Positions 1-50,442 of a stretch of 50,442 nt of DNA are shown piece by piece. Made by a program: the position numbers and the translations under genes. The DNA lies in assembly GCA_015490535.1 (NCBI GenBank), contig WFXP01000130.1:1-50442 (forward strand), read 5' to 3'. Source of the DNA: Gammaproteobacteria bacterium (GTDB taxonomy: Bacteria; Pseudomonadota; Gammaproteobacteria; Thiohalospirales; Thiohalospiraceae). Each line of letters starts with the position of its first letter. The first letter of the stretch is position 1. The notes beneath the pieces are model-generated. The model was not told the origin of the DNA. It searched no databases and was given only the letters and a program-made list of their open reading frames with translations.

Positions 1-363
1 ATTGGGGAGAGTTTGGGATAGCCGAATCAGTTGCAATTGGCGCAGGTGGTGGATATCCGCCAGTCCCCAGCCCAGACAGCCCCAATCCCCTCCTGGTTAC
101 CGAGTATGTGGCGTGCATTCTGCCTGTCAAGGATGATTTACCATTTTACCCACACGATTTGAGGAAGACCTTCCGTAACTATTCAGCTCACCCCTGAAAT
201 CCGCCATTTCTGCGTTGAAAAATGGTCATTTACACTCGTAAACTCCCATTTTTCGCCTTGAACTGACCAATTTCAGGGGCGATCTGAACAGTTACCAGCT
301 TGTTTCAATACCATGCTGAATAGTTACGACCTTCCTATATTTGTTACCTTGAAAGAGTACCAG
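1..363 (+). repeat. PAL element copy A (left-truncated, carries a nested miniature transposon)
   Basis: The window opens inside the inner 16-bp stem (first bases ATTGGGG). What follows matches the right half of the other copies: the centre with GGATATCC, the returning stem, the arm ending in GATTTGAGGAA, and the terminal TTACCTTGAAAGAGTACCAG ending at 363. A 153-bp miniature transposon interrupts the arm at 175-327. The internal promoter is degraded in this copy (the minus-strand -10 reads CATACT instead of CATAAT). That the sequence starts mid-repeat suggests that assembly broke at a multicopy repeat. Confidence 0.85.
175..327 (+). mobile_element. 153-bp IS66-like miniature transposon (MITE), copy 1
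   Basis: The ends are perfect inverted repeats: GTAACTATTCAGC at 175 and GCTGAATAGTTAC ending at 327. The element is flanked by an exact 8-bp target duplication GACCTTCC (167-174 and 328-335). Ends starting GTAA and 8-bp duplications are hallmarks of the IS66 family, so mobilisation by an IS66 transposase elsewhere is inferred. It holds an inner palindrome (CCCCTGAAAT near the left, ATTTCAGGGG near the right) and no gene. It lies directly after GAGGAA in PAL copy A. Confidence 0.9.
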
Positions 364-411
364 GCACGGTATTCCCTACATGTTTGTTGCGGCGGATGCG
401 AGGAGGAGGTG

Positions 412-927
412 ATGGAGAGATTCAGTGAAGAGGAGTGGCGTCTGCTGGGCACGCTGCCCCCCATGATCGGAGCTGTCATGGCCGGAGTCGGCAGCAGCGG
501 GCTGGGAACGGTGAAGGAGGCATTTGCCAGCATGAGGGCGGTGCTGGGCGGCGGCAGGCGGTATCCGGACAATGCGCTGATCACCGGGCTGACAGCGCGT
601 GCCACCAGCCTGGAGGAGGCCAGGAAGCGGGCGTCGGGCAACTACCGCGCGGTGCGGGCGAGGCTGGAGCAGCACGGTATCGAGACGCCGGAGCAGCTCA
701 GGAGCTATCTGCTGGAGGAGTGCCGCAGGGCCAACCGCATCCTGGCGGAGAAAACCTCCCCCCAGGAGGCAAGAGAGTACCGGGAGTGGGTGATGTATGT
801 CGCCGAAAAGGTGGCCGCTGCGGCCAGGGAGGGCGGATTTCTGGGTTTCCACGGGGAGCGCATCAGCAAGGAGGAGCGTAAGCTGCTGGAGGAGCTCCGG
901 GAGGCGCTGGCGCCACGCTCCAGCTAA
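412..927 (+). CDS. Conserved-looking helical protein of unknown function, 171 aa
   Basis: I do not recognise this protein. The ATG at 412 was chosen because a strong ribosome site AGGAGGAGG lies at 401-409; the frame is open further upstream, but those codons run into the PAL repeat and its nested transposon. The protein is soluble and rich in Glu, Arg and Ala. It begins MERFSEEEWRLLGTLPP, followed by a small-residue segment (IGAVMAGVGSSGLGTV), then long charged, probably helical stretches to the C-terminus. No signal peptide or membrane span and no catalytic motif are evident. Codon usage is GC-rich like its neighbours, so it looks native. It converges on pgi, with about 100 bases between the two stops. 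Confidence 0.6.
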   Translation: MERFSEEEWRLLGTLPPMIGAVMAGVGSSGLGTVKEAFASMRAVLGGGRRYPDNALITGLTARATSLEEARKRASGNYRAVRARLEQHGIETPEQLRSYLLEECRRANRILAEKTSPQEAREYREWVMYVAEKVAAAAREGGFLGFHGERISKEERKLLEELREALAPRSS

Positions 928-1026
928 ACCCGTGACGCAACAAGGCGTGAGAGGCCGCCAAGCCACGCTGAGCGCGCCCCCGCACCGGCTGGCCGCGGGA
1001 GCGCCGTGGCGGGGCAGCCGGGACGG

Positions 1027-2700
1027 CTACCCCTTCCTCGCGGAGTGCTCCAGATAGAACCCAATCAGGCCGTTGGTGGATGAGTCATACTTCTCCACCG
1101 GACCGCTCCCCTGCAGATCCGGCAGGATCTCGCCGGCCACCTGCTTGCCGAACTCCACCCCCCACTGGTCGAAGGAGTCGACGCGCCAGATTACCCCCTG
1201 CACAAATATCTTGTGCTCGTAGAGCGCCAGCAGCGAGCCCAGGGTGCGCGGCGTGAGCTTCGGAATCAGCAGGGTGTTACTGGGCCGGTTGCCCGGCAGA
1301 ACCTTGTGGGGCACCAGCGCCTCCAGCTCCTCCCCCTGCATCCCGGCGGCGGCCAGCTCGGCGCGCACCTCGGCGGCGTTCTTGCCCCACATCAGGGCGC
1401 GGGTCTGGCCGAAGAAGTTGGAGAGCAGGATGGCGTGGTGCTCTCCAAGGTGGTGATAGCTCTCCAGCGGGGCTATGAAGTCGGCGGGAACCAGCCTGGT
1501 GCCCTGGTGCAGCAGCTGGAAGTAGGCGTGCTGGCCGTTGGTGCCCGGCTCCCCCCAGATGACCGGGCAGGTGTCGTAGTCCACCGGCTCCCCGTTGCGC
1601 TGCACGCGCTTGCCGTTGCTCTCCATCTCCGCCTGCTGCAGGTAGGCGGTGAGGCGGTGCAGGTAGTGGTCGTAGGGCAGGATGGCGTGGCTCTGGGCAC
1701 CGAAGAAGTCGTTGTACCAGATCCCCAGCAGCGCCATGATCACCGGCATGTTCTGCTCCAGGGGGGTGGTGCGGAAGTGCTCGTCCATCTGGTGGGCGCC
1801 GGCGAGCAGCTCCTCGAACCGCTCCATGCCGATATAGAGGGCGATGGGAAGACCGATGGCGGACCACAGGGAGTAGCGCCCCCCCACCCAGTCCCAGAAA
1901 CCGAACACGTTATCCGGCAGAATGCCGAAACGCTGCGCCGCCTCCACGTTGGCGCTCACCGACACGAAGTGGCGGGCAATGGCCGCCTCGCCGGCACCGC
2001 TGTCCAGGAACCAGCGGCGGCAGCTGAGGGCATTGGTGAGGGTCTCCTGGGTGGAGAAGGATTTGGAGGAGACTATGAACAGGGTGGTCTCCGGATCCAC
2101 CTGATCCAGGATCTCCTGGACATGGCTGCCGTCGATGTTGGACATGAAATGCATCTGCAGGCCGCTGTCCCGGCCGTAGGGCCTGAGCGCCTCGCAAACC
2201 ATTACCGGCCCGAGATCGGAGCCACCGATGCCGATGTTGACCACGCTGCGGATCCGCTTGCCGCTGTAGCCGCGCCACTCCCCGCTGCGCACCCGCGCCA
2301 CGAAGGCGGCAATACGCCCCAGCACGGAGTTGACGGCGGGCATCACATCCTTCCCGCCCACCAGGATGGGACGGTTGCCACGGTTGCGCAGCGCCACGTG
2401 CAGCACCGCGCGATCCTCGGTGACATTGATCCGCTCGCCGCGGAACATGCGCTCGCGCCATCCCTCCACATCGGCATCCCGGGCCAGGGCGAACAGCAGC
2501 GCCATGGTCTGTTCCGTGATGCGGTTTTTGGAGTAGTCCAGCAGGATGTCACAGCTGGAGAGCGAGAAGCGCCTGAAACGGCCGGGGTCCCGCTCGAACA
2601 GGCTCCGCATGTGCAGGGATGCCATCTCCTTCTTGTGCTTCTCCAGCGCCACCCAGGCGGGAGATCTGGTCAGTTGCATGCTGGTTACCACTCCATCCAT
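1027..2700 (-). CDS. pgi: Glucose-6-phosphate isomerase
   Basis: Interconverts glucose 6-phosphate and fructose 6-phosphate in glycolysis and gluconeogenesis (cytoplasm). The protein aligns end to end with the E. coli type enzyme: NRTE-like start of the sugar-binding region ([15 protein letters not shown]), [11 protein letters not shown] phosphate-binding loop, [14 protein letters not shown], the first PGI signature [26 protein letters not shown] with the catalytic-region His, and the second signature [10 protein letters not shown] with the catalytic Lys. The chosen ATG (557 aa) has AGAGGA seven bases upstream. An ATG at 2679 would give 550 aa, closer to the usual 549, with poorer ribosome-site spacing. 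Transcribed divergently from ppc and alone in its direction. Confidence 0.96.
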
Positions 2701-3086
2701 CATTCGATCCTCTTCTATATTACCGTTTATCGTGCGCCGGCTCAGGAGAATCCGCAGTCGACCACCCCGAAAGGAGCCGGAAATCCGGCGCCGGCGCCCC
2801 GGCATGGCGCCAGCAACACCCTCTCCGGCCCCTTCAACCGGGGCTCGAGAGAGAAGGCTCCACGTTTTCCAGGATTTTCAAACCCTTGTCGCAACCGAAA
2901 ATGGCGGTGCCCCCCTTTGTCCAGGCAGGCCGCCGCTCCTGACAGGATTGTTCGAAGCAATTTGCATGCCCCGAACGACCGTTTTTTGCTAGAATCGCTC
3001 AACCGCGCCTGGCATCTCCGAGGCGGATATGCCGCTCCTACGGGGGGGTGCCGGGCAGCCCTGATCACCAACAACCTGGACAGGCG
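2701..3086. other. Divergent pgi/ppc intergenic region
   Basis: About 385 bases without a gene I can support. It should hold promoters for both pgi (minus) and ppc (plus). It contains the self-complementary run GGCGCCGGCGCC near 2788 and an extended -10 for ppc at 2987-2995. On the minus strand TAATAT lies just upstream of pgi as a weak -10 candidate. Several frames are open by GC bias only. Confidence 0.6.
2987..2995 (+). promoter_or_regulatory. Candidate extended -10 promoter of ppc
   Basis: TGCTAGAAT fits the extended -10 form (TG, one base, TATAAT-like hexamer) that can work without a good -35. No good -35 is visible 17 bases upstream. The predicted start near 3002 would give a leader of about 85 bases before ppc. 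Confidence 0.4.
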
Positions 3087-5894
3087 ATGATCGAACAACC
3101 ATCGGACAAGGCGTTGCGCTCCCGGGTCAAACTGCTCGGCACCCTGCTGGGCAATGTCCTGCGCGCCCGCGCCGGCGAACATGTGTTCAGCGCCGTGGAG
3201 GTGCTGCGCAAGGGTTACATAGCGCTGCGCAAGAAGGAGGACCCGCGCAAGCGCAGGCGCATGCTGCAGGTGATACGCAATCTGGACGCCGACACCCTGA
3301 GCAATGTGGTGCGCGCCTTCAGTATCTACTTCAGCCTGGCCAATATCGCCGAGGAGGCCTATCAGCACCGGCAGCGGCGGCGGCGGATCCATAGCGGCGG
3401 GACGCTCTGGGATGGCTCATTCGATGCGGTGCTGCGCGAGTTCAGGGAGTCCGGGGTGACGGCGCAGCAACTGCAGGAGATGCTGGGCCAGCTGCGCTAC
3501 ATGCCGGTATTCACCTCCCACCCCACCGAGAGCAAGCGCCGCATCGTCATGGAGCAGCTGCGCAACATCTTTCTCACCAGCGAAAGGCTGGACTACCAGC
3601 GCCTTAACCGTAACGAACGCCAGGAGATCTATGACACCCTGGAGACCCAGATCCAGATCCTCTGGAGCACGGACGAGGTCAGGGTTCTGAAACCCCAGGT
3701 GCGCGACGAGATCAAGAATGGGCTGTACTACTTCCACAAGAGCCTGTTTACCGCCGTACCCCAGACCTACCGCAACCTGGAGAAGGTGATCAGGCGGATC
3801 TATGGGAAAGGCTGCGGCGACGCCGAGCCCATCTGCGTCCCCAGCTTTCTCGCCTTTGGCTCATGGATCGGCGGGGACCGGGACGGCAATCCGTTCGTCA
3901 AGCCGGATACCACCAGGCTGGCGGTGCGCATGCAGCACCAGCAGGTACTGCGCGAGTACCTGCGCCGGGTCAGCGATCTGAACCTGCAGCTCACCCACTC
4001 CAGCCGCTTGTGCCAACCCAGCCAGCCGTTTCTGGAGAGCCTGGCGCGTGACGAGGAGCGCTTCCAGGCGGTATTCCGGCGCCGCCCCAACCGCTACAAC
4101 TATGAACCCTACCGGCGCAAGCTCTATATCATGCGTCACCGCTTGAAGGACAACCTGAAACGGGTTGACGGCCTGATCTATACCGGCGAGGCCCTGCCGC
4201 ACCGCTATGCCTACACTGATGAGCAGGAGTTCCTGGACGATCTGCGGATGATTCGGGACTCCCTCCACAGCCATGGCGACGGGCGCTGCGCAGATGCGGA
4301 TCTGAAGGATCTGATCCGGCTGGCGGAAACCTTCGGATTTTTCCTGATGCGCCTGGACGTCCGTCAGGAGTCCACCCGCCACAGCGAGGCGCTGGCCGAA
4401 ATTCTCGCTCGGCAGAAGAGCCCCGTCGATTACCATGCGCTGGATGAGGGGCAACGCCTCGCCCTCCTGGAGGAGCTGGTCGGTGATCCTGGTCGGCTGC
4501 AGCTGGATCCGGACCGGCTCGGCGAGGAGACCCGGGAGACACTGGAGGTGTTCAGGGTGATGGGAGAGATGCGCCGGGAGATCAGCCCCAAGACATTTGG
4601 CACCTATGTCATCTCCATGACCCATCATGCCAGCCACATCATGGAGGTGATGCTGCTCGCCGCCCTGAGCGGCCTGGCCGGCCGCAGGGATGGCCGATGG
4701 TTCTGCGATATACGGATCTCGCCGCTGTTCGAGACCATCGATGACCTGGAGCGCATCGAACCGGTGATGGAGCAGCTGCTGGAGATTCCGGTTTACCGCA
4801 CCCTGCTGCAGGAGTCTGGCAATCTCCAGGAGGTGATGCTGGGCTACTCCGACTCCTGCAAGGATGGCGGCATCGTCTCCTCCTCCTGGCAGCTGTACAA
4901 TGCCCAGAAGCGGGTCACCGATCTGCTGCGCAGGAAGGGGATCGCCTACCGGCTGTTCCACGGGCGCGGCGGCACCATCGGGCGCGGCGGTGGTCCCACC
5001 CACGAAGCGATCCTCTCCCAGCCACCGGGAACCGTGCATGGCCAGATCAAGTTCACCGAGCAGGGAGAGGTGCTCTCCTCCAAGTACAGCAACCTGGAGA
5101 CCGCCGTATACGAGCTGACCATGGGGGTGTCCGCCCTGCTCAAATCCAGCCGCAGCATGATCCAGCCCTGGCAGCCCTACCGTGACGAGTATCTGCAAAT
5201 CATGGATCGGCTGGCGGCAGACGGGGAGCAGAGCTACCGCCAGCTCACCGATCACACCCCCGGGTTCCTGGACTACTTCTACGAAGCCACCCCGCTTAAC
5301 GAAATAGGGCTGCTCAACATCGGCTCCCGCCCGTCACATCGCAAGAAGGGGGAACGCTCCAAGACATCGGTACGCGCCATTGCCTGGGTGTTCAGCTGGG
5401 CACAGTCGCGCCACACCCTGCCGGCCTGGTTTGGCATCGGAACGGCTCTTGAGAGATGGCGCGAGGGCCACCCGGAGCGGCTGGAAAAGCTGCAACATAT
5501 GTACCGGGAGTGGCCTTATTTCCGCGCGCTGATCAGCAACGCCCAGATGGCTCTGTTCAAATCCGACATGGAGATCGCCCAGCAGTATGCCATGCTGTGC
5601 CGCGACCGACAGAGCGCCACCCGCATCTTCCAGACCATCCGGGACGAGCACCAGCGAACCGTGCAACAGGTGCTGGAGGTGTCCGGAAACACCTCCCTGC
5701 TGGAGGACAACCCTCCCTTGCGGCTCTCCCTGCTGCGGCGGGAACCCTATCTGGACCCCCTGAACTACATCCAGATCATGCTTCTGCAGCGCTGCCACAA
5801 CGAAGAGCTGGACGAAGCGGAGCGCGAAAGATGGCTGGCGCCCCTGTTGCGCTCCATCAACGCCATCGCCGCCGGCATGCGCAACACAGGTTAG
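3087..5894 (+). CDS. ppc: Phosphoenolpyruvate carboxylase
   Basis: Carboxylates phosphoenolpyruvate to oxaloacetate, the main anaplerotic reaction, in the cytoplasm. Family motifs are intact: the catalytic His in FTSHPTESKRR (the usual form is TAHPTE), GSWIGGDRDGNPFV, LGYSDSCKDGG with the catalytic Lys, and the mobile loop FHGRGGTIGRGGGPTH. The C-terminus ends INAIAAGMRNTG as expected for this family. At 935 aa it is somewhat longer than the 883-aa E. coli enzyme, which is within the family range. The ATG at 3087 is preferred. A GTG at 3048 would add 13 residues. A PAL repeat starts 23 bases past the stop. Confidence 0.96.
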   Translation: MIEQPSDKALRSRVKLLGTLLGNVLRARAGEHVFSAVEVLRKGYIALRKKEDPRKRRRMLQVIRNLDADTLSNVVRAFSIYFSLANIAEEAYQHRQRRRRIHSGGTLWDGSFDAVLREFRESGVTAQQLQEMLGQLRYMPVFTSHPTESKRRIVMEQLRNIFLTSERLDYQRLNRNERQEIYDTLETQIQILWSTDEVRVLKPQVRDEIKNGLYYFHKSLFTAVPQTYRNLEKVIRRIYGKGCGDAEPICVPSFLAFGSWIGGDRDGNPFVKPDTTRLAVRMQHQQVLREYLRRVSDLNLQLTHSSRLCQPSQPFLESLARDEERFQAVFRRRPNRYNYEPYRRKLYIMRHRLKDNLKRVDGLIYTGEALPHRYAYTDEQEFLDDLRMIRDSLHSHGDGRCADADLKDLIRLAETFGFFLMRLDVRQESTRHSEALAEILARQKSPVDYHALDEGQRLALLEELVGDPGRLQLDPDRLGEETRETLEVFRVMGEMRREISPKTFGTYVISMTHHASHIMEVMLLAALSGLAGRRDGRWFCDIRISPLFETIDDLERIEPVMEQLLEIPVYRTLLQESGNLQEVMLGYSDSCKDGGIVSSSWQLYNAQKRVTDLLRRKGIAYRLFHGRGGTIGRGGGPTHEAILSQPPGTVHGQIKFTEQGEVLSSKYSNLETAVYELTMGVSALLKSSRSMIQPWQPYRDEYLQIMDRLAADGEQSYRQLTDHTPGFLDYFYEATPLNEIGLLNIGSRPSHRKKGERSKTSVRAIAWVFSWAQSRHTLPAWFGIGTALERWREGHPERLEKLQHMYREWPYFRALISNAQMALFKSDMEIAQQYAMLCRDRQSATRIFQTIRDEHQRTVQQVLEVSGNTSLLEDNPPLRLSLLRREPYLDPLNYIQIMLLQRCHNEELDEAERERWLAPLLRSINAIAAGMRNTG

Positions 5895-5917
5895 GGGCAC
5901 CGTTGACCACCACCGGG

Positions 5918-6247
5918 CTGGTGCTCTTGCGAGGTCATAAACCAGGAAGGCCCTCCTCAAACCGTGTGGGTGAAATGGTAAATCATCCTTGACAGGCGGA
6001 ATGCGCGCCGGAAGATGGTCAGCAGAAGGGGATTGGGGAGAGTTTGGGATAGCCGCACCGGTTGCAATTGGCGCAGCTGGTGGATATCCGCCACTTCCCA
6101 GCCCAGACGGCCCCAATCCCCTTCTGGTTAACGATTATGTGGCGTGCATTCTGCCTGTCAAGGACGGAGCCGCTACGCGGTGATTTACCATTTCACCCAC
6201 ACGGTTTGAGGAGGGCCTTACTGATTATTACCTCGAAAGAGTACCAG
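5918..6247 (+). repeat. PAL element copy B (complete, 330 bp)
   Basis: Complete copy with no nested transposon. The left end CTGGTGCTCTTGCGAGG and the right end CCTCGAAAGAGTACCAG are imperfect inverted repeats. The mirrored arm sequences (CCTCAAACCGTGTGGGTGAAA and its returning complement) and the inner stem around AAGGGGATTGGGG are present. Both outer arm ends are the short type. An internal promoter points to the minus strand. It separates ppc from rpsO. Confidence 0.88.
6134..6161 (-). promoter_or_regulatory. Internal promoter of PAL copy B
   Basis: Read on the minus strand: TTGACA (6161-6156), a 16-bp spacer, CATAAT (6139-6134). The predicted start falls at the foot of the inner stem. 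Transcription would cross the palindrome and point toward the 3' end of ppc. Confidence 0.5.
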
Positions 6248-6275
6248 GGCCGGGAACCGCTACCGCGAAAACCGC

Positions 6276-6299
6276 GCCCTGCTTGTCCCCGCAGGGCGG
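6276..6299. other. GC-rich stem-loop upstream of rpsO
   Basis: CGCCCTGC and GCAGGGCG form an 8-bp stem around an 8-base loop. There is no T run, so it is not a classical terminator. It lies just upstream of, and partly overlaps, the -35 region of the rpsO promoter candidate, so it could be a remnant of an upstream gene end or a regulatory hairpin. Confidence 0.4.
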
Positions 6300-6312
6300 T
6301 TGAAGTTACAAT
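6283..6312 (+). promoter_or_regulatory. Candidate rpsO-pnp promoter
   Basis: TTGTCC (6283-6288), an 18-bp spacer, TACAAT (6307-6312). A start near 6319 would leave a leader of about 55 bases before rpsO, room for the S15 autoregulatory structure known in this operon. The position just outside PAL copy B means rpsO may have its own promoter despite losing truB upstream. Confidence 0.45.
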
Positions 6313-6373
6313 ACACCGTTTTCCAGACCGTTCGACAATCGGTCTTACAGGCAATATTGGGAGTCAACAGTTC

Positions 6374-6643
6374 ATGTCACTGAATGCCGAAGCCAAGTCC
6401 GGAATCGTCAAGGAGTTTCAGCGCGGCGAGAACGATACCGGGTCCCCGGAGGTCCAGGTAGCCCTGCTCACGGCGCGCATCGAGGATCTCTCCGCGCACT
6501 TCAAGAAGCATATCCATGATCACCATTCCCGCCGCGGGCTGCTGCGCATGGTGAGCCAGCGCCGCAAGCTGCTGGACTACCTGAAGAGAAGGGACATGGA
6601 GCGCTACCGCACCCTGATCAGCCGCCTCGGCCTGCGCCGCTAG
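6374..6643 (+). CDS. rpsO: Small ribosomal subunit protein uS15
   Basis: A primary 16S rRNA binding protein of the 30S platform. At 89 aa it has the exact family length, and it carries the characteristic stretches [34 protein letters not shown] and [15 protein letters not shown]. The start at ATG 6374 is fixed by homology to MSLNAEAK and by GGAG about 11 bases upstream. It is followed 45 bases later by pnp, the usual rpsO-pnp operon. truB, the normal gene upstream, is not here; a PAL element and ppc take its place. Confidence 0.97.
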
Positions 6644-6688
6644 ATCATCCGCGCCTGTCCACCATCACCCCCTTTTGAGGAGTTGCAA

Positions 6689-8782
6689 GTGACCCTTGTC
6701 AGAAAAGAGTTTAACTACGGAAATCAGCTGGTCAGCCTGGAGACCGGGCAGATCGCCCGGCAGGCCAGCGGCGCGGTCAAGGTGGCCATGGGCGACACGG
6801 TGGTGCTGGTCACCGCCGTCGCCCACCAGGAGTCGGTGGAGGGGCGTGACTTCTTTCCGCTTACCGTAAACTACCAGGAGCGCACCTACGCGGCGGGCAA
6901 GATCCCCGGCGGCTTCTTCAAGCGCGAAGGGCGCCCCAGCGAGAAGGAGACGCTCACCTCCCGGCTGATAGATCGCCCGCTCCGGCCGCTGTTTCCCAAG
7001 GGGTTCACCAACGAGGTGCAGGTGATCTGCACGGTGCTCTCCCTCGATCCCCAGATCGACCCCGACATCCCCTCCCTGATCGGCGCCTCTGCGGCGCTGG
7101 CCCTGTCGGGCGTGCCCTTCAAGGGCCCGCTGGGGGCGGCGCGGGTGGGTTATCTGAATGGCGAGTATCTACTCAATCCCACCATGGACCAGCTCAAGGA
7201 GTCATCCCTGGATCTGGTGGTGGCGGGGACCGCGAACGCCGTGCTGATGGTGGAGTCGGAGGCGCGGGAGCTGCCCGAGGAGGTTATGCTGGGGGCGGTG
7301 ATGTATGGCCACGAACAGCTGCAGGTGGCCATCGACGCCATCCGCGAGTTGCAGGCGGAGGCGGGCAAGCCCGCATGGGAGTGGCAGCCTCCGTCCCGGG
7401 ACGAGGCTTTGCACGGGGCGGTGGCCGCGGAGTGCGCGGCGAGCATCGAGGAGGCCTACCGCATCCAGCAGAAGCAGGAGCGGTACGGCCGTCTGACGGA
7501 GATCCGCAGGGCGGTGGTAGAGAAGCTGGCGGACGAGGAGAGCGGCAACGGCTACACCCCCGAGCAGGTAAAGGAGGCCATCTCCGATCTGGAGAAGCGC
7601 ATCGTGCGGGAGCGGATCCTGGCGGGGGAACCGCGTATCGACGGGCGGGACACCAGGACCGTGCGCAACCTGGACATCCAGGTGGGCGTGCTGCCGCGCA
7701 CCCATGGCTCCGCCCTGTTCACCCGCGGCGAGACCCAGGCCCTGGTGGTGGCCACCCTGGGCACCGAGCGGGACGCCCAGCTGATTGACGCCATCGAGGG
7801 CGAACGCCGGGAGTCCTTCATGCTGCACTACAACTTCCCTCCCTACAGCGTGGGTGAAACCGGTTTCATGGGCAGCCCCAAGCGCCGCGAGATCGGACAT
7901 GGCCGCCTGGCCAAGCGCGGGATCGCGGCAGTGATGCCCGGCAGTGACGAGTTCCCCTACTCCATACGGGTGGTGTCCGAGATCACCGAATCCAACGGCT
8001 CCAGCTCCATGGCCTCGGTGTGCGGCACCAGCCTTGCCCTGATGGATGCCGGGGTGCCCATCAGGGCCTCGGTGGCCGGGATCGCCATGGGACTGATCAA
8101 GGAGGGGGAGAGATTCGCGGTACTCACCGACATCCTGGGGGACGAGGATCACCTGGGGGACATGGACTTCAAGGTGGCCGGTACCGCCAGCGGGGTGACG
8201 GCCCTGCAGATGGATATCAAGATCGACGGCATCACCCGGGAGATCATGCAGCAGGCCCTGGCCCAGGCCAACGAGGGGCGCAACCACATCCTGCGGGCCA
8301 TGGACCAGGTGATCAGCGCCCCGCGCGCCGAGATGTCCGACTACGCGCCGCGCTACATCACCATCAAGATCAACCCCGAGAAGATCCGTGACGTGATCGG
8401 CAAGGGGGGCGCCACCATCCGCGCCATCACCGAGGAGACCGGGGCCGTCATAGACATCAGCGACGACGGTACCGTGAAGATCGCCTCGGTGGACAGCTCC
8501 GCCGGCCAGGAGGCGCTGCGCCGTATCGAGCAGATTACCGCCGATGTGGAGGTGGGGCAGGTCTATGAGGGCAAGGTGGTCAAGCTGATGGACTTCGGCG
8601 CCTTCGTCACCATCCTGCCCGGCAAGGATGGTCTGGTGCACATCTCCCAGATCTCCAACGAAAGGGTGCAGAATGTCAGCGACACCCTCTCGGAGGGGGA
8701 TATCATAAAGGTCAAGGTTCTCGAGGTGGACAAGCAGGGCCGTATCCGGCTCAGCATGAAAGCGGTGGGGAACGACGAGTAG
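6689..8782 (+). CDS. pnp: Polyribonucleotide nucleotidyltransferase (PNPase)
   Basis: Phosphorolytic 3'-to-5' exoribonuclease of the RNA degradosome. Domains in order: first RNase PH domain with [20 protein letters not shown] and the GRPSEKETL loop, a helical linker, the second RNase PH domain ([38 protein letters not shown], and the [18 protein letters not shown] catalytic Asp cluster), then a KH domain ([15 protein letters not shown]) and a C-terminal S1 domain ([18 protein letters not shown]). The GTG start was chosen because GAGGAG lies six bases upstream; an in-frame TTG at 6683 directly abuts that site. This gives 697 aa, the normal length. Co-transcribed with rpsO. Confidence 0.97.
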
Positions 8783-8848
8783 CGGGGTCGAAAGGGCCTC
8801 CTCCGGCCCGTGCAGCCGCGGGAGTCGAATCGGAAAGCGGAGAGGGGC

Positions 8849-9203
8849 CTAGTACTCTTTCAAGGTAATAAATGCAGGAAGGTCTTCCTCAAATCGTATG
8901 GGTGAAATGGTAAATCACCGCGTAGCGGCTACGTCCTTGACAGGCATAATACACGCCACATAATCGTTAACCAGAAGGGGATTGGGGCCGGCTGGCCGGG
9001 GAGTGGCGGATATCCACCACCTGCGCCAATTGAAACTGGTCCGGTTTCCCAAACTCTCCCCAATCCCCTTCTGCCGACCATTTTCTGGCGTGCATTCTGC
9101 CTGTCAAGGATGATTTACCATTTCACCCATACGATTTGAGGAAGACCCAATCCGGATTCAGCGTCCCTCTGGATCCTAACTTATTACTTTGAAAGAGCAC
9201 TAG
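8849..9203 (-). repeat. PAL element copy C (complete, 355 bp)
   Basis: Left end CTAGTACTCTTTCAAGGTAATAAAT, right end ATTACTTTGAAAGAGCACTAG. The arms pair as a long palindrome (TCCTCAAATCGTATGGGTGAAATGG against its complement), with the inner stem CAGAAGGGGATTGGGG / CCCCAATCCCCTTCTG. The left outer end is the short type and the right the long type. The inner segment is reversed relative to copies A, B and D. It fills the gap between pnp and the 3' end of hldD, ending nine bases from the hldD stop. Confidence 0.9.
8937..8964 (+). promoter_or_regulatory. Internal promoter of PAL copy C
   Basis: TTGACA (8937-8942), a 16-bp spacer, CATAAT (8959-8964). The predicted start is at the foot of the inner stem. 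Read-through would be antisense to hldD. Confidence 0.5.
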
Positions 9204-9212
9204 TACCTCGCG

Positions 9213-10169
9213 CTACCCGGTACCGTCCCCGGCCAGCCACTCCAGGTAGCTGCGCACTCCCTCCCGCACATCCATGAACGGCCGGTCGTAACCGGCTTCG
9301 CGCAGGGCCGAGACGTCGGCCTCGGTGTAGCTCTGGTAGCGCCCGCGCAGCTGCTCCGGAAACGGGATGTACTCGATCTCCCCGCCGCCGTGGAAGTCGA
9401 TCACCGCCCTGGCCACCTCGTTGAAGCTCCGGCTCCGCCCGGTACCCAGGTTGAAGATCCCGCTTTGCGCAGGATGCTCCAGAAACCACAGATTGACCGC
9501 GCAGACATCCTCCACGTGGATGAAGTCGCGCCGCTGCTCCCCGTCCCCGTAGCCGTCGCACCCCTCGAACAGCCTGACGCGGCCGCTCTCCCGGATCTGG
9601 TTGTGGAGGTGGAAGGCGACGCTGGCCATGCTCCCCTTGTGCTGCTCGCGCGGGCCATAGACGTTGAAGTAGCGGAAGCCGGCGATCTGGGTCTTGCTCA
9701 GGGGCAGTATGCGCCGCACATACTGGTCGAACAGCAGCTTGGAGTAGCCGTAGACATTCAGCGGCCGCTCGTTGGCGGGATCCTCGCAGAACTCCCGCTG
9801 CAGGCCGTAGACCGCCGCCGATGAGGCGTACAAAAACGGGACGCTGCGCTCCACGCAATACTCCAGGAGCCGCTTGGAGTATTCGTAGTTGTTGTTCATC
9901 ATGTAGCGGCCGTCCCACTCGGTGGTGGTGGAGCAGGCCCCCTGGTGGAACAGCGCCCCGTTGGAGCCCACCAGGCGCTCTCCGGCCTCGATGCGGCGCA
10001 GGAACTCCTCCTTGTCCATATAGTCCCGGATGGCGCAATCCACCAGATTGACGAACTTGGTGCCGTCGCTCAGATCATCCACCACCAGGATGTCGTCACG
10101 CCCCGCGGCGTTGAGCGCCCTGACCAGATTGCTGCCGATGAAACCGGCTCCCCCTGTAACGATAATCAT
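9213..10169 (-). CDS. hldD: ADP-L-glycero-D-manno-heptose-6-epimerase
   Basis: Epimerises ADP-D-glycero-heptose to the L-glycero form, the last step of LPS inner-core heptose synthesis. A short-chain dehydrogenase-type Rossmann fold opens with [15 protein letters not shown] (GxxGxxG at residues 6-12). The catalytic SSAAVYG and Y140xxxK144 (YGYSK) follow, and [11 protein letters not shown] completes the family pattern. At 318 aa it is the normal length. The ATG at 10169 overlaps the hldE stop by four bases (ATGA) and has AGGAG upstream. Last gene of the envelope operon on this strand. Confidence 0.96.
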
Positions 10170-11596
10170 TGCCCGCTCCTGATGGTGGAGATTATGCCGC
10201 TGGTGGATATCCCCTCCGCGAAGTCCAGCACCCGCACCTCGCCGCCGCTGGCGATCACGCAGTCGTATCCGGCGATCTCCTCGGGCCGGTAGTCGCCGCC
10301 CTTCACTAGGCAATCGGGGCGGATGCTGCGGATGAGCCGCTCCGGGGTGGATTCGGAGAACGGCACCACCCAGTCCACCGCCTGCAGCCCGGCCAGCACC
10401 GCCATGCGCCGCTCCAGCGGATTGACCGGGCGGCCGCTGCCCTTGAGGGCCGCCACCGAGGCGTCATCGTTGACCGCCACGATGAGCCGGTCGCCCAGCC
10501 TGCGCGCCTGCTCCAGGTAGGCCACGTGGCCGGCGTGCAGGATGTCGAAGCAGCCGTTGGTCATCACGATGCGCTCCCCCTGGCTGCGCGCATCCTGCAC
10601 CGCCAGGAGCAGTTGCTCCTCGCTCATGACGCCACCGCCACCGCTCTCCTCGCGCAGCGCCTGGCGCAGCTCGGGGACGCTGATGGCGGCGGTGCCCAGC
10701 TTGCCCACCACGATCCCGGCGGCCAGGTTGGCCAGCGCCGTGGCGCGCTCCTGACTCTCCCCCGCGGCCAGCGCGGCGGCCAGCACCGAGATCACCGTGT
10801 CGCCGGCGCCGGTGACGTCGAACACCTCCCGCGCCCGGGTGGGCAGATGGAGCTCCGGCTGCTCGGCCCGCAGCAGGGTCATGCCGTGCTCGCCCCTGGT
10901 CACCAGCAGCGCCTCCAGCTCCAGCTCGCGGATGAGCCGCCGCCCCTTCTCGGCAAGCTCCTCCTCGTGACGGCAGGGGCCCACCACCGCCTCGAACTCC
11001 GCCATGTTGGGGGTGATCAGGCTGGCGCCGCGATAGATGGAGAAGTCCCGGCTCTTGGGATCCACCAGCACGCGCCTGCCCTCCTCCCGCGCACTCTCGA
11101 TGAAAGGGGTCACGGGCTGCAAGGCGCCCTTGGCATAGTCGGAGAGCAGCACCACGTCCGCTTCCGGCAGCAGTTCTCGATAGCGCTTCTGCACGGCATC
11201 CGCGCCACGGCCGGCGCTGCTGAAGTCCTCCTCGAAATCCAGCCGGATGAGCTGCTGCTGGCGGCTGATGATGCGCAGCTTGGTGACCGTGGGAAGGCCG
11301 GGCAGGCGGCAGAAGTGGCATTCGATCCCGGCGCTGCCGAGCCGCTGCTCGAGGGCGTCGGCCGGCTCGTCCTCTCCGGTCAGCCCCACCAGAGTGGCGC
11401 TCGCCCCCAGGGCGGCGATGTTGAGCGCCACGTTGCCGGCGCCGCCGGGACGCTCCTCCACCTCCCGGATGTGCACCACCGGCACCGGAGCCTCCGGAGA
11501 GATGCGCGAAGCGCCGCCGCGCCAGTAGCGGTCCAGCATGACATCGCCGGCCACCAGCACCCGGGCCGAGCTGAAATCAGGAATCGCCAGCTTCAT
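10166..11596 (-). CDS. hldE: Bifunctional heptose-7-phosphate kinase / heptose-1-phosphate adenylyltransferase
   Basis: Supplies two steps of ADP-heptose synthesis. The N-terminal PfkB-type kinase (about residues 1-320) phosphorylates heptose 7-phosphate at C1, with GDVMLDRYW, the GGAGNVALN motif and the [10 protein letters not shown] anion hole carrying the catalytic Asp. The C-terminal nucleotidyltransferase (about 340-476) has the HxGH motif in [14 protein letters not shown] and ends with the family motif [12 protein letters not shown]. At 476 aa it is the full fused form. It overlaps the end of gmhA by about 20 bases and hldD by four. Confidence 0.97.
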
Positions 11597-12185
11597 ATCC
11601 GGATTCCACCGCTTCGCACAGCATGTGCAGAATCAGGATGTGGACCTCCTGGATGCGTGCGGTGCTCTTCACCGGGACGGTGAGCGGCAGGTCCACCAGG
11701 GAGGCCAGCTCTCCCCCATCGCGCCCCAGCAGACCCACGGTCTGGATGTTGTGCTCCCGGGCGTATTCCACCGTCCGGACCATGTTGGCCGAGTTGCCCG
11801 AAGTGCTGATGGCCACCAGCAGCTCGCCCGGCCTGGCCAGCGCCTCCAGCTGGCGGCGGAAGATGTGCTCGTAACCGTAGTCGTTGCCGATGGAGGTGAG
11901 CGCCGAGGTATCGGTGGTAAGGGCGATGGCGGGAAAGCCGCGCCGCTCCCGCTCGAAGCGCCCCGCCAGCTCCGCGGCCGACTCGCAGCACTTCGCCGCG
12001 GAGCCGCCGTTGCCGCACACGTAGATCTGCCCGCCGTGGCCCAGGACCCGCAGGATCCGCTGCGCCGCCTCGTGGATCCGTGGGGCGAGGCCGGAGATAC
12101 AGGAGACGGCTTCGTTGTGGGCGGCCAGGGTGGCTTCGATATCCAGGGGCATGATGGTCTGCAGTAAATTGCCAGAGTGCGTCAT
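11577..12185 (-). CDS. gmhA: Sedoheptulose-7-phosphate isomerase
   Basis: Converts sedoheptulose 7-phosphate to D-glycero-D-manno-heptose 7-phosphate, the first committed step of ADP-heptose synthesis. SIS-domain protein with [41 protein letters not shown], and [11 protein letters not shown] sugar-phosphate loops and the C-terminal [13 protein letters not shown] helix. The start at 12185 (202 aa) overlaps the upstream stop as ATGA, matching the coupling seen along this operon. An ATG at 12152 would give 191 aa, closer to E. coli GmhA. gmhB, the phosphatase of the pathway, is not in this window. Confidence 0.94.
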
Positions 12186-13405
12186 TGTACCGCTTTTTCC
12201 AGCACCGGGCGCAGGGCGTCGAACACCTGCTCCGGCTGGATCACCTGCAGACAGACATTGTCCCGGCAGGGGGTCTTGCGGTGGTTGGCGGCGCTGACGC
12301 ACGGGGAGCAGGCCAGCCCGGCGTAGATGGGGGTCGAGTTGCCCAGCGAGCCATACAGCGCCGGGGTCTCCGGCCCAAACAGGACGAAGGTGGGCAGATC
12401 GGTGATGGCGGAGAAGTGGCCCGGACCGGAGTCGTTGGTCACCATCAGGGTTGCGATACTGTAAAGGACCGGCAGCTCCCCCAGCTGCAGCTGGCCGGCG
12501 AAGTTGATGCAGCGCCCGCTCCCCGTGGCGCTGCGCAGCGACTCCGCCTCCTCCCGCTCCGATGGCGCTCCGGTGATCAGGATCAGCACCTGCGGAAACT
12601 GCTCCAGGATCATCCTCATGAGCGCCACGTAGCGCTCCGGCATCCAGCGCCGCTGCGGCAGGAGCTCGCTCGCGTTGGGGTTGATCAGCACCAGCGGCTG
12701 TTCCCGTGGCCGCCAGGCGGGATGGAGGCTCCTTATCCTGTCGCGCATCGCCTCCCGCCGTTCGGCATCCACGGAGACCTTGCGCAGGCGGATCTCCTCG
12801 TCGGCGATGATGGTCTTGGAGAAGGGCAGCTCCTCCCGGTCGGCCAGCAGGGCGTTGACCAGGGCGACGAAGTTCCTGGCGATGTGCTGGTGGGGGTTGT
12901 AGGCCACCCGCCGGGTAAGCATCCCGCCCCGGTAGAGCCCCTCGTTGTGGAAGGCGTGGAAACCCACCCGGTTGACCGCCCCGCTGAGGCCGGTTAGCAG
13001 CGCCGTGAAGCGGGAGAACAGCTCCAGGTCGATGACGCTGTCGATCCCCCTGCGGCGGCTCCAGCGCAGGAAGGCCAGGGTATCCAGCGCCAGGTGCCAC
13101 AGGCTCTCCTCGCGGATGGTGAAGATGTTGTCGCGGGCAACGGTGTCCAGCAGGTGCAGGCTGGGGGCGTTTTTGGCGAAGATGAGGAAAAACAGCTCCA
13201 CCTCGCGCTCCCGCTTCAGCTTCTGCATGGCCGGATCCGCCAGGATGGTGCTGCCCATCTCGGAGAGTTCGATGAACAGCACCCTGCGCGGCGCAATCTG
13301 GACGGGTGGCCTGATGGCCTGCCAGAGGCGCAGCACCCCGCTCACCAGCCAGCAGAGCGGCACCCCTGCCCAGTGATCGATGCGGCGCATGGTATCGACC
13401 TTCAT
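12182..13405 (-). CDS. GT9-family glycosyltransferase, lipopolysaccharide heptosyltransferase-like
   Basis: Probably transfers a heptose or another sugar to LPS core at the inner membrane. Family GT9 features: an N-terminal Rossmann-like domain (RRVLFIELSEMGSTILADP), a second domain with INPNASELLPQRRWMPERY, ILITGAPSEREEAE, and the donor-binding TNDSGPGHFSAITDLPTFVLFG. The C-terminal Cys-containing segment CSPCVSAANHRKTPC is typical of a GT9 subgroup. At 407 aa it is rather longer than WaaF/WaaC (about 320-350), due to an N-terminal extension with a hydrophobic stretch. The ATG overlaps the preceding stop as TAATG. Acceptor specificity cannot be told. It sits with gmhA-hldE-hldD, which supports a heptose substrate. 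Confidence 0.85.
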   Translation of the reverse strand: MKVDTMRRIDHWAGVPLCWLVSGVLRLWQAIRPPVQIAPRRVLFIELSEMGSTILADPAMQKLKREREVELFFLIFAKNAPSLHLLDTVARDNIFTIREESLWHLALDTLAFLRWSRRRGIDSVIDLELFSRFTALLTGLSGAVNRVGFHAFHNEGLYRGGMLTRRVAYNPHQHIARNFVALVNALLADREELPFSKTIIADEEIRLRKVSVDAERREAMRDRIRSLHPAWRPREQPLVLINPNASELLPQRRWMPERYVALMRMILEQFPQVLILITGAPSEREEAESLRSATGSGRCINFAGQLQLGELPVLYSIATLMVTNDSGPGHFSAITDLPTFVLFGPETPALYGSLGNSTPIYAGLACSPCVSAANHRKTPCRDNVCLQVIQPEQVFDALRPVLEKAVQ

Positions 13406-14322
13406 TAGATCTGGTACTTTCCGGTCAGATAGAAATAGAGGCCGGGCAGGCTGGTGACGATCAAAGCCACGCCGTAGAGAATGGACATGGCCAGCACCAC
13501 GCTCTTGTCCGCCCCGAGCAGCGCGAACAGCCCCACCATCGCCCCCTCGCGTATCCCCCACCCGGCCAGGGTCACCGGGATCAGGGTCAGCAGGATGACC
13601 GGCGGCACGATGACCAGGTAGGTCAGCAGACCATACCCCAATCCCACGCTCTGCGCCAGAAAGTAGATGGAGAGCACCGAGAACAGGTGGGTGACTATGG
13701 TCAGCACGATCTGGATGGCGCCCCTGCGGCCCCGGTACACCCGGTTGGTACGCCGCGACAGGCCGTGCACCGGGCCTATCCAGAAGCGGTTGCGCAGCAG
13801 CGCAAAGCGGTTCAGGTTGAAGCGCTGCACCGCCATCAACAGCAGAATGGCCCCGATCCCCCCCAGCGACATGGCGTTTATCACCCAGAAGATCCCGGCC
13901 GGAAGCAGATCCGGGCGCAACAGGTTGGCCAGCAGGTTGAGCATCAGCAGGCCGCTCAGCCCCACCAGACGGTCGATGAACACCCCGGCGAAGGCGTTAC
14001 GCTTGCGAAACCCGAGGCGGATCACATCCAGCACCCGCAGCGCATCTCCTCCGATACTGGTGGGCAGCGCCTGGTTGAAGAACGCCCCCTTGAAATAGCT
14101 TTTCAGATAGAACGGAAAGTCCTGCCCAAAGCGCAGCGTCTTCATAATCACATTCCAGCGATAGGAGGCCACGAAGGTGCTGGAGAGCTGGGCCAGGAAC
14201 CCCAGCAGCACATATCCCGGGTGCGCCGCACCGATAACCTGCGCCACACGCTGGGCATCCACGTTGCGGAAAATGAGAAACAGTATTGTCAGGGTGACGG
14301 CTGTCTTGACGGCATTCTTCAT
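13405..14322 (-). CDS. YbhN-like integral membrane protein (LPG synthase TM / UPF0104 family)
   Basis: A polytopic inner-membrane protein of about eight predicted spans, related to the membrane domain of lysylphosphatidylglycerol synthase. Diagnostic segments are ASYRWNVIMKTLRF, the FNQALPTSIGGDALRV motif, FIDRLVGLSGLL, and VILLTLIPVTLAGWGIREG near the C-terminus. Members occur beside glycosyltransferases, hopanoid and lipid-transport genes. A role in lipid or glycolipid translocation is inferred. The start at ATG 14322 (305 aa) is the first Met before the first membrane span; the ribosome site is weak. First gene of the five-gene envelope operon. Confidence 0.82.
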   Translation of the reverse strand: MKNAVKTAVTLTILFLIFRNVDAQRVAQVIGAAHPGYVLLGFLAQLSSTFVASYRWNVIMKTLRFGQDFPFYLKSYFKGAFFNQALPTSIGGDALRVLDVIRLGFRKRNAFAGVFIDRLVGLSGLLMLNLLANLLRPDLLPAGIFWVINAMSLGGIGAILLLMAVQRFNLNRFALLRNRFWIGPVHGLSRRTNRVYRGRRGAIQIVLTIVTHLFSVLSIYFLAQSVGLGYGLLTYLVIVPPVILLTLIPVTLAGWGIREGAMVGLFALLGADKSVVLAMSILYGVALIVTSLPGLYFYLTGKYQI

Positions 14323-14370
14323 GCGGATTCGGGGAAGAGCAGCGTAGTGCCGGCCCGTATAAAACGGCAA

Positions 14371-14376
14371 ATCATA
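14371..14376 (-). promoter_or_regulatory. Candidate extended -10 for the envelope operon
   Basis: Minus strand reads TGGTATGAT: an extended -10 (TG, one base, TATGAT). The region lies between the PAP2 stop and the YbhN-like start. No clear -35 is visible, so this is a weak call. Confidence 0.3.
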
Positions 14377-14431
14377 CCATCCCCCAGCCCTCACCGATAC
14401 AGGCATTTTGCCGGGTGAATGAGAAACCTGC

Positions 14432-15226
14432 TCACCGGGATACGCGGGACCCCTCCCTGGCGAGCCGCCACAGCCCGGGCAGGGCCGCCAGGAGAGAAAC
14501 CACCGCTATGGCTCTCTGGAACAGAGCCACCCCGGGATCGCCGGTTTGGTGAAACAGCAGCAGCCAGGCGGCCGCCGTCACCAGAAACAGGGCCATTGCG
14601 CGCTGCGCCGGCAGGCGCAATCCGGCGCGCCAGCGTTGCGCCAGCATGGTTCCCAGCACGGCGGCCGACCACCCGCCAAAGGCCCCGCCCAGCACATCCA
14701 GTGGCCAGTGCGCCCCCACCACCATGCGTGAACAACCGACCACCGTGGCAAACAGCAGCAACACCCAGCGCAGAACCCCGCCGCCGGCGTGGATGGCCAG
14801 CACACCCGCCAGCGTAAAGATAGCGGTGGTGTGTCCGGAGGGGAAGGAGTATTGCCGGAGAACCGGTCCGATGATGGTCAACGTCTCTGCCGGCAGCACC
14901 CCGGCCGGGCGCGCCACCCCCAGCAACGACTTCAGCCCCAGGGCCCAGATGGCGGCCAGCAGCGCCGCCACCACCATGGCACGCACCATCTCCGGGCGGC
15001 GCCCCACCAGGGGCAGCGCCAGCACCAGCGCCACCAGCCCATCGCCCAGCAGGGTCAGATGGGACCAGGGCAGCTCCCCGCCGTGGCGGCCCAGGGTGTT
15101 GAACCAGAAAAACAGCGGCCGGTTGAGTCCCGCCGTCCAGATCAGGAGCATCCCCAGCAGGGCCGCCAGCGGCACCCCCCATCGCCAGGGGCCGCCCTCG
15201 ATCGCCCTTCCGTACAACCCCGTCAT
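14432..15226 (-). CDS. PAP2-family membrane phosphatase
   Basis: An integral membrane phosphatase, probably acting on undecaprenyl pyrophosphate, phosphatidylglycerol phosphate or a lipid A phosphate on the periplasmic face. All three PAP2 active-site motifs are present: KSLLGVARP (K-x6-RP), YSFPSGHT (PSGH) and SRMVVGAHWPLDVLGG (SR-x5-H-x3-D). About six hydrophobic spans lie around them over 264 aa. The ATG overlaps the stop of the upstream ArnT-like gene (ATGA), so the two are translationally coupled. In LpxT-like enzymes this pairing points to lipid A modification; the exact substrate cannot be read from sequence. Confidence 0.9.
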   Translation of the reverse strand: MTGLYGRAIEGGPWRWGVPLAALLGMLLIWTAGLNRPLFFWFNTLGRHGGELPWSHLTLLGDGLVALVLALPLVGRRPEMVRAMVVAALLAAIWALGLKSLLGVARPAGVLPAETLTIIGPVLRQYSFPSGHTTAIFTLAGVLAIHAGGGVLRWVLLLFATVVGCSRMVVGAHWPLDVLGGAFGGWSAAVLGTMLAQRWRAGLRLPAQRAMALFLVTAAAWLLLFHQTGDPGVALFQRAIAVVSLLAALPGLWRLAREGSRVSR

Positions 15227-16755
15227 CCCCCCCGGTACCCCTCACAGGAGAAGAACCGGAAGGTGAGCGCCGCCCTGCCCTGCAACAGAATGGGCAGCGG
15301 CTCCAGCTCGCTGCAACTGGCGAACCACTCCTGGCCGGAGTGGCCGCTGTGATAGGAGGGGGATACCAGAATTCCCCGCGCGCCCGGTTGTGGCGCGCCG
15401 AACCAGAGATCGAACTGGTCGGTGCGCCGGTCCAGCACCTGCACCGGGGCCGGCCGGGCGTACCAGGCTATGCGGCTGCCGTAGGTCCAGTTTTCCACGA
15501 ACAGGAGCGGCGGACCAGCGGGGGAATCCGGCAGTCTCCGGCGCAACTGTTCGGCCCGCTCCGCCGCCTGCCGCCAGCCGTAGATGTCGTGCAGCGGGTG
15601 CTCGTTCTCGCGGAACGGGATCCAGGGATGGAACAGCTGGCTGAACACCAGCAGGATCAGCAGCGAACAGTAGCCCGCCGAAATCCAGGCCGGTATCCGT
15701 ACCCGGCGCCACTGCCAGTGATCCATCAGCCAGCGCGCCGCCAGCGGTGAGGCGATGGCCCACCCCAGCGCGGTCCAGTGGGGCAGCGGAGCGTAGAAGC
15801 CGCCATTCCACCCGAACAGCAGCAGCAGCGGCAGGGCGAAGCAGAGGGTGTCGCGCACCCCGGGATGGCGCCACTCGCGCAACCCGGAAAGCAGCGCGGC
15901 CCAACCGGCCAGGTAGAGGATGGGGGCGTAAGCCAGCAGCTGTCCCGCCTGACCGAGAAGGAACCTCGACAGGCTCCAGTGCTCGCCCCGCGTGCCGTGC
16001 TCCAGCTGGTAGCTGAAGGAGATCCAGTCGTGCTGCATGTTCCACCACAGCACCGGCAGAATCAGCAGCGCCCCTACTCCCGCGGCCAGCCAGGGTCCCG
16101 GTGAGAGCAGGCGTCGCCAGTACCCGCCCGCCAGCAGCGCCAGAACGGCGCTCGCGGCCAGGGTGATGGCGGTATATTTGGAGAGCCCCGCCAGACCGAG
16201 AAACAGGCCACTCAGAAGCCAGTTGCGCAACCGCCCGCCCTGTATGGCGCGGCGCAACTGGAGCATGGCCAGCAGCCCGAACAGCAGCAGCGGGCCGTCG
16301 GGCACCAGCGCCACCCCCAGCAGCTGGACGACGATGCCCGCCTGGAACAGCGCCACGGCAAGGAAACCCAGCCAGCCGGAGCGCTCCGGAAACAGCTCCC
16401 GCGCCAGGCGGTAGAGCACCAGGCCGGTGGCGGCGGAGAGGGTGATGGGAACCAGGCGCAGGGCGAAATCGCTCTGCCCGAAGGGCAGCACCAGAGCCTG
16501 CAGCCAGCCCACCATGGGCGGATGGTCGAAATAGCTCCAGTCCAGGTGGAGGCCGTACAGGGCGTAGTGCGCCTCGTCCACGCTGAGCCCCGCACGGGGA
16601 GCCACCAGAGCGTGCAGCAGGGTCAGAAGGGCGATCAACCCCAGCGTGGCAGCCAGCGCCACGGGCGACGCCTTGCCGACAGATTTGTCGGTGGAACCTG
16701 GATCAGGAAGAAGCAAGAACGCCGCTCTCGTTGAATCAACCAACCCGGAATACAC
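15223..16755 (-). CDS. ArnT/PMT-like GT-C glycosyltransferase
   Basis: A polyprenyl-phosphate-sugar-dependent glycosyltransferase of the ArnT/dolichyl-mannosyltransferase fold (GT83/PMT_2), acting on the periplasmic face. The first loop carries the catalytic acidic motif LSVDEAHYALYG, and WSYFDHPPMVGWL is the family signature. About ten to twelve hydrophobic spans follow, with a soluble C-terminal domain (about residues 380-510). 510 aa from a GTG start at 16755; no earlier ATG is available. Transcribed divergently from pstS. Possible targets are lipid A (aminoarabinose-like) or a protein/lipid glycan; context with PAP2 favours lipid A. Confidence 0.86.
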   Translation of the reverse strand: MYSGLVDSTRAAFLLLPDPGSTDKSVGKASPVALAATLGLIALLTLLHALVAPRAGLSVDEAHYALYGLHLDWSYFDHPPMVGWLQALVLPFGQSDFALRLVPITLSAATGLVLYRLARELFPERSGWLGFLAVALFQAGIVVQLLGVALVPDGPLLLFGLLAMLQLRRAIQGGRLRNWLLSGLFLGLAGLSKYTAITLAASAVLALLAGGYWRRLLSPGPWLAAGVGALLILPVLWWNMQHDWISFSYQLEHGTRGEHWSLSRFLLGQAGQLLAYAPILYLAGWAALLSGLREWRHPGVRDTLCFALPLLLLFGWNGGFYAPLPHWTALGWAIASPLAARWLMDHWQWRRVRIPAWISAGYCSLLILLVFSQLFHPWIPFRENEHPLHDIYGWRQAAERAEQLRRRLPDSPAGPPLLFVENWTYGSRIAWYARPAPVQVLDRRTDQFDLWFGAPQPGARGILVSPSYHSGHSGQEWFASCSELEPLPILLQGRAALTFRFFSCEGYRGG

Positions 16756-16808
16756 GTTATCCGGCCCAAACCTGGTATCATCCCCTGCCCGCCGGTAATA
16801 GGCAAGCG

Positions 16809-16842
16809 CCGTAATATAACTGCAATATTCATGTGGTAGACT
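16809..16842 (+). promoter_or_regulatory. Pho box and -10 of the pst operon
   Basis: Two 7-base repeats CCGTAAT (16809-16815) and CTGCAAT (16820-16826) are separated by the AT-rich tetramer ATAA, the layout of a PhoB box (CTGTCAT, 4 bp, CTGTCAT). Exactly ten bases further downstream is TAGACT (16837-16842), where PhoB-dependent promoters place the -10. PhoB activation under phosphate starvation is inferred. Confidence 0.75.
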
Positions 16843-16895
16843 CTATCCGTCGCAAACATGACGCGGACATGAACAACCACAGGAGTACCGAACAG

Positions 16896-17876
16896 ATGAA
16901 AAGATCCATCCGGAAGTTGTTGTTGAGTGCGGGTCTGGCGGGCGCTCTCGTGGGGGGCCAGGCCCTGGCCGCCACCATTGAGCTGGATTCCGAGCTGCCC
17001 GACTACAGTGCCGCCAGCGGGGTTTCCGGCAACATCTCCAGCGTGGGCTCCGATACCCTGGCCAACCTTATGACCCTGTGGGCGGAGGAGTTCAAGCGTA
17101 TCTACCCCAACGTGAACATCCAGATTCAGGCGGCCGGTTCATCCACCGCGCCGCCCGCCCTCACCGAGGGCACCTCCAACCTGGGGCCGATGAGCCGCAA
17201 GATGAAGAGCAAGGAGATCGAGGCGTTCGAGCGGCATCACGGCTACAAACCCACCCCGGTGCGGGTAGCCATCGACGCCCTGGCGGTATACGTGAACAAG
17301 GACAACCCCCTTGACCGGATCACCATTCCCCAGCTGGACGCCATCTTCTCCACCACCCGCAGGTGCGGCTACCGGGAGGATATCGTAAGGTGGGGGCAGC
17401 TGGGTCTGGAGGGCTCCTGGACCAACCGCAGCATCCAGCTCTATGGGCGCAACTCGGTGTCCGGCACCTATGGCTTCTTCAAGAAAAAGGCTCTCTGCAA
17501 GGGGGACTTCAAGAACACCGTGAACGAGCAGCCCGGCTCCGCCTCGGTGGTGCAGTCGGTGACAGCCTCGGTCAACAGCATCGGCTACTCCGGGATCGGG
17601 TACAAAACCTCCGGAGTCAAGGCACTGGCGCTGGCCAAGCGCGAAGGTGGTGACTACGTGGAGGCCACGGCCCGGAATGCGGTCCAGGGCAGCTATCCCC
17701 TCTCCCGCTATCTCTATGTGTATGTCAACAAGCACCCCAACAAGCCTCTCGATCCGCTGGTGAGGGAGTTCATGAAGATGGTGCTCTCCCGCATCGGCCA
17801 GGAGGTGGTGGCCAAGGATGGTTACGTCCCGCTGCCCAACCGGATAGCCCAGAAGGAGCTGGCCAGGCTGAAATAG
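16896..17876 (+). CDS. pstS: Periplasmic phosphate-binding protein of the Pst transporter
   Basis: Captures phosphate in the periplasm and hands it to PstCA. The ATG at 16896 has AGGAG at 16881-16885 and starts a classical Sec signal peptide ([25 protein letters not shown], cleavage after ALA). The mature protein begins a PBP fold with [30 protein letters not shown] and [15 protein letters not shown] match the phosphate-ligand loops of the group, and [14 protein letters not shown] follows. At 326 aa it resembles the PstS subtype of Pseudomonas and Vibrio. First gene of the pst-phoU operon. Confidence 0.95.
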
Positions 17877-17896
17877 CGCCGGTGCCCCCTGTCAAC

Positions 17897-17922
17897 CCGG
17901 CCCCGCACCGGCGCGGGGCCGG
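17897..17922 (+). other. Strong hairpin between pstS and pstC
   Basis: CCGGCCCCGC and GCGGGGCCGG form a perfect 10-bp stem around a 6-base loop. There is no following T run, so it is not a full intrinsic terminator. Such hairpins after a binding-protein gene commonly protect its mRNA and lower downstream expression; that role is inferred. Confidence 0.7.
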
Positions 17923-18023
17923 ATCCTGACCGCCCGGCGGAAGGGGGGCGCGCATATCTGTGAAATAATCACCGCGATGGGTTAACATTCGCCTCACCTG
18001 ACCAGACACCCCCGACACCAGGT

Positions 18024-20279
18024 ATGGCCCTCACCAGCAACAGCCCCTCCCTCCACCAGCGGGCGCGCATCATGAAAGATGTGCTGGCGCGCTACGCCAT
18101 ATCGGTGGGGGGGATCGGGGTAATCCTGGCGGTGGTGCTGATCTTCTTCTATCTGCTGTTCGTGGTTGTGCCGCTGTTCAAGCCGGCGAAGCTGGAGAGT
18201 GTGACCAGCTACCAGCCGGCGCCGGCCGGGGTGGGAGACGAAACCCTGCACCTGGCGATGGAGGAGCAGTCCGAGATCGGGGTGCGCTTCACCAGCTACG
18301 GAACGGCCCAGTTCTTCTTCACCGGCAGCGGGGCGGTGATCCGGGAGCAGGCGGTTTCCCTGCCACCGGATACCACCATCACCAGCTTCGCGGCCGGAGC
18401 CCCGCACACTGCGGTGGTGGCGTTCGGGCTCTCCAACGGTACCGCAATCCTGGTTCGGCACACCTATCAGGTGTCGTTTCTCGATGACAAGCGGATGATC
18501 ACGCCGAGCCTGGACTATCCGCTGGGCAAAAATCCGCTGATCATCGACACCGCCAGCCGCCCCCTGCACCTGCTGGCGGTACAGAGCGACGGGGAGCAGA
18601 CCAGCTTTGGCGCGGTGACCGCAGACGGGCGACTGCTGTTTACCCACTTTGCGGCCGAGGAGTCGTTCCTGGAAGAGGAGGAGTTGCTGGAGCGCACCAG
18701 CGCGGAGCTGGAGGGAATGCCGGAAAATACCGCCTATCTGCTGCTCGATACGGAGCAGCGCTACCTCTATACCGCAAACCGGGAGGGGGCGCTCAGTATC
18801 TTCGACCTTGCCCACAAGAGGCAACCCGCCCTGGACCAGCGCCTGCCATCGGTGACCGAGGGGGCGGAGATCACCGCCATGGCGCTACTGGCGGGAGGGA
18901 TCTCCTTGATGATCGGCGGCTCCGACGGCCGCATCTCCCAGTGGTTCCCGGTGCGGGATGAGTCGGGAAGATCCGTCTTCACCCGGATCCGGGTTTTCGA
19001 CTCACAGCAGGGATCCATCGTCTCCCTGGTACCCGAGTTCTACCGCAAGGGATTTCTCGCCGCGGACAGCTCCGGAGAGCTGGGAATCTACCACGCCACC
19101 GCCCACCGTACCCTGCTGCTGGAGAAACTGGGAGATGGGGCGCCGCTCGAACATCTCGCCGTCTCTCCGCGAGCCAACGCGCTGCTTGTGGAAGACAGGA
19201 GCGGAAAAACCCGTTTCCTGCGTATCGAGAACGAGCACCCGGAGATCTCCTTCTCCTCCCTGTGGGGCAAGGTCTGGTATGAAAACTACAGCCAGCCGGA
19301 GTATATCTGGCAATCATCCTCGGCCAGCGACAGCTTTGAGCCCAAACTGAGCCTCACCCCCATCACCTTCGGCACCCTCAAGGCGGCCTTTTACGCCATG
19401 CTGGTGGCCCTTCCCCTGGCCGTTCTGGGAGCCATCTACACCGCCCAGTTCATGGCGCCGCGCATGCGCCGTATCGTGAAGCCCACCATCGAGATCATGG
19501 AGGCGCTGCCCACGGTCATCATCGGATTTCTGGCCGGGCTGTGGCTGGCACCGGTTCTGGAGACCCACCTTCCCGGCATGTTCGCCCTGCTGCTCATCCT
19601 GCCCCTGGGGATCCTGCTGTTCGCCTTCATCTGGACCCATCTCGTTCCAGACGGCGTAAGGCACAGGGTGCCCGACAACTGGGAGGCCGCACTGCTGCTA
19701 CCGGTGGTGGCGCTGCTGGGGTGGTTCTCCTTCAGCATAAGTCCGACCCTGGAGAGGGTGCTGTTTGGCGGCAACATGATCCAGTGGCTCACCTACGAGA
19801 TGGGGATCCCGTTTGATCAGCGCAACTCGCTGGTGGTTGGAATCGCCATGGGCTTCGCGGTGATCCCCACCATCTTCTCCATGGCCGAGGATGCCCTGTT
19901 TGGCGTGCCCAAGCACCTGATCAGGGGTTCGCTCGCCCTGGGGGCGACCCCCTGGCAGACCCTGATGCGGGTGATTCTGCTCACCGCCAGCCCCGGTATC
20001 TTCGCCGCCGTGATGATTGGGCTGGGGCGCGCCGTGGGGGAGACCATGATCGTGCTGATGGCCACCGGCAACACCCCCGTAATGGACTTCAGCATATTCC
20101 AGGGAATGCGCACCCTCTCGGCCAATATAGCGGTGGAGATGCCGGAGGCCGAAGTAGCAAGCACTCACTACAGGGTTCTGTTCCTGGCGGCGCTGGTGCT
20201 GTTCGTGATGACCTTCATCTTCAACACCCTGGCGGAGCTGGTTCGCCAGCGGCTGCGCAAGAAGTACAGTAACCTATGA
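18024..20279 (+). CDS. pstC: Phosphate ABC transporter permease PstC, enlarged form
   Basis: Inner-membrane permease of the high-affinity phosphate importer. A membrane span at about residues 27-52 is followed by a large periplasmic region (about 60-430) rich in short beta strands with propeller-like repeats (for example LLLDTEQRYLYTANREGALSIFDLAHK, split over two strands). The canonical permease domain then begins near LKAAFYAMLVALPLAVLGA, and the ABC-coupling EAA loop is seen in [19 protein letters not shown]. At 751 aa it is more than twice E. coli PstC (319 aa); enlarged PstC forms are known in Pseudomonas and Vibrio. It overlaps pstA by four bases. Confidence 0.93.
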   Translation: MALTSNSPSLHQRARIMKDVLARYAISVGGIGVILAVVLIFFYLLFVVVPLFKPAKLESVTSYQPAPAGVGDETLHLAMEEQSEIGVRFTSYGTAQFFFTGSGAVIREQAVSLPPDTTITSFAAGAPHTAVVAFGLSNGTAILVRHTYQVSFLDDKRMITPSLDYPLGKNPLIIDTASRPLHLLAVQSDGEQTSFGAVTADGRLLFTHFAAEESFLEEEELLERTSAELEGMPENTAYLLLDTEQRYLYTANREGALSIFDLAHKRQPALDQRLPSVTEGAEITAMALLAGGISLMIGGSDGRISQWFPVRDESGRSVFTRIRVFDSQQGSIVSLVPEFYRKGFLAADSSGELGIYHATAHRTLLLEKLGDGAPLEHLAVSPRANALLVEDRSGKTRFLRIENEHPEISFSSLWGKVWYENYSQPEYIWQSSSASDSFEPKLSLTPITFGTLKAAFYAMLVALPLAVLGAIYTAQFMAPRMRRIVKPTIEIMEALPTVIIGFLAGLWLAPVLETHLPGMFALLLILPLGILLFAFIWTHLVPDGVRHRVPDNWEAALLLPVVALLGWFSFSISPTLERVLFGGNMIQWLTYEMGIPFDQRNSLVVGIAMGFAVIPTIFSMAEDALFGVPKHLIRGSLALGATPWQTLMRVILLTASPGIFAAVMIGLGRAVGETMIVLMATGNTPVMDFSIFQGMRTLSANIAVEMPEAEVASTHYRVLFLAALVLFVMTFIFNTLAELVRQRLRKKYSNL

Positions 20280-21928
20280 ATGGCTGGTTCAAGAGCGGTT
20301 CCCCCTGGGTCTGGCTCTCCGCCGCGGCGGTAAGCGTCTGCATCCTGCTGGTGGTGGCCCTGCTCGGTCTGATCGCCGCGCGCGGCCTGGTGTTCTTCTG
20401 GCCCAAGCAGGTGCTGCAAACCCACTACCAGGATCCCTCCGGCATCAGCTATCGCCTGATTGGCGAGATCCAGGACAGCGAGGAGATCCCCGCCGCCCGG
20501 CTGCGGGAGAGTGGCATAGAGCCTCCCGGCGATCGCGACTCCTATACCCGCTACCTGTTCAAGACCGGCAACCGGGACGCCCTGGGCATGGATTTCCGCA
20601 TGATACTGCCCGATTTCATGGGGAAGGTGGAGTACCCGGCGGAGCTGATGGTGGTGGAGCGCCGTGAGTGGGGAAACCTCTACGGGTACCTGAAAGAGTT
20701 CAGGGAGGACGGCCGGGTCGTGGCGCAGGGAGAAGCCGCGGTGGCGGAGCTGCAGCGCAGGCTGAAGGAGGCTCTGGAGCTGTTTGGCGAGATCCGGCAC
20801 ATCGAGAAGGATCTGATCGGCGCCATCAACTATCAGCTGGAGCAGCTTCGCCTGGAGGAGCGCCGTCTGAAACTGGCCGGTGACAACGATCCCGCCAAAC
20901 GGGACGCTATCGAGGCGCGTCGTAAGAAGCTGCGGGAGGAGTATGCCGAACTGCAGAAGAAGCGCAACGGGCTGTTCCCCCAGCTCAACCGGTACAGCTT
21001 CACGGCGGAGATCATGACCGGCCAGCTGGTGGAGGTGCCGCTGGCCAAGGTGGTGCGTGTCTACTTCCCCAACGCCATGGGGCCGCTGGACAAGATCGGG
21101 CACTACTTCGGCAAACTGTGGGAGTTCGTCAGCGATGAACCGCGCGAGGCCAACACCGAGGGGGGGATCTTCCCCGCCATCTTCGGCACGGTGATGATGG
21201 TGCTGCTGATGTCGGTGGTGGTCACACCGTGCGGAGTGGTGGCGGCGGTCTATCTGCGCGAGTACGCCAGGCAGGGGTTCGTGGTACGCCTGATCCGGAT
21301 CGCGGTGAACAACCTGGCAGGGGTGCCCTCCATCGTCTACGGCGTGTTCGGGCTCGGGTTTTTCGTGTACTTCCTGGGGGGGGGCATTGACGCCCTGTTC
21401 TATCCCGAGGCGCTGCCCTCTCCCACCTTCGGCACCCCGGGGATACTCTGGTCCTCCATTACCCTGGCGCTGCTCACCCTGCCGGTGGTGATCGTGGCCA
21501 CCGAAGAGGGGCTGGCGCGCGTGCCGCGCTCCATCCGCGAGGGAAGCCTGGCCCTGGGAGCCACCAAGGCGGAAACCCTGTGGCGCACCGTGCTGCCCAT
21601 GGCCAGCCCGGCCATGATGACCGGACTGATCCTGGCGGTGGCGCGCGCCGCCGGCGAGGTGGCTCCGCTGATGCTGGTGGGGGTGGTCAAGCTGGCGCCC
21701 TCGCTGCCCCTGGACGGCAATCCGCCGTTCCTGCACCTGGATCGCAAGTTCATGCACCTGGGATTCCACATCTATGACGTGGGCTTCCAGAGCCCCAACG
21801 TGGAGGCGGCCCGGCCGCTGGTGTACGCCACCTCGCTGCTGCTGATCCTGGTCATCGTGGTCCTCAACCTGACGGCCATCCGTATTCGTAACCATCTGCG
21901 CGAGAAGTACCGTTCACTGGAGTCCTGA
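20276..21928 (+). CDS. pstA: Phosphate ABC transporter permease PstA, enlarged form
   Basis: Partner permease of PstC. After a first span (about residues 14-38) there is an extra periplasmic segment of about 220 residues. It includes a clear charged coiled coil (around residues 155-235, with [13 protein letters not shown] and [15 protein letters not shown]). The standard permease core follows: [47 protein letters not shown], and the coupling loop [20 protein letters not shown]. 550 aa against 296 in E. coli. The ATG overlaps the pstC stop (ATGA). The coiled coil may pair with the PstC periplasmic domain; that is inference. Confidence 0.93.
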
Positions 21929-21935
21929 CAGAACC

Positions 21936-22775
21936 ATGTACGAGAACAGCACCAACATTCCGGCGGTCGATGTGGACGCCCTGCAGGGCGGCGCGTCCTC
22001 CGGCGCCACCCTGGAAGACGAGAAGATCGCCATCGAGGTGAAAAATCTCAATTTCTACTACGGCGACAGCCAGGCCCTGAAGGGCATCGACATGGTGATC
22101 CCGGAGAACCGGGTGACCGCCTTCATCGGACCCAGCGGCTGCGGCAAGTCCACCCTGCTGCGCTGCTTCAACCGCATGAACGACCTGATCGACGATACCC
22201 GCATCGAAGGGGAGATCCTGCTGCACGGGCAGAACATCTACGACAAGGTGGTCAACGTGGCCGACCTGCGCCGCAGGGTGGGAATGGTGTTCCAGAAACC
22301 CAACCCCTTTCCCAAGTCCATCTTCGAGAACGTGGCCTACGGGCTGCGCATTCAGGGTATCAACGACCGGCGCCGCCTGGCGGAGGTGGTGGAGCGCTCC
22401 CTGAAGGGGGCCGCGCTGTGGGACGAGGTCAAGGACCGGCTGGATGACAACGCCCTGGGGCTCTCCGGGGGCCAGCAGCAGAGGCTGGTCATCGCCCGCG
22501 CCATAGCCATCGAACCGGAGGTGCTGCTGCTGGACGAGCCCGCCTCGGCGCTGGACCCCATTTCCACCCTCAAGCTGGAGGAGCTGATCTACGAACTGAA
22601 GTCCAGCTACACTATCATCATAGTCACCCACAACATGCAGCAGGCGGCGCGGGTCTCCGACTACTGCACCTTCCTGCTGATGGGCGAGCTCATAGAGATG
22701 GCAAACACCAACACCCTCTTCACCAACCCGCAACAGAAACAGACCGAAGACTACATTACCGGCCGATACGGATAG
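21936..22775 (+). CDS. pstB: Phosphate ABC transporter ATP-binding protein
   Basis: Cytoplasmic ATPase that drives PstCA. Walker [10 protein letters not shown] (residues 65-73), Q-loop [14 protein letters not shown] signature LSGGQQQR, Walker [14 protein letters not shown] and the H-loop VTHNMQQA are all intact, and the fold matches PstB over its full length. At 279 aa it has a short N-terminal extension (about 25 residues) over E. coli PstB. Seven bases separate it from pstA and four from phoU. Confidence 0.97.
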
Positions 22776-22779
22776 CAAG

Positions 22780-23496
22780 ATGAACGACTCAACCTTTCCT
22801 CACCACATATCCCAGCAGTTCGACGCCGATCTGGAGGAGGTGCGCAACAACGTGCTCGCCATGGGCGGCCTGGTGGAGCAGCAGCTGGCCAACGCCCTCA
22901 CCGCGCTCACGGAGAACGATGTAAGCCTCGGCGAGGAGGTGATCACCAACGACTACAAGGTAAACGCCCTGGAGGTCACCATCGACGAGGAGTGCAACCG
23001 CATCCTGGCCCTGCGCCAGCCCACCGCCATCGACCTGCGCCTGATCGTCGCCATCATCAAGACCATCACCGACATGGAGCGCATCGGTGACGAGGCCGAG
23101 AAGATCGGCCATCTGGCGGTACAGCTGGCGGATCAGGGGGGCAACGACAAGTTCAGCGCCCTGGCCCACCTGGGGGAACACTCGCGCCGCATGGTGCACG
23201 ATGCCCTGGACGCCTTTGCGCGCCTGGACGTGGAGCAGGCCATCCAGGTGGTAAAGGAGGATCTGAAGACCGACAGGGAGTATGAGGCCATCTCGCGCCA
23301 GCTGATCACCTTCATGATGGAGGACCCGCGCTCCATCAGCCGCTTTCTCAACGTGATGTGGGCGGCGCGCTCCCTGGAGCGCATCGGCGACCACGCACGC
23401 AACATCTGCGAATACATCATCTACCTGGTAAAGGGAAAGGATGTGCGCCACACCAGCCTGGAGAAGATGGAGCAGGCCGCGCGGGAGCCGCGCTAG
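22780..23496 (+). CDS. phoU: Phosphate-specific transport system accessory protein PhoU
   Basis: Links the Pst transporter to the PhoR/PhoB two-component system and represses the Pho regulon when phosphate is plentiful. An all-helical protein with two PhoU repeats, each with the metal-binding E/DxxxD pattern: ITDMERIGDEAEKIGHLA in the first and SLERIGDHARNICEYIIYLV in the second. 238 aa, normal length. It is followed two bases after its stop by a PilZ-like gene. Confidence 0.96.
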   Translation: MNDSTFPHHISQQFDADLEEVRNNVLAMGGLVEQQLANALTALTENDVSLGEEVITNDYKVNALEVTIDEECNRILALRQPTAIDLRLIVAIIKTITDMERIGDEAEKIGHLAVQLADQGGNDKFSALAHLGEHSRRMVHDALDAFARLDVEQAIQVVKEDLKTDREYEAISRQLITFMMEDPRSISRFLNVMWAARSLERIGDHARNICEYIIYLVKGKDVRHTSLEKMEQAAREPR

Positions 23497-23498
23497 CC

Positions 23499-24044
23499 AT
23501 GGCAGCCCTCTGTTACCAGGATCTCATACCGGTGGAGTGGGAGCCGCTCCGGCGCCCCCTCGACGCCGGGCAGCGCCAGCGCTACCAGCGCGACAACGTG
23601 GCCCTGCTCCAGGGGGTGCTCCTGGTGGATGAACAGCCCGTCATCGAGCACGACGAGGAGCTCTCCGCCCTGGGACAGGAGCTGCAGCGCATCGATCACA
23701 AGCTGAACCTGGTCCTGGAGCTGCTCAGCCAGGCCCTGCGCAGCTGGCGCAAGCTGCCGGACCCGGTAGCGGTCAGGATAACCTCCGAGGGCATCCGGTG
23801 GGAGGGGGAAGAAGGCCCCCCGGAGGGGTCGTCCGTTCTGCTGAAACTCTATATGAGTCCGATAGTTCCGAATCCCCTCATGGTGGACGGGACGGTGCTG
23901 CCTCCTGCCGCCGGAGCAGGGGGCGGCTGGAACGAGGTCCGCTTCACGCCGCTTGACACCCGGATCAGGGATCTCCTGGAGAAGGTGGTTTTCCGACAGC
24001 ACCGGCGCCAAATCGCCCGTCAGAGAACCCGAAAACAGGAGTGA
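23499..24044 (+). CDS. Non-canonical PilZ-domain protein (XC6012-like)
   Basis: The 181-aa protein has an N-terminal half with a heptad-rich helix (about residues 50-85, SALGQELQRIDHKLNLVLELL) and a C-terminal PilZ-like beta barrel. There VRITSEGIRW stands where the D/NxSxxG motif belongs, ahead of a strand like SSVLLKLYMSP and the closing helix LLEKVVFRQHRRQIA. The c-di-GMP motif is degenerate (R and T replace Asp/Asn and Ser) and no RxxxR is evident, as in the Xanthomonas PilZ protein XC6012, which forms tetramers through its helix and does not bind the ligand. It follows phoU by two bases and precedes fleQ; a motility or surface role is inferred. Confidence 0.72.
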   Translation: MAALCYQDLIPVEWEPLRRPLDAGQRQRYQRDNVALLQGVLLVDEQPVIEHDEELSALGQELQRIDHKLNLVLELLSQALRSWRKLPDPVAVRITSEGIRWEGEEGPPEGSSVLLKLYMSPIVPNPLMVDGTVLPPAAGAGGGWNEVRFTPLDTRIRDLLEKVVFRQHRRQIARQRTRKQE

Positions 24045-24069
24045 TTGCAGATTTTTTCGTGACAATATT

Positions 24070-24098
24070 TTGACATAATAAAGCGCGCGTGCTAATCT
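24070..24098 (+). promoter_or_regulatory. Sigma-70 promoter of fleQ
   Basis: A perfect -35 TTGACA (24070-24075), 17-bp spacer, -10 TAATCT (24093-24098). A start near 24105 gives a short leader to fleQ. A vegetative promoter is expected for the class I master regulator. The gap between the PilZ-like gene and fleQ is about 100 bases. Confidence 0.75.
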
Positions 24099-24142
24099 TC
24101 CCTTCCCAAGCAGGTTCCGGGAAAACGCGGCGGAGGAGATGG

Positions 24143-25588
24143 ATGCGAACAACAACCACCGTCTTGCTGATCGAGCAAGATTCTGAGCGCCAGAAGGATC
24201 TCACCACCATTCTGGATTTCATGAACTGGAAACCGCTTCTCGTCACTCCGGACGAGTGCAGTGCCTTACTGGCCGATCTGGAAAATCGGCCCAGTTTCGT
24301 CATGGTGGGCCAAAGCCACCCGGAAGATATCCGGGAGATGACGGGCAGGATCCGCACCCGGTTCCCAGACATACCCGTGCTGCTGCTACAGGAGCGGGAC
24401 ACGGACGGCGGCAGGAGAGAACAACCCCTTCCGGGAGACCACAGCAGCATACTCAGGTATCCGTTCCGCCAGAGTGACCTCACCGAGGCCCTGTACCGCG
24501 CCAAGAGCAGCGGCAAGCGCTCCCCCCGGGGCAAGCCGGAAAACAGCCTGGAGCTGTTCCGCAGCCTGGTGGGCAACAGCGTGGGGATCCGCAAGGTGCG
24601 CCAGCTCATCCTGCAGGTGGCGGACTCCACCGCCAATGTACTGATTCTCGGGGAATCCGGCACCGGCAAGGAGGTGGTGGCGCGCAACCTGCACTACCAC
24701 TCCGCGCGGCGCGGCCCGTTCGTTCCGGTCAACTGCGGCGCGATTCCCGCCGATCTGCTGGAGAGCGAGCTGTTCGGCCACGAAAAGGGGGCCTTCACCG
24801 GGGCCATCAGCACCCGCCAGGGGCGCTTCGAGATGGCCGATGGCGGTACCCTGTTCCTGGACGAGATCGGCGACATGAGCCTGCCGATGCAGGTCAAGCT
24901 GCTGCGCGTCCTGCAGGAGCGCACCTTTGAGAGGGTGGGCAGCAACAAGAGCATCACCGCCAACGCCCGCATAGTGGCGGCAACCCACCGCAGCCTGGAG
25001 GAGCTGATCAAGGAGGGCAAGTTCCGCGAGGATCTCTACTACCGTCTCAACGTGTTCCCCATCGAGATGCCTCCCCTGCGCGAGCGCGTCGAGGACATTC
25101 CGATGCTCATCGACGAGTTGATTACCCGTATCGAGCACGAGAAGCACTCCTCGGTCCGTTTCTCGCCCGACGCCATCAACGCCCTGAGCCGCTACCCATG
25201 GCCGGGCAACGTGCGCGAGCTCTCCAATCTCATCGAGCGGCTGGCCATCATGTTCCCGTGCGGAGTGGTGGATGTGGCCGATCTGCCACCCAAGTTCCAT
25301 CTTCCCGCATCACCCGGCAGCGCCCCCGCGGACAACGGAGCGCTCACCCCGGCGGTGGACAACAGCGCCGTCCACCGCCTCCCCTTCGAGGGATTCGATC
25401 TCAAGCAGTATCTCAACAACCTGGAGTACGCACTGATCAAACAGGCCATGGAGGAGTCCGGCGGGGTGGTGGCCCATGCGGCCAAGCGGCTCAACCTGCG
25501 CCGCACCACCCTGGTGGAGAAGCTGCGCAAGTACGGATTGCAGCGCCGCGACCGCGGAGTTGAGGAGGAACGCGCCCCCAGCGTATGA
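24143..25588 (+). CDS. fleQ: Flagellar master regulator, sigma-54-dependent activator FleQ/FlrA
   Basis: Top of the flagellar hierarchy: an enhancer-binding protein that turns on fleSR and early structural genes with sigma-54. Domains: an atypical N-terminal FleQ receiver-like domain (about residues 1-120) without the usual phospho-acceptor pattern, an AAA+ domain with Walker A GESGTGKE, sigma-54 loop GAFTGA, Walker [11 protein letters not shown] and arginine-finger region, and a C-terminal HTH_8 helix-turn-helix ([21 protein letters not shown]). 481 aa. The ATG at 24143 has GGAGGA 6-11 bases upstream. In the Pseudomonas homologue the AAA+ domain binds c-di-GMP. Downstream fleS is separated from it by a toxin-antitoxin pair. 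Confidence 0.95.
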
Positions 25589-25814
25589 CGGGGGAATCTC
25601 CTCCCATGCCCCTCACGAAGCCATAACAATTTGAAATACAAACAGATACCCGAGCGATAGCAGACACCGGAAGTGCCGAAAAACCGGCGCTCACGACCCC
25701 GGGGCTGTTGCTGTTTTGACACACCCCAGCAAATATAACGCTGGCGTTAACCGGCAGGACGTATTCCAGCACAAAAGAAACACCGCGGAGGCATGTCCGA
25801 CTCAAACGCTCCTG
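25589..25814. other. Intergenic stretch between fleQ and higA
   Basis: About 225 bases with lower GC than the flanking flagellar genes and no supported gene. It marks the left junction of an AT-richer segment running to about 26600 that carries higBA. Confidence 0.5.
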
Positions 25815-26129
25815 TCAGGCCATTTTTTGAGAATGATGGAAATCCTTAATTGTCTCCAGCTCTGTTTTTTCTGCCTCTTGAGCCTTATACAAATCCCAAC
25901 GAACTTGCAGGTTTAACCAATAATCAGCGGATACACCAAAAAATTTGGACAATCTTAATGCGGTGCTTGGAGTTACCCCCCTCTTTCGGTTAACCAGTTC
26001 ATTTACTCGTTGATACGGAACATGAATGGCATCAGCCAAATCTCTCTGGCTAATTTCCATCGGAATCAAAAACTCTTCCCTTAACATTTCACCTGGATGT
26101 GTAGGCTCTCTATGACTCGGAATTCTCAT
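25815..26129 (-). CDS. higA: HigA-family antitoxin
   Basis: DNA-binding antitoxin of a type II toxin-antitoxin pair. The 104-aa protein has the HigA/VapI N-terminus (PTHPGEMLREEFLIPMEISQ), an XRE helix-turn-helix (QRDLADAIHVPYQRVNELVN) and the family segment RLSKFFGVSADYWLNLQVRWDLYKAQ. It lies 18 bases after the toxin, the inverted toxin-first order of higBA. It should neutralise HigB and repress its own promoter. Base composition is clearly more AT-rich than the adjoining fle genes, indicating recent transfer. Confidence 0.93.
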   Translation of the reverse strand: MRIPSHREPTHPGEMLREEFLIPMEISQRDLADAIHVPYQRVNELVNRKRGVTPSTALRLSKFFGVSADYWLNLQVRWDLYKAQEAEKTELETIKDFHHSQKMA

Positions 26130-26147
26130 AAGTTACCACCTCATACT

Positions 26148-26441
26148 TTAATGATAATCAGTAATTTCCACATCGACCGGGCCGCCTTCACTCCATTTGA
26201 AACAAACCCTATATTGCTCATTAATACGTATACTAAACTCACCTTTCCTATCACCTGAAAGTGATTCAAGGCGATTACCTGGAGGAACCTTAAGTTCCTC
26301 CAGGTCTATTACTGAATCCAGTTGATCAAGCTTTCTAAAGGCCACCCTCCAAAGTGACCTTGGGCATAACTTCCTTGCACCCTTGGTATTTTTTCCATTA
26401 AAGATATCTTCTGTTGCTTTATTCCTAAATGAGACAATCAT
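26148..26441 (-). CDS. higB: HigB-family toxin (RelE superfamily)
   Basis: Ribosome-dependent mRNA interferase of the HigB type. The 97-aa protein begins MIVSFRNKATEDIFNG and has the family body ARKLCPRSLWRVAFRKLDQLD, LEELKVPPGNRLESLSGDRKG and FSIRINEQYRVCFKW, ending VEITDYH. These match full-length HigB and include the basic and Tyr/Arg residues expected for RNA cleavage. Precedes higA on the same strand. Its start is only about 25 bases from the first in-frame ATG upstream of fleS on the other strand. Confidence 0.92.
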   Translation of the reverse strand: MIVSFRNKATEDIFNGKNTKGARKLCPRSLWRVAFRKLDQLDSVIDLEELKVPPGNRLESLSGDRKGEFSIRINEQYRVCFKWSEGGPVDVEITDYH

Positions 26442-26451
26442 TCTAACATGG

Positions 26452-26470
26452 TAGCACGGATTCCATGCTA
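26452..26470. promoter_or_regulatory. Possible HigA operator
   Basis: TAGCA and TGCTA are inverted around nine bases just upstream of higB, where an autoregulatory operator would be expected. It is short, so this is a weak call. Confidence 0.25.
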
Positions 26471-27646
26471 TGCAAGAGACTTAATTGGCCTGACACCTCC
26501 CTGAACCCACAGCCGCTGTCGGCATGTTTCTTGCTGCTTGGCCGACAGATCATTAGCGGGATACACCTACTCTTGAACACGGCGCTCTGCAGTATAACCA
26601 AGGCAACCCCTTCATGCCGTCCACGGCCGGTCGGGGAGAGACGGCTGGCGGCCCGGCTGGAGGGCCTCCTCAACGTGCTTCCCGCCGGGGTGGTGGTGCT
26701 GGATGGCAACGGCCGCATCCAGCAGGTCAATCCAGCGGCCAAACGGTTGCTGGGCGAACCGCTGCTCGGGTGGGAGTGGATAGAGGTGATCCGCCGCGCC
26801 TTCGCGCCGCAGCCCGGTGCCGGCTGCGACCTGAAGCTGGCGGACGGGCGTCTGGTGAGCCTCGCCACCTGTCCGCTGGAGGGGGAGGCGGGCCAGATCC
26901 TGCTGCTCAACGACGTCACCGAGACACGCACGCTGCAGGAGCAGGCCAGCCGCAACCAGAGGCTGGCAGCCATGGGCAGAATGGCTGCGGCCCTGGCCCA
27001 CCAGATCCGCACCCCACTCTCCTCCGCCATGCTCTACGCATCGCACCTGAAACGGCCGGAGCTGGATGGGGAACGGCGCCAGGAGCTGGTGGAGCGGGTG
27101 CTGGAACGGATGCGTCACCTGGAGCAGCTGCTGAACGACATGCTGCTGTTCGCCCACGGGGGACTGGGGGGAGGCGAACGGCTGGCCGCGGATGCGCTGC
27201 TGCGGGAGCTGTACGAGGCGGCGGAGCCGCAGGCCCGCGAACAGCGCATCACCCTGGTGGTGGACCACGGCGGCGAAGACGGGACGGTTCTCGGCAACCA
27301 CCGGCTGCTGCTGAGCGCACTGCAGAACCTGGTAGGCAACGCCATGCGGGCTGTGGGGTCGGGGGGCACCGTCACCCTGCGCCTCCGGAGGGACGGGGAG
27401 CGGCGGCTGGCTATCCAGGTGGCGGACGACGGGCCGGGGATACCCCCCGAGCTGCGGGAGAGGATCTTCGAGCCGTTCGTCACCGGTCACGGGGGAGGCA
27501 CCGGGCTGGGGCTGGCGGTGGCGCGCCAGGTGGCCCGCGTCCATCACGGCGACCTTCAGCTGGTCTCGACGCCGGGCGGAGGGAGCACCTTCAGCCTGTG
27601 GTTGCCGCTGGCCGAACAATCCGACCAATCCGACGGCAGGGGGTAA
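26465..27646 (+). CDS. fleS: Flagellar sensor histidine kinase FleS/FlrB (N-terminus uncertain)
   Basis: Phosphorylates FleR to switch on class III flagellar genes. Visible domains: a PAS domain from about LNVLPAGVVVLDGNGRIQQVNPAA, the HisKA H-box MAAALAHQIRTPLSSAML with the phospho-His, then a HATPase domain with N-box LQNLVGNAMRAV, G1 VADDGPGIP and G2 GTGLGLAVARQ. The frame is open to ATG 26465 (393 aa). Residues 1 to about 50 do not look like a FleS N-terminus, and the DNA there is AT-richer like the adjacent higBA segment. The true start may be a later non-ATG codon (for example TTG 26572), or the 5' end may have been replaced when higBA inserted. Five bases separate it from fleR. Confidence 0.85.
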   Translation: MLCKRLNWPDTSLNPQPLSACFLLLGRQIISGIHLLLNTALCSITKATPSCRPRPVGERRLAARLEGLLNVLPAGVVVLDGNGRIQQVNPAAKRLLGEPLLGWEWIEVIRRAFAPQPGAGCDLKLADGRLVSLATCPLEGEAGQILLLNDVTETRTLQEQASRNQRLAAMGRMAAALAHQIRTPLSSAMLYASHLKRPELDGERRQELVERVLERMRHLEQLLNDMLLFAHGGLGGGERLAADALLRELYEAAEPQAREQRITLVVDHGGEDGTVLGNHRLLLSALQNLVGNAMRAVGSGGTVTLRLRRDGERRLAIQVADDGPGIPPELRERIFEPFVTGHGGGTGLGLAVARQVARVHHGDLQLVSTPGGGSTFSLWLPLAEQSDQSDGRG

Positions 27647-27651
27647 GAGAG

Positions 27652-28983
27652 ATGGCAGATTCATCGGTACTGGTGGTAGAGGACGACAAGAGCCTGCTGG
27701 ACGCGCTGCGGGACACGCTGCAGCTGGGAGGTTTCCGGGTCCATACCGCCGCCAGCGGCAGCGCCGCGCTGTCGCTGCTGGAGCGCGAGAGGGTGGGAGT
27801 GGTGATCAGTGACGTGCAGATGGAGCCCATGGATGGCCAGGTATTGCTGGGCCGCATCAAGGAGAGATACCCGGATCTGCCGGTCCTGCTGATGACCGCC
27901 TACGGCACCATCCAGAAGGCGGTGGCGGCCATGCGCCAGGGGGCAGCCGACTACCTGGTCAAGCCGTTCGAGGCCGAGGTGCTGGTGAGCGCGGTGGCGC
28001 GCTACCTGGGCAGCGCCCCCTCCGGGCAGATGGTTCTGGTGGGAGAGGATCGGCGCACCCGGGAGCTGCGGGAGCTGGCGCGGCGGGTGGCAACCAGCAA
28101 CGCCACGGTGCTCATTACCGGCGAGAGCGGCACCGGCAAGGAGGTGCTGGCGCGCTATCTCCACCGCCATTCGGCGCGCGCCGAGCAGCCCTTCGTGGCG
28201 GTCAACTGCGCGGCCATACCAGACAACATGCTGGAGGCCACCCTGTTCGGCTACGAGAAAGGGGCGTTCACCGGCGCCTATCAGGCGGCACCGGGGAAGT
28301 TCGAGCAGGCACAGGGGGGAACCCTGCTGCTGGACGAGATCTCGGAGATGGAGCTGGGGCTGCAGGCCAAGCTGCTGCGCGTGCTCCAGGAGCGCGAGGT
28401 GGAGCGCCTGGGGGGGCGCAAGGCGATCCAGCTGGATGTGCGGGTACTGGCCACCTCCAACCGCGACATGCGGCAGCTGGTGGCCGAGCACGGCTTCCGC
28501 GAGGATCTCTACTACCGTCTCAACGTGTTTCCGCTGCGGATCGCACCGCTGCGGGAGCGCAGGGACGACATACTCCCGTTGGCGGAGTATCTGCTGGAGC
28601 GCCACGCCCGTGACGCGGGCCGCCCCATCCCCTCCCTGGATGCGGAGGCCCGCAAGCGCCTGCTGGGCTACCACTGGCCCGGCAACGTGCGCGAGCTGGA
28701 CAACACCATCCAACGCGCCCTGATCCTGCAGGGGGGAGACAGGATTATGGCACGGGACCTGCACTTGGAACATGCGACGGAGCAGGCTCCATCGCAGCCC
28801 GACGGCACATCCGGGGAGCTGAACGACAGCGTCAGGCAGCAGGAGTACCAGATCATAGCCAACGCCCTGCGGGAGCCGGGCAGCAGCCGCAAGGCGGTGG
28901 CGGCCCGGCTCGGTATAAGTGAGCGCACGCTCCGCTACAAGCTGGCCAGGATGCGTGAAATAGGGATGGAGATCCCGGCCTGA
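27652..28983 (+). CDS. fleR: Flagellar two-component response regulator FleR/FlrC
   Basis: Sigma-54 activator phosphorylated by FleS; turns on basal-body and hook genes. Receiver domain with the acidic pair in VVEDDKSLL and phospho-acceptor Asp in VVISDVQMEPMDG, then LLMTAYG and the conserved Lys in DYLVKPFEAEV. AAA+ domain with Walker [15 protein letters not shown] loop, Walker B GTLLLDEISE, and GNVRELDNTIQRAL. The C-terminal HTH_8 (RKAVAARLGISERTLRYKLARM) completes it. 443 aa from ATG 27652, matching the family. Coupled to fleS and directly followed by fliE. Confidence 0.96.
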   Translation: MADSSVLVVEDDKSLLDALRDTLQLGGFRVHTAASGSAALSLLERERVGVVISDVQMEPMDGQVLLGRIKERYPDLPVLLMTAYGTIQKAVAAMRQGAADYLVKPFEAEVLVSAVARYLGSAPSGQMVLVGEDRRTRELRELARRVATSNATVLITGESGTGKEVLARYLHRHSARAEQPFVAVNCAAIPDNMLEATLFGYEKGAFTGAYQAAPGKFEQAQGGTLLLDEISEMELGLQAKLLRVLQEREVERLGGRKAIQLDVRVLATSNRDMRQLVAEHGFREDLYYRLNVFPLRIAPLRERRDDILPLAEYLLERHARDAGRPIPSLDAEARKRLLGYHWPGNVRELDNTIQRALILQGGDRIMARDLHLEHATEQAPSQPDGTSGELNDSVRQQEYQIIANALREPGSSRKAVAARLGISERTLRYKLARMREIGMEIPA

Positions 28984-29009
28984 CAGCAACCAATTGAGGG
29001 GGGATAACC

Positions 29010-29324
29010 ATGAACCAGATCGACACCGGCGACATGCTGGCGCAGATGCGCGCCCTGGCGGACCAAGCCCGCGGCGCCACACCCGCGGAGCAGCCGGGGG
29101 AGTCCGGCTTCACCGCGCTGCTGCAGCGCTCCATCGACCGGGTCAACGAGCTGCAGCAGCAGTCGCGCAGCGCCAAGGAGGCATTCCGGACCGGAGAGGG
29201 GGAGTTGAGCCTGGCCGAGGTGATACTGGCGTCGGAGAAGGCGGGTATCGCATTCCAGACGCTGCTGCAGGTGCGCAACAAGGTGGTGCAGGCCTACAAG
29301 GATGTGATCAACATGCCCCTTTAG
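29010..29324 (+). CDS. fliE: Flagellar hook-basal body complex protein FliE
   Basis: Adaptor between the MS ring and the rod, on the periplasmic side, exported by the flagellar type III system. The 104-aa protein has the family C-terminus LSLAEVILASEKAGIAFQTLLQVRNKVVQAYKDVINMPL split over two helices. The ribosome site GAGGGGGG precedes ATG 29010. It sits 26 bases after fleR, the usual gammaproteobacterial order, and starts the fliEFGHIJ run. Confidence 0.95.
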   Translation: MNQIDTGDMLAQMRALADQARGATPAEQPGESGFTALLQRSIDRVNELQQQSRSAKEAFRTGEGELSLAEVILASEKAGIAFQTLLQVRNKVVQAYKDVINMPL

Positions 29325-29481
29325 CCCGAAAGCTTCACCCGGCCGCTGAAATTTCGCTGCAAACCAGTGTAATCATGGGAAATATCTGGAATATCGACAA
29401 CCCGGCACGACGGCCACGCTCCCCGGTGAAACATAGAGGCTAGGGCCAGGCGGAACCCACGGAGACCGAAACACAACCATC
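29325..29481. other. fliE-fliF gap
   Basis: 157 bases, no gene. I looked for a sigma-54 site (GG, ten bases, GC) and found none that fits well. Confidence 0.4.
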
Positions 29482-31116
29482 ATGGCAGAGGCAACATCAC
29501 CCGGCATTTCCGACTACCTGGAGGGCTTCAGGCGTCTCCCGCTGGCGCGCCAGATCGGCCTGATCGCGGCCGTGGCAGCGATCATCGCCCTGACGGTAGT
29601 GGTGCTGATGTGGGCCCGGCAGCCCACCTACAGGACCCTCTACAGCAGCCTGGAGCTGCGGGATGCGGGGGAGATAGTACAGGCCATCGAACAGCTCAAG
29701 GTTCCCTACCGGCTGGAGGAGAAGAGCGGCGACATCATGGTTCCGGCCGGCAAGGTACACGAGATTCGCCTGCAACTGGCCGCCCAGGGGCTGCCCAAGG
29801 GGGGTGGCGTGGACGGCTTCGAGCTGCTGGATCGGCAGCAGGGGTTCGGGATCAGCCGTTTCATGGAGTCCACCCGTTACCAGCGCGCCCTGGAGGGGGA
29901 GCTGGCGCGCTCCATAGCCACTATCGAGAGCGTGCGCAGCGCCCGGGTGCATCTGGCGCTCCCCAAACAGTCGGTATTCATCCGCGACCGGGAGAAGCCC
30001 AGCGCGTCGGTGGTGGTCAATCTCCACCGCGGTTACACCCCGACCCGGCAACAGGTGCAAGCCATGGTGCATCTGGTGGCCTCCAGCATCCCCGGCCTGG
30101 CAGCGGATCGGGTCACGGTGGTGGATCAGGGGGGCACCCTGCTGACCGGTCGGGACAGATCCGGCGAGCTGGAGCTGAGCAACCAGCAGTTCGCCTACAC
30201 CCGCCGCGTGGAGCGGAGCTACGTGGAGCGCATCGAGACCATTCTGGCCCCCATCCTGGGCAACAACGGGGTCAAGGCACAGGTATCCGCCGAGCTGGAT
30301 TTCACCCGCAGCGAACGCACCAGGGAGAGCTACGACCCGGACAACAGCGTAATCCGCAGCGAGCAGCGGGCCGTGGAGCAGCTCTTCGACGGGAGCGAGA
30401 GCGGGATCCCGGGGGCGCTGAGCAACGAGCCGCCGGGCGCCGCCGTGGCGCCCGAGCAGGCCGGCGCCACAGATGCGGAAAATGGTGGGCCACCACTGCG
30501 CCGCAAGAGCAACACCACCATCAACTACGAGGTGGACAAGACCATATCCCACATCCGGGCGCCGATTGGCACGGTGCGCCGCCTGTCGGTGGCGGTGGTG
30601 GTGGACGACAAGCTCACCACCGACGAAAACGGCGAGCCGCAGCGCACGCCGCGCAGCCCCGAGGAGCTGGAGCAGCTTACCGCCCTGGTCAAGGAGGCGG
30701 TGGGTTTCAACGCCGAGCGTGGTGACAGCGTCAACGTGATCAGCGCCTCGTTTGTCGCCGAGCCCGAGGACAAGGAGGAGGAGCCGCCCCTGTGGCAGCA
30801 GCCGTGGGTATTCGACATCGGCAAACAGCTGCTGGGATGGATCCTGGCACTGATCCTGATCTTCGCGGTGCTGCGCCCGCTGCTGCGCAGCCTTACCCAG
30901 ATCCCCTCCCCGGCCCCTCGGGGGGAAGAAGGGGATCTGGATGAGTACGAGCTGCAGGAGGAGCTGAGCCGGGAAGAGGCTCAGCGCGAGCGGCGCAACC
31001 CGGCAGCCAGCCATGAGGAGAACCTGCAGACCGCCAAGGAGATCGCCAAGCAGGATCCCAAGCGGGTGGTGCAGGTAGTACGCACCTGGCTGGAGGAGGA
31101 GCAGCCCAGTGGCTGA
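29482..31116 (+). CDS. fliF: Flagellar MS-ring protein FliF
   Basis: Builds the MS ring in the inner membrane, the base for export apparatus and rotor. Two membrane spans frame a large periplasmic region: IGLIAAVAAIIALTVVVLMW near residue 27 and LLGWILALILIFAVLRPLL near residue 450. Ring-building motifs include PTYRTLYSSLE, GLPKGGGVDGFELLD, and ARVHLALPKQSVF. The C-terminal cytoplasmic tail that binds FliG is present. 544 aa, normal. It overlaps fliG by eight bases. Confidence 0.96.
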   Translation: MAEATSPGISDYLEGFRRLPLARQIGLIAAVAAIIALTVVVLMWARQPTYRTLYSSLELRDAGEIVQAIEQLKVPYRLEEKSGDIMVPAGKVHEIRLQLAAQGLPKGGGVDGFELLDRQQGFGISRFMESTRYQRALEGELARSIATIESVRSARVHLALPKQSVFIRDREKPSASVVVNLHRGYTPTRQQVQAMVHLVASSIPGLAADRVTVVDQGGTLLTGRDRSGELELSNQQFAYTRRVERSYVERIETILAPILGNNGVKAQVSAELDFTRSERTRESYDPDNSVIRSEQRAVEQLFDGSESGIPGALSNEPPGAAVAPEQAGATDAENGGPPLRRKSNTTINYEVDKTISHIRAPIGTVRRLSVAVVVDDKLTTDENGEPQRTPRSPEELEQLTALVKEAVGFNAERGDSVNVISASFVAEPEDKEEEPPLWQQPWVFDIGKQLLGWILALILIFAVLRPLLRSLTQIPSPAPRGEEGDLDEYELQEELSREEAQRERRNPAASHEENLQTAKEIAKQDPKRVVQVVRTWLEEEQPSG

Positions 31117-32143
31117 CGCGGTGCAGAAGGAGCTGCCGGAGAAGCGCCCCCTGACCGGCGTGGAGCGGGCCGCAATCCTGCTGCTCTCCATCGGCGAGGA
31201 GGATGCCGCAGAGGTGATGAAACATCTGGGGCCGCGCGAGGTGCAGAAGCTGGGCGCCACCATGGCCAAGCTCAGCAGCATCACCCGGGACCAGGTGGCG
31301 GGGGTGCTGCACCGGTTCTGCGAGCTGGCCGAGAGCCAGACCTCGCTGGGGCTGGAGGCGGAGGAGTACATCCGCAGCGTGCTGGTCAAGGCGCTCGGGG
31401 AGGACAAGGCGGACAGCCTGGTGGACCGCATCATGCTGGGCAAGAGCTCCAAGGGGATCGAGTCGCTGCGCTGGATGGAGCCACGCGCCATAGCCGAGAT
31501 GATCCGCCTGGAGCACCCCCAGATCATAGCCATCGTCCTCTCCTTCCTGGAGTCGGATCAGGCCGCCGAGGTGCTCGCCGCCCTGCCGGAGAACACCCGT
31601 ACCGACATCATGTTGCGCATCGCCACCCTGGAGGGGGTACAGCCCAACGCCCTGGCGGAGCTGGACGAAATCCTGGAGCGACAGTTCTCCGGTGGCGGCA
31701 CCGGCAACCTCAAATCCTCCAGCGTGGGTGGCGTGAAGAAGGCCGCCGACATACTGAATTTCACCGACAGCTCCGTGGAGAGTGGCATCCTGGACAACAT
31801 CACCGACGTGGACCCGGAGCTCTCCCAAACCATCCAGGATCTCATGTTCGTGTTCGACAACCTGCTGGAGGTGGATGACCGCAGCATCCAGGCGCTGCTG
31901 CGCGAACTGCAGTCGGATACCCTCATCACCGCCCTCAAGGGCGCCGACGACCAGCTCAAGGAGAAGTTCTTCAAGAACATGTCGCGGCGCGCCGCGGAGA
32001 TGATGCGTGATGACCTGGAAGCGAAAGGCCCGGTACGCCTGAGCGACGTGGAGGCGGCCCAGAAGGAGGTTCTGGCGGTGGCCCGGCGCATGGCGGACGC
32101 GGGCGAGATCACCCTTGGGGGCTCGGGCGATGAGTTCGTCTGA
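31109..32143 (+). CDS. fliG: Flagellar motor switch protein FliG
   Basis: Rotor protein that contacts the stator and converts ion flow into torque. Carries the N-terminal FliF-binding domain (LTGVERAAILLLSIGEEDAAEVMKHL), the EHPQ motif of the middle domain (MIRLEHPQIIAIVLS), the GGF-like/helical linker and the charged torque helix in the C-terminal domain (NMSRRAAEMMRDDLEAKGPVRLSDVE). 344 aa. The start is a GTG at 31109 inside the end of fliF, so translation is coupled. Confidence 0.96.
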   Translation: MADAVQKELPEKRPLTGVERAAILLLSIGEEDAAEVMKHLGPREVQKLGATMAKLSSITRDQVAGVLHRFCELAESQTSLGLEAEEYIRSVLVKALGEDKADSLVDRIMLGKSSKGIESLRWMEPRAIAEMIRLEHPQIIAIVLSFLESDQAAEVLAALPENTRTDIMLRIATLEGVQPNALAELDEILERQFSGGGTGNLKSSSVGGVKKAADILNFTDSSVESGILDNITDVDPELSQTIQDLMFVFDNLLEVDDRSIQALLRELQSDTLITALKGADDQLKEKFFKNMSRRAAEMMRDDLEAKGPVRLSDVEAAQKEVLAVARRMADAGEITLGGSGDEFV

Positions 32144-32176
32144 TCCGCGCCCCAGCCCCAGGCACAACCACCGGCA

Positions 32177-32917
32177 ATGGCAGACAGCATCATCAAAGAC
32201 GACACACCACCGATACGGCGCTGGATAGTGCCCAGCATGGAACCGCCTCCGGAGCAGGGCGCCGGGGAGAAGGAGGAGACTCCGCGCCCTCCCGCCGCGC
32301 CGGAGCGCGACGTGGAGCGAAAGCTGGCCGCCGCCCGCGAGGAGGGTTACCGGGAGGGGCGGCGCGCGGCGGAAGAGGAGGCCTATCGCAAGGGGTACCA
32401 GGAGGGTCTCGAGGAGGGACAGCGGCAGGCGGCGGAGCGGGCCCGGCGGGATGAGTCGTCGCTGGACGCCGAGCGCCGGCGGCTGCGGGAACGGACCACC
32501 CGCCTGGAGCAGATCCTGACCGCGCTCGCCGAGCCGGTGGCCCAACTGGACAAGGAGGTGGAGACACAACTGCTGGAGCTGGTGCTGGCGGTATCGCGGC
32601 AGCTCATCCGCCGCGAGCTGAAGGCGGATCCGGGACAGATCATCGCGGTGGTGCGCGAGGCGGTTTCGCTGCTGCCGGTGGCCACCCGGGAGTACCGCCT
32701 GGCGCTGCACCCCGAGGATGCGGCGCTGGTGCGCGAGGCGCTGGCCATGGATGACGGCCCGGGGAACCGGCCCTGGACCATAGTCGAGGATCCGACCCTT
32801 ACCCGCGGCGGCTGCCGGGTGGTTAGCGAAATCTCCTACATCGACGCCACGGTGGAACGCCAGCTGGCCGCGGTGGCCGCCGGTCTGCTGGGTGACGAGC
32901 GGGAGGAGGGCCGGTGA
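32177..32917 (+). CDS. fliH: Flagellar assembly protein FliH
   Basis: Regulates the export ATPase FliI as a FliH2-FliI complex at the cytoplasmic face of the export gate. Long Glu/Arg-rich helical N-terminal region with GxxxG-like repeats ([20 protein letters not shown]), then a globular C-terminal half ([17 protein letters not shown] and [17 protein letters not shown]). 246 aa. The stop overlaps the fliI GTG by four bases. Confidence 0.93.
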
Positions 32918-34272
32918 GCGGGATGGCCGGGGCTCCGCATCCCCACCGGGCCCCGGTATGGATCCGGCACCTGGAGGAGCGCCGCAAGCGCCTCGCTCCC
33001 CCGGAGCTGGTGGTGGAGGGCAAGCTGACCCGCATGGTGGGGCTGACCCTTGAGGCGGTGGGCTGTCACGCCCCCATCGGCGCCAACTGCATGGTGGTAA
33101 ACGCGGATGGCAGCCATATCGAGGCGGAAGTGGTGGGTTTCGCGTCCGACAGGCTCTATTTGATGCCTACCGCCTCCATGGCCGGCGTGGTGCCCAACGC
33201 CCGAGTGATCCCCACCAACAGGGTCCACCAGGCCCCTGCCGGGGATACCCTGCTGGGCCGGGTGCTGGATGGCCGCGGGCGTCCGCTGGACGGGCAGGGC
33301 GCGCTGCATGCCGAAGCCAGCACTCCCCTCAACGGCCACCCCATAAACCCCATGGAGCGCGCCCCCATCCGCGACCCCCTGGACGTGGGGGTACGGGCCA
33401 TCAACGCCCTGCTGAGCGTGGGACGCGGGCAGCGCATGGGACTGTTCGCCGGCAGCGGGGTGGGCAAGAGCGTGCTGCTGGGGATGATGACCCGTTTTAC
33501 CAACGCGGATGTGGTGGTGGTGGGGTTGATCGGCGAACGGGGGCGGGAGGTGAAGGAATTCATCGAAAACATCCTCGGCCCCGAGGGGCTGCACCGCGCG
33601 GTGGTGGTGGCGGCCCCCGCCGACGACACCCCGGTGATGCGCCTGCACGGCGCGGCGCTGGCCACCAGTATCGCGGAACACTTCCGCGATCGGGGCAGGA
33701 ACGTGCTGCTGCTGATGGACTCCCTCACCCGCTACGCCCAGGCGCAGCGCGAGATCGCACTGGCGGTGGGAGAGCCACCGGCCACCAAGGGATACCCCCC
33801 TTCGGTGTTTGCCCGGCTGCCCCAGCTGGTGGAGCGGGCCGGCAACGGCCCTCCGGGAGGAGGCTCCATCACCGCCTTTTACACGGTGCTGACCGAAGGG
33901 GACGACCTCCAGGATCCCATCGCCGACGCGGCGCGCGCCATCCTGGACGGTCATGTGGTGTTATCGCGCCGGCTGGCGGAGGCCGGGCATTTCCCGGCCA
34001 TCGACATCGAGGCCTCCGTCAGCCGCGTGATGACCGAGATTACCGACGCGCAGCAGCAGCAGCTGGCGCGCCGTTTCAAGCAGGTCTACTCCACCTACCA
34101 GCAGAATCGCGACCTGATCAGCATCGGCGCCTACAGCAAGGGGAGTGATCGGGCCATAGACGAGGCCATAGCGATGCAGCCGCGCCTGCGGGAGTTTCTC
34201 GCCCAGGAGATGCACCAGGGGGTGGATATCGCCGGCAGCCTGGAGCAGCTGCAGGCCCTGTTTCAGGAGTAA
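32914..34272 (+). CDS. fliI: Flagellum-specific ATP synthase FliI
   Basis: ATPase of the flagellar type III export apparatus, related to the F1 beta subunit. Walker A AGSGVGKS (residues 179-186), Walker [30 protein letters not shown] and the [15 protein letters not shown] region are intact; it ends [19 protein letters not shown]. 452 aa from GTG 32914; an in-frame ATG three codons later is the alternative. Seven bases before fliJ. Confidence 0.97.
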
Positions 34273-34278
34273 CGGACG

Positions 34279-34722
34279 ATGACGGCAAACAGTCGCAGCC
34301 GCCGCCTGCAACCGGTGGTACGCCTGGAGGAGGAGCGGGAACAGCAGGCGGGCCGCCTGCTGGGGGAGCGGCGCCGGCTTCTGGAGCAGAACCTGCGCCA
34401 ACTGGAGGAGCTGGAGGGCTACCGGCAGGAGTACCTGCAGCACCTGCTGGAGGCGGCCCGGGGCGGGATCGGGGCGGTCCGGCTGCGCCACTACCAGAGC
34501 TTCATGAACAAGCTGTCCGAGGCCATCGCCCAGCAGCAGAGGGTGGCGGAGCAGGCGCGGCAGGATCTGGAGGCGGCGCGGCGCGCCTGGCTGCAGAGCC
34601 GCAACCGGGTGAAAATGGTGAACACGGTGATGGTCAGCGCGCGGTCAGAGGAGCAGCGCGAGGAGCGGCGCCAGGAGCAGCGTGAAACCGACGAGCACGC
34701 CCAGCGCGGCTCCTCCGGGTAG
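34279..34722 (+). CDS. fliJ: Flagellar export chaperone FliJ
   Basis: General chaperone and escort-recycling factor of the export ATPase, structurally like the F1 gamma stalk. 147 aa, almost entirely a charged coiled coil, with RLEEEREQQAGRLLGERRR at the N-terminus and LEAARRAWLQSRNRVKMV near the C-terminus, as in the family. The stop codon TAG is the first three bases of PAL copy D. fliK and fliL, which normally follow, are absent here. Confidence 0.9.
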   Translation: MTANSRSRRLQPVVRLEEEREQQAGRLLGERRRLLEQNLRQLEELEGYRQEYLQHLLEAARGGIGAVRLRHYQSFMNKLSEAIAQQQRVAEQARQDLEAARRAWLQSRNRVKMVNTVMVSARSEEQREERRQEQRETDEHAQRGSSG

Positions 34723-35233
34723 TACTCTTTCAAGGTAAAATATTAGGATGGTCGTAACTATTCAGCTCACCCCTGAAATCCGCCATTTCTGTGTTGAAAA
34801 ATGGTCATTTACACTCGTAAACTCACATTTTTCGCCTTGAACTGACGAATTTCATGGGCGATCTGAACAGTTACCAGCCTGTTTCAATACCATGCTGAAT
34901 AGTTACGGATGGTCTTCCTCAAATCGTATGGGTGAAATGGTAAATCATCCTTGACAGGCAGAATGCACGCCGGAAGATGGTCGGCAGAAGGGGATTGGGG
35001 AGAGTTTGGGATAGCCGAACCAGTCGCAATTGGCGCCGGTGGTGGATATCCGCCACTCCCCGGCCAGATCGCCCCAATCCCCTTCTGGTTACCAAGTATG
35101 TGGCGTGCATTCTGCCTGTCAAGGACGGAGCCGCTACGCGGTGATTTACCATTTCACCCATACGATTTGAGGAAGACCCAATCCGGATTCAGCGCCCCTC
35201 TGGATCCTGACTTATTACTTTGAAAGAGCACCA
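34720..35233 (+). repeat. PAL element copy D (complete, carries a nested miniature transposon)
   Basis: Left end TAGTACTCTTTCAAGG, right end TTGAAAGAGCACCA. Without the 153-bp insertion and its 8-bp duplication the element is about 353 bp. Arms and inner stem are as in copies A and B. The right outer end is the long type and the left the short type. The internal minus-strand promoter has a degraded -10 (CATACT). Together with the short flanks it fills the space between fliJ and tyrS. Confidence 0.9.
34754..34906 (+). mobile_element. 153-bp IS66-like miniature transposon, copy 2
   Basis: Ends GTAACTATTCAGC and GCTGAATAGTTAC, flanked by the perfect 8-bp duplication GGATGGTC (34746-34753 and 34907-34914). 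It differs from copy 1 by a few substitutions only. Relative to the GAGGAA target motif it lies in the opposite orientation to copies 1 and 3, so it is an independent insertion. Confidence 0.9.
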
Positions 35234-35267
35234 CCGAGTACACCCCGGCGCCGCCAGCCACTCCGCG

Positions 35268-36515
35268 TCAACCTTGCCCGGCCTGCCGGCGCACTCCGGC
35301 CGCCTCCTGTAACCGCACCCTGGCGAAACGCCGCTTGCCCACCTGAAAGGTGTGGCAGCTGCCGGCGGGGATGGTGACTCCACACTCCTCCACGCGCTCC
35401 CCGTCGATACGCACCGCCCCCTGCCTTATCATGCGCAGCGCCTCCGAAGTGCTGCGGGTGAGTCCCGCCTCCTTGAGCAGGTTGGCAAGAGGCAGCCCCT
35501 CGCCGGCGGAAGGCAGGGTCATGCTGGGGATCTCCTCCGGCAGGGCCCCGTGACGAAAGCGCGCCACGAAGTCGCGGTGGGCGGCGGCCGCCGCCGCGCC
35601 CCCGTGAAACCGCCCCACCAGCTCTTCCGCCAGGCGGATCTTGATGTCACGCGGGTTCCCCCCCTGCTCCACCTCCCTGCGCCACTCCTCGATTTCGCTC
35701 ATGGGGCGGAAACTGAGCAACTCCAGATAGCGCCACATGAGAGTGTCCGAAATGGACATCAGCTTGCCGAACATCTCCGCGGGGGGTTCGTTTATGCCGA
35801 TGTAGTTACCCAGTGACTTGGACATCTTCTGCTCCCCGTCCAGTCCCTCCAGAATCGGCATGGTGATCACCACCTGCGGCTCCTGTCCGTACTGCTTCTG
35901 CAGCTCCCTCCCCACCAGCAGGTTGAACTTCTGATCGGTGCCTCCCAGCTCCACGTCCGCCTTCATGGCAACCGAATCGTAACCCTGGATAAGGGGATAG
36001 AGGAACTCATGGATGGCGATCGGGGAGCCGTCGGCATAGCGCTTCTGGAAATCGTCCCGCTCCAGCATGCGCGCCACGGTATGGCGGGCTGCCAGCTGAA
36101 TCAGCTCCGCCGCGCTCATCCCGTTCATCCAGCTGGAGTTGAACATCACCAGGGTCTTTTCCGGCTCCAGAATCTTGAAGATCTGCTCCTCGTATGTCCT
36201 GGCGTTTTCGATCACCTGGTCCCGGGAGAGAGGGGGCCGCGTGCTTTTCTTGCCGGCAGGATCGCCGATCATGCCGGTAAAGTCCCCAATCAGGAACAGA
36301 ACCTCATGACCCAGATCTTGAAACTGGCGCAATTTGTTGATCAGTACCGTGTGGCCGAGGTGCAGATCCGGCGCGGTAGGATCAAACCCCGCCTTGACCC
36401 GCAACGGTCGCCCCCGCTCCAGTCTGTCCAACAGGGCGCTCTCCAGCAGAATCTCCTCGCACCCCCTCCGGATCAACTCCAGGGCCTGCTGCGGGGATGG
36501 TGTACTCTCACTCAT
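35268..36515 (-). CDS. tyrS: Tyrosyl-tRNA synthetase
   Basis: Charges tRNA-Tyr. Class I synthetase with the HIGH-type motif HLGH at residues 52-55 ([11 protein letters not shown]), the KMSKS motif in [14 protein letters not shown], and a C-terminal S4 RNA-binding domain ([21 protein letters not shown]). At 415 aa it belongs to the TyrZ-like subgroup. Divergent from the M23 peptidase gene, an arrangement conserved in Pseudomonas and relatives. Confidence 0.96.
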
Positions 36516-36578
36516 GCTCTACTCGTTGCCGGGTTAACAATAACCGGTAGTTGTTGCGCCGCTATGACGCGAAAGATT

Positions 36579-36584
36579 ATTATA
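36579..36584 (-). promoter_or_regulatory. Candidate -10 of tyrS
   Basis: Perfect TATAAT on the minus strand about 65 bases upstream of the tyrS ATG. The -35 is poor at standard spacing. Confidence 0.4.
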
Positions 36585-36659
36585 CGGCATCTGGCCGGAG
36601 TTTCGCCTCAAGTTCTGCCTTATCACGCGCGATAACATTTGTCAGGACAGACAGATTCC

Positions 36660-37988
36660 ATGAAACAGAGAGCGCAGGCAACAATCCCGCGACAGGACAG
36701 TGACTCCAGGGCCCTCCCCGGCCGGCTGCTGCTCGCCCTTGCTGGACTGGCGGCCGCCACCACCCTGTTCGCCTTCGTGCCGGACTCGTCCCCGGAAACC
36801 TCGCGCTCCGCCCTGCCGCTGGAGATCCCGGCGCGCGGCGCGGCCGAACCCCCATCGGCCAACCCCTCCTCCGGCGCCCCCATATACATCACCATAGAGG
36901 AGGGGGATACGCTCTCGGAGATCTTCGACCGGGTGGGACTGAGCCAGGGGGAGCTGCACCGGCTGATGCAGCACAAGGAGGCGCGCCGCACCCTGCGTGG
37001 CATCCGCCCCGGCAAGCGGCTCGGCTTCGTGCTCGGAGAGGAGGGGCGGCTGCAGAACCTGAGCTACGCCATCGATCCCACCCGGACGCTGGAGATACGC
37101 CGCAATGGCGACGGGTTCCAGGCAACCACTATAGAGCACCCCCTGGAGCGCCATATCCGCTTCGCCAGCGGAGTGATAGAGAGCTCCCTGTTCGTGGCCG
37201 CCCAGAAGGCCGGGCTTTCCGACAAAACCACCATGGAGATGGCGGACATCTTCGGCTGGGATATCGACTTTGCCCTGGACATCCGCTCCGGCGACAGCTT
37301 CAGCGTGCTGTATGAGGAGCTGTACCGCGACGGAGAGCGGATCCGCAGCGGCAACATCCTGGGGGCGGAGTTTACCAACCGGGGCAAAACCTATGTGGCC
37401 ATCCGTTACACCAGCCCGGAGGGGCAGTCCGGCTACTACACGCCGGAAGGGATGCACATGCGCAAACCGTTCCTGCGCACCCCGGTGGAGTTTACCCGGA
37501 TCAGCTCCCGCTTCGGCAAGCGCTTCCACCCCATTCTCAACCGGATGCGCGCTCACAAGGGGGTGGACTACGCCGCCCCCATCGGCACTCCCGTCCGTGC
37601 CACATCCGATGGCAAGATAGTTCACCGGGGCAACAAGGGTGGATACGGCAAGACCGTCATCCTGAAACACGGTGAGCGCTACAGCACCCTGTACGCCCAC
37701 CTCTCCCGGTACGGAAAGGGTGTGCGCACCGGGCGAACGGTGAAGCAGGGACAGATCATCGGCTACGTAGGGCAGTCGGGGCGCGCCACCGGCCCTCACC
37801 TCCACTACGAGTTCCGCATCGACGGGGTACACCGCAACCCCCTGACGGTGAGCCTGCCCAGGGCCCTGCCCCTGGAGGAAAAATACCGGGAGCACTTCGC
37901 AACGGTGGCAAGGGGCATCCTGGCCCAGCTGGAGCGGCGCAAGAAACCGGTGGTGGCCCGTCTCTCCCCCACGGCGGGGAGGGAGTAG
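36660..37988 (+). CDS. M23-family murein endopeptidase with OapA/LysM-like domain (MepM-like)
   Basis: Probably cleaves peptidoglycan cross-links during wall growth. An N-terminal membrane anchor (about residues 22-40) is followed by a LysM-like/OapA region from about residue 74 (YITIEEGDTLSEIFDRVGLS). A linking domain then leads to the M23 metallopeptidase with zinc motifs HKGVDYAAPIGTPV (H-x3-D) and HLHYEFRIDG (HxH). 442 aa from ATG 36660; a TTG at 36639 is the alternative. Followed by anmK, also a cell-wall recycling gene. Confidence 0.93.
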   Translation: MKQRAQATIPRQDSDSRALPGRLLLALAGLAAATTLFAFVPDSSPETSRSALPLEIPARGAAEPPSANPSSGAPIYITIEEGDTLSEIFDRVGLSQGELHRLMQHKEARRTLRGIRPGKRLGFVLGEEGRLQNLSYAIDPTRTLEIRRNGDGFQATTIEHPLERHIRFASGVIESSLFVAAQKAGLSDKTTMEMADIFGWDIDFALDIRSGDSFSVLYEELYRDGERIRSGNILGAEFTNRGKTYVAIRYTSPEGQSGYYTPEGMHMRKPFLRTPVEFTRISSRFGKRFHPILNRMRAHKGVDYAAPIGTPVRATSDGKIVHRGNKGGYGKTVILKHGERYSTLYAHLSRYGKGVRTGRTVKQGQIIGYVGQSGRATGPHLHYEFRIDGVHRNPLTVSLPRALPLEEKYREHFATVARGILAQLERRKKPVVARLSPTAGRE

Positions 37989-38037
37989 CGGCGGGGGTAT
38001 CGCCCGCGCTCCGCGCGGCGCCGGGCCGCCTTCACGG

Positions 38038-39156
38038 ATGGGTCAGCTCTACATCGGCCTGATGACCGGCACCAGCCTGGACGGGATCGATGCCGTCCTG
38101 GTGGAGTTTGGCGACGCTGTCCCTCGCTGTCTCGCGGCCCACACCGAGCCCTATCATCCCCACCTTCGCAAAGACCTTCTGGAGCTCTGCCAGCCCCGGA
38201 GCAGCATCGAGAGGATGATGGAGCTGGACATCCGGCTGGGCCGCATGTACGCCAGAGAGGTGAACCGCCTGCTGACCCTGGCCGGGATCTCCGCAGGGGA
38301 TGTCACGGCCATCGGCAGCCACGGACAGACCATCCGCCACCTTCCGGGCGGCGACTGCCCCGCCACCCTGCAGATTGGTGATCCGAATACGGTGGCGCAG
38401 CTTACCGGCATCACCACTGTGGCCGATTTCCGCCGCCGTGACATGGCCGCGGGCGGAGAGGGGGCTCCGCTGGTGCCCGCGTTCCATGACGCGATCTTCC
38501 GGCGACCGGGGGAGCATCGGGTGGTGGTCAATATCGGTGGCATTGCCAATGTCACCCTTCTGCCCGGCGACGGCGGAAAACCGGTAGGCGGTTTCGACAC
38601 CGGCCCCGGAAATATCCTCATGGATGCCTGGGCCACCCGCCATCTCGGCGTCCCGCAGGATGAGGGGGGCGGCTGGGCCGCCGGCGGCAGGGTTGATCCC
38701 CGGCTCCTGGAACTCATGCTGGGGGATCCCTTCTTCCACCGCCCCCCTCCCAAGAGCACCGGGCGCGACCACTTCAATCCGGCCTGGCTGGATCAGTGGC
38801 GCCGTACCGCGGAGCTGCCACCGCAGGATGTGGCCGCCACCCTGTGTGAGCTGACCGCCACCACCATCGCCTCCGCCATCCGGCGCCATGCCCCTGCCAC
38901 CGGGCGGATCATAGTGTGCGGGGGCGGGGTGCACAACGGCACGCTGATGCAAAGACTGCGACGGCTGGCGGCTCCCCGCAGGGTTGAGAGCAGCGCAAAA
39001 CATGGAGTGGACCCGGACCGGGTGGAGGCCATCGCCTTCGCCTGGCTGGCCCGCCGCACCCTGAAAGGGGAGGCCGGCAACCTTCCCCCGGTGACCGGTG
39101 CCGGAGAGCCGGCTGTGCTGGGGGGGATCTATCCGGGTGCGGGAAGGTGGCCGTGA
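38038..39156 (+). CDS. anmK: Anhydro-N-acetylmuramic acid kinase
   Basis: Phosphorylates and opens 1,6-anhydro-MurNAc released from peptidoglycan turnover, giving MurNAc 6-phosphate. Motifs of the ASKHA-fold family: GLMTGTSLDGIDAVL near the N-terminus, GSHGQTIRHLP, VNIGGIANVTLLPG, GGFDTGPGNILMDAW and the late IIVCGGGVHN. 372 aa, normal. Fifty bases downstream of the M23 peptidase, and co-directional, so the pair likely works together in wall turnover and recycling. Confidence 0.96.
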   Translation: MGQLYIGLMTGTSLDGIDAVLVEFGDAVPRCLAAHTEPYHPHLRKDLLELCQPRSSIERMMELDIRLGRMYAREVNRLLTLAGISAGDVTAIGSHGQTIRHLPGGDCPATLQIGDPNTVAQLTGITTVADFRRRDMAAGGEGAPLVPAFHDAIFRRPGEHRVVVNIGGIANVTLLPGDGGKPVGGFDTGPGNILMDAWATRHLGVPQDEGGGWAAGGRVDPRLLELMLGDPFFHRPPPKSTGRDHFNPAWLDQWRRTAELPPQDVAATLCELTATTIASAIRRHAPATGRIIVCGGGVHNGTLMQRLRRLAAPRRVESSAKHGVDPDRVEAIAFAWLARRTLKGEAGNLPPVTGAGEPAVLGGIYPGAGRWP

Positions 39157-39163
39157 CGAGCAG

Positions 39164-39799
39164 TCACGCGCAGCCTCCCCATTCACGACGCAACCGCTCC
39201 CGGTTCATCGCCAGCCACTGCATGGCGATTATCGGGGCGGCTGAGTTGATGCGCCCGGTGCGCAGCATCTCCATGGCACTGTGGAACGAGACCGGCACCA
39301 CCCGGATATCCTCATGCTCCTCGGCCAGGCCGTGAACTCCGCCGGCGCCACCGGCGTCCACCCAGCCACAGTAGAGCGTGATACGTTCCGAGGTGCCTCC
39401 GGGGCTCACCAGATACTCGGAGATCCGCTCCATACCCTTCAGCCGGCACCCTGCCTCCTCCAGCGTCTCCCTGCGCGCCACCTCATGCGGAACCTCTCCC
39501 GGTTCGATCATGCCGGCCACGCACTCCAGAAGCCAGGGGCCGCCCCGGGCCTGCAGCGCTCCGATGCGAAACTGCTCCACCAGCACCACCCTGTCGAGCA
39601 CCGGATCATAGGGGAGTACCGCCGCGGCATGGCCCCGTTCGAACAGTTCGCGGGAGATGACCGGGGTCCAGCCGCCGCCGAACAGGCGGTGGCGCAGACG
39701 ATAGTCGAGAAGGCGAAAGAACCCCCGGTAAGCGGTCCTGCACTCCACTATCTCGACCCCCTCCGGGGAGGGTATTGCGCTGCCTGGATCCCGATTCAC
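39164..39799 (-). CDS. nudF: ADP-ribose pyrophosphatase, Nudix family
   Basis: Hydrolyses ADP-ribose to AMP and ribose 5-phosphate. Nudix box GMIEPGEVPHEVARRETLEEAG with all key Glu/Arg residues; SPGGTSERITLYCGWVDA and HGLAEEHEDIRV match NudF. 211 aa. The start is a GTG at 39799; the N-terminus lines up with E. coli NudF, so the gene seems complete. PAL copy E ends only four bases upstream of the GTG, so promoter and ribosome site must lie in the element or be weak (GAAAGAG in the element's end is the only candidate site). Convergent with anmK, stops seven bases apart. Confidence 0.94.
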   Translation of the reverse strand: MNRDPGSAIPSPEGVEIVECRTAYRGFFRLLDYRLRHRLFGGGWTPVISRELFERGHAAAVLPYDPVLDRVVLVEQFRIGALQARGGPWLLECVAGMIEPGEVPHEVARRETLEEAGCRLKGMERISEYLVSPGGTSERITLYCGWVDAGGAGGVHGLAEEHEDIRVVPVSFHSAMEMLRTGRINSAAPIIAMQWLAMNRERLRREWGGCA

Positions 39800-39889
39800 G
39801 AGGCTAGTACTCTTTCAAGGTGATAAATCAGGGAGGCCTTCCTCAAATCGTGTGGGTGAAACGGCAAATCACCGCATAGCGCTCCGTCC

Positions 39890-39917
39890 TTGACGGGCGG
39901 AATGCGCGCCACATAAT
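39890..39917 (+). promoter_or_regulatory. Internal promoter of PAL copy E
   Basis: TTGACG (39890-39895), 16-bp spacer, CATAAT (39912-39917): one change from the -35 of the other copies. It points through the palindrome toward the PCP_red-kelch genes. Confidence 0.45.
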
Positions 39918-40105
39918 CGTTAACCAGAAGGGGATTGGGGCCAGCTGGCCGGGGAGTGGCGGATATCCACCACCCGCGCCGATTGCAACCGGTTCGGCTA
40001 TCCCAAAGCCTCCCCAATCCCCTTCTGCCGACCATCTTCCGGCGTGCATTCCGCCTGTCAAGGATGATTTGCCATTTCACCCACACGATTTGAGGAAGAC
40101 CCAAT

Positions 40106-40258
40106 GTAACTATTCAGCTCACCCCTGAAATCCACCATTTCTGCGTTGAAAAATGGTCATTTACCCTCGCAAACTCCCATTTTTCGCCTTGAACTGACGA
40201 ATTTCAGGGGCGATCTGAACAGTTACCGGCATGTTTCAATACCATGCTGAATAGTTAC
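40106..40258 (+). mobile_element. 153-bp IS66-like miniature transposon, copy 3
   Basis: Ends GTAACTATTCAGC and GCTGAATAGTTAC. The flanking 8-mers are GACCCAAT (40098-40105) and GAACCAAT (40259-40266), one mismatch, suggesting an older insertion. It again lies directly after GAGGAA in a PAL arm. Confidence 0.88.
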
Positions 40259-40370
40259 GAACCAATCAGGATTCAGCTCCCCTCCAACCGGATCCTAAGT
40301 TATCACCTTGACGGAGTACCAGTATGTTACAGTACTTTCCCCAGATACTGAATCAATCGGAGCTTTGCAG

Positions 40371-40589
40371 ATGAGCGGTGACAAACCTGTCTGGAACGAC
40401 GAGGCGCTGGCAAAACTGGAGAGGATCCCATTCTTCGCACGCAGGATTGCCAAAAAGAAGATCGAGCGGCGCGCCGCCGAGCTGGGGGAAGACACCATCA
40501 CTCCCGAGCTGATGGAGAGGGTGCGGAGCGAGATGAAGAACCGCAACAGGCAAGATCCATCCCCCCCGGAGGACCGTCATGAGCCGTAA
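40371..40589 (+). CDS. PCP_red-domain mini-protein
   Basis: A 72-aa protein made of one domain like the C-terminus of the light-independent protochlorophyllide reductase large subunit (PCP_red family): WNDEALAKLERIPFFARRIAKKKIERRAAELGEDTIT, a pattern read here over two helices, followed by a charged tail. Stand-alone forms occur in many non-photosynthetic bacteria and have no established function. ATG 40371 has GGAG eight bases upstream. It overlaps the start of the kelch gene by 11 bases, so the two are translationally coupled. Confidence 0.75.
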   Translation: MSGDKPVWNDEALAKLERIPFFARRIAKKKIERRAAELGEDTITPELMERVRSEMKNRNRQDPSPPEDRHEP

Positions 40590-41991
40590 ACCGGTCTTCA
40601 GGCGCATCCTCTTCGCCCTGAGCATGGCCCTGGCCGCCTCGACCGGGGCCGGGGCGGTCCAGGAGCAGGGCAAAAGCTGGCTGGCCGCCTGGCGCGAGAC
40701 ATCCCCCATGCTGGAGGTGCGTTCGGGGGCGGCCCACTACGCCGCCAACGACATAATCCACATGATCGGCGGGATAGGCGGGAAGATCGTGAAAGGGAAG
40801 GTTGGGCCCGACGCGGCGGCCTCCACCACCAGGATGTTCATGCGTTCGTCGGAGTATGCGCGGGTCAGGCCGGACGGCTCCCTCTCCGGCTGGCGCAGCG
40901 GTCCCCCGCTCAACATGGCGAGGGGGTTCTTCTCTGCGGTTGCCCACAACGGCCACCTCTATGTGGTGGGGGGAGCCAACGGTCCGTTCGGCAGCAATCT
41001 GCTGGATAGCGTGGAGCGTGCCAGAATCAGGCCGGACGGAACCCTGGAGGGATGGGTTCTGGAAAAAAACCGGCTCAATATCGCGCGGCGTTGCGTGAAA
41101 CTGGCGGTAATCGGCAACTACATCTACGCCTTCGGCGGCTTTGGGGGCATCCTGCTGGATACCGTGGAGCGCGCCGAGATCAAGCCGGACGGCTCCCTGG
41201 GCGAGTGGCTGGTGGCAAGCGACCGCATGACGACCGCCCGTTACATCAGCGGGGTGGAGGCGGTCGGCAAGGGTGTCTATGTGGTGGGTGGCCACGACAA
41301 GGACAACGGTGCAGGAATGAGGGAGGTGGAGTGGAGCAGCCAGAGCGGCGACGGCTTTTTCGACCCATGGGCCGAGCGCAGCCCGCTGCAGACCGGGCGC
41401 TACGGCCTGGCCACCGCCATCCACAACGGCTTCATTTACGCCCTGGGCGGGTTGAGCGGCGCAGCCTACCTGGATTCGGTCGAGATGGCGCAGATCGATT
41501 CCGGGGGTCGGCTGTCGGAGTGGCGGTTCACCACCCCGCTGCCCTCGCCGCGCGAAGGGGCAACCTCCTTCGTCTTGAACGGGAACATATATCTGATTGG
41601 GGGAAGCAACAGGAGCGGCTTTCAAAACAGCGTTGCCTACGCCACCTTCAACAGAGAGGGGGAGATCGGCTATCTGGCGACCCCGGCCGAGATCGAGCAG
41701 CATGCAGCCAGGATCGCGGAGGCAAAATCGAAGCAGAGAGAGCTGCCGCACGAGGGCACCATCACCGAGCACATAAAAATGGCGCAATACAGCTATATCC
41801 ACGTGAGGCTGGATGATGGGGTGGAGATATGGCTGGCGGCACCGGTCCAGGATCTGGAGAAAGGGGCAAGGATAAGATTCCCCAACGGCACCGTCATGAG
41901 GAACTTCCGTAGCAACACCCTCGATCGCGAATTCCCGTTCATCGTCTTTATCGGTGAGGTCAGGGAGGTCGGCGCCGCCACGGCCAAATAG
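40579..41991 (+). CDS. Secreted kelch beta-propeller protein with NrfJ-like C-terminal domain
   Basis: Begins with a Sec signal peptide (MSRKPVFRRILFALSMALAAS, cleavage near AGA). Six kelch-type blades follow, each with the strand-GG pattern: HMIGGIGG, LYVVGGANG, IYAFGGFGG, VYVVGGHDK, IYALGGLSG and IYLIGGSNR. About the last 75 residues (from HEGTITEHIKMAQYSYIHV to FIVFIGEVREVG) resemble the small OB-like NrfJ domain: VxLDDGVEIWLAAPV and RNFRSNTLDREFPFIVFIGE. This combination is unusual to me. 470 aa, periplasmic or exported by inference. Function unknown; a role in redox or metal-centre assembly would be speculation. Confidence 0.78.
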   Translation: MSRKPVFRRILFALSMALAASTGAGAVQEQGKSWLAAWRETSPMLEVRSGAAHYAANDIIHMIGGIGGKIVKGKVGPDAAASTTRMFMRSSEYARVRPDGSLSGWRSGPPLNMARGFFSAVAHNGHLYVVGGANGPFGSNLLDSVERARIRPDGTLEGWVLEKNRLNIARRCVKLAVIGNYIYAFGGFGGILLDTVERAEIKPDGSLGEWLVASDRMTTARYISGVEAVGKGVYVVGGHDKDNGAGMREVEWSSQSGDGFFDPWAERSPLQTGRYGLATAIHNGFIYALGGLSGAAYLDSVEMAQIDSGGRLSEWRFTTPLPSPREGATSFVLNGNIYLIGGSNRSGFQNSVAYATFNREGEIGYLATPAEIEQHAARIAEAKSKQRELPHEGTITEHIKMAQYSYIHVRLDDGVEIWLAAPVQDLEKGARIRFPNGTVMRNFRSNTLDREFPFIVFIGEVREVGAATAK

Positions 41992-42003
41992 GCGGGGCCG
42001 GAA

Positions 42004-44139
42004 GTGGTGGGCAGGGGAGCCGCCTCACGCGGCCACCGCAGGCTGCTCCTGCTGACCGGGAGCGGCGCGTGGTGCCGCCGTGCCGCCGGCTCCCTTCTGG
42101 ATGAAGGGGACCACCGCCGTCTGCTGTGGGTAACCGCGGAACCGTGGAGGGGCCACCCGGCAGTGACCAGCCGGCAGCTGCCATCCATGCTGGGCGACGA
42201 GCTGGAGGCCCTGGTGTTCGATGCCTGGTCGGGGTTCGATCCGGACGCTTTCGGGGCTGCTGCGGGGATGGTGCGAGGCGGAGGGACGGTTCTGGTGCTC
42301 GCGCCGCCACTGGCCGAGTGGCCCCGCCATCCGGATCCGGCCCTGCAGCGCATAACGCCCTGGCCCCATGACTATCGCGGGGTTCGCAGCCGTTTCCTGC
42401 AGCGCCTGGTGGGGCTCATCGGGGAGAACCACTCCATCCTTACCGTCACGGAGGGCGACTCCCTTCCCGAACTCCGCCCTCCAGCGCCGGCCATCTCCGG
42501 CGATCCCGACGTGGAGTGCCGCACCGCCGAGCAGCAACAGGCCGTCGAGGCCATCTGCCGCGTGGTGCGGGGCCACCGGCGCCGTCCCCTGGTATTGTCC
42601 GCTGACCGCGGGCGCGGTAAATCCTCTGCGCTGGGGATCGCGGCGGCCCGTCTGCTGCGGGAGGGGCTGGAGCAGATCCTTGTCACCGCCCCCTCGCCAC
42701 GGGCAGCGAGCGCCCTGTTCCGGCAGGCCCGACGCCTGCTGCCCGGCTCCCGAGACAGCGGCCACCAGCTGCGCTGGAACAGGGGAACAATCGGCTTCGT
42801 GGCCCCGGACGCCCTGCTCGCGGAGCCGCGCCAGGCCGACCTGCTGCTGGTGGACGAGGCGGCCGCCATCCCCGCCCCCATGCTCGAAACGCTGCTGCGG
42901 CGCCACTCCCGGATCGCCTTCGCAACCACCATCCACGGCTACGAGGGGACCGGACGCGGCTTTGCGGTGCGTTTCCGGGAGAGACTGGACCGCCTCGCCC
43001 CGGGCTGGAGGACGCTGCACATCTCCTCCCCCATCCGCTGGGAGGAGGGGGATCCGGTGGAACGGTTTACCTTCCGCGCCCTGCTGCTGGACGCATCCCC
43101 GGCCGACGACCGGGAGGTGAGCGGAGCCGCTGCCGGGGACTGCGCGGCGCTGGAACTGGACCGGGACCGGCTGCTGAACGACGAATCCCTGCTGGAGGAG
43201 CTGTTCGGCCTGCTGGTGCTGGCCCACTACCGCACCCGCCCCTCCGATCTGCGCAACCTGCTGGACTGCCCGGATCTCTCCGTTTACGCCCTGCTCCACG
43301 ACGGTCACCTGGCGGCCGCCGCGCTGGTGATGCGCGAAGGTGGAATGGAGCGGGAGCTGGCAGAACGGATCTGGCTGGGGCGCCGGCGCGTCCACGGCCA
43401 CCTGCTGGCCCAGTCGCTGGCATTCCACGCCGGCTTTCCCGAGGCCGCCACGCTGCGCTACGCCCGCATCATGCGCCTGGCGGTCCATCCATCGGTACAG
43501 CGGCGCGGCCTGGGAACCAGGCTGGTGACGGCTATCACGGAGCGGGAAGAGAGAGCGGGGCTGGACGCCATCGGCACCAGCTTCGGCGCCACCCCCGGCC
43601 TGCTGGAGTTCTGGCACCGGCTGCAATTCCGCACCGCCCGCATGGGGCTGCGCCGGGAGGCCAGCAGCGGCAGCCGTGCAGCACTCATGCTGCGTCCGCT
43701 CTCCCGGCAGGGGGCAGAGCTGTGCCGGGCCATGTGGGGCCGGCTGCAGGAGCAGCTGCCGGAGCTGCTCCGCCGCCCCCTGAACGGTCTGGAGCCGGAA
43801 ACCGCTTGGCACCTGCTGCAGAACCTGCCCCCTCCGGTGACCACCCTGACCCCCGGAGAGTGGCGCGACGCCGCATCGTTCGCCTTCGGCAGGCGAAGCC
43901 TCCAGAGCTGCCTGGCGTCCCTCAGAAAGCTGGTCATCGCCACCGCGACAGACCGGGATGCCGCCACCAGTATCACCGCGCCGGACAGGGAGCGGCTGAT
44001 CCGCCAGATAGTGCAAGAGCAGGGAAACCGCAAGGAAACCTCCCCCCTGCGCGAGGCGGTCCGGCGCCTCCTGGAGCACTCCCGTCCGCAAGAATCAGAT
44101 ACTCAACAACTCCTTAACAGATTGTTCACAAAGTTGTAA
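42004..44139 (+). CDS. tmcA: tRNA(Met) cytidine acetyltransferase
   Basis: Acetylates the wobble cytidine 34 of elongator tRNA-Met using acetyl-CoA and ATP. N-terminal domain, then a helicase-like module with Walker A ADRGRGKSS and DEAH-like LLLVDEAAAIPAPML, then a GNAT acetyltransferase domain (MRLAVHPSVQRRGLGTRLV, the acetyl-CoA loop) and a C-terminal tRNA-binding tail. 711 aa, near the usual 670. The GTG at 42004 is the chosen start; a second GTG follows immediately. Confidence 0.93.
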   Translation: MVGRGAASRGHRRLLLLTGSGAWCRRAAGSLLDEGDHRRLLWVTAEPWRGHPAVTSRQLPSMLGDELEALVFDAWSGFDPDAFGAAAGMVRGGGTVLVLAPPLAEWPRHPDPALQRITPWPHDYRGVRSRFLQRLVGLIGENHSILTVTEGDSLPELRPPAPAISGDPDVECRTAEQQQAVEAICRVVRGHRRRPLVLSADRGRGKSSALGIAAARLLREGLEQILVTAPSPRAASALFRQARRLLPGSRDSGHQLRWNRGTIGFVAPDALLAEPRQADLLLVDEAAAIPAPMLETLLRRHSRIAFATTIHGYEGTGRGFAVRFRERLDRLAPGWRTLHISSPIRWEEGDPVERFTFRALLLDASPADDREVSGAAAGDCAALELDRDRLLNDESLLEELFGLLVLAHYRTRPSDLRNLLDCPDLSVYALLHDGHLAAAALVMREGGMERELAERIWLGRRRVHGHLLAQSLAFHAGFPEAATLRYARIMRLAVHPSVQRRGLGTRLVTAITEREERAGLDAIGTSFGATPGLLEFWHRLQFRTARMGLRREASSGSRAALMLRPLSRQGAELCRAMWGRLQEQLPELLRRPLNGLEPETAWHLLQNLPPPVTTLTPGEWRDAASFAFGRRSLQSCLASLRKLVIATATDRDAATSITAPDRERLIRQIVQEQGNRKETSPLREAVRRLLEHSRPQESDTQQLLNRLFTKL

Positions 44140-44189
44140 CAAAGCCCCTCTGGCCCGCTCCCGCGGGCGGCTCGATAATAAAGCGGCAC

Positions 44190-44251
44190 ATGGAGAGTGG
44201 GATACTATCAACGCGATAGTCTTGGCCGCCGTCCCCCGGCGGCTTTTTTTT
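44190..44251 (+). ncRNA. Candidate small RNA ending in an intrinsic terminator
   Basis: The terminator lies about 85 bases past tmcA and is preceded by a second short hairpin (ACTATC / GATAGT around AACGC, 44204-44220). A -10-like ATAATA lies just upstream (near 44175). This two-hairpin layout could be an independent short transcript or simply the tmcA 3' end. Confidence 0.3.
44225..44251 (+). terminator. Rho-independent terminator
   Basis: Stem GCCGCCG (44225-44231) and CGGCGGC (44237-44243), 5-base loop, followed by eight T (44244-44251). A classical terminator for transcripts leaving tmcA on the plus strand. Confidence 0.9.
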
Positions 44252-44348
44252 GCCACCGATTGTTTTGTTATGTCGGGTCTTCCCCACACAATTTGGTGAA
44301 AACCCGTTATGTTTATCATATCAGCGGATTAGCCCCCACCTGCGCTCC

Positions 44349-44366
44349 ACTCCAATGGAGTATATA
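44349..44366 (+). promoter_or_regulatory. Operator and -10 of the second toxin-antitoxin locus
   Basis: ACTCCA and TGGAGT are inverted around one base (44349-44361), overlapping a TATATA -10 (44361-44366), just upstream of the toxin start. This is the layout of antitoxin autorepression. Confidence 0.5.
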
Positions 44367-44374
44367 GTGGGTGC

Positions 44375-44668
44375 ATGATAACTGTCGCTGAAACCGAGTC
44401 CTTTCAGCGAAAGATCAACAAGTTACTCTCCAAGGACGAGAAGTCTGATCTGATAGCGTATTTGTCCGAGCATCCGTCTGCTGGGGATCTTATTCAGGGA
44501 GCTGGTGGCATCAGAAAGCTTAGATGGGCGAGAGGTTCAAAGGGCAAAAGCGCAAGAAAATGGGAAAAGCGTTCACTGAAATATCTGCTGGTCTGTCAGA
44601 TGCGATTCAGCATGCCAGGGGAAAGAAAACAAAGGCTGTTGAGCATAAGCCGGAACCAATTGATGTAA
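44375..44668 (+). pseudogene. RelE/HigB-like toxin, C-terminus lost
   Basis: Residues 1-59 match a full RelE-superfamily toxin of the COG4737 type (MITVAETESFQRKINKLL, DLIAYLSEHPSAGDLIQG, GGIRKLRWARGSKGKS). Intact relatives continue with a GVRVIYYYH-type strand and a Lys-rich, catalytic C-terminus. Here the frame instead runs into the start of the antitoxin gene in another reading frame and ends at 44668 with unrelated residues. An internal deletion of roughly 150 bases is inferred. The toxin should be inactive. Confidence 0.78.
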
Positions 44669-44847
44669 GGGCAATTAGGGAGAGAGCCGGAATGAGTCAA
44701 CAAAAGTTTTGTGCAACCTTCGGGATCTCTATCGGCACGCTGCGCCATTGGGAGCAGGGTCTTCGTTCTCCCAGGGGGCCGGCCAGGGTATTGCTTAAGG
44801 TTGTACAGCATAACCCTAAGGCCGTTGTGGAGTCCCTAAAAGAATAA
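44560..44847 (+). CDS. XRE-family antitoxin (HigA2-like) of the decayed toxin
   Basis: A 95-aa protein: N-terminal toxin-binding region (MGKAFTEISAGLSDAI, HARGKKTKAVEHKPEP), then a helix-turn-helix (VRAIRERAGMSQQKFCATFGISIGTLRHWEQGLRSPRGPA). It is full length for antitoxins of this type. It overlaps the toxin remnant in another frame. It may persist as a repressor of the operator at 44349 or by protecting against related toxins. Base composition is AT-richer than neighbouring genes, indicating transfer. Confidence 0.85.
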   Translation: MGKAFTEISAGLSDAIQHARGKKTKAVEHKPEPIDVRAIRERAGMSQQKFCATFGISIGTLRHWEQGLRSPRGPARVLLKVVQHNPKAVVESLKE

Positions 44848-44902
44848 AAACAGAACAATTGTATTCAGCGACTCGAAGTGGCATCCACAAAGAGAGATAC
44901 CG

Positions 44903-45751
44903 CTACGCCGTCTCGCAGAACCCGTACAGCATGGCAATCTCTTCCGGCCACAGGCTGGCGTCCACCGTCTCCAGGATCAGTGGCATCTCCTCCATCCGCT
45001 CGTCCTGCATGATGTAGCGGAACAGATCGAGTCCCAGCTTCCCCTTGCCGAGGCTCTCGTGCCGATCCACGCGGCTGCCCAGATCCACCTTGGAGTCGTT
45101 GAGGTGCATCCCCTTGAGATAGGAGAAGCCCACTATCCGGTCGAACTCATCCATGGTGGCGTCGTAGGCCTCCCGGCTGCGCAGATCGTAACCGGCGCTG
45201 AAGGTGTGGCAGGTGTCCAGGCAGACCCCGATCCTGGAGCGATCCTCCACCCGCTCGATCAGATGGGCCAGATGTTCGAAACGGTACCCCAGGTTGGAGC
45301 CCTGCCCGGCAGTGTTCTCGATCACCGCGGTCACCCCCTCGGTCTGCTCCAGCGCCCGGTTGATGGATTCCGCTATCAGATCGAGGCAGCTCTCCTCGTC
45401 CATCTTGCGCAGGTGGCTGCCGGGGTGGAAGTTGAGATAGATGAGGCCAAGCTGCCGGCAGCGGCGCAGCTCATCCACGAAGGCGGCGAGTGACTTCTCC
45501 CGCGCCTCACGCTCCGGGTTGCCCAGGTTGATCAGATAGCTGTCATGGGGCAGCACATCCTGCGGACGGAATCCCCCCTCCTCCATGTTGGCGCGGAACT
45601 GCTCAATCTGCTCCTCCGTATAGGGCCGGGCGTGCCACTGCCGCTGGTTCTTGGTGAACATGGCGAACGCCCGGGCGCCGATCTCCCTGGCATTGAGCGG
45701 GGCATTCTGTACGCCCCCCGATATGCTTACGTGTGCTCCCGCGCGTTTCAT
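44903..45751 (-). CDS. nfo: Endonuclease IV
   Basis: Zinc-dependent AP endonuclease of base excision repair. TIM-barrel metal-ligand motifs: GAHVSISGG near the N-terminus, [49 protein letters not shown], and a late ILETVD. 282 aa, normal. The ATG at 45751 has GAGGAGAG directly upstream (45752-45761); PAL copy F begins exactly there, so the promoter must lie in or beyond the element. Confidence 0.96.
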
Positions 45752-45872
45752 GGCTCTCCTCTAGTACTCTTTCAAAGTAATAAATTAGGATCCAGAGGGA
45801 CGCTGAATCAGGATTGGATCTTCCTCAAATCGTATGGGTGAAATGGTAAATCACCGCGTAGCGGCTCCGTCC

Positions 45873-45900
45873 TTGACAGGCGGAATGCACGCCACATAAT
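45873..45900 (+). promoter_or_regulatory. Internal promoter of PAL copy F
   Basis: TTGACA (45873-45878), 16-bp spacer, CATAAT (45895-45900). The predicted start (near 45907) coincides with the first base of the 16-bp inner stem. It points toward the dehydratase-like operon. Confidence 0.5.
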
Positions 45901-45907
45901 CGTTAAC

Positions 45908-46010
45908 CAGAAGGGGATTGGGGCCGGCTGGCCGGGGAGTGGCGGATATCCACCACCTGCGCCAATTGCAACTGGTCCGGCTATCCCAAACTCTCCCCAA
46001 TCCCCTTCTG
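45908..46010 (+). ncRNA. Predicted hairpin RNA of the PAL element (copy F)
   Basis: If the internal promoter is active, the transcript would begin at the foot of a perfect 16-bp stem closing a 71-base loop that itself contains short palindromes (CCGGCTGGCCGG, GGATATCC). Presence as an RNA is inference from promoter position and pairing only. The same structure is present in copies B, C and E. Confidence 0.3.
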
Positions 46011-46222
46011 CCGACCATCTTCCGGCGTACATTCTGCCTGTCAAGGATGATTTACCATTTCACCCATACGATTTGAGGAAGATCATCCTAATTTATTACC
46101 TTGAAAGAGTACTAGGCTCTGCCCGGTATGTGCGAGGGTATGCCTTGACATGCCCGGGAGGCAAACATAGTCTTTTCCCCATGGGAGCGCCGAGGCTCCC
46201 TCAAAAGGACGCATTCACAACG

Positions 46223-47869
46223 ATGGATGATTGTAGCGGTTTTTCCCGCAGTGCGGGATACCAGTTTCACCACCGGGAGAGAACATCCGGCGGCCGCCAC
46301 TTCAAGCGTCCGGTGGCCAAGCCGTTCACCGCGGCCGAGCGCGGCACCACCACCCTGCTGTTCGGCGGCCTGACGCTGAAGCATGAACGTCTGCTCAAGG
46401 CCTGCCTGGAGAACCTGGGCTACCGCTGCGAACACCTGCCCACCCCGGATCTGGACGCCATGCAGATCGGCAAGGAGTACAGCAACAACGGGCAGTGCAA
46501 CCCCACCTACTTCACCGTCGGCAATCTGGTCAAGTACCTGCAAAGGCTGCAGAAGGAGGGCCGCTCGCGGCAGGAGATCATCGACAACTACGTATTCCTG
46601 ACCGCCGGCAGCTGCGGACCGTGCCGCTTCGGCATGTACGAGGCGGAGTACAACAACGCCCTGCAGAACGCCGGATTCGGCGGATTCCGCGTGCTGCTGT
46701 TCCAGCAGACCGAGGGGTATGACAGGGAGCGCGGGGAGGCGGGGCTGCGGACCGATCTCGACTTCTACCTCTCCATTATCCACAGCGTGCTGCTGGGGGA
46801 TCTGCTGAATGAACTGGGCTACCAGATCCGCCCCTACGAGGTGGAGCAAGGCGCCACCGACCGCGCCCTGGAGCAGTGCAGCGATCTCCTCTACGAGGCG
46901 GTCCGGGCCCGCCGCACGGGAACGGGACGCTGGGCGGCGCTGGCCGAGTCGCTCCCCCTGCTCGGCGAGCCCATCGGCACCATCCGCAAGCTGAGCCGCT
47001 TTCTCGCAGCGCCGCACATGATCACCGCCCTGCAGCGCTGCCGTGACCTGCTTTCCCGGGTACAGGTGGATCGCACCCGGGTCAAGCCGGTGGTGCAGAT
47101 CACCGGCGAGTTCTGGGCCCAGCTGGCCGAGGGGGACGGCAACTTCAACATGTTCCGCTTCCTGGAGCGGGAGGGCGCCGAGGTGCGCATCAACCCGGTG
47201 TCCACCTGGCTGCTCTACATCTTCTGGGACATCAAGGCGGGCTACCGGGAGCGTTTCGGGCTCAAGGGGAACCGCAACCCCCTGCGTTACCTCTCCCGCA
47301 CGGCGCTCATCACCTTGGGAGAGTGGCTGTTCCTGCGTACCTACGCCCGGCTCGGCAGGGCGCTGGGCGGCACCATCGCGGACCCGGTGCCCCTGGAGGA
47401 GCTGAAACGGCTGGGGCACCGCTACTACCACTCGCGCATCACCGGCGGCGAGGGTCACCTGGAGGTGGCCAAGAGCATCCACGCTGTGCAGCACCACCAC
47501 TGTCACATGGTGCTCTCCCTCAAGCCGTTCGGCTGCATGCCCTCCACCCAGTCGGACGGGGTGATGACGGAGGTGGTCTCCCACTATCCGGAGATGATCT
47601 TCCTGCCCATCGAAACCTCCGGCGACGGGGAGATCAACGCCCACAGCCGGGTACAGATGGCGCTGGGAGAGGCGCGCCGCCGGGCGCAGGCCGAGTTTGA
47701 TACGGCGCTGTGCGCCGGCGGACGGAGCCTGGAGGAGATCAGGGCCTTTCTGGAACGGCACCCGCAGCTGAACCGGGCCCTCTACAGGGCTCCGGAGGGG
47801 AGCGGCATGGCGGGCAGCGCGGCCAACTTCGTCACCGAAATCGCCGGCCAGATGGGACGGGGGAGATGA
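46223..47869 (+). CDS. 2-hydroxyacyl-CoA dehydratase-like protein (COG3581/HgdB-related)
   Basis: Related to the iron-sulfur subunits of 2-hydroxyacyl-CoA dehydratases and benzoyl-CoA reductases. Cys-containing motifs likely bind a 4Fe-4S cluster: NGQCNPTYFTVGN, AGSCGPCRFGMYEAEY, and late KPFGCMPSTQSDGVM. ITGEFWAQLAEGDGN and INAHSRVQM are family segments. 548 aa from ATG 46223 (AAGG upstream; an ATG at 46181 is an alternative). The stop overlaps the ATG of the next gene (ATGA). Substrate unknown; these paired COG3581-type genes remain uncharacterised in most bacteria. Confidence 0.8.
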   Translation: MDDCSGFSRSAGYQFHHRERTSGGRHFKRPVAKPFTAAERGTTTLLFGGLTLKHERLLKACLENLGYRCEHLPTPDLDAMQIGKEYSNNGQCNPTYFTVGNLVKYLQRLQKEGRSRQEIIDNYVFLTAGSCGPCRFGMYEAEYNNALQNAGFGGFRVLLFQQTEGYDRERGEAGLRTDLDFYLSIIHSVLLGDLLNELGYQIRPYEVEQGATDRALEQCSDLLYEAVRARRTGTGRWAALAESLPLLGEPIGTIRKLSRFLAAPHMITALQRCRDLLSRVQVDRTRVKPVVQITGEFWAQLAEGDGNFNMFRFLEREGAEVRINPVSTWLLYIFWDIKAGYRERFGLKGNRNPLRYLSRTALITLGEWLFLRTYARLGRALGGTIADPVPLEELKRLGHRYYHSRITGGEGHLEVAKSIHAVQHHHCHMVLSLKPFGCMPSTQSDGVMTEVVSHYPEMIFLPIETSGDGEINAHSRVQMALGEARRRAQAEFDTALCAGGRSLEEIRAFLERHPQLNRALYRAPEGSGMAGSAANFVTEIAGQMGRGR

Positions 47870-50424
47870 TCCGCTGGCAGATGGGGCTCGATGTGGGCTC
47901 CACCACCGTCAAGGGTGTGGTGAGCGATACCGGCAGCGGGAAGGTGGTGTGGAAACGTTACCGGCGCCACGACGGCAGGCAGGGCCGGCAGGTGCTCGCC
48001 TTTCTCGAGGAGATCCTGCAGCAGCCGGATCTGCGCCATCCGGAGGAGCTGCAGATCACCATCACCGGCTCCGGAGGCAGCGCCCTTTCGGAGCCCCTCG
48101 GCGCGCACTTCGTCCAGGAGGTAAACGCGGTCTCCCTGGCGGTAGAGAAGCTGCACCCGGAGACCGGCTCGGTGATAGAGCTGGGGGGGCAGGATGCCAA
48201 GATCATCCTGTTCCGGGACGACCCCGCCACCGGCCAGAAAAAGAAGATCTGCACCATGAACGACAAGTGCGCCGGTGGAACCGGGGCGGTGCTGGACAAG
48301 ATCTCCGCCAAACTCGGCCTCAGCGGAGAGCGCATGGGCCGCATGTCCTACGATGGCATCAAGCTGCATCCGGTGGCCGGCAAGTGCGGGGTGTTCGCCG
48401 AGACCGACATCAACAGCCTGCAGAAGCTGGGGGTGCCGGCGGAAGAGCTGATGGCCTCTTTGTTCGAGGCCATCGTGCAGCAGAATCTGACGGTGCTGAC
48501 GCGCGGCAACACCCTGCTCCCCACCGTACTGCTGTTGGGCGGCCCCAACACCTTCATCAGGGGGCTGGCGGAGGCGTGGCGGCACAACCTGGCCCGGCTC
48601 TGGGAGGAGCGCAACGTTCCGCTCCCCGCCGGCACCCCGGTGGAGCAGCTGGTGCGGGTACCCGAGAATGCCCATTTCTTCGCCGCCGTCGGTGCGGTGG
48701 AGTATGCGCGCCAGCAGCCGGAAGCGGCGCGGGGGTTCCGTGGCCTGGAGCCGCTGCGGGAGTACCTGTCCCGCAGCAGCGCCGGCAGCCTGAAGAGGCG
48801 CTCCTCCGGCCGCGGGTTGGTGAACAGTGAGGAGCAGCTGCAGCGCTTCCTGGAGCGCTACCGGCCGGAGCCGTTCCGGCCGGCCAGCTTCGCGCCGGGA
48901 GAGAGGGTGGCCGCCTTCCTCGGGATCGACTCCGGCTCCACCTCCACCAAGGCGGTGCTGCTCTCCCCGGAGCGGGAGGTGCTGGCGGCCGCTTACGGGC
49001 TCTCCGGAGGAAATCCCGTCGAGGACACCCAGCAGCGCGTGGCCGAGCTGCGCAGTTACGTGGAGGATCAGGGGGCACAACTGGAGATCCTGGGGGCCGG
49101 GACCACCGGCTACGCCAAGGATCTTCTGCACGAGCTGCTGGGCTGTGACACGGCGGTGGTGGAGACCGTCGCCCACACCCGGAGCGCCCTGCACTTCCAT
49201 GGTGACGTGGATGTGATCTGCGACGTTGGGGGCCAGGACATAAAGCTGATCTTCCTCAGGGACGGCACGGTGAGGGAGTTCAAGCTCAACACCCAGTGCT
49301 CCGCCGGCAACGGCTACTTCCTGCAGAGCAGCTGCAAGGGGTTCGGGATCGAGATCGACCGCTACGCGGAGGAGGCGTTCCGGGCCCGCGCCTACCCGGA
49401 GTTCAGCTACGGCTGCGCGGTGTTCCTGCAGGCGGAGATCGTGGACTTCCAGCGCCAGGGGTGGGAGCCCCACGAGATCCTGGCGGGGCTGGCCGCGGTC
49501 CTGCCCAAGAACATCTGGCACTATGTGGCCAAACTGCCCAACCTGCCCCGCTTGGGTCGCCATTTCGTGCTGCAGGGAGGCACCCAGCGCAACCTGGCCG
49601 CGGTACGGGCCCAGGTGGAGTTTATCGAGGAGCGCTTCCGGCAGAGCGACCTGGAGCCGCGCATCTCGGTGCACCGCTTCACCGGCGAATCCGGCGCCAT
49701 AGGGGCGGCGCTGGAGGCGATCCGCGTCCACCATCCCGAGCGGGCCACCACCTTCATAGGGCTGGATGCCCTGGCCGGCCTCACCTACCGGACCAGACGG
49801 GACGAGTCCACCCGCTGCGGCTTCTGCAAGAGCAACTGCCTGCGCACCTTCGTGGACATAGAGCTGACCCGGCGCCCGGCGGGCAACAACCCGCTTTCGG
49901 TGGTCCCGGCCAGCCCGGTCAGCAGGCGCTTCATCAATGCCCCCTGCGATCGCGGTCAGGCGGAGGAGCTGGATACGGTGCGGCGCATCAACGCGCAGCG
50001 CAACCGCCTAAAGCGAGCCAACCCCGACCTCTCCCGGTACGCCGCCCAGCAGGCCTGGCGTGATTTCAAGCCGGACCAGGTGACCGGCGGCGGCATCATA
50101 CGCTTCACGCGCCGCAGGGAGCGCGGCCGGCTGCGTATCGGCATGCCGCGGGTACTGAATCTCTACTCGCTGGCCCCCTTCTTCAGCAGCTACCTGACCA
50201 GCCTCGGGGTGCCGTTCCGGAACCTGGTGTTCAGCGACTACACCTCCGAGGAGCTGTACCGGGAGGGCTCCAGGAGAGGGGCCATAGATCCCTGTTTCCC
50301 CAGCAAGGTGGCCCTTGCCCACCTGCACAACCTGATGCAGAAACATCGGCAGCGCGGCGCGCTGGACTGGATCCTGTTCCCCAAGATCGCCAGCCTCCCC
50401 ACCCCCCTGAGCCACACCCTGGAC
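47866..50424 (+). CDS. Tandem BadF/HgdC-like acyl-CoA dehydratase activase with DUF2229 (partial)
   Basis: ATPase that delivers low-potential electrons to the dehydratase-like partner. Two ASKHA-type activase modules in tandem: MGLDVGSTTVKGVV with cluster region NDKCAGGTGAVLD ... KCGVFAETDI, then FLGIDSGSTSTKAVLL with NTQCSAGNGYFLQ ... YGCAVFLQAEIVD. A DUF2229-type domain begins around CGFCKSNCLRTF and continues RIGMPRVLNLYSLAPFFSSY, DPCFPSKVALAHLH. About 853 codons are real; no stop is reached. The frame continues through the adapter at 50425-50442 only by chance. Full-length relatives are longer, with a further HgdB-like part. Confidence 0.85.
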
Positions 50425-50442
50425 CTGTCTCTTATACACATC
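50425..50442. other. Nextera transposase adapter sequence (artefact)
   Basis: The last 18 bases CTGTCTCTTATACACATC are the Nextera mosaic-end adapter, not genomic DNA. On the minus strand it yields the well-known artefact peptides starting MCIRD or MYKRQ. Confidence 0.97.

Follow-up and report, generated by a model that had tools for sequence, protein, structure and literature searches.

The stretch of DNA analyzed here (the window; 50,442 nucleotides) carries on its forward strand a stand-alone PCP_red-domain gene that runs from an ATG at 40371 to a TAA ending at 40589 and encodes 72 amino acids, as read from PF08369 and hydropathy. By gene coordinates, it overlaps by 11 bases (40579-40589) the gene for a 470-residue protein (40579..41991), read from its ATG start, Kelch_1 matches, predicted model, Foldseek matches, and hydropathy as a probably exported six-bladed kelch propeller. 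The protein closes with a predicted OB-like barrel of the type that forms the N-terminal half of NrfJ (41740..41988, assigned by hhalign, modeling, and VIA-align), and we refer to this architecture as kelch-NrfJ. Next on the same strand is tmcA, encoding tRNA(Met) cytidine acetyltransferase (42004..44139; PF05127, PF08351), which is also the downstream neighbor in several other members of the genus, where the copies were recognized by eye. The window's own neighbors of the kelch gene look like housekeeping genes. The original prediction read the gene overlap as a sign of translational coupling and of a joint role for the two products. The overlap is there, but it is seen only in the window's genome, with gaps of 40 bp (G001), 45 bp (G004), and 52 bp (G005) separating the same genes in relatives. 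At the junction, Rfam models returned no RNA family at gathering score, and promoter and terminator patterns were no more frequent than in shuffled sequences; an RNA family or conserved terminator there was rejected on these results.

The kelch gene begins at ATG 40579, with GGAGGA just 5' of the start. Its product matches Kelch_1 (PF01344) in five stretches above the Pfam cut-off (79.6 bits, E 1.1e-22), which together with the propeller fold of its predicted model places it in the kelch repeat family, and a manual reading of the model's strand list yields the six blades that had been proposed. The full-length model has a mean pLDDT of 77.4 and a pTM of 0.69, the propeller being covered by only three of 25 alignment rows; residues 369-385 form a low-confidence helix (block pLDDT of 58-65), and residues 391-464 a barrel with block pLDDT of 93-96. 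In Foldseek, the best-scoring hits are to kelch structures, six-bladed designs being frequent among them, with E-values down to 5.7e-18. The six-bladed fold is common to Keap1, NS1-BP, the designed SAKe proteins, and the window protein, but the latter is bacterial, probably exported, and distinguished by an OB-like tail and by C172 and H239, invariant in all 28 rows of the kelch-NrfJ alignment; R170 and R171 are kept in at least 27 of the 28. A hydrophobic N-terminal stretch, found in 25 of the 28 proteins, fits the export that was predicted, and kelch-NrfJ is probably exported as judged by this crude hydropathy count, which is not a signal-peptide predictor. Some relatives are probably lipid-anchored: nine of the proteins have a lipobox pattern, judged real by eye in six (L170, L171, L174, L175, L178, and L183).

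No Pfam or NCBIfam model matches the tail over its cut-off. To judge the predicted resemblance to NrfJ, we compared a profile of six kelch tails with one of six NrfJ sequences (L154-L159), both shallow (Neff about 2), and hhalign aligned them over 72 columns, corresponding to NrfJ residues 23-94 of 216, with a probability of 98.7 and an E-value of 3.5e-16. BLASTP of the tail against one synteny-identified NrfJ gave E 4e-11 at 30% identity, and the best real score of 45.4 bits compares with 26.2 bits for the best of 1000 shuffled tails. On this sequence evidence, the last 75 or so residues of the kelch protein share homology with NrfJ's N-terminal half, and only with that half, since the window protein ends where the alignment to residues 23-94 ends. 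Both proteins start with a signal-like stretch; NrfJ has an extra C-terminal half and sits behind nrfI, whereas in the window the domain follows a kelch propeller. Modeled alone, from 56 alignment rows, the tail has seven strands at a pLDDT of 90.9, and its predicted fold is OB-like: OB folds occupy the leading places in VIA-align (best Z 9.6, then 8.9), with Foldseek returning other small barrels among its top rows and a best E-value of only 2e-3. Searching the tail sequence against PDB chains gave just two chance-level matches (E 0.15 and 0.16). No Cys or His of the tail is invariant, so it carries none of the known haem motifs, and haem binding by the tail was rejected on these grounds.

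The NrfJ references were identified by synteny in Campylobacteria, in a sample of the class of a Sulfurimonas MAG in which an NrfJ-like query matched 17 of 200 genomes, 16 of these neighborhoods being inspected. In six of them (L155-L159 and L169), the NrfJ-like gene comes immediately after three frames, one carrying four CXXC[HK] motifs, another five, and the last large and of CcsBA type; in L169 the NrfJ-like gene is short and broken. At L154, which is still among the six references, all that precedes it is a truncated CcsBA gene lying behind transposase-like frames; the nine remaining regions lack such an operon. The labels nrfH, nrfA, and nrfI for the upstream frames are based on how many motifs each frame has, how large it is, and where it stands in the order, rather than on a family search, and the arrangement matches the nrfHAIJ order in Sulfurospirillum multivorans (PMC4585668) and Wolinella, where NrfI is a cytochrome c synthase (PMC12285233). 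In the portions of the NrfJ and nrfHAIJ literature covered, no function is described for NrfJ, and one paper calls it an uncharacterized protein. The window's own NrfJ-domain gene has no nrfHAI upstream, its neighbors being the PCP_red gene and tmcA, and NrfA is over its cut-off in none of the eight genomes of the genus, six of which have weak partial matches.

The domain itself is widespread. A contig scan for the tail domain found 84 relatives from several phyla, 80 of which were kept; 66 of these loci were parsed, the frames of the other 14 not being returned by the ORF picker. Two of the 66 are kelch proteins (the kelch loci of the 80-locus scan being L091 and L109), 37 have a second, downstream OB-like motif, and 27 do not match that motif. 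The count of 37 is a minimum, because in several of the 27 a long C-terminal part escaped the pattern. A WWD-motif cytochrome c synthase lies near NrfJ-domain genes at just three of the 80 loci, ruling out such an association as a general feature. The window's genus has three stand-alone NrfJ-domain genes. Those in G001 and G004 neighbor CcsA, a tetrahaem cytochrome, and a ResB-like gene (matched as a contig-edge fragment under the ResB cut-off), and no cytochrome match lies near the one in G003.

The kelch fusion is real, as the original prediction held, and it recurs: a match spanning propeller and tail was found in 22 of 369 genomes of the class, in ten family groups by manual count, when the best four candidates per genome were scored. 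A contig-edge fragment over blades and tail in G392 (query 264-463) is not counted among the 22. In a closer sample, 12 of 56 genomes matched, including seven of the eight in the window's genus (all except G007) and none of the four genomes that share its family group but not its genus; full-length copies are present in three class-level genomes. A second copy, 62% identical, lies on contig C96 of the window's genome. In a 28-row kelch tree, all genus copies group together, and the nearest row outside them is G278; part of the deeper forks are weak, and some branches are long. Within the literature searched, kelch-NrfJ is an undescribed variant of known parts. Searches that mostly required all terms jointly, and are therefore weak, returned no description of a kelch-NrfJ protein or of a PCP_red/kelch link; similarly weak all-term searches found nothing on kelch with cytochrome c biogenesis or multiheme cytochromes or on cytochrome nanowires with propeller or NHL proteins, and nothing relevant on PCP_red, PCP reductase with radical SAM, or BchB structure.

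Outside the genus, we compared the neighborhoods of 19 kelch-NrfJ genes (those of G278, G314, and G518 shortened by contig ends) with 20 unmatched control regions drawn from six of these genomes, only one of which, G513, with four of the control regions, has the multihaem type of neighborhood. YyaL, a thioredoxin-fold DUF255 protein, is present in nine of the 19 regions and none of the controls, adjacent to the kelch gene in eight of them and separated from it by some genes in G047. Six regions, again with no counterpart in the controls, have a Reg_prop propeller directly beside the kelch gene and an NHL propeller nearby. Paired-CXXCH multihaem proteins were found in five regions vs. one control, and FGE-sulfatase proteins in two regions vs. 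none, with small CXXCH frames in both; the G278 and G518 regions have none of these neighbors. Raw counts give at least one CXXCH in 17 of the 19 regions vs. 2 of the 20 controls, and a frame with three or more in 5/19 vs. 0/20. We relied on the homology counts instead because YyaL carries CHWCH, probably not a haem site, and in eight of the nine YyaL regions this is the sole CXXCH frame or there is none. The neighborhood groups largely follow the kelch tree, within the limits of its weak deeper forks, and so represent few independent events, not 19.

One locus of the multihaem type, L228:899-10903, holds a CcmI/CycH-type TPR protein, a monohaem cytochrome, two Reg_prop propellers, kelch-NrfJ, an NHL propeller, and two five-haem paired-CXXCH proteins, and this cluster is kept whole or in part in L224, L229, L232, L238, and L241, across three family groups.

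The upstream gene is a clear PCP_red protein, PF08369 matching it at 60.7 bits (E 1.4e-16; cut-off 32.5), just as predicted, and there is no other PCP_red match in the window's genome, G000, whose completeness is about 92%. Standing alone is not novel per se for a PCP_red protein, since Asr4154 (PDB 2l09, 62-residue chain; E 1.1e-9) is a solved stand-alone homologue. The same 45-position module is present in BchB/ChlB, Asr4154, and the window protein, which stands alone like Asr4154 and lacks the oxidoreductase part of BchB. Against the BchB model NF002789 of NCBIfam, it scores 39.3 bits, with 509 required, over the C-terminal part only, and the protein is not a full-length DPOR subunit B. Hydropathy revealed no hydrophobic N-terminal stretch and no export signal in the PCP_red proteins, the high value for G003 arising from codons 5' of its ATG. 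Elsewhere, tandem PCP_red modules are built into proteins of the universal stress and radical SAM/SPASM types at L051:6041-9819 (G007) and L055:110-1798 (G004), as recognized by Pfam on L051. Both loci lie near a flavin amine-oxidase-type protein, L055 also near a cytochrome bd-like subunit, and long frames with several PCP_red matches are found in other genomes of the class as well.

Could the two adjacent genes form a functional pair, with PCP_red, synthesized alongside its exported partner, serving as a regulator or tetrapyrrole-linked helper in the cytoplasm? Their adjacency is the point in favor: PCP_red is present in seven of the eight genus genomes (absent from G002, 85% complete), and in five of those seven it pairs with the kelch gene, directly preceding it in G000, G001, G004, and G005 and by inference in G006, where the contigs that carry the two genes share a 151-bp end overlap at 99.3%, though the kelch copies of these pairs are split between two parts of the tree. 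Against this, G003 and G007 keep PCP_red after DUF455 (verified for G003) and ahead of tmcA without an intervening kelch gene, and the 11-base overlap is not conserved. More broadly, PCP_red was found in 25 of the 369 class genomes (24 over the cut-off; best 18 candidates per genome scored), together with kelch-NrfJ only in G000, G001, and G003, which belong to the window's genus, and 19 of the 22 kelch-NrfJ genomes have no PCP_red match. The compartments should also differ, the kelch proteins having an export signal and PCP_red none, which makes a shared periplasmic role unlikely. We therefore consider a functional pair highly improbable, and co-occurrence, synteny, and compartment lead us to reject joint function as a general claim. 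The proposed conserved pairing is seen in five of the eight genus genomes but not in kelch-NrfJ genomes outside the genus, and our best guess is that PCP_red is a lineage-specific neighbor, a separate cytoplasmic helical protein whose coupling to the kelch gene would be incidental or, at most, may reflect a regulatory link within the genus.

For kelch-NrfJ itself, we tentatively favor, at well below even confidence, a role as an envelope scaffold, that is, a binding or assembly factor for redox proteins. The propeller, joined by a linker to the OB-like module, would hold a client on one face, and the module would dock this client to a redox or cytochrome-maturation partner. Such a role is suggested by the homology to NrfJ, whose genes follow those of tetrahaem, pentahaem, and CcsBA-type proteins, by the stand-alone NrfJ-domain genes near a tetrahaem cytochrome and CcsA, and by the Reg_prop/NHL, multihaem, and YyaL neighbors. 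Envelope redox protein biology is the thread shared by the kelch-NrfJ contexts, with exceptions, and it lends indirect support to the predicted role around a periplasmic redox protein, though a share in it for PCP_red is unlikely. Counting against this role are the tail's lack of an invariant Cys or His, the YyaL regions with at most YyaL's own CXXCH frame (eight of nine), the G003 domain gene with no cytochrome match nearby, the lack of NrfA over its cut-off in the genus, the housekeeping-like neighbors in the window, the absence of a stated NrfJ function in the literature covered, and the small number of independent neighborhood events, set against unmatched controls. Only slightly less probable is a general protein-protein scaffold whose client varies by lineage (YyaL, an FGE-type enzyme, or a cytochrome cluster) with no common redox theme, as the three distinct neighborhood types largely following the kelch tree might indicate, but NrfJ and several of the neighborhoods have cytochrome or thioredoxin-fold partners in common. 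Kelch folds also include sugar-acting enzymes, and weak matches to NanM/YjhT models raise the idea of a mutarotase-like propeller acting on carbohydrate or cell wall, with the OB domain only aiding folding or anchoring. We regard this as improbable, since the TIGR03547 score of 23 bits is far below the cut-off of 256.35 and excludes membership in the YjhT/NanM mutarotase family, and no recurring sugar pathway was seen in the neighborhoods, searched with neighbor-gene queries only.

Extending the redox-assembly reading, the N-terminal domains of NrfJ proteins may represent an unrecognized class of extracytoplasmic OB module for maturation or assembly of c-type and multihaem redox proteins. Kelch-NrfJ would then be the propeller-fused form and, in some Gammaproteobacteria, would act with the Reg_prop and NHL propellers of an electron-transfer cluster of multihaem type, an idea that we consider rather unlikely as it stands. 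Whatever its role, this is a widespread domain with no Pfam or NCBIfam model over cut-off, and its kelch fusions, spread over ten family groups of the class, give new genetic systems for testing NrfJ domain function.

The window has two further features. A MITE-like repeat of about 267 bp with inverted ends is present at 34911-35178, 39835-40105, and 45820-46082, the second copy being directly upstream of the PCP_red gene. It has at least 109 matches on both strands of the window's genome (40 of 241 loose candidates scored), 92 in G002, and 25 in G001. Finally, two overlapping ORFs at 44375-44847 resemble, by eye, a RelE/HigB-type toxin and an XRE-type antitoxin.
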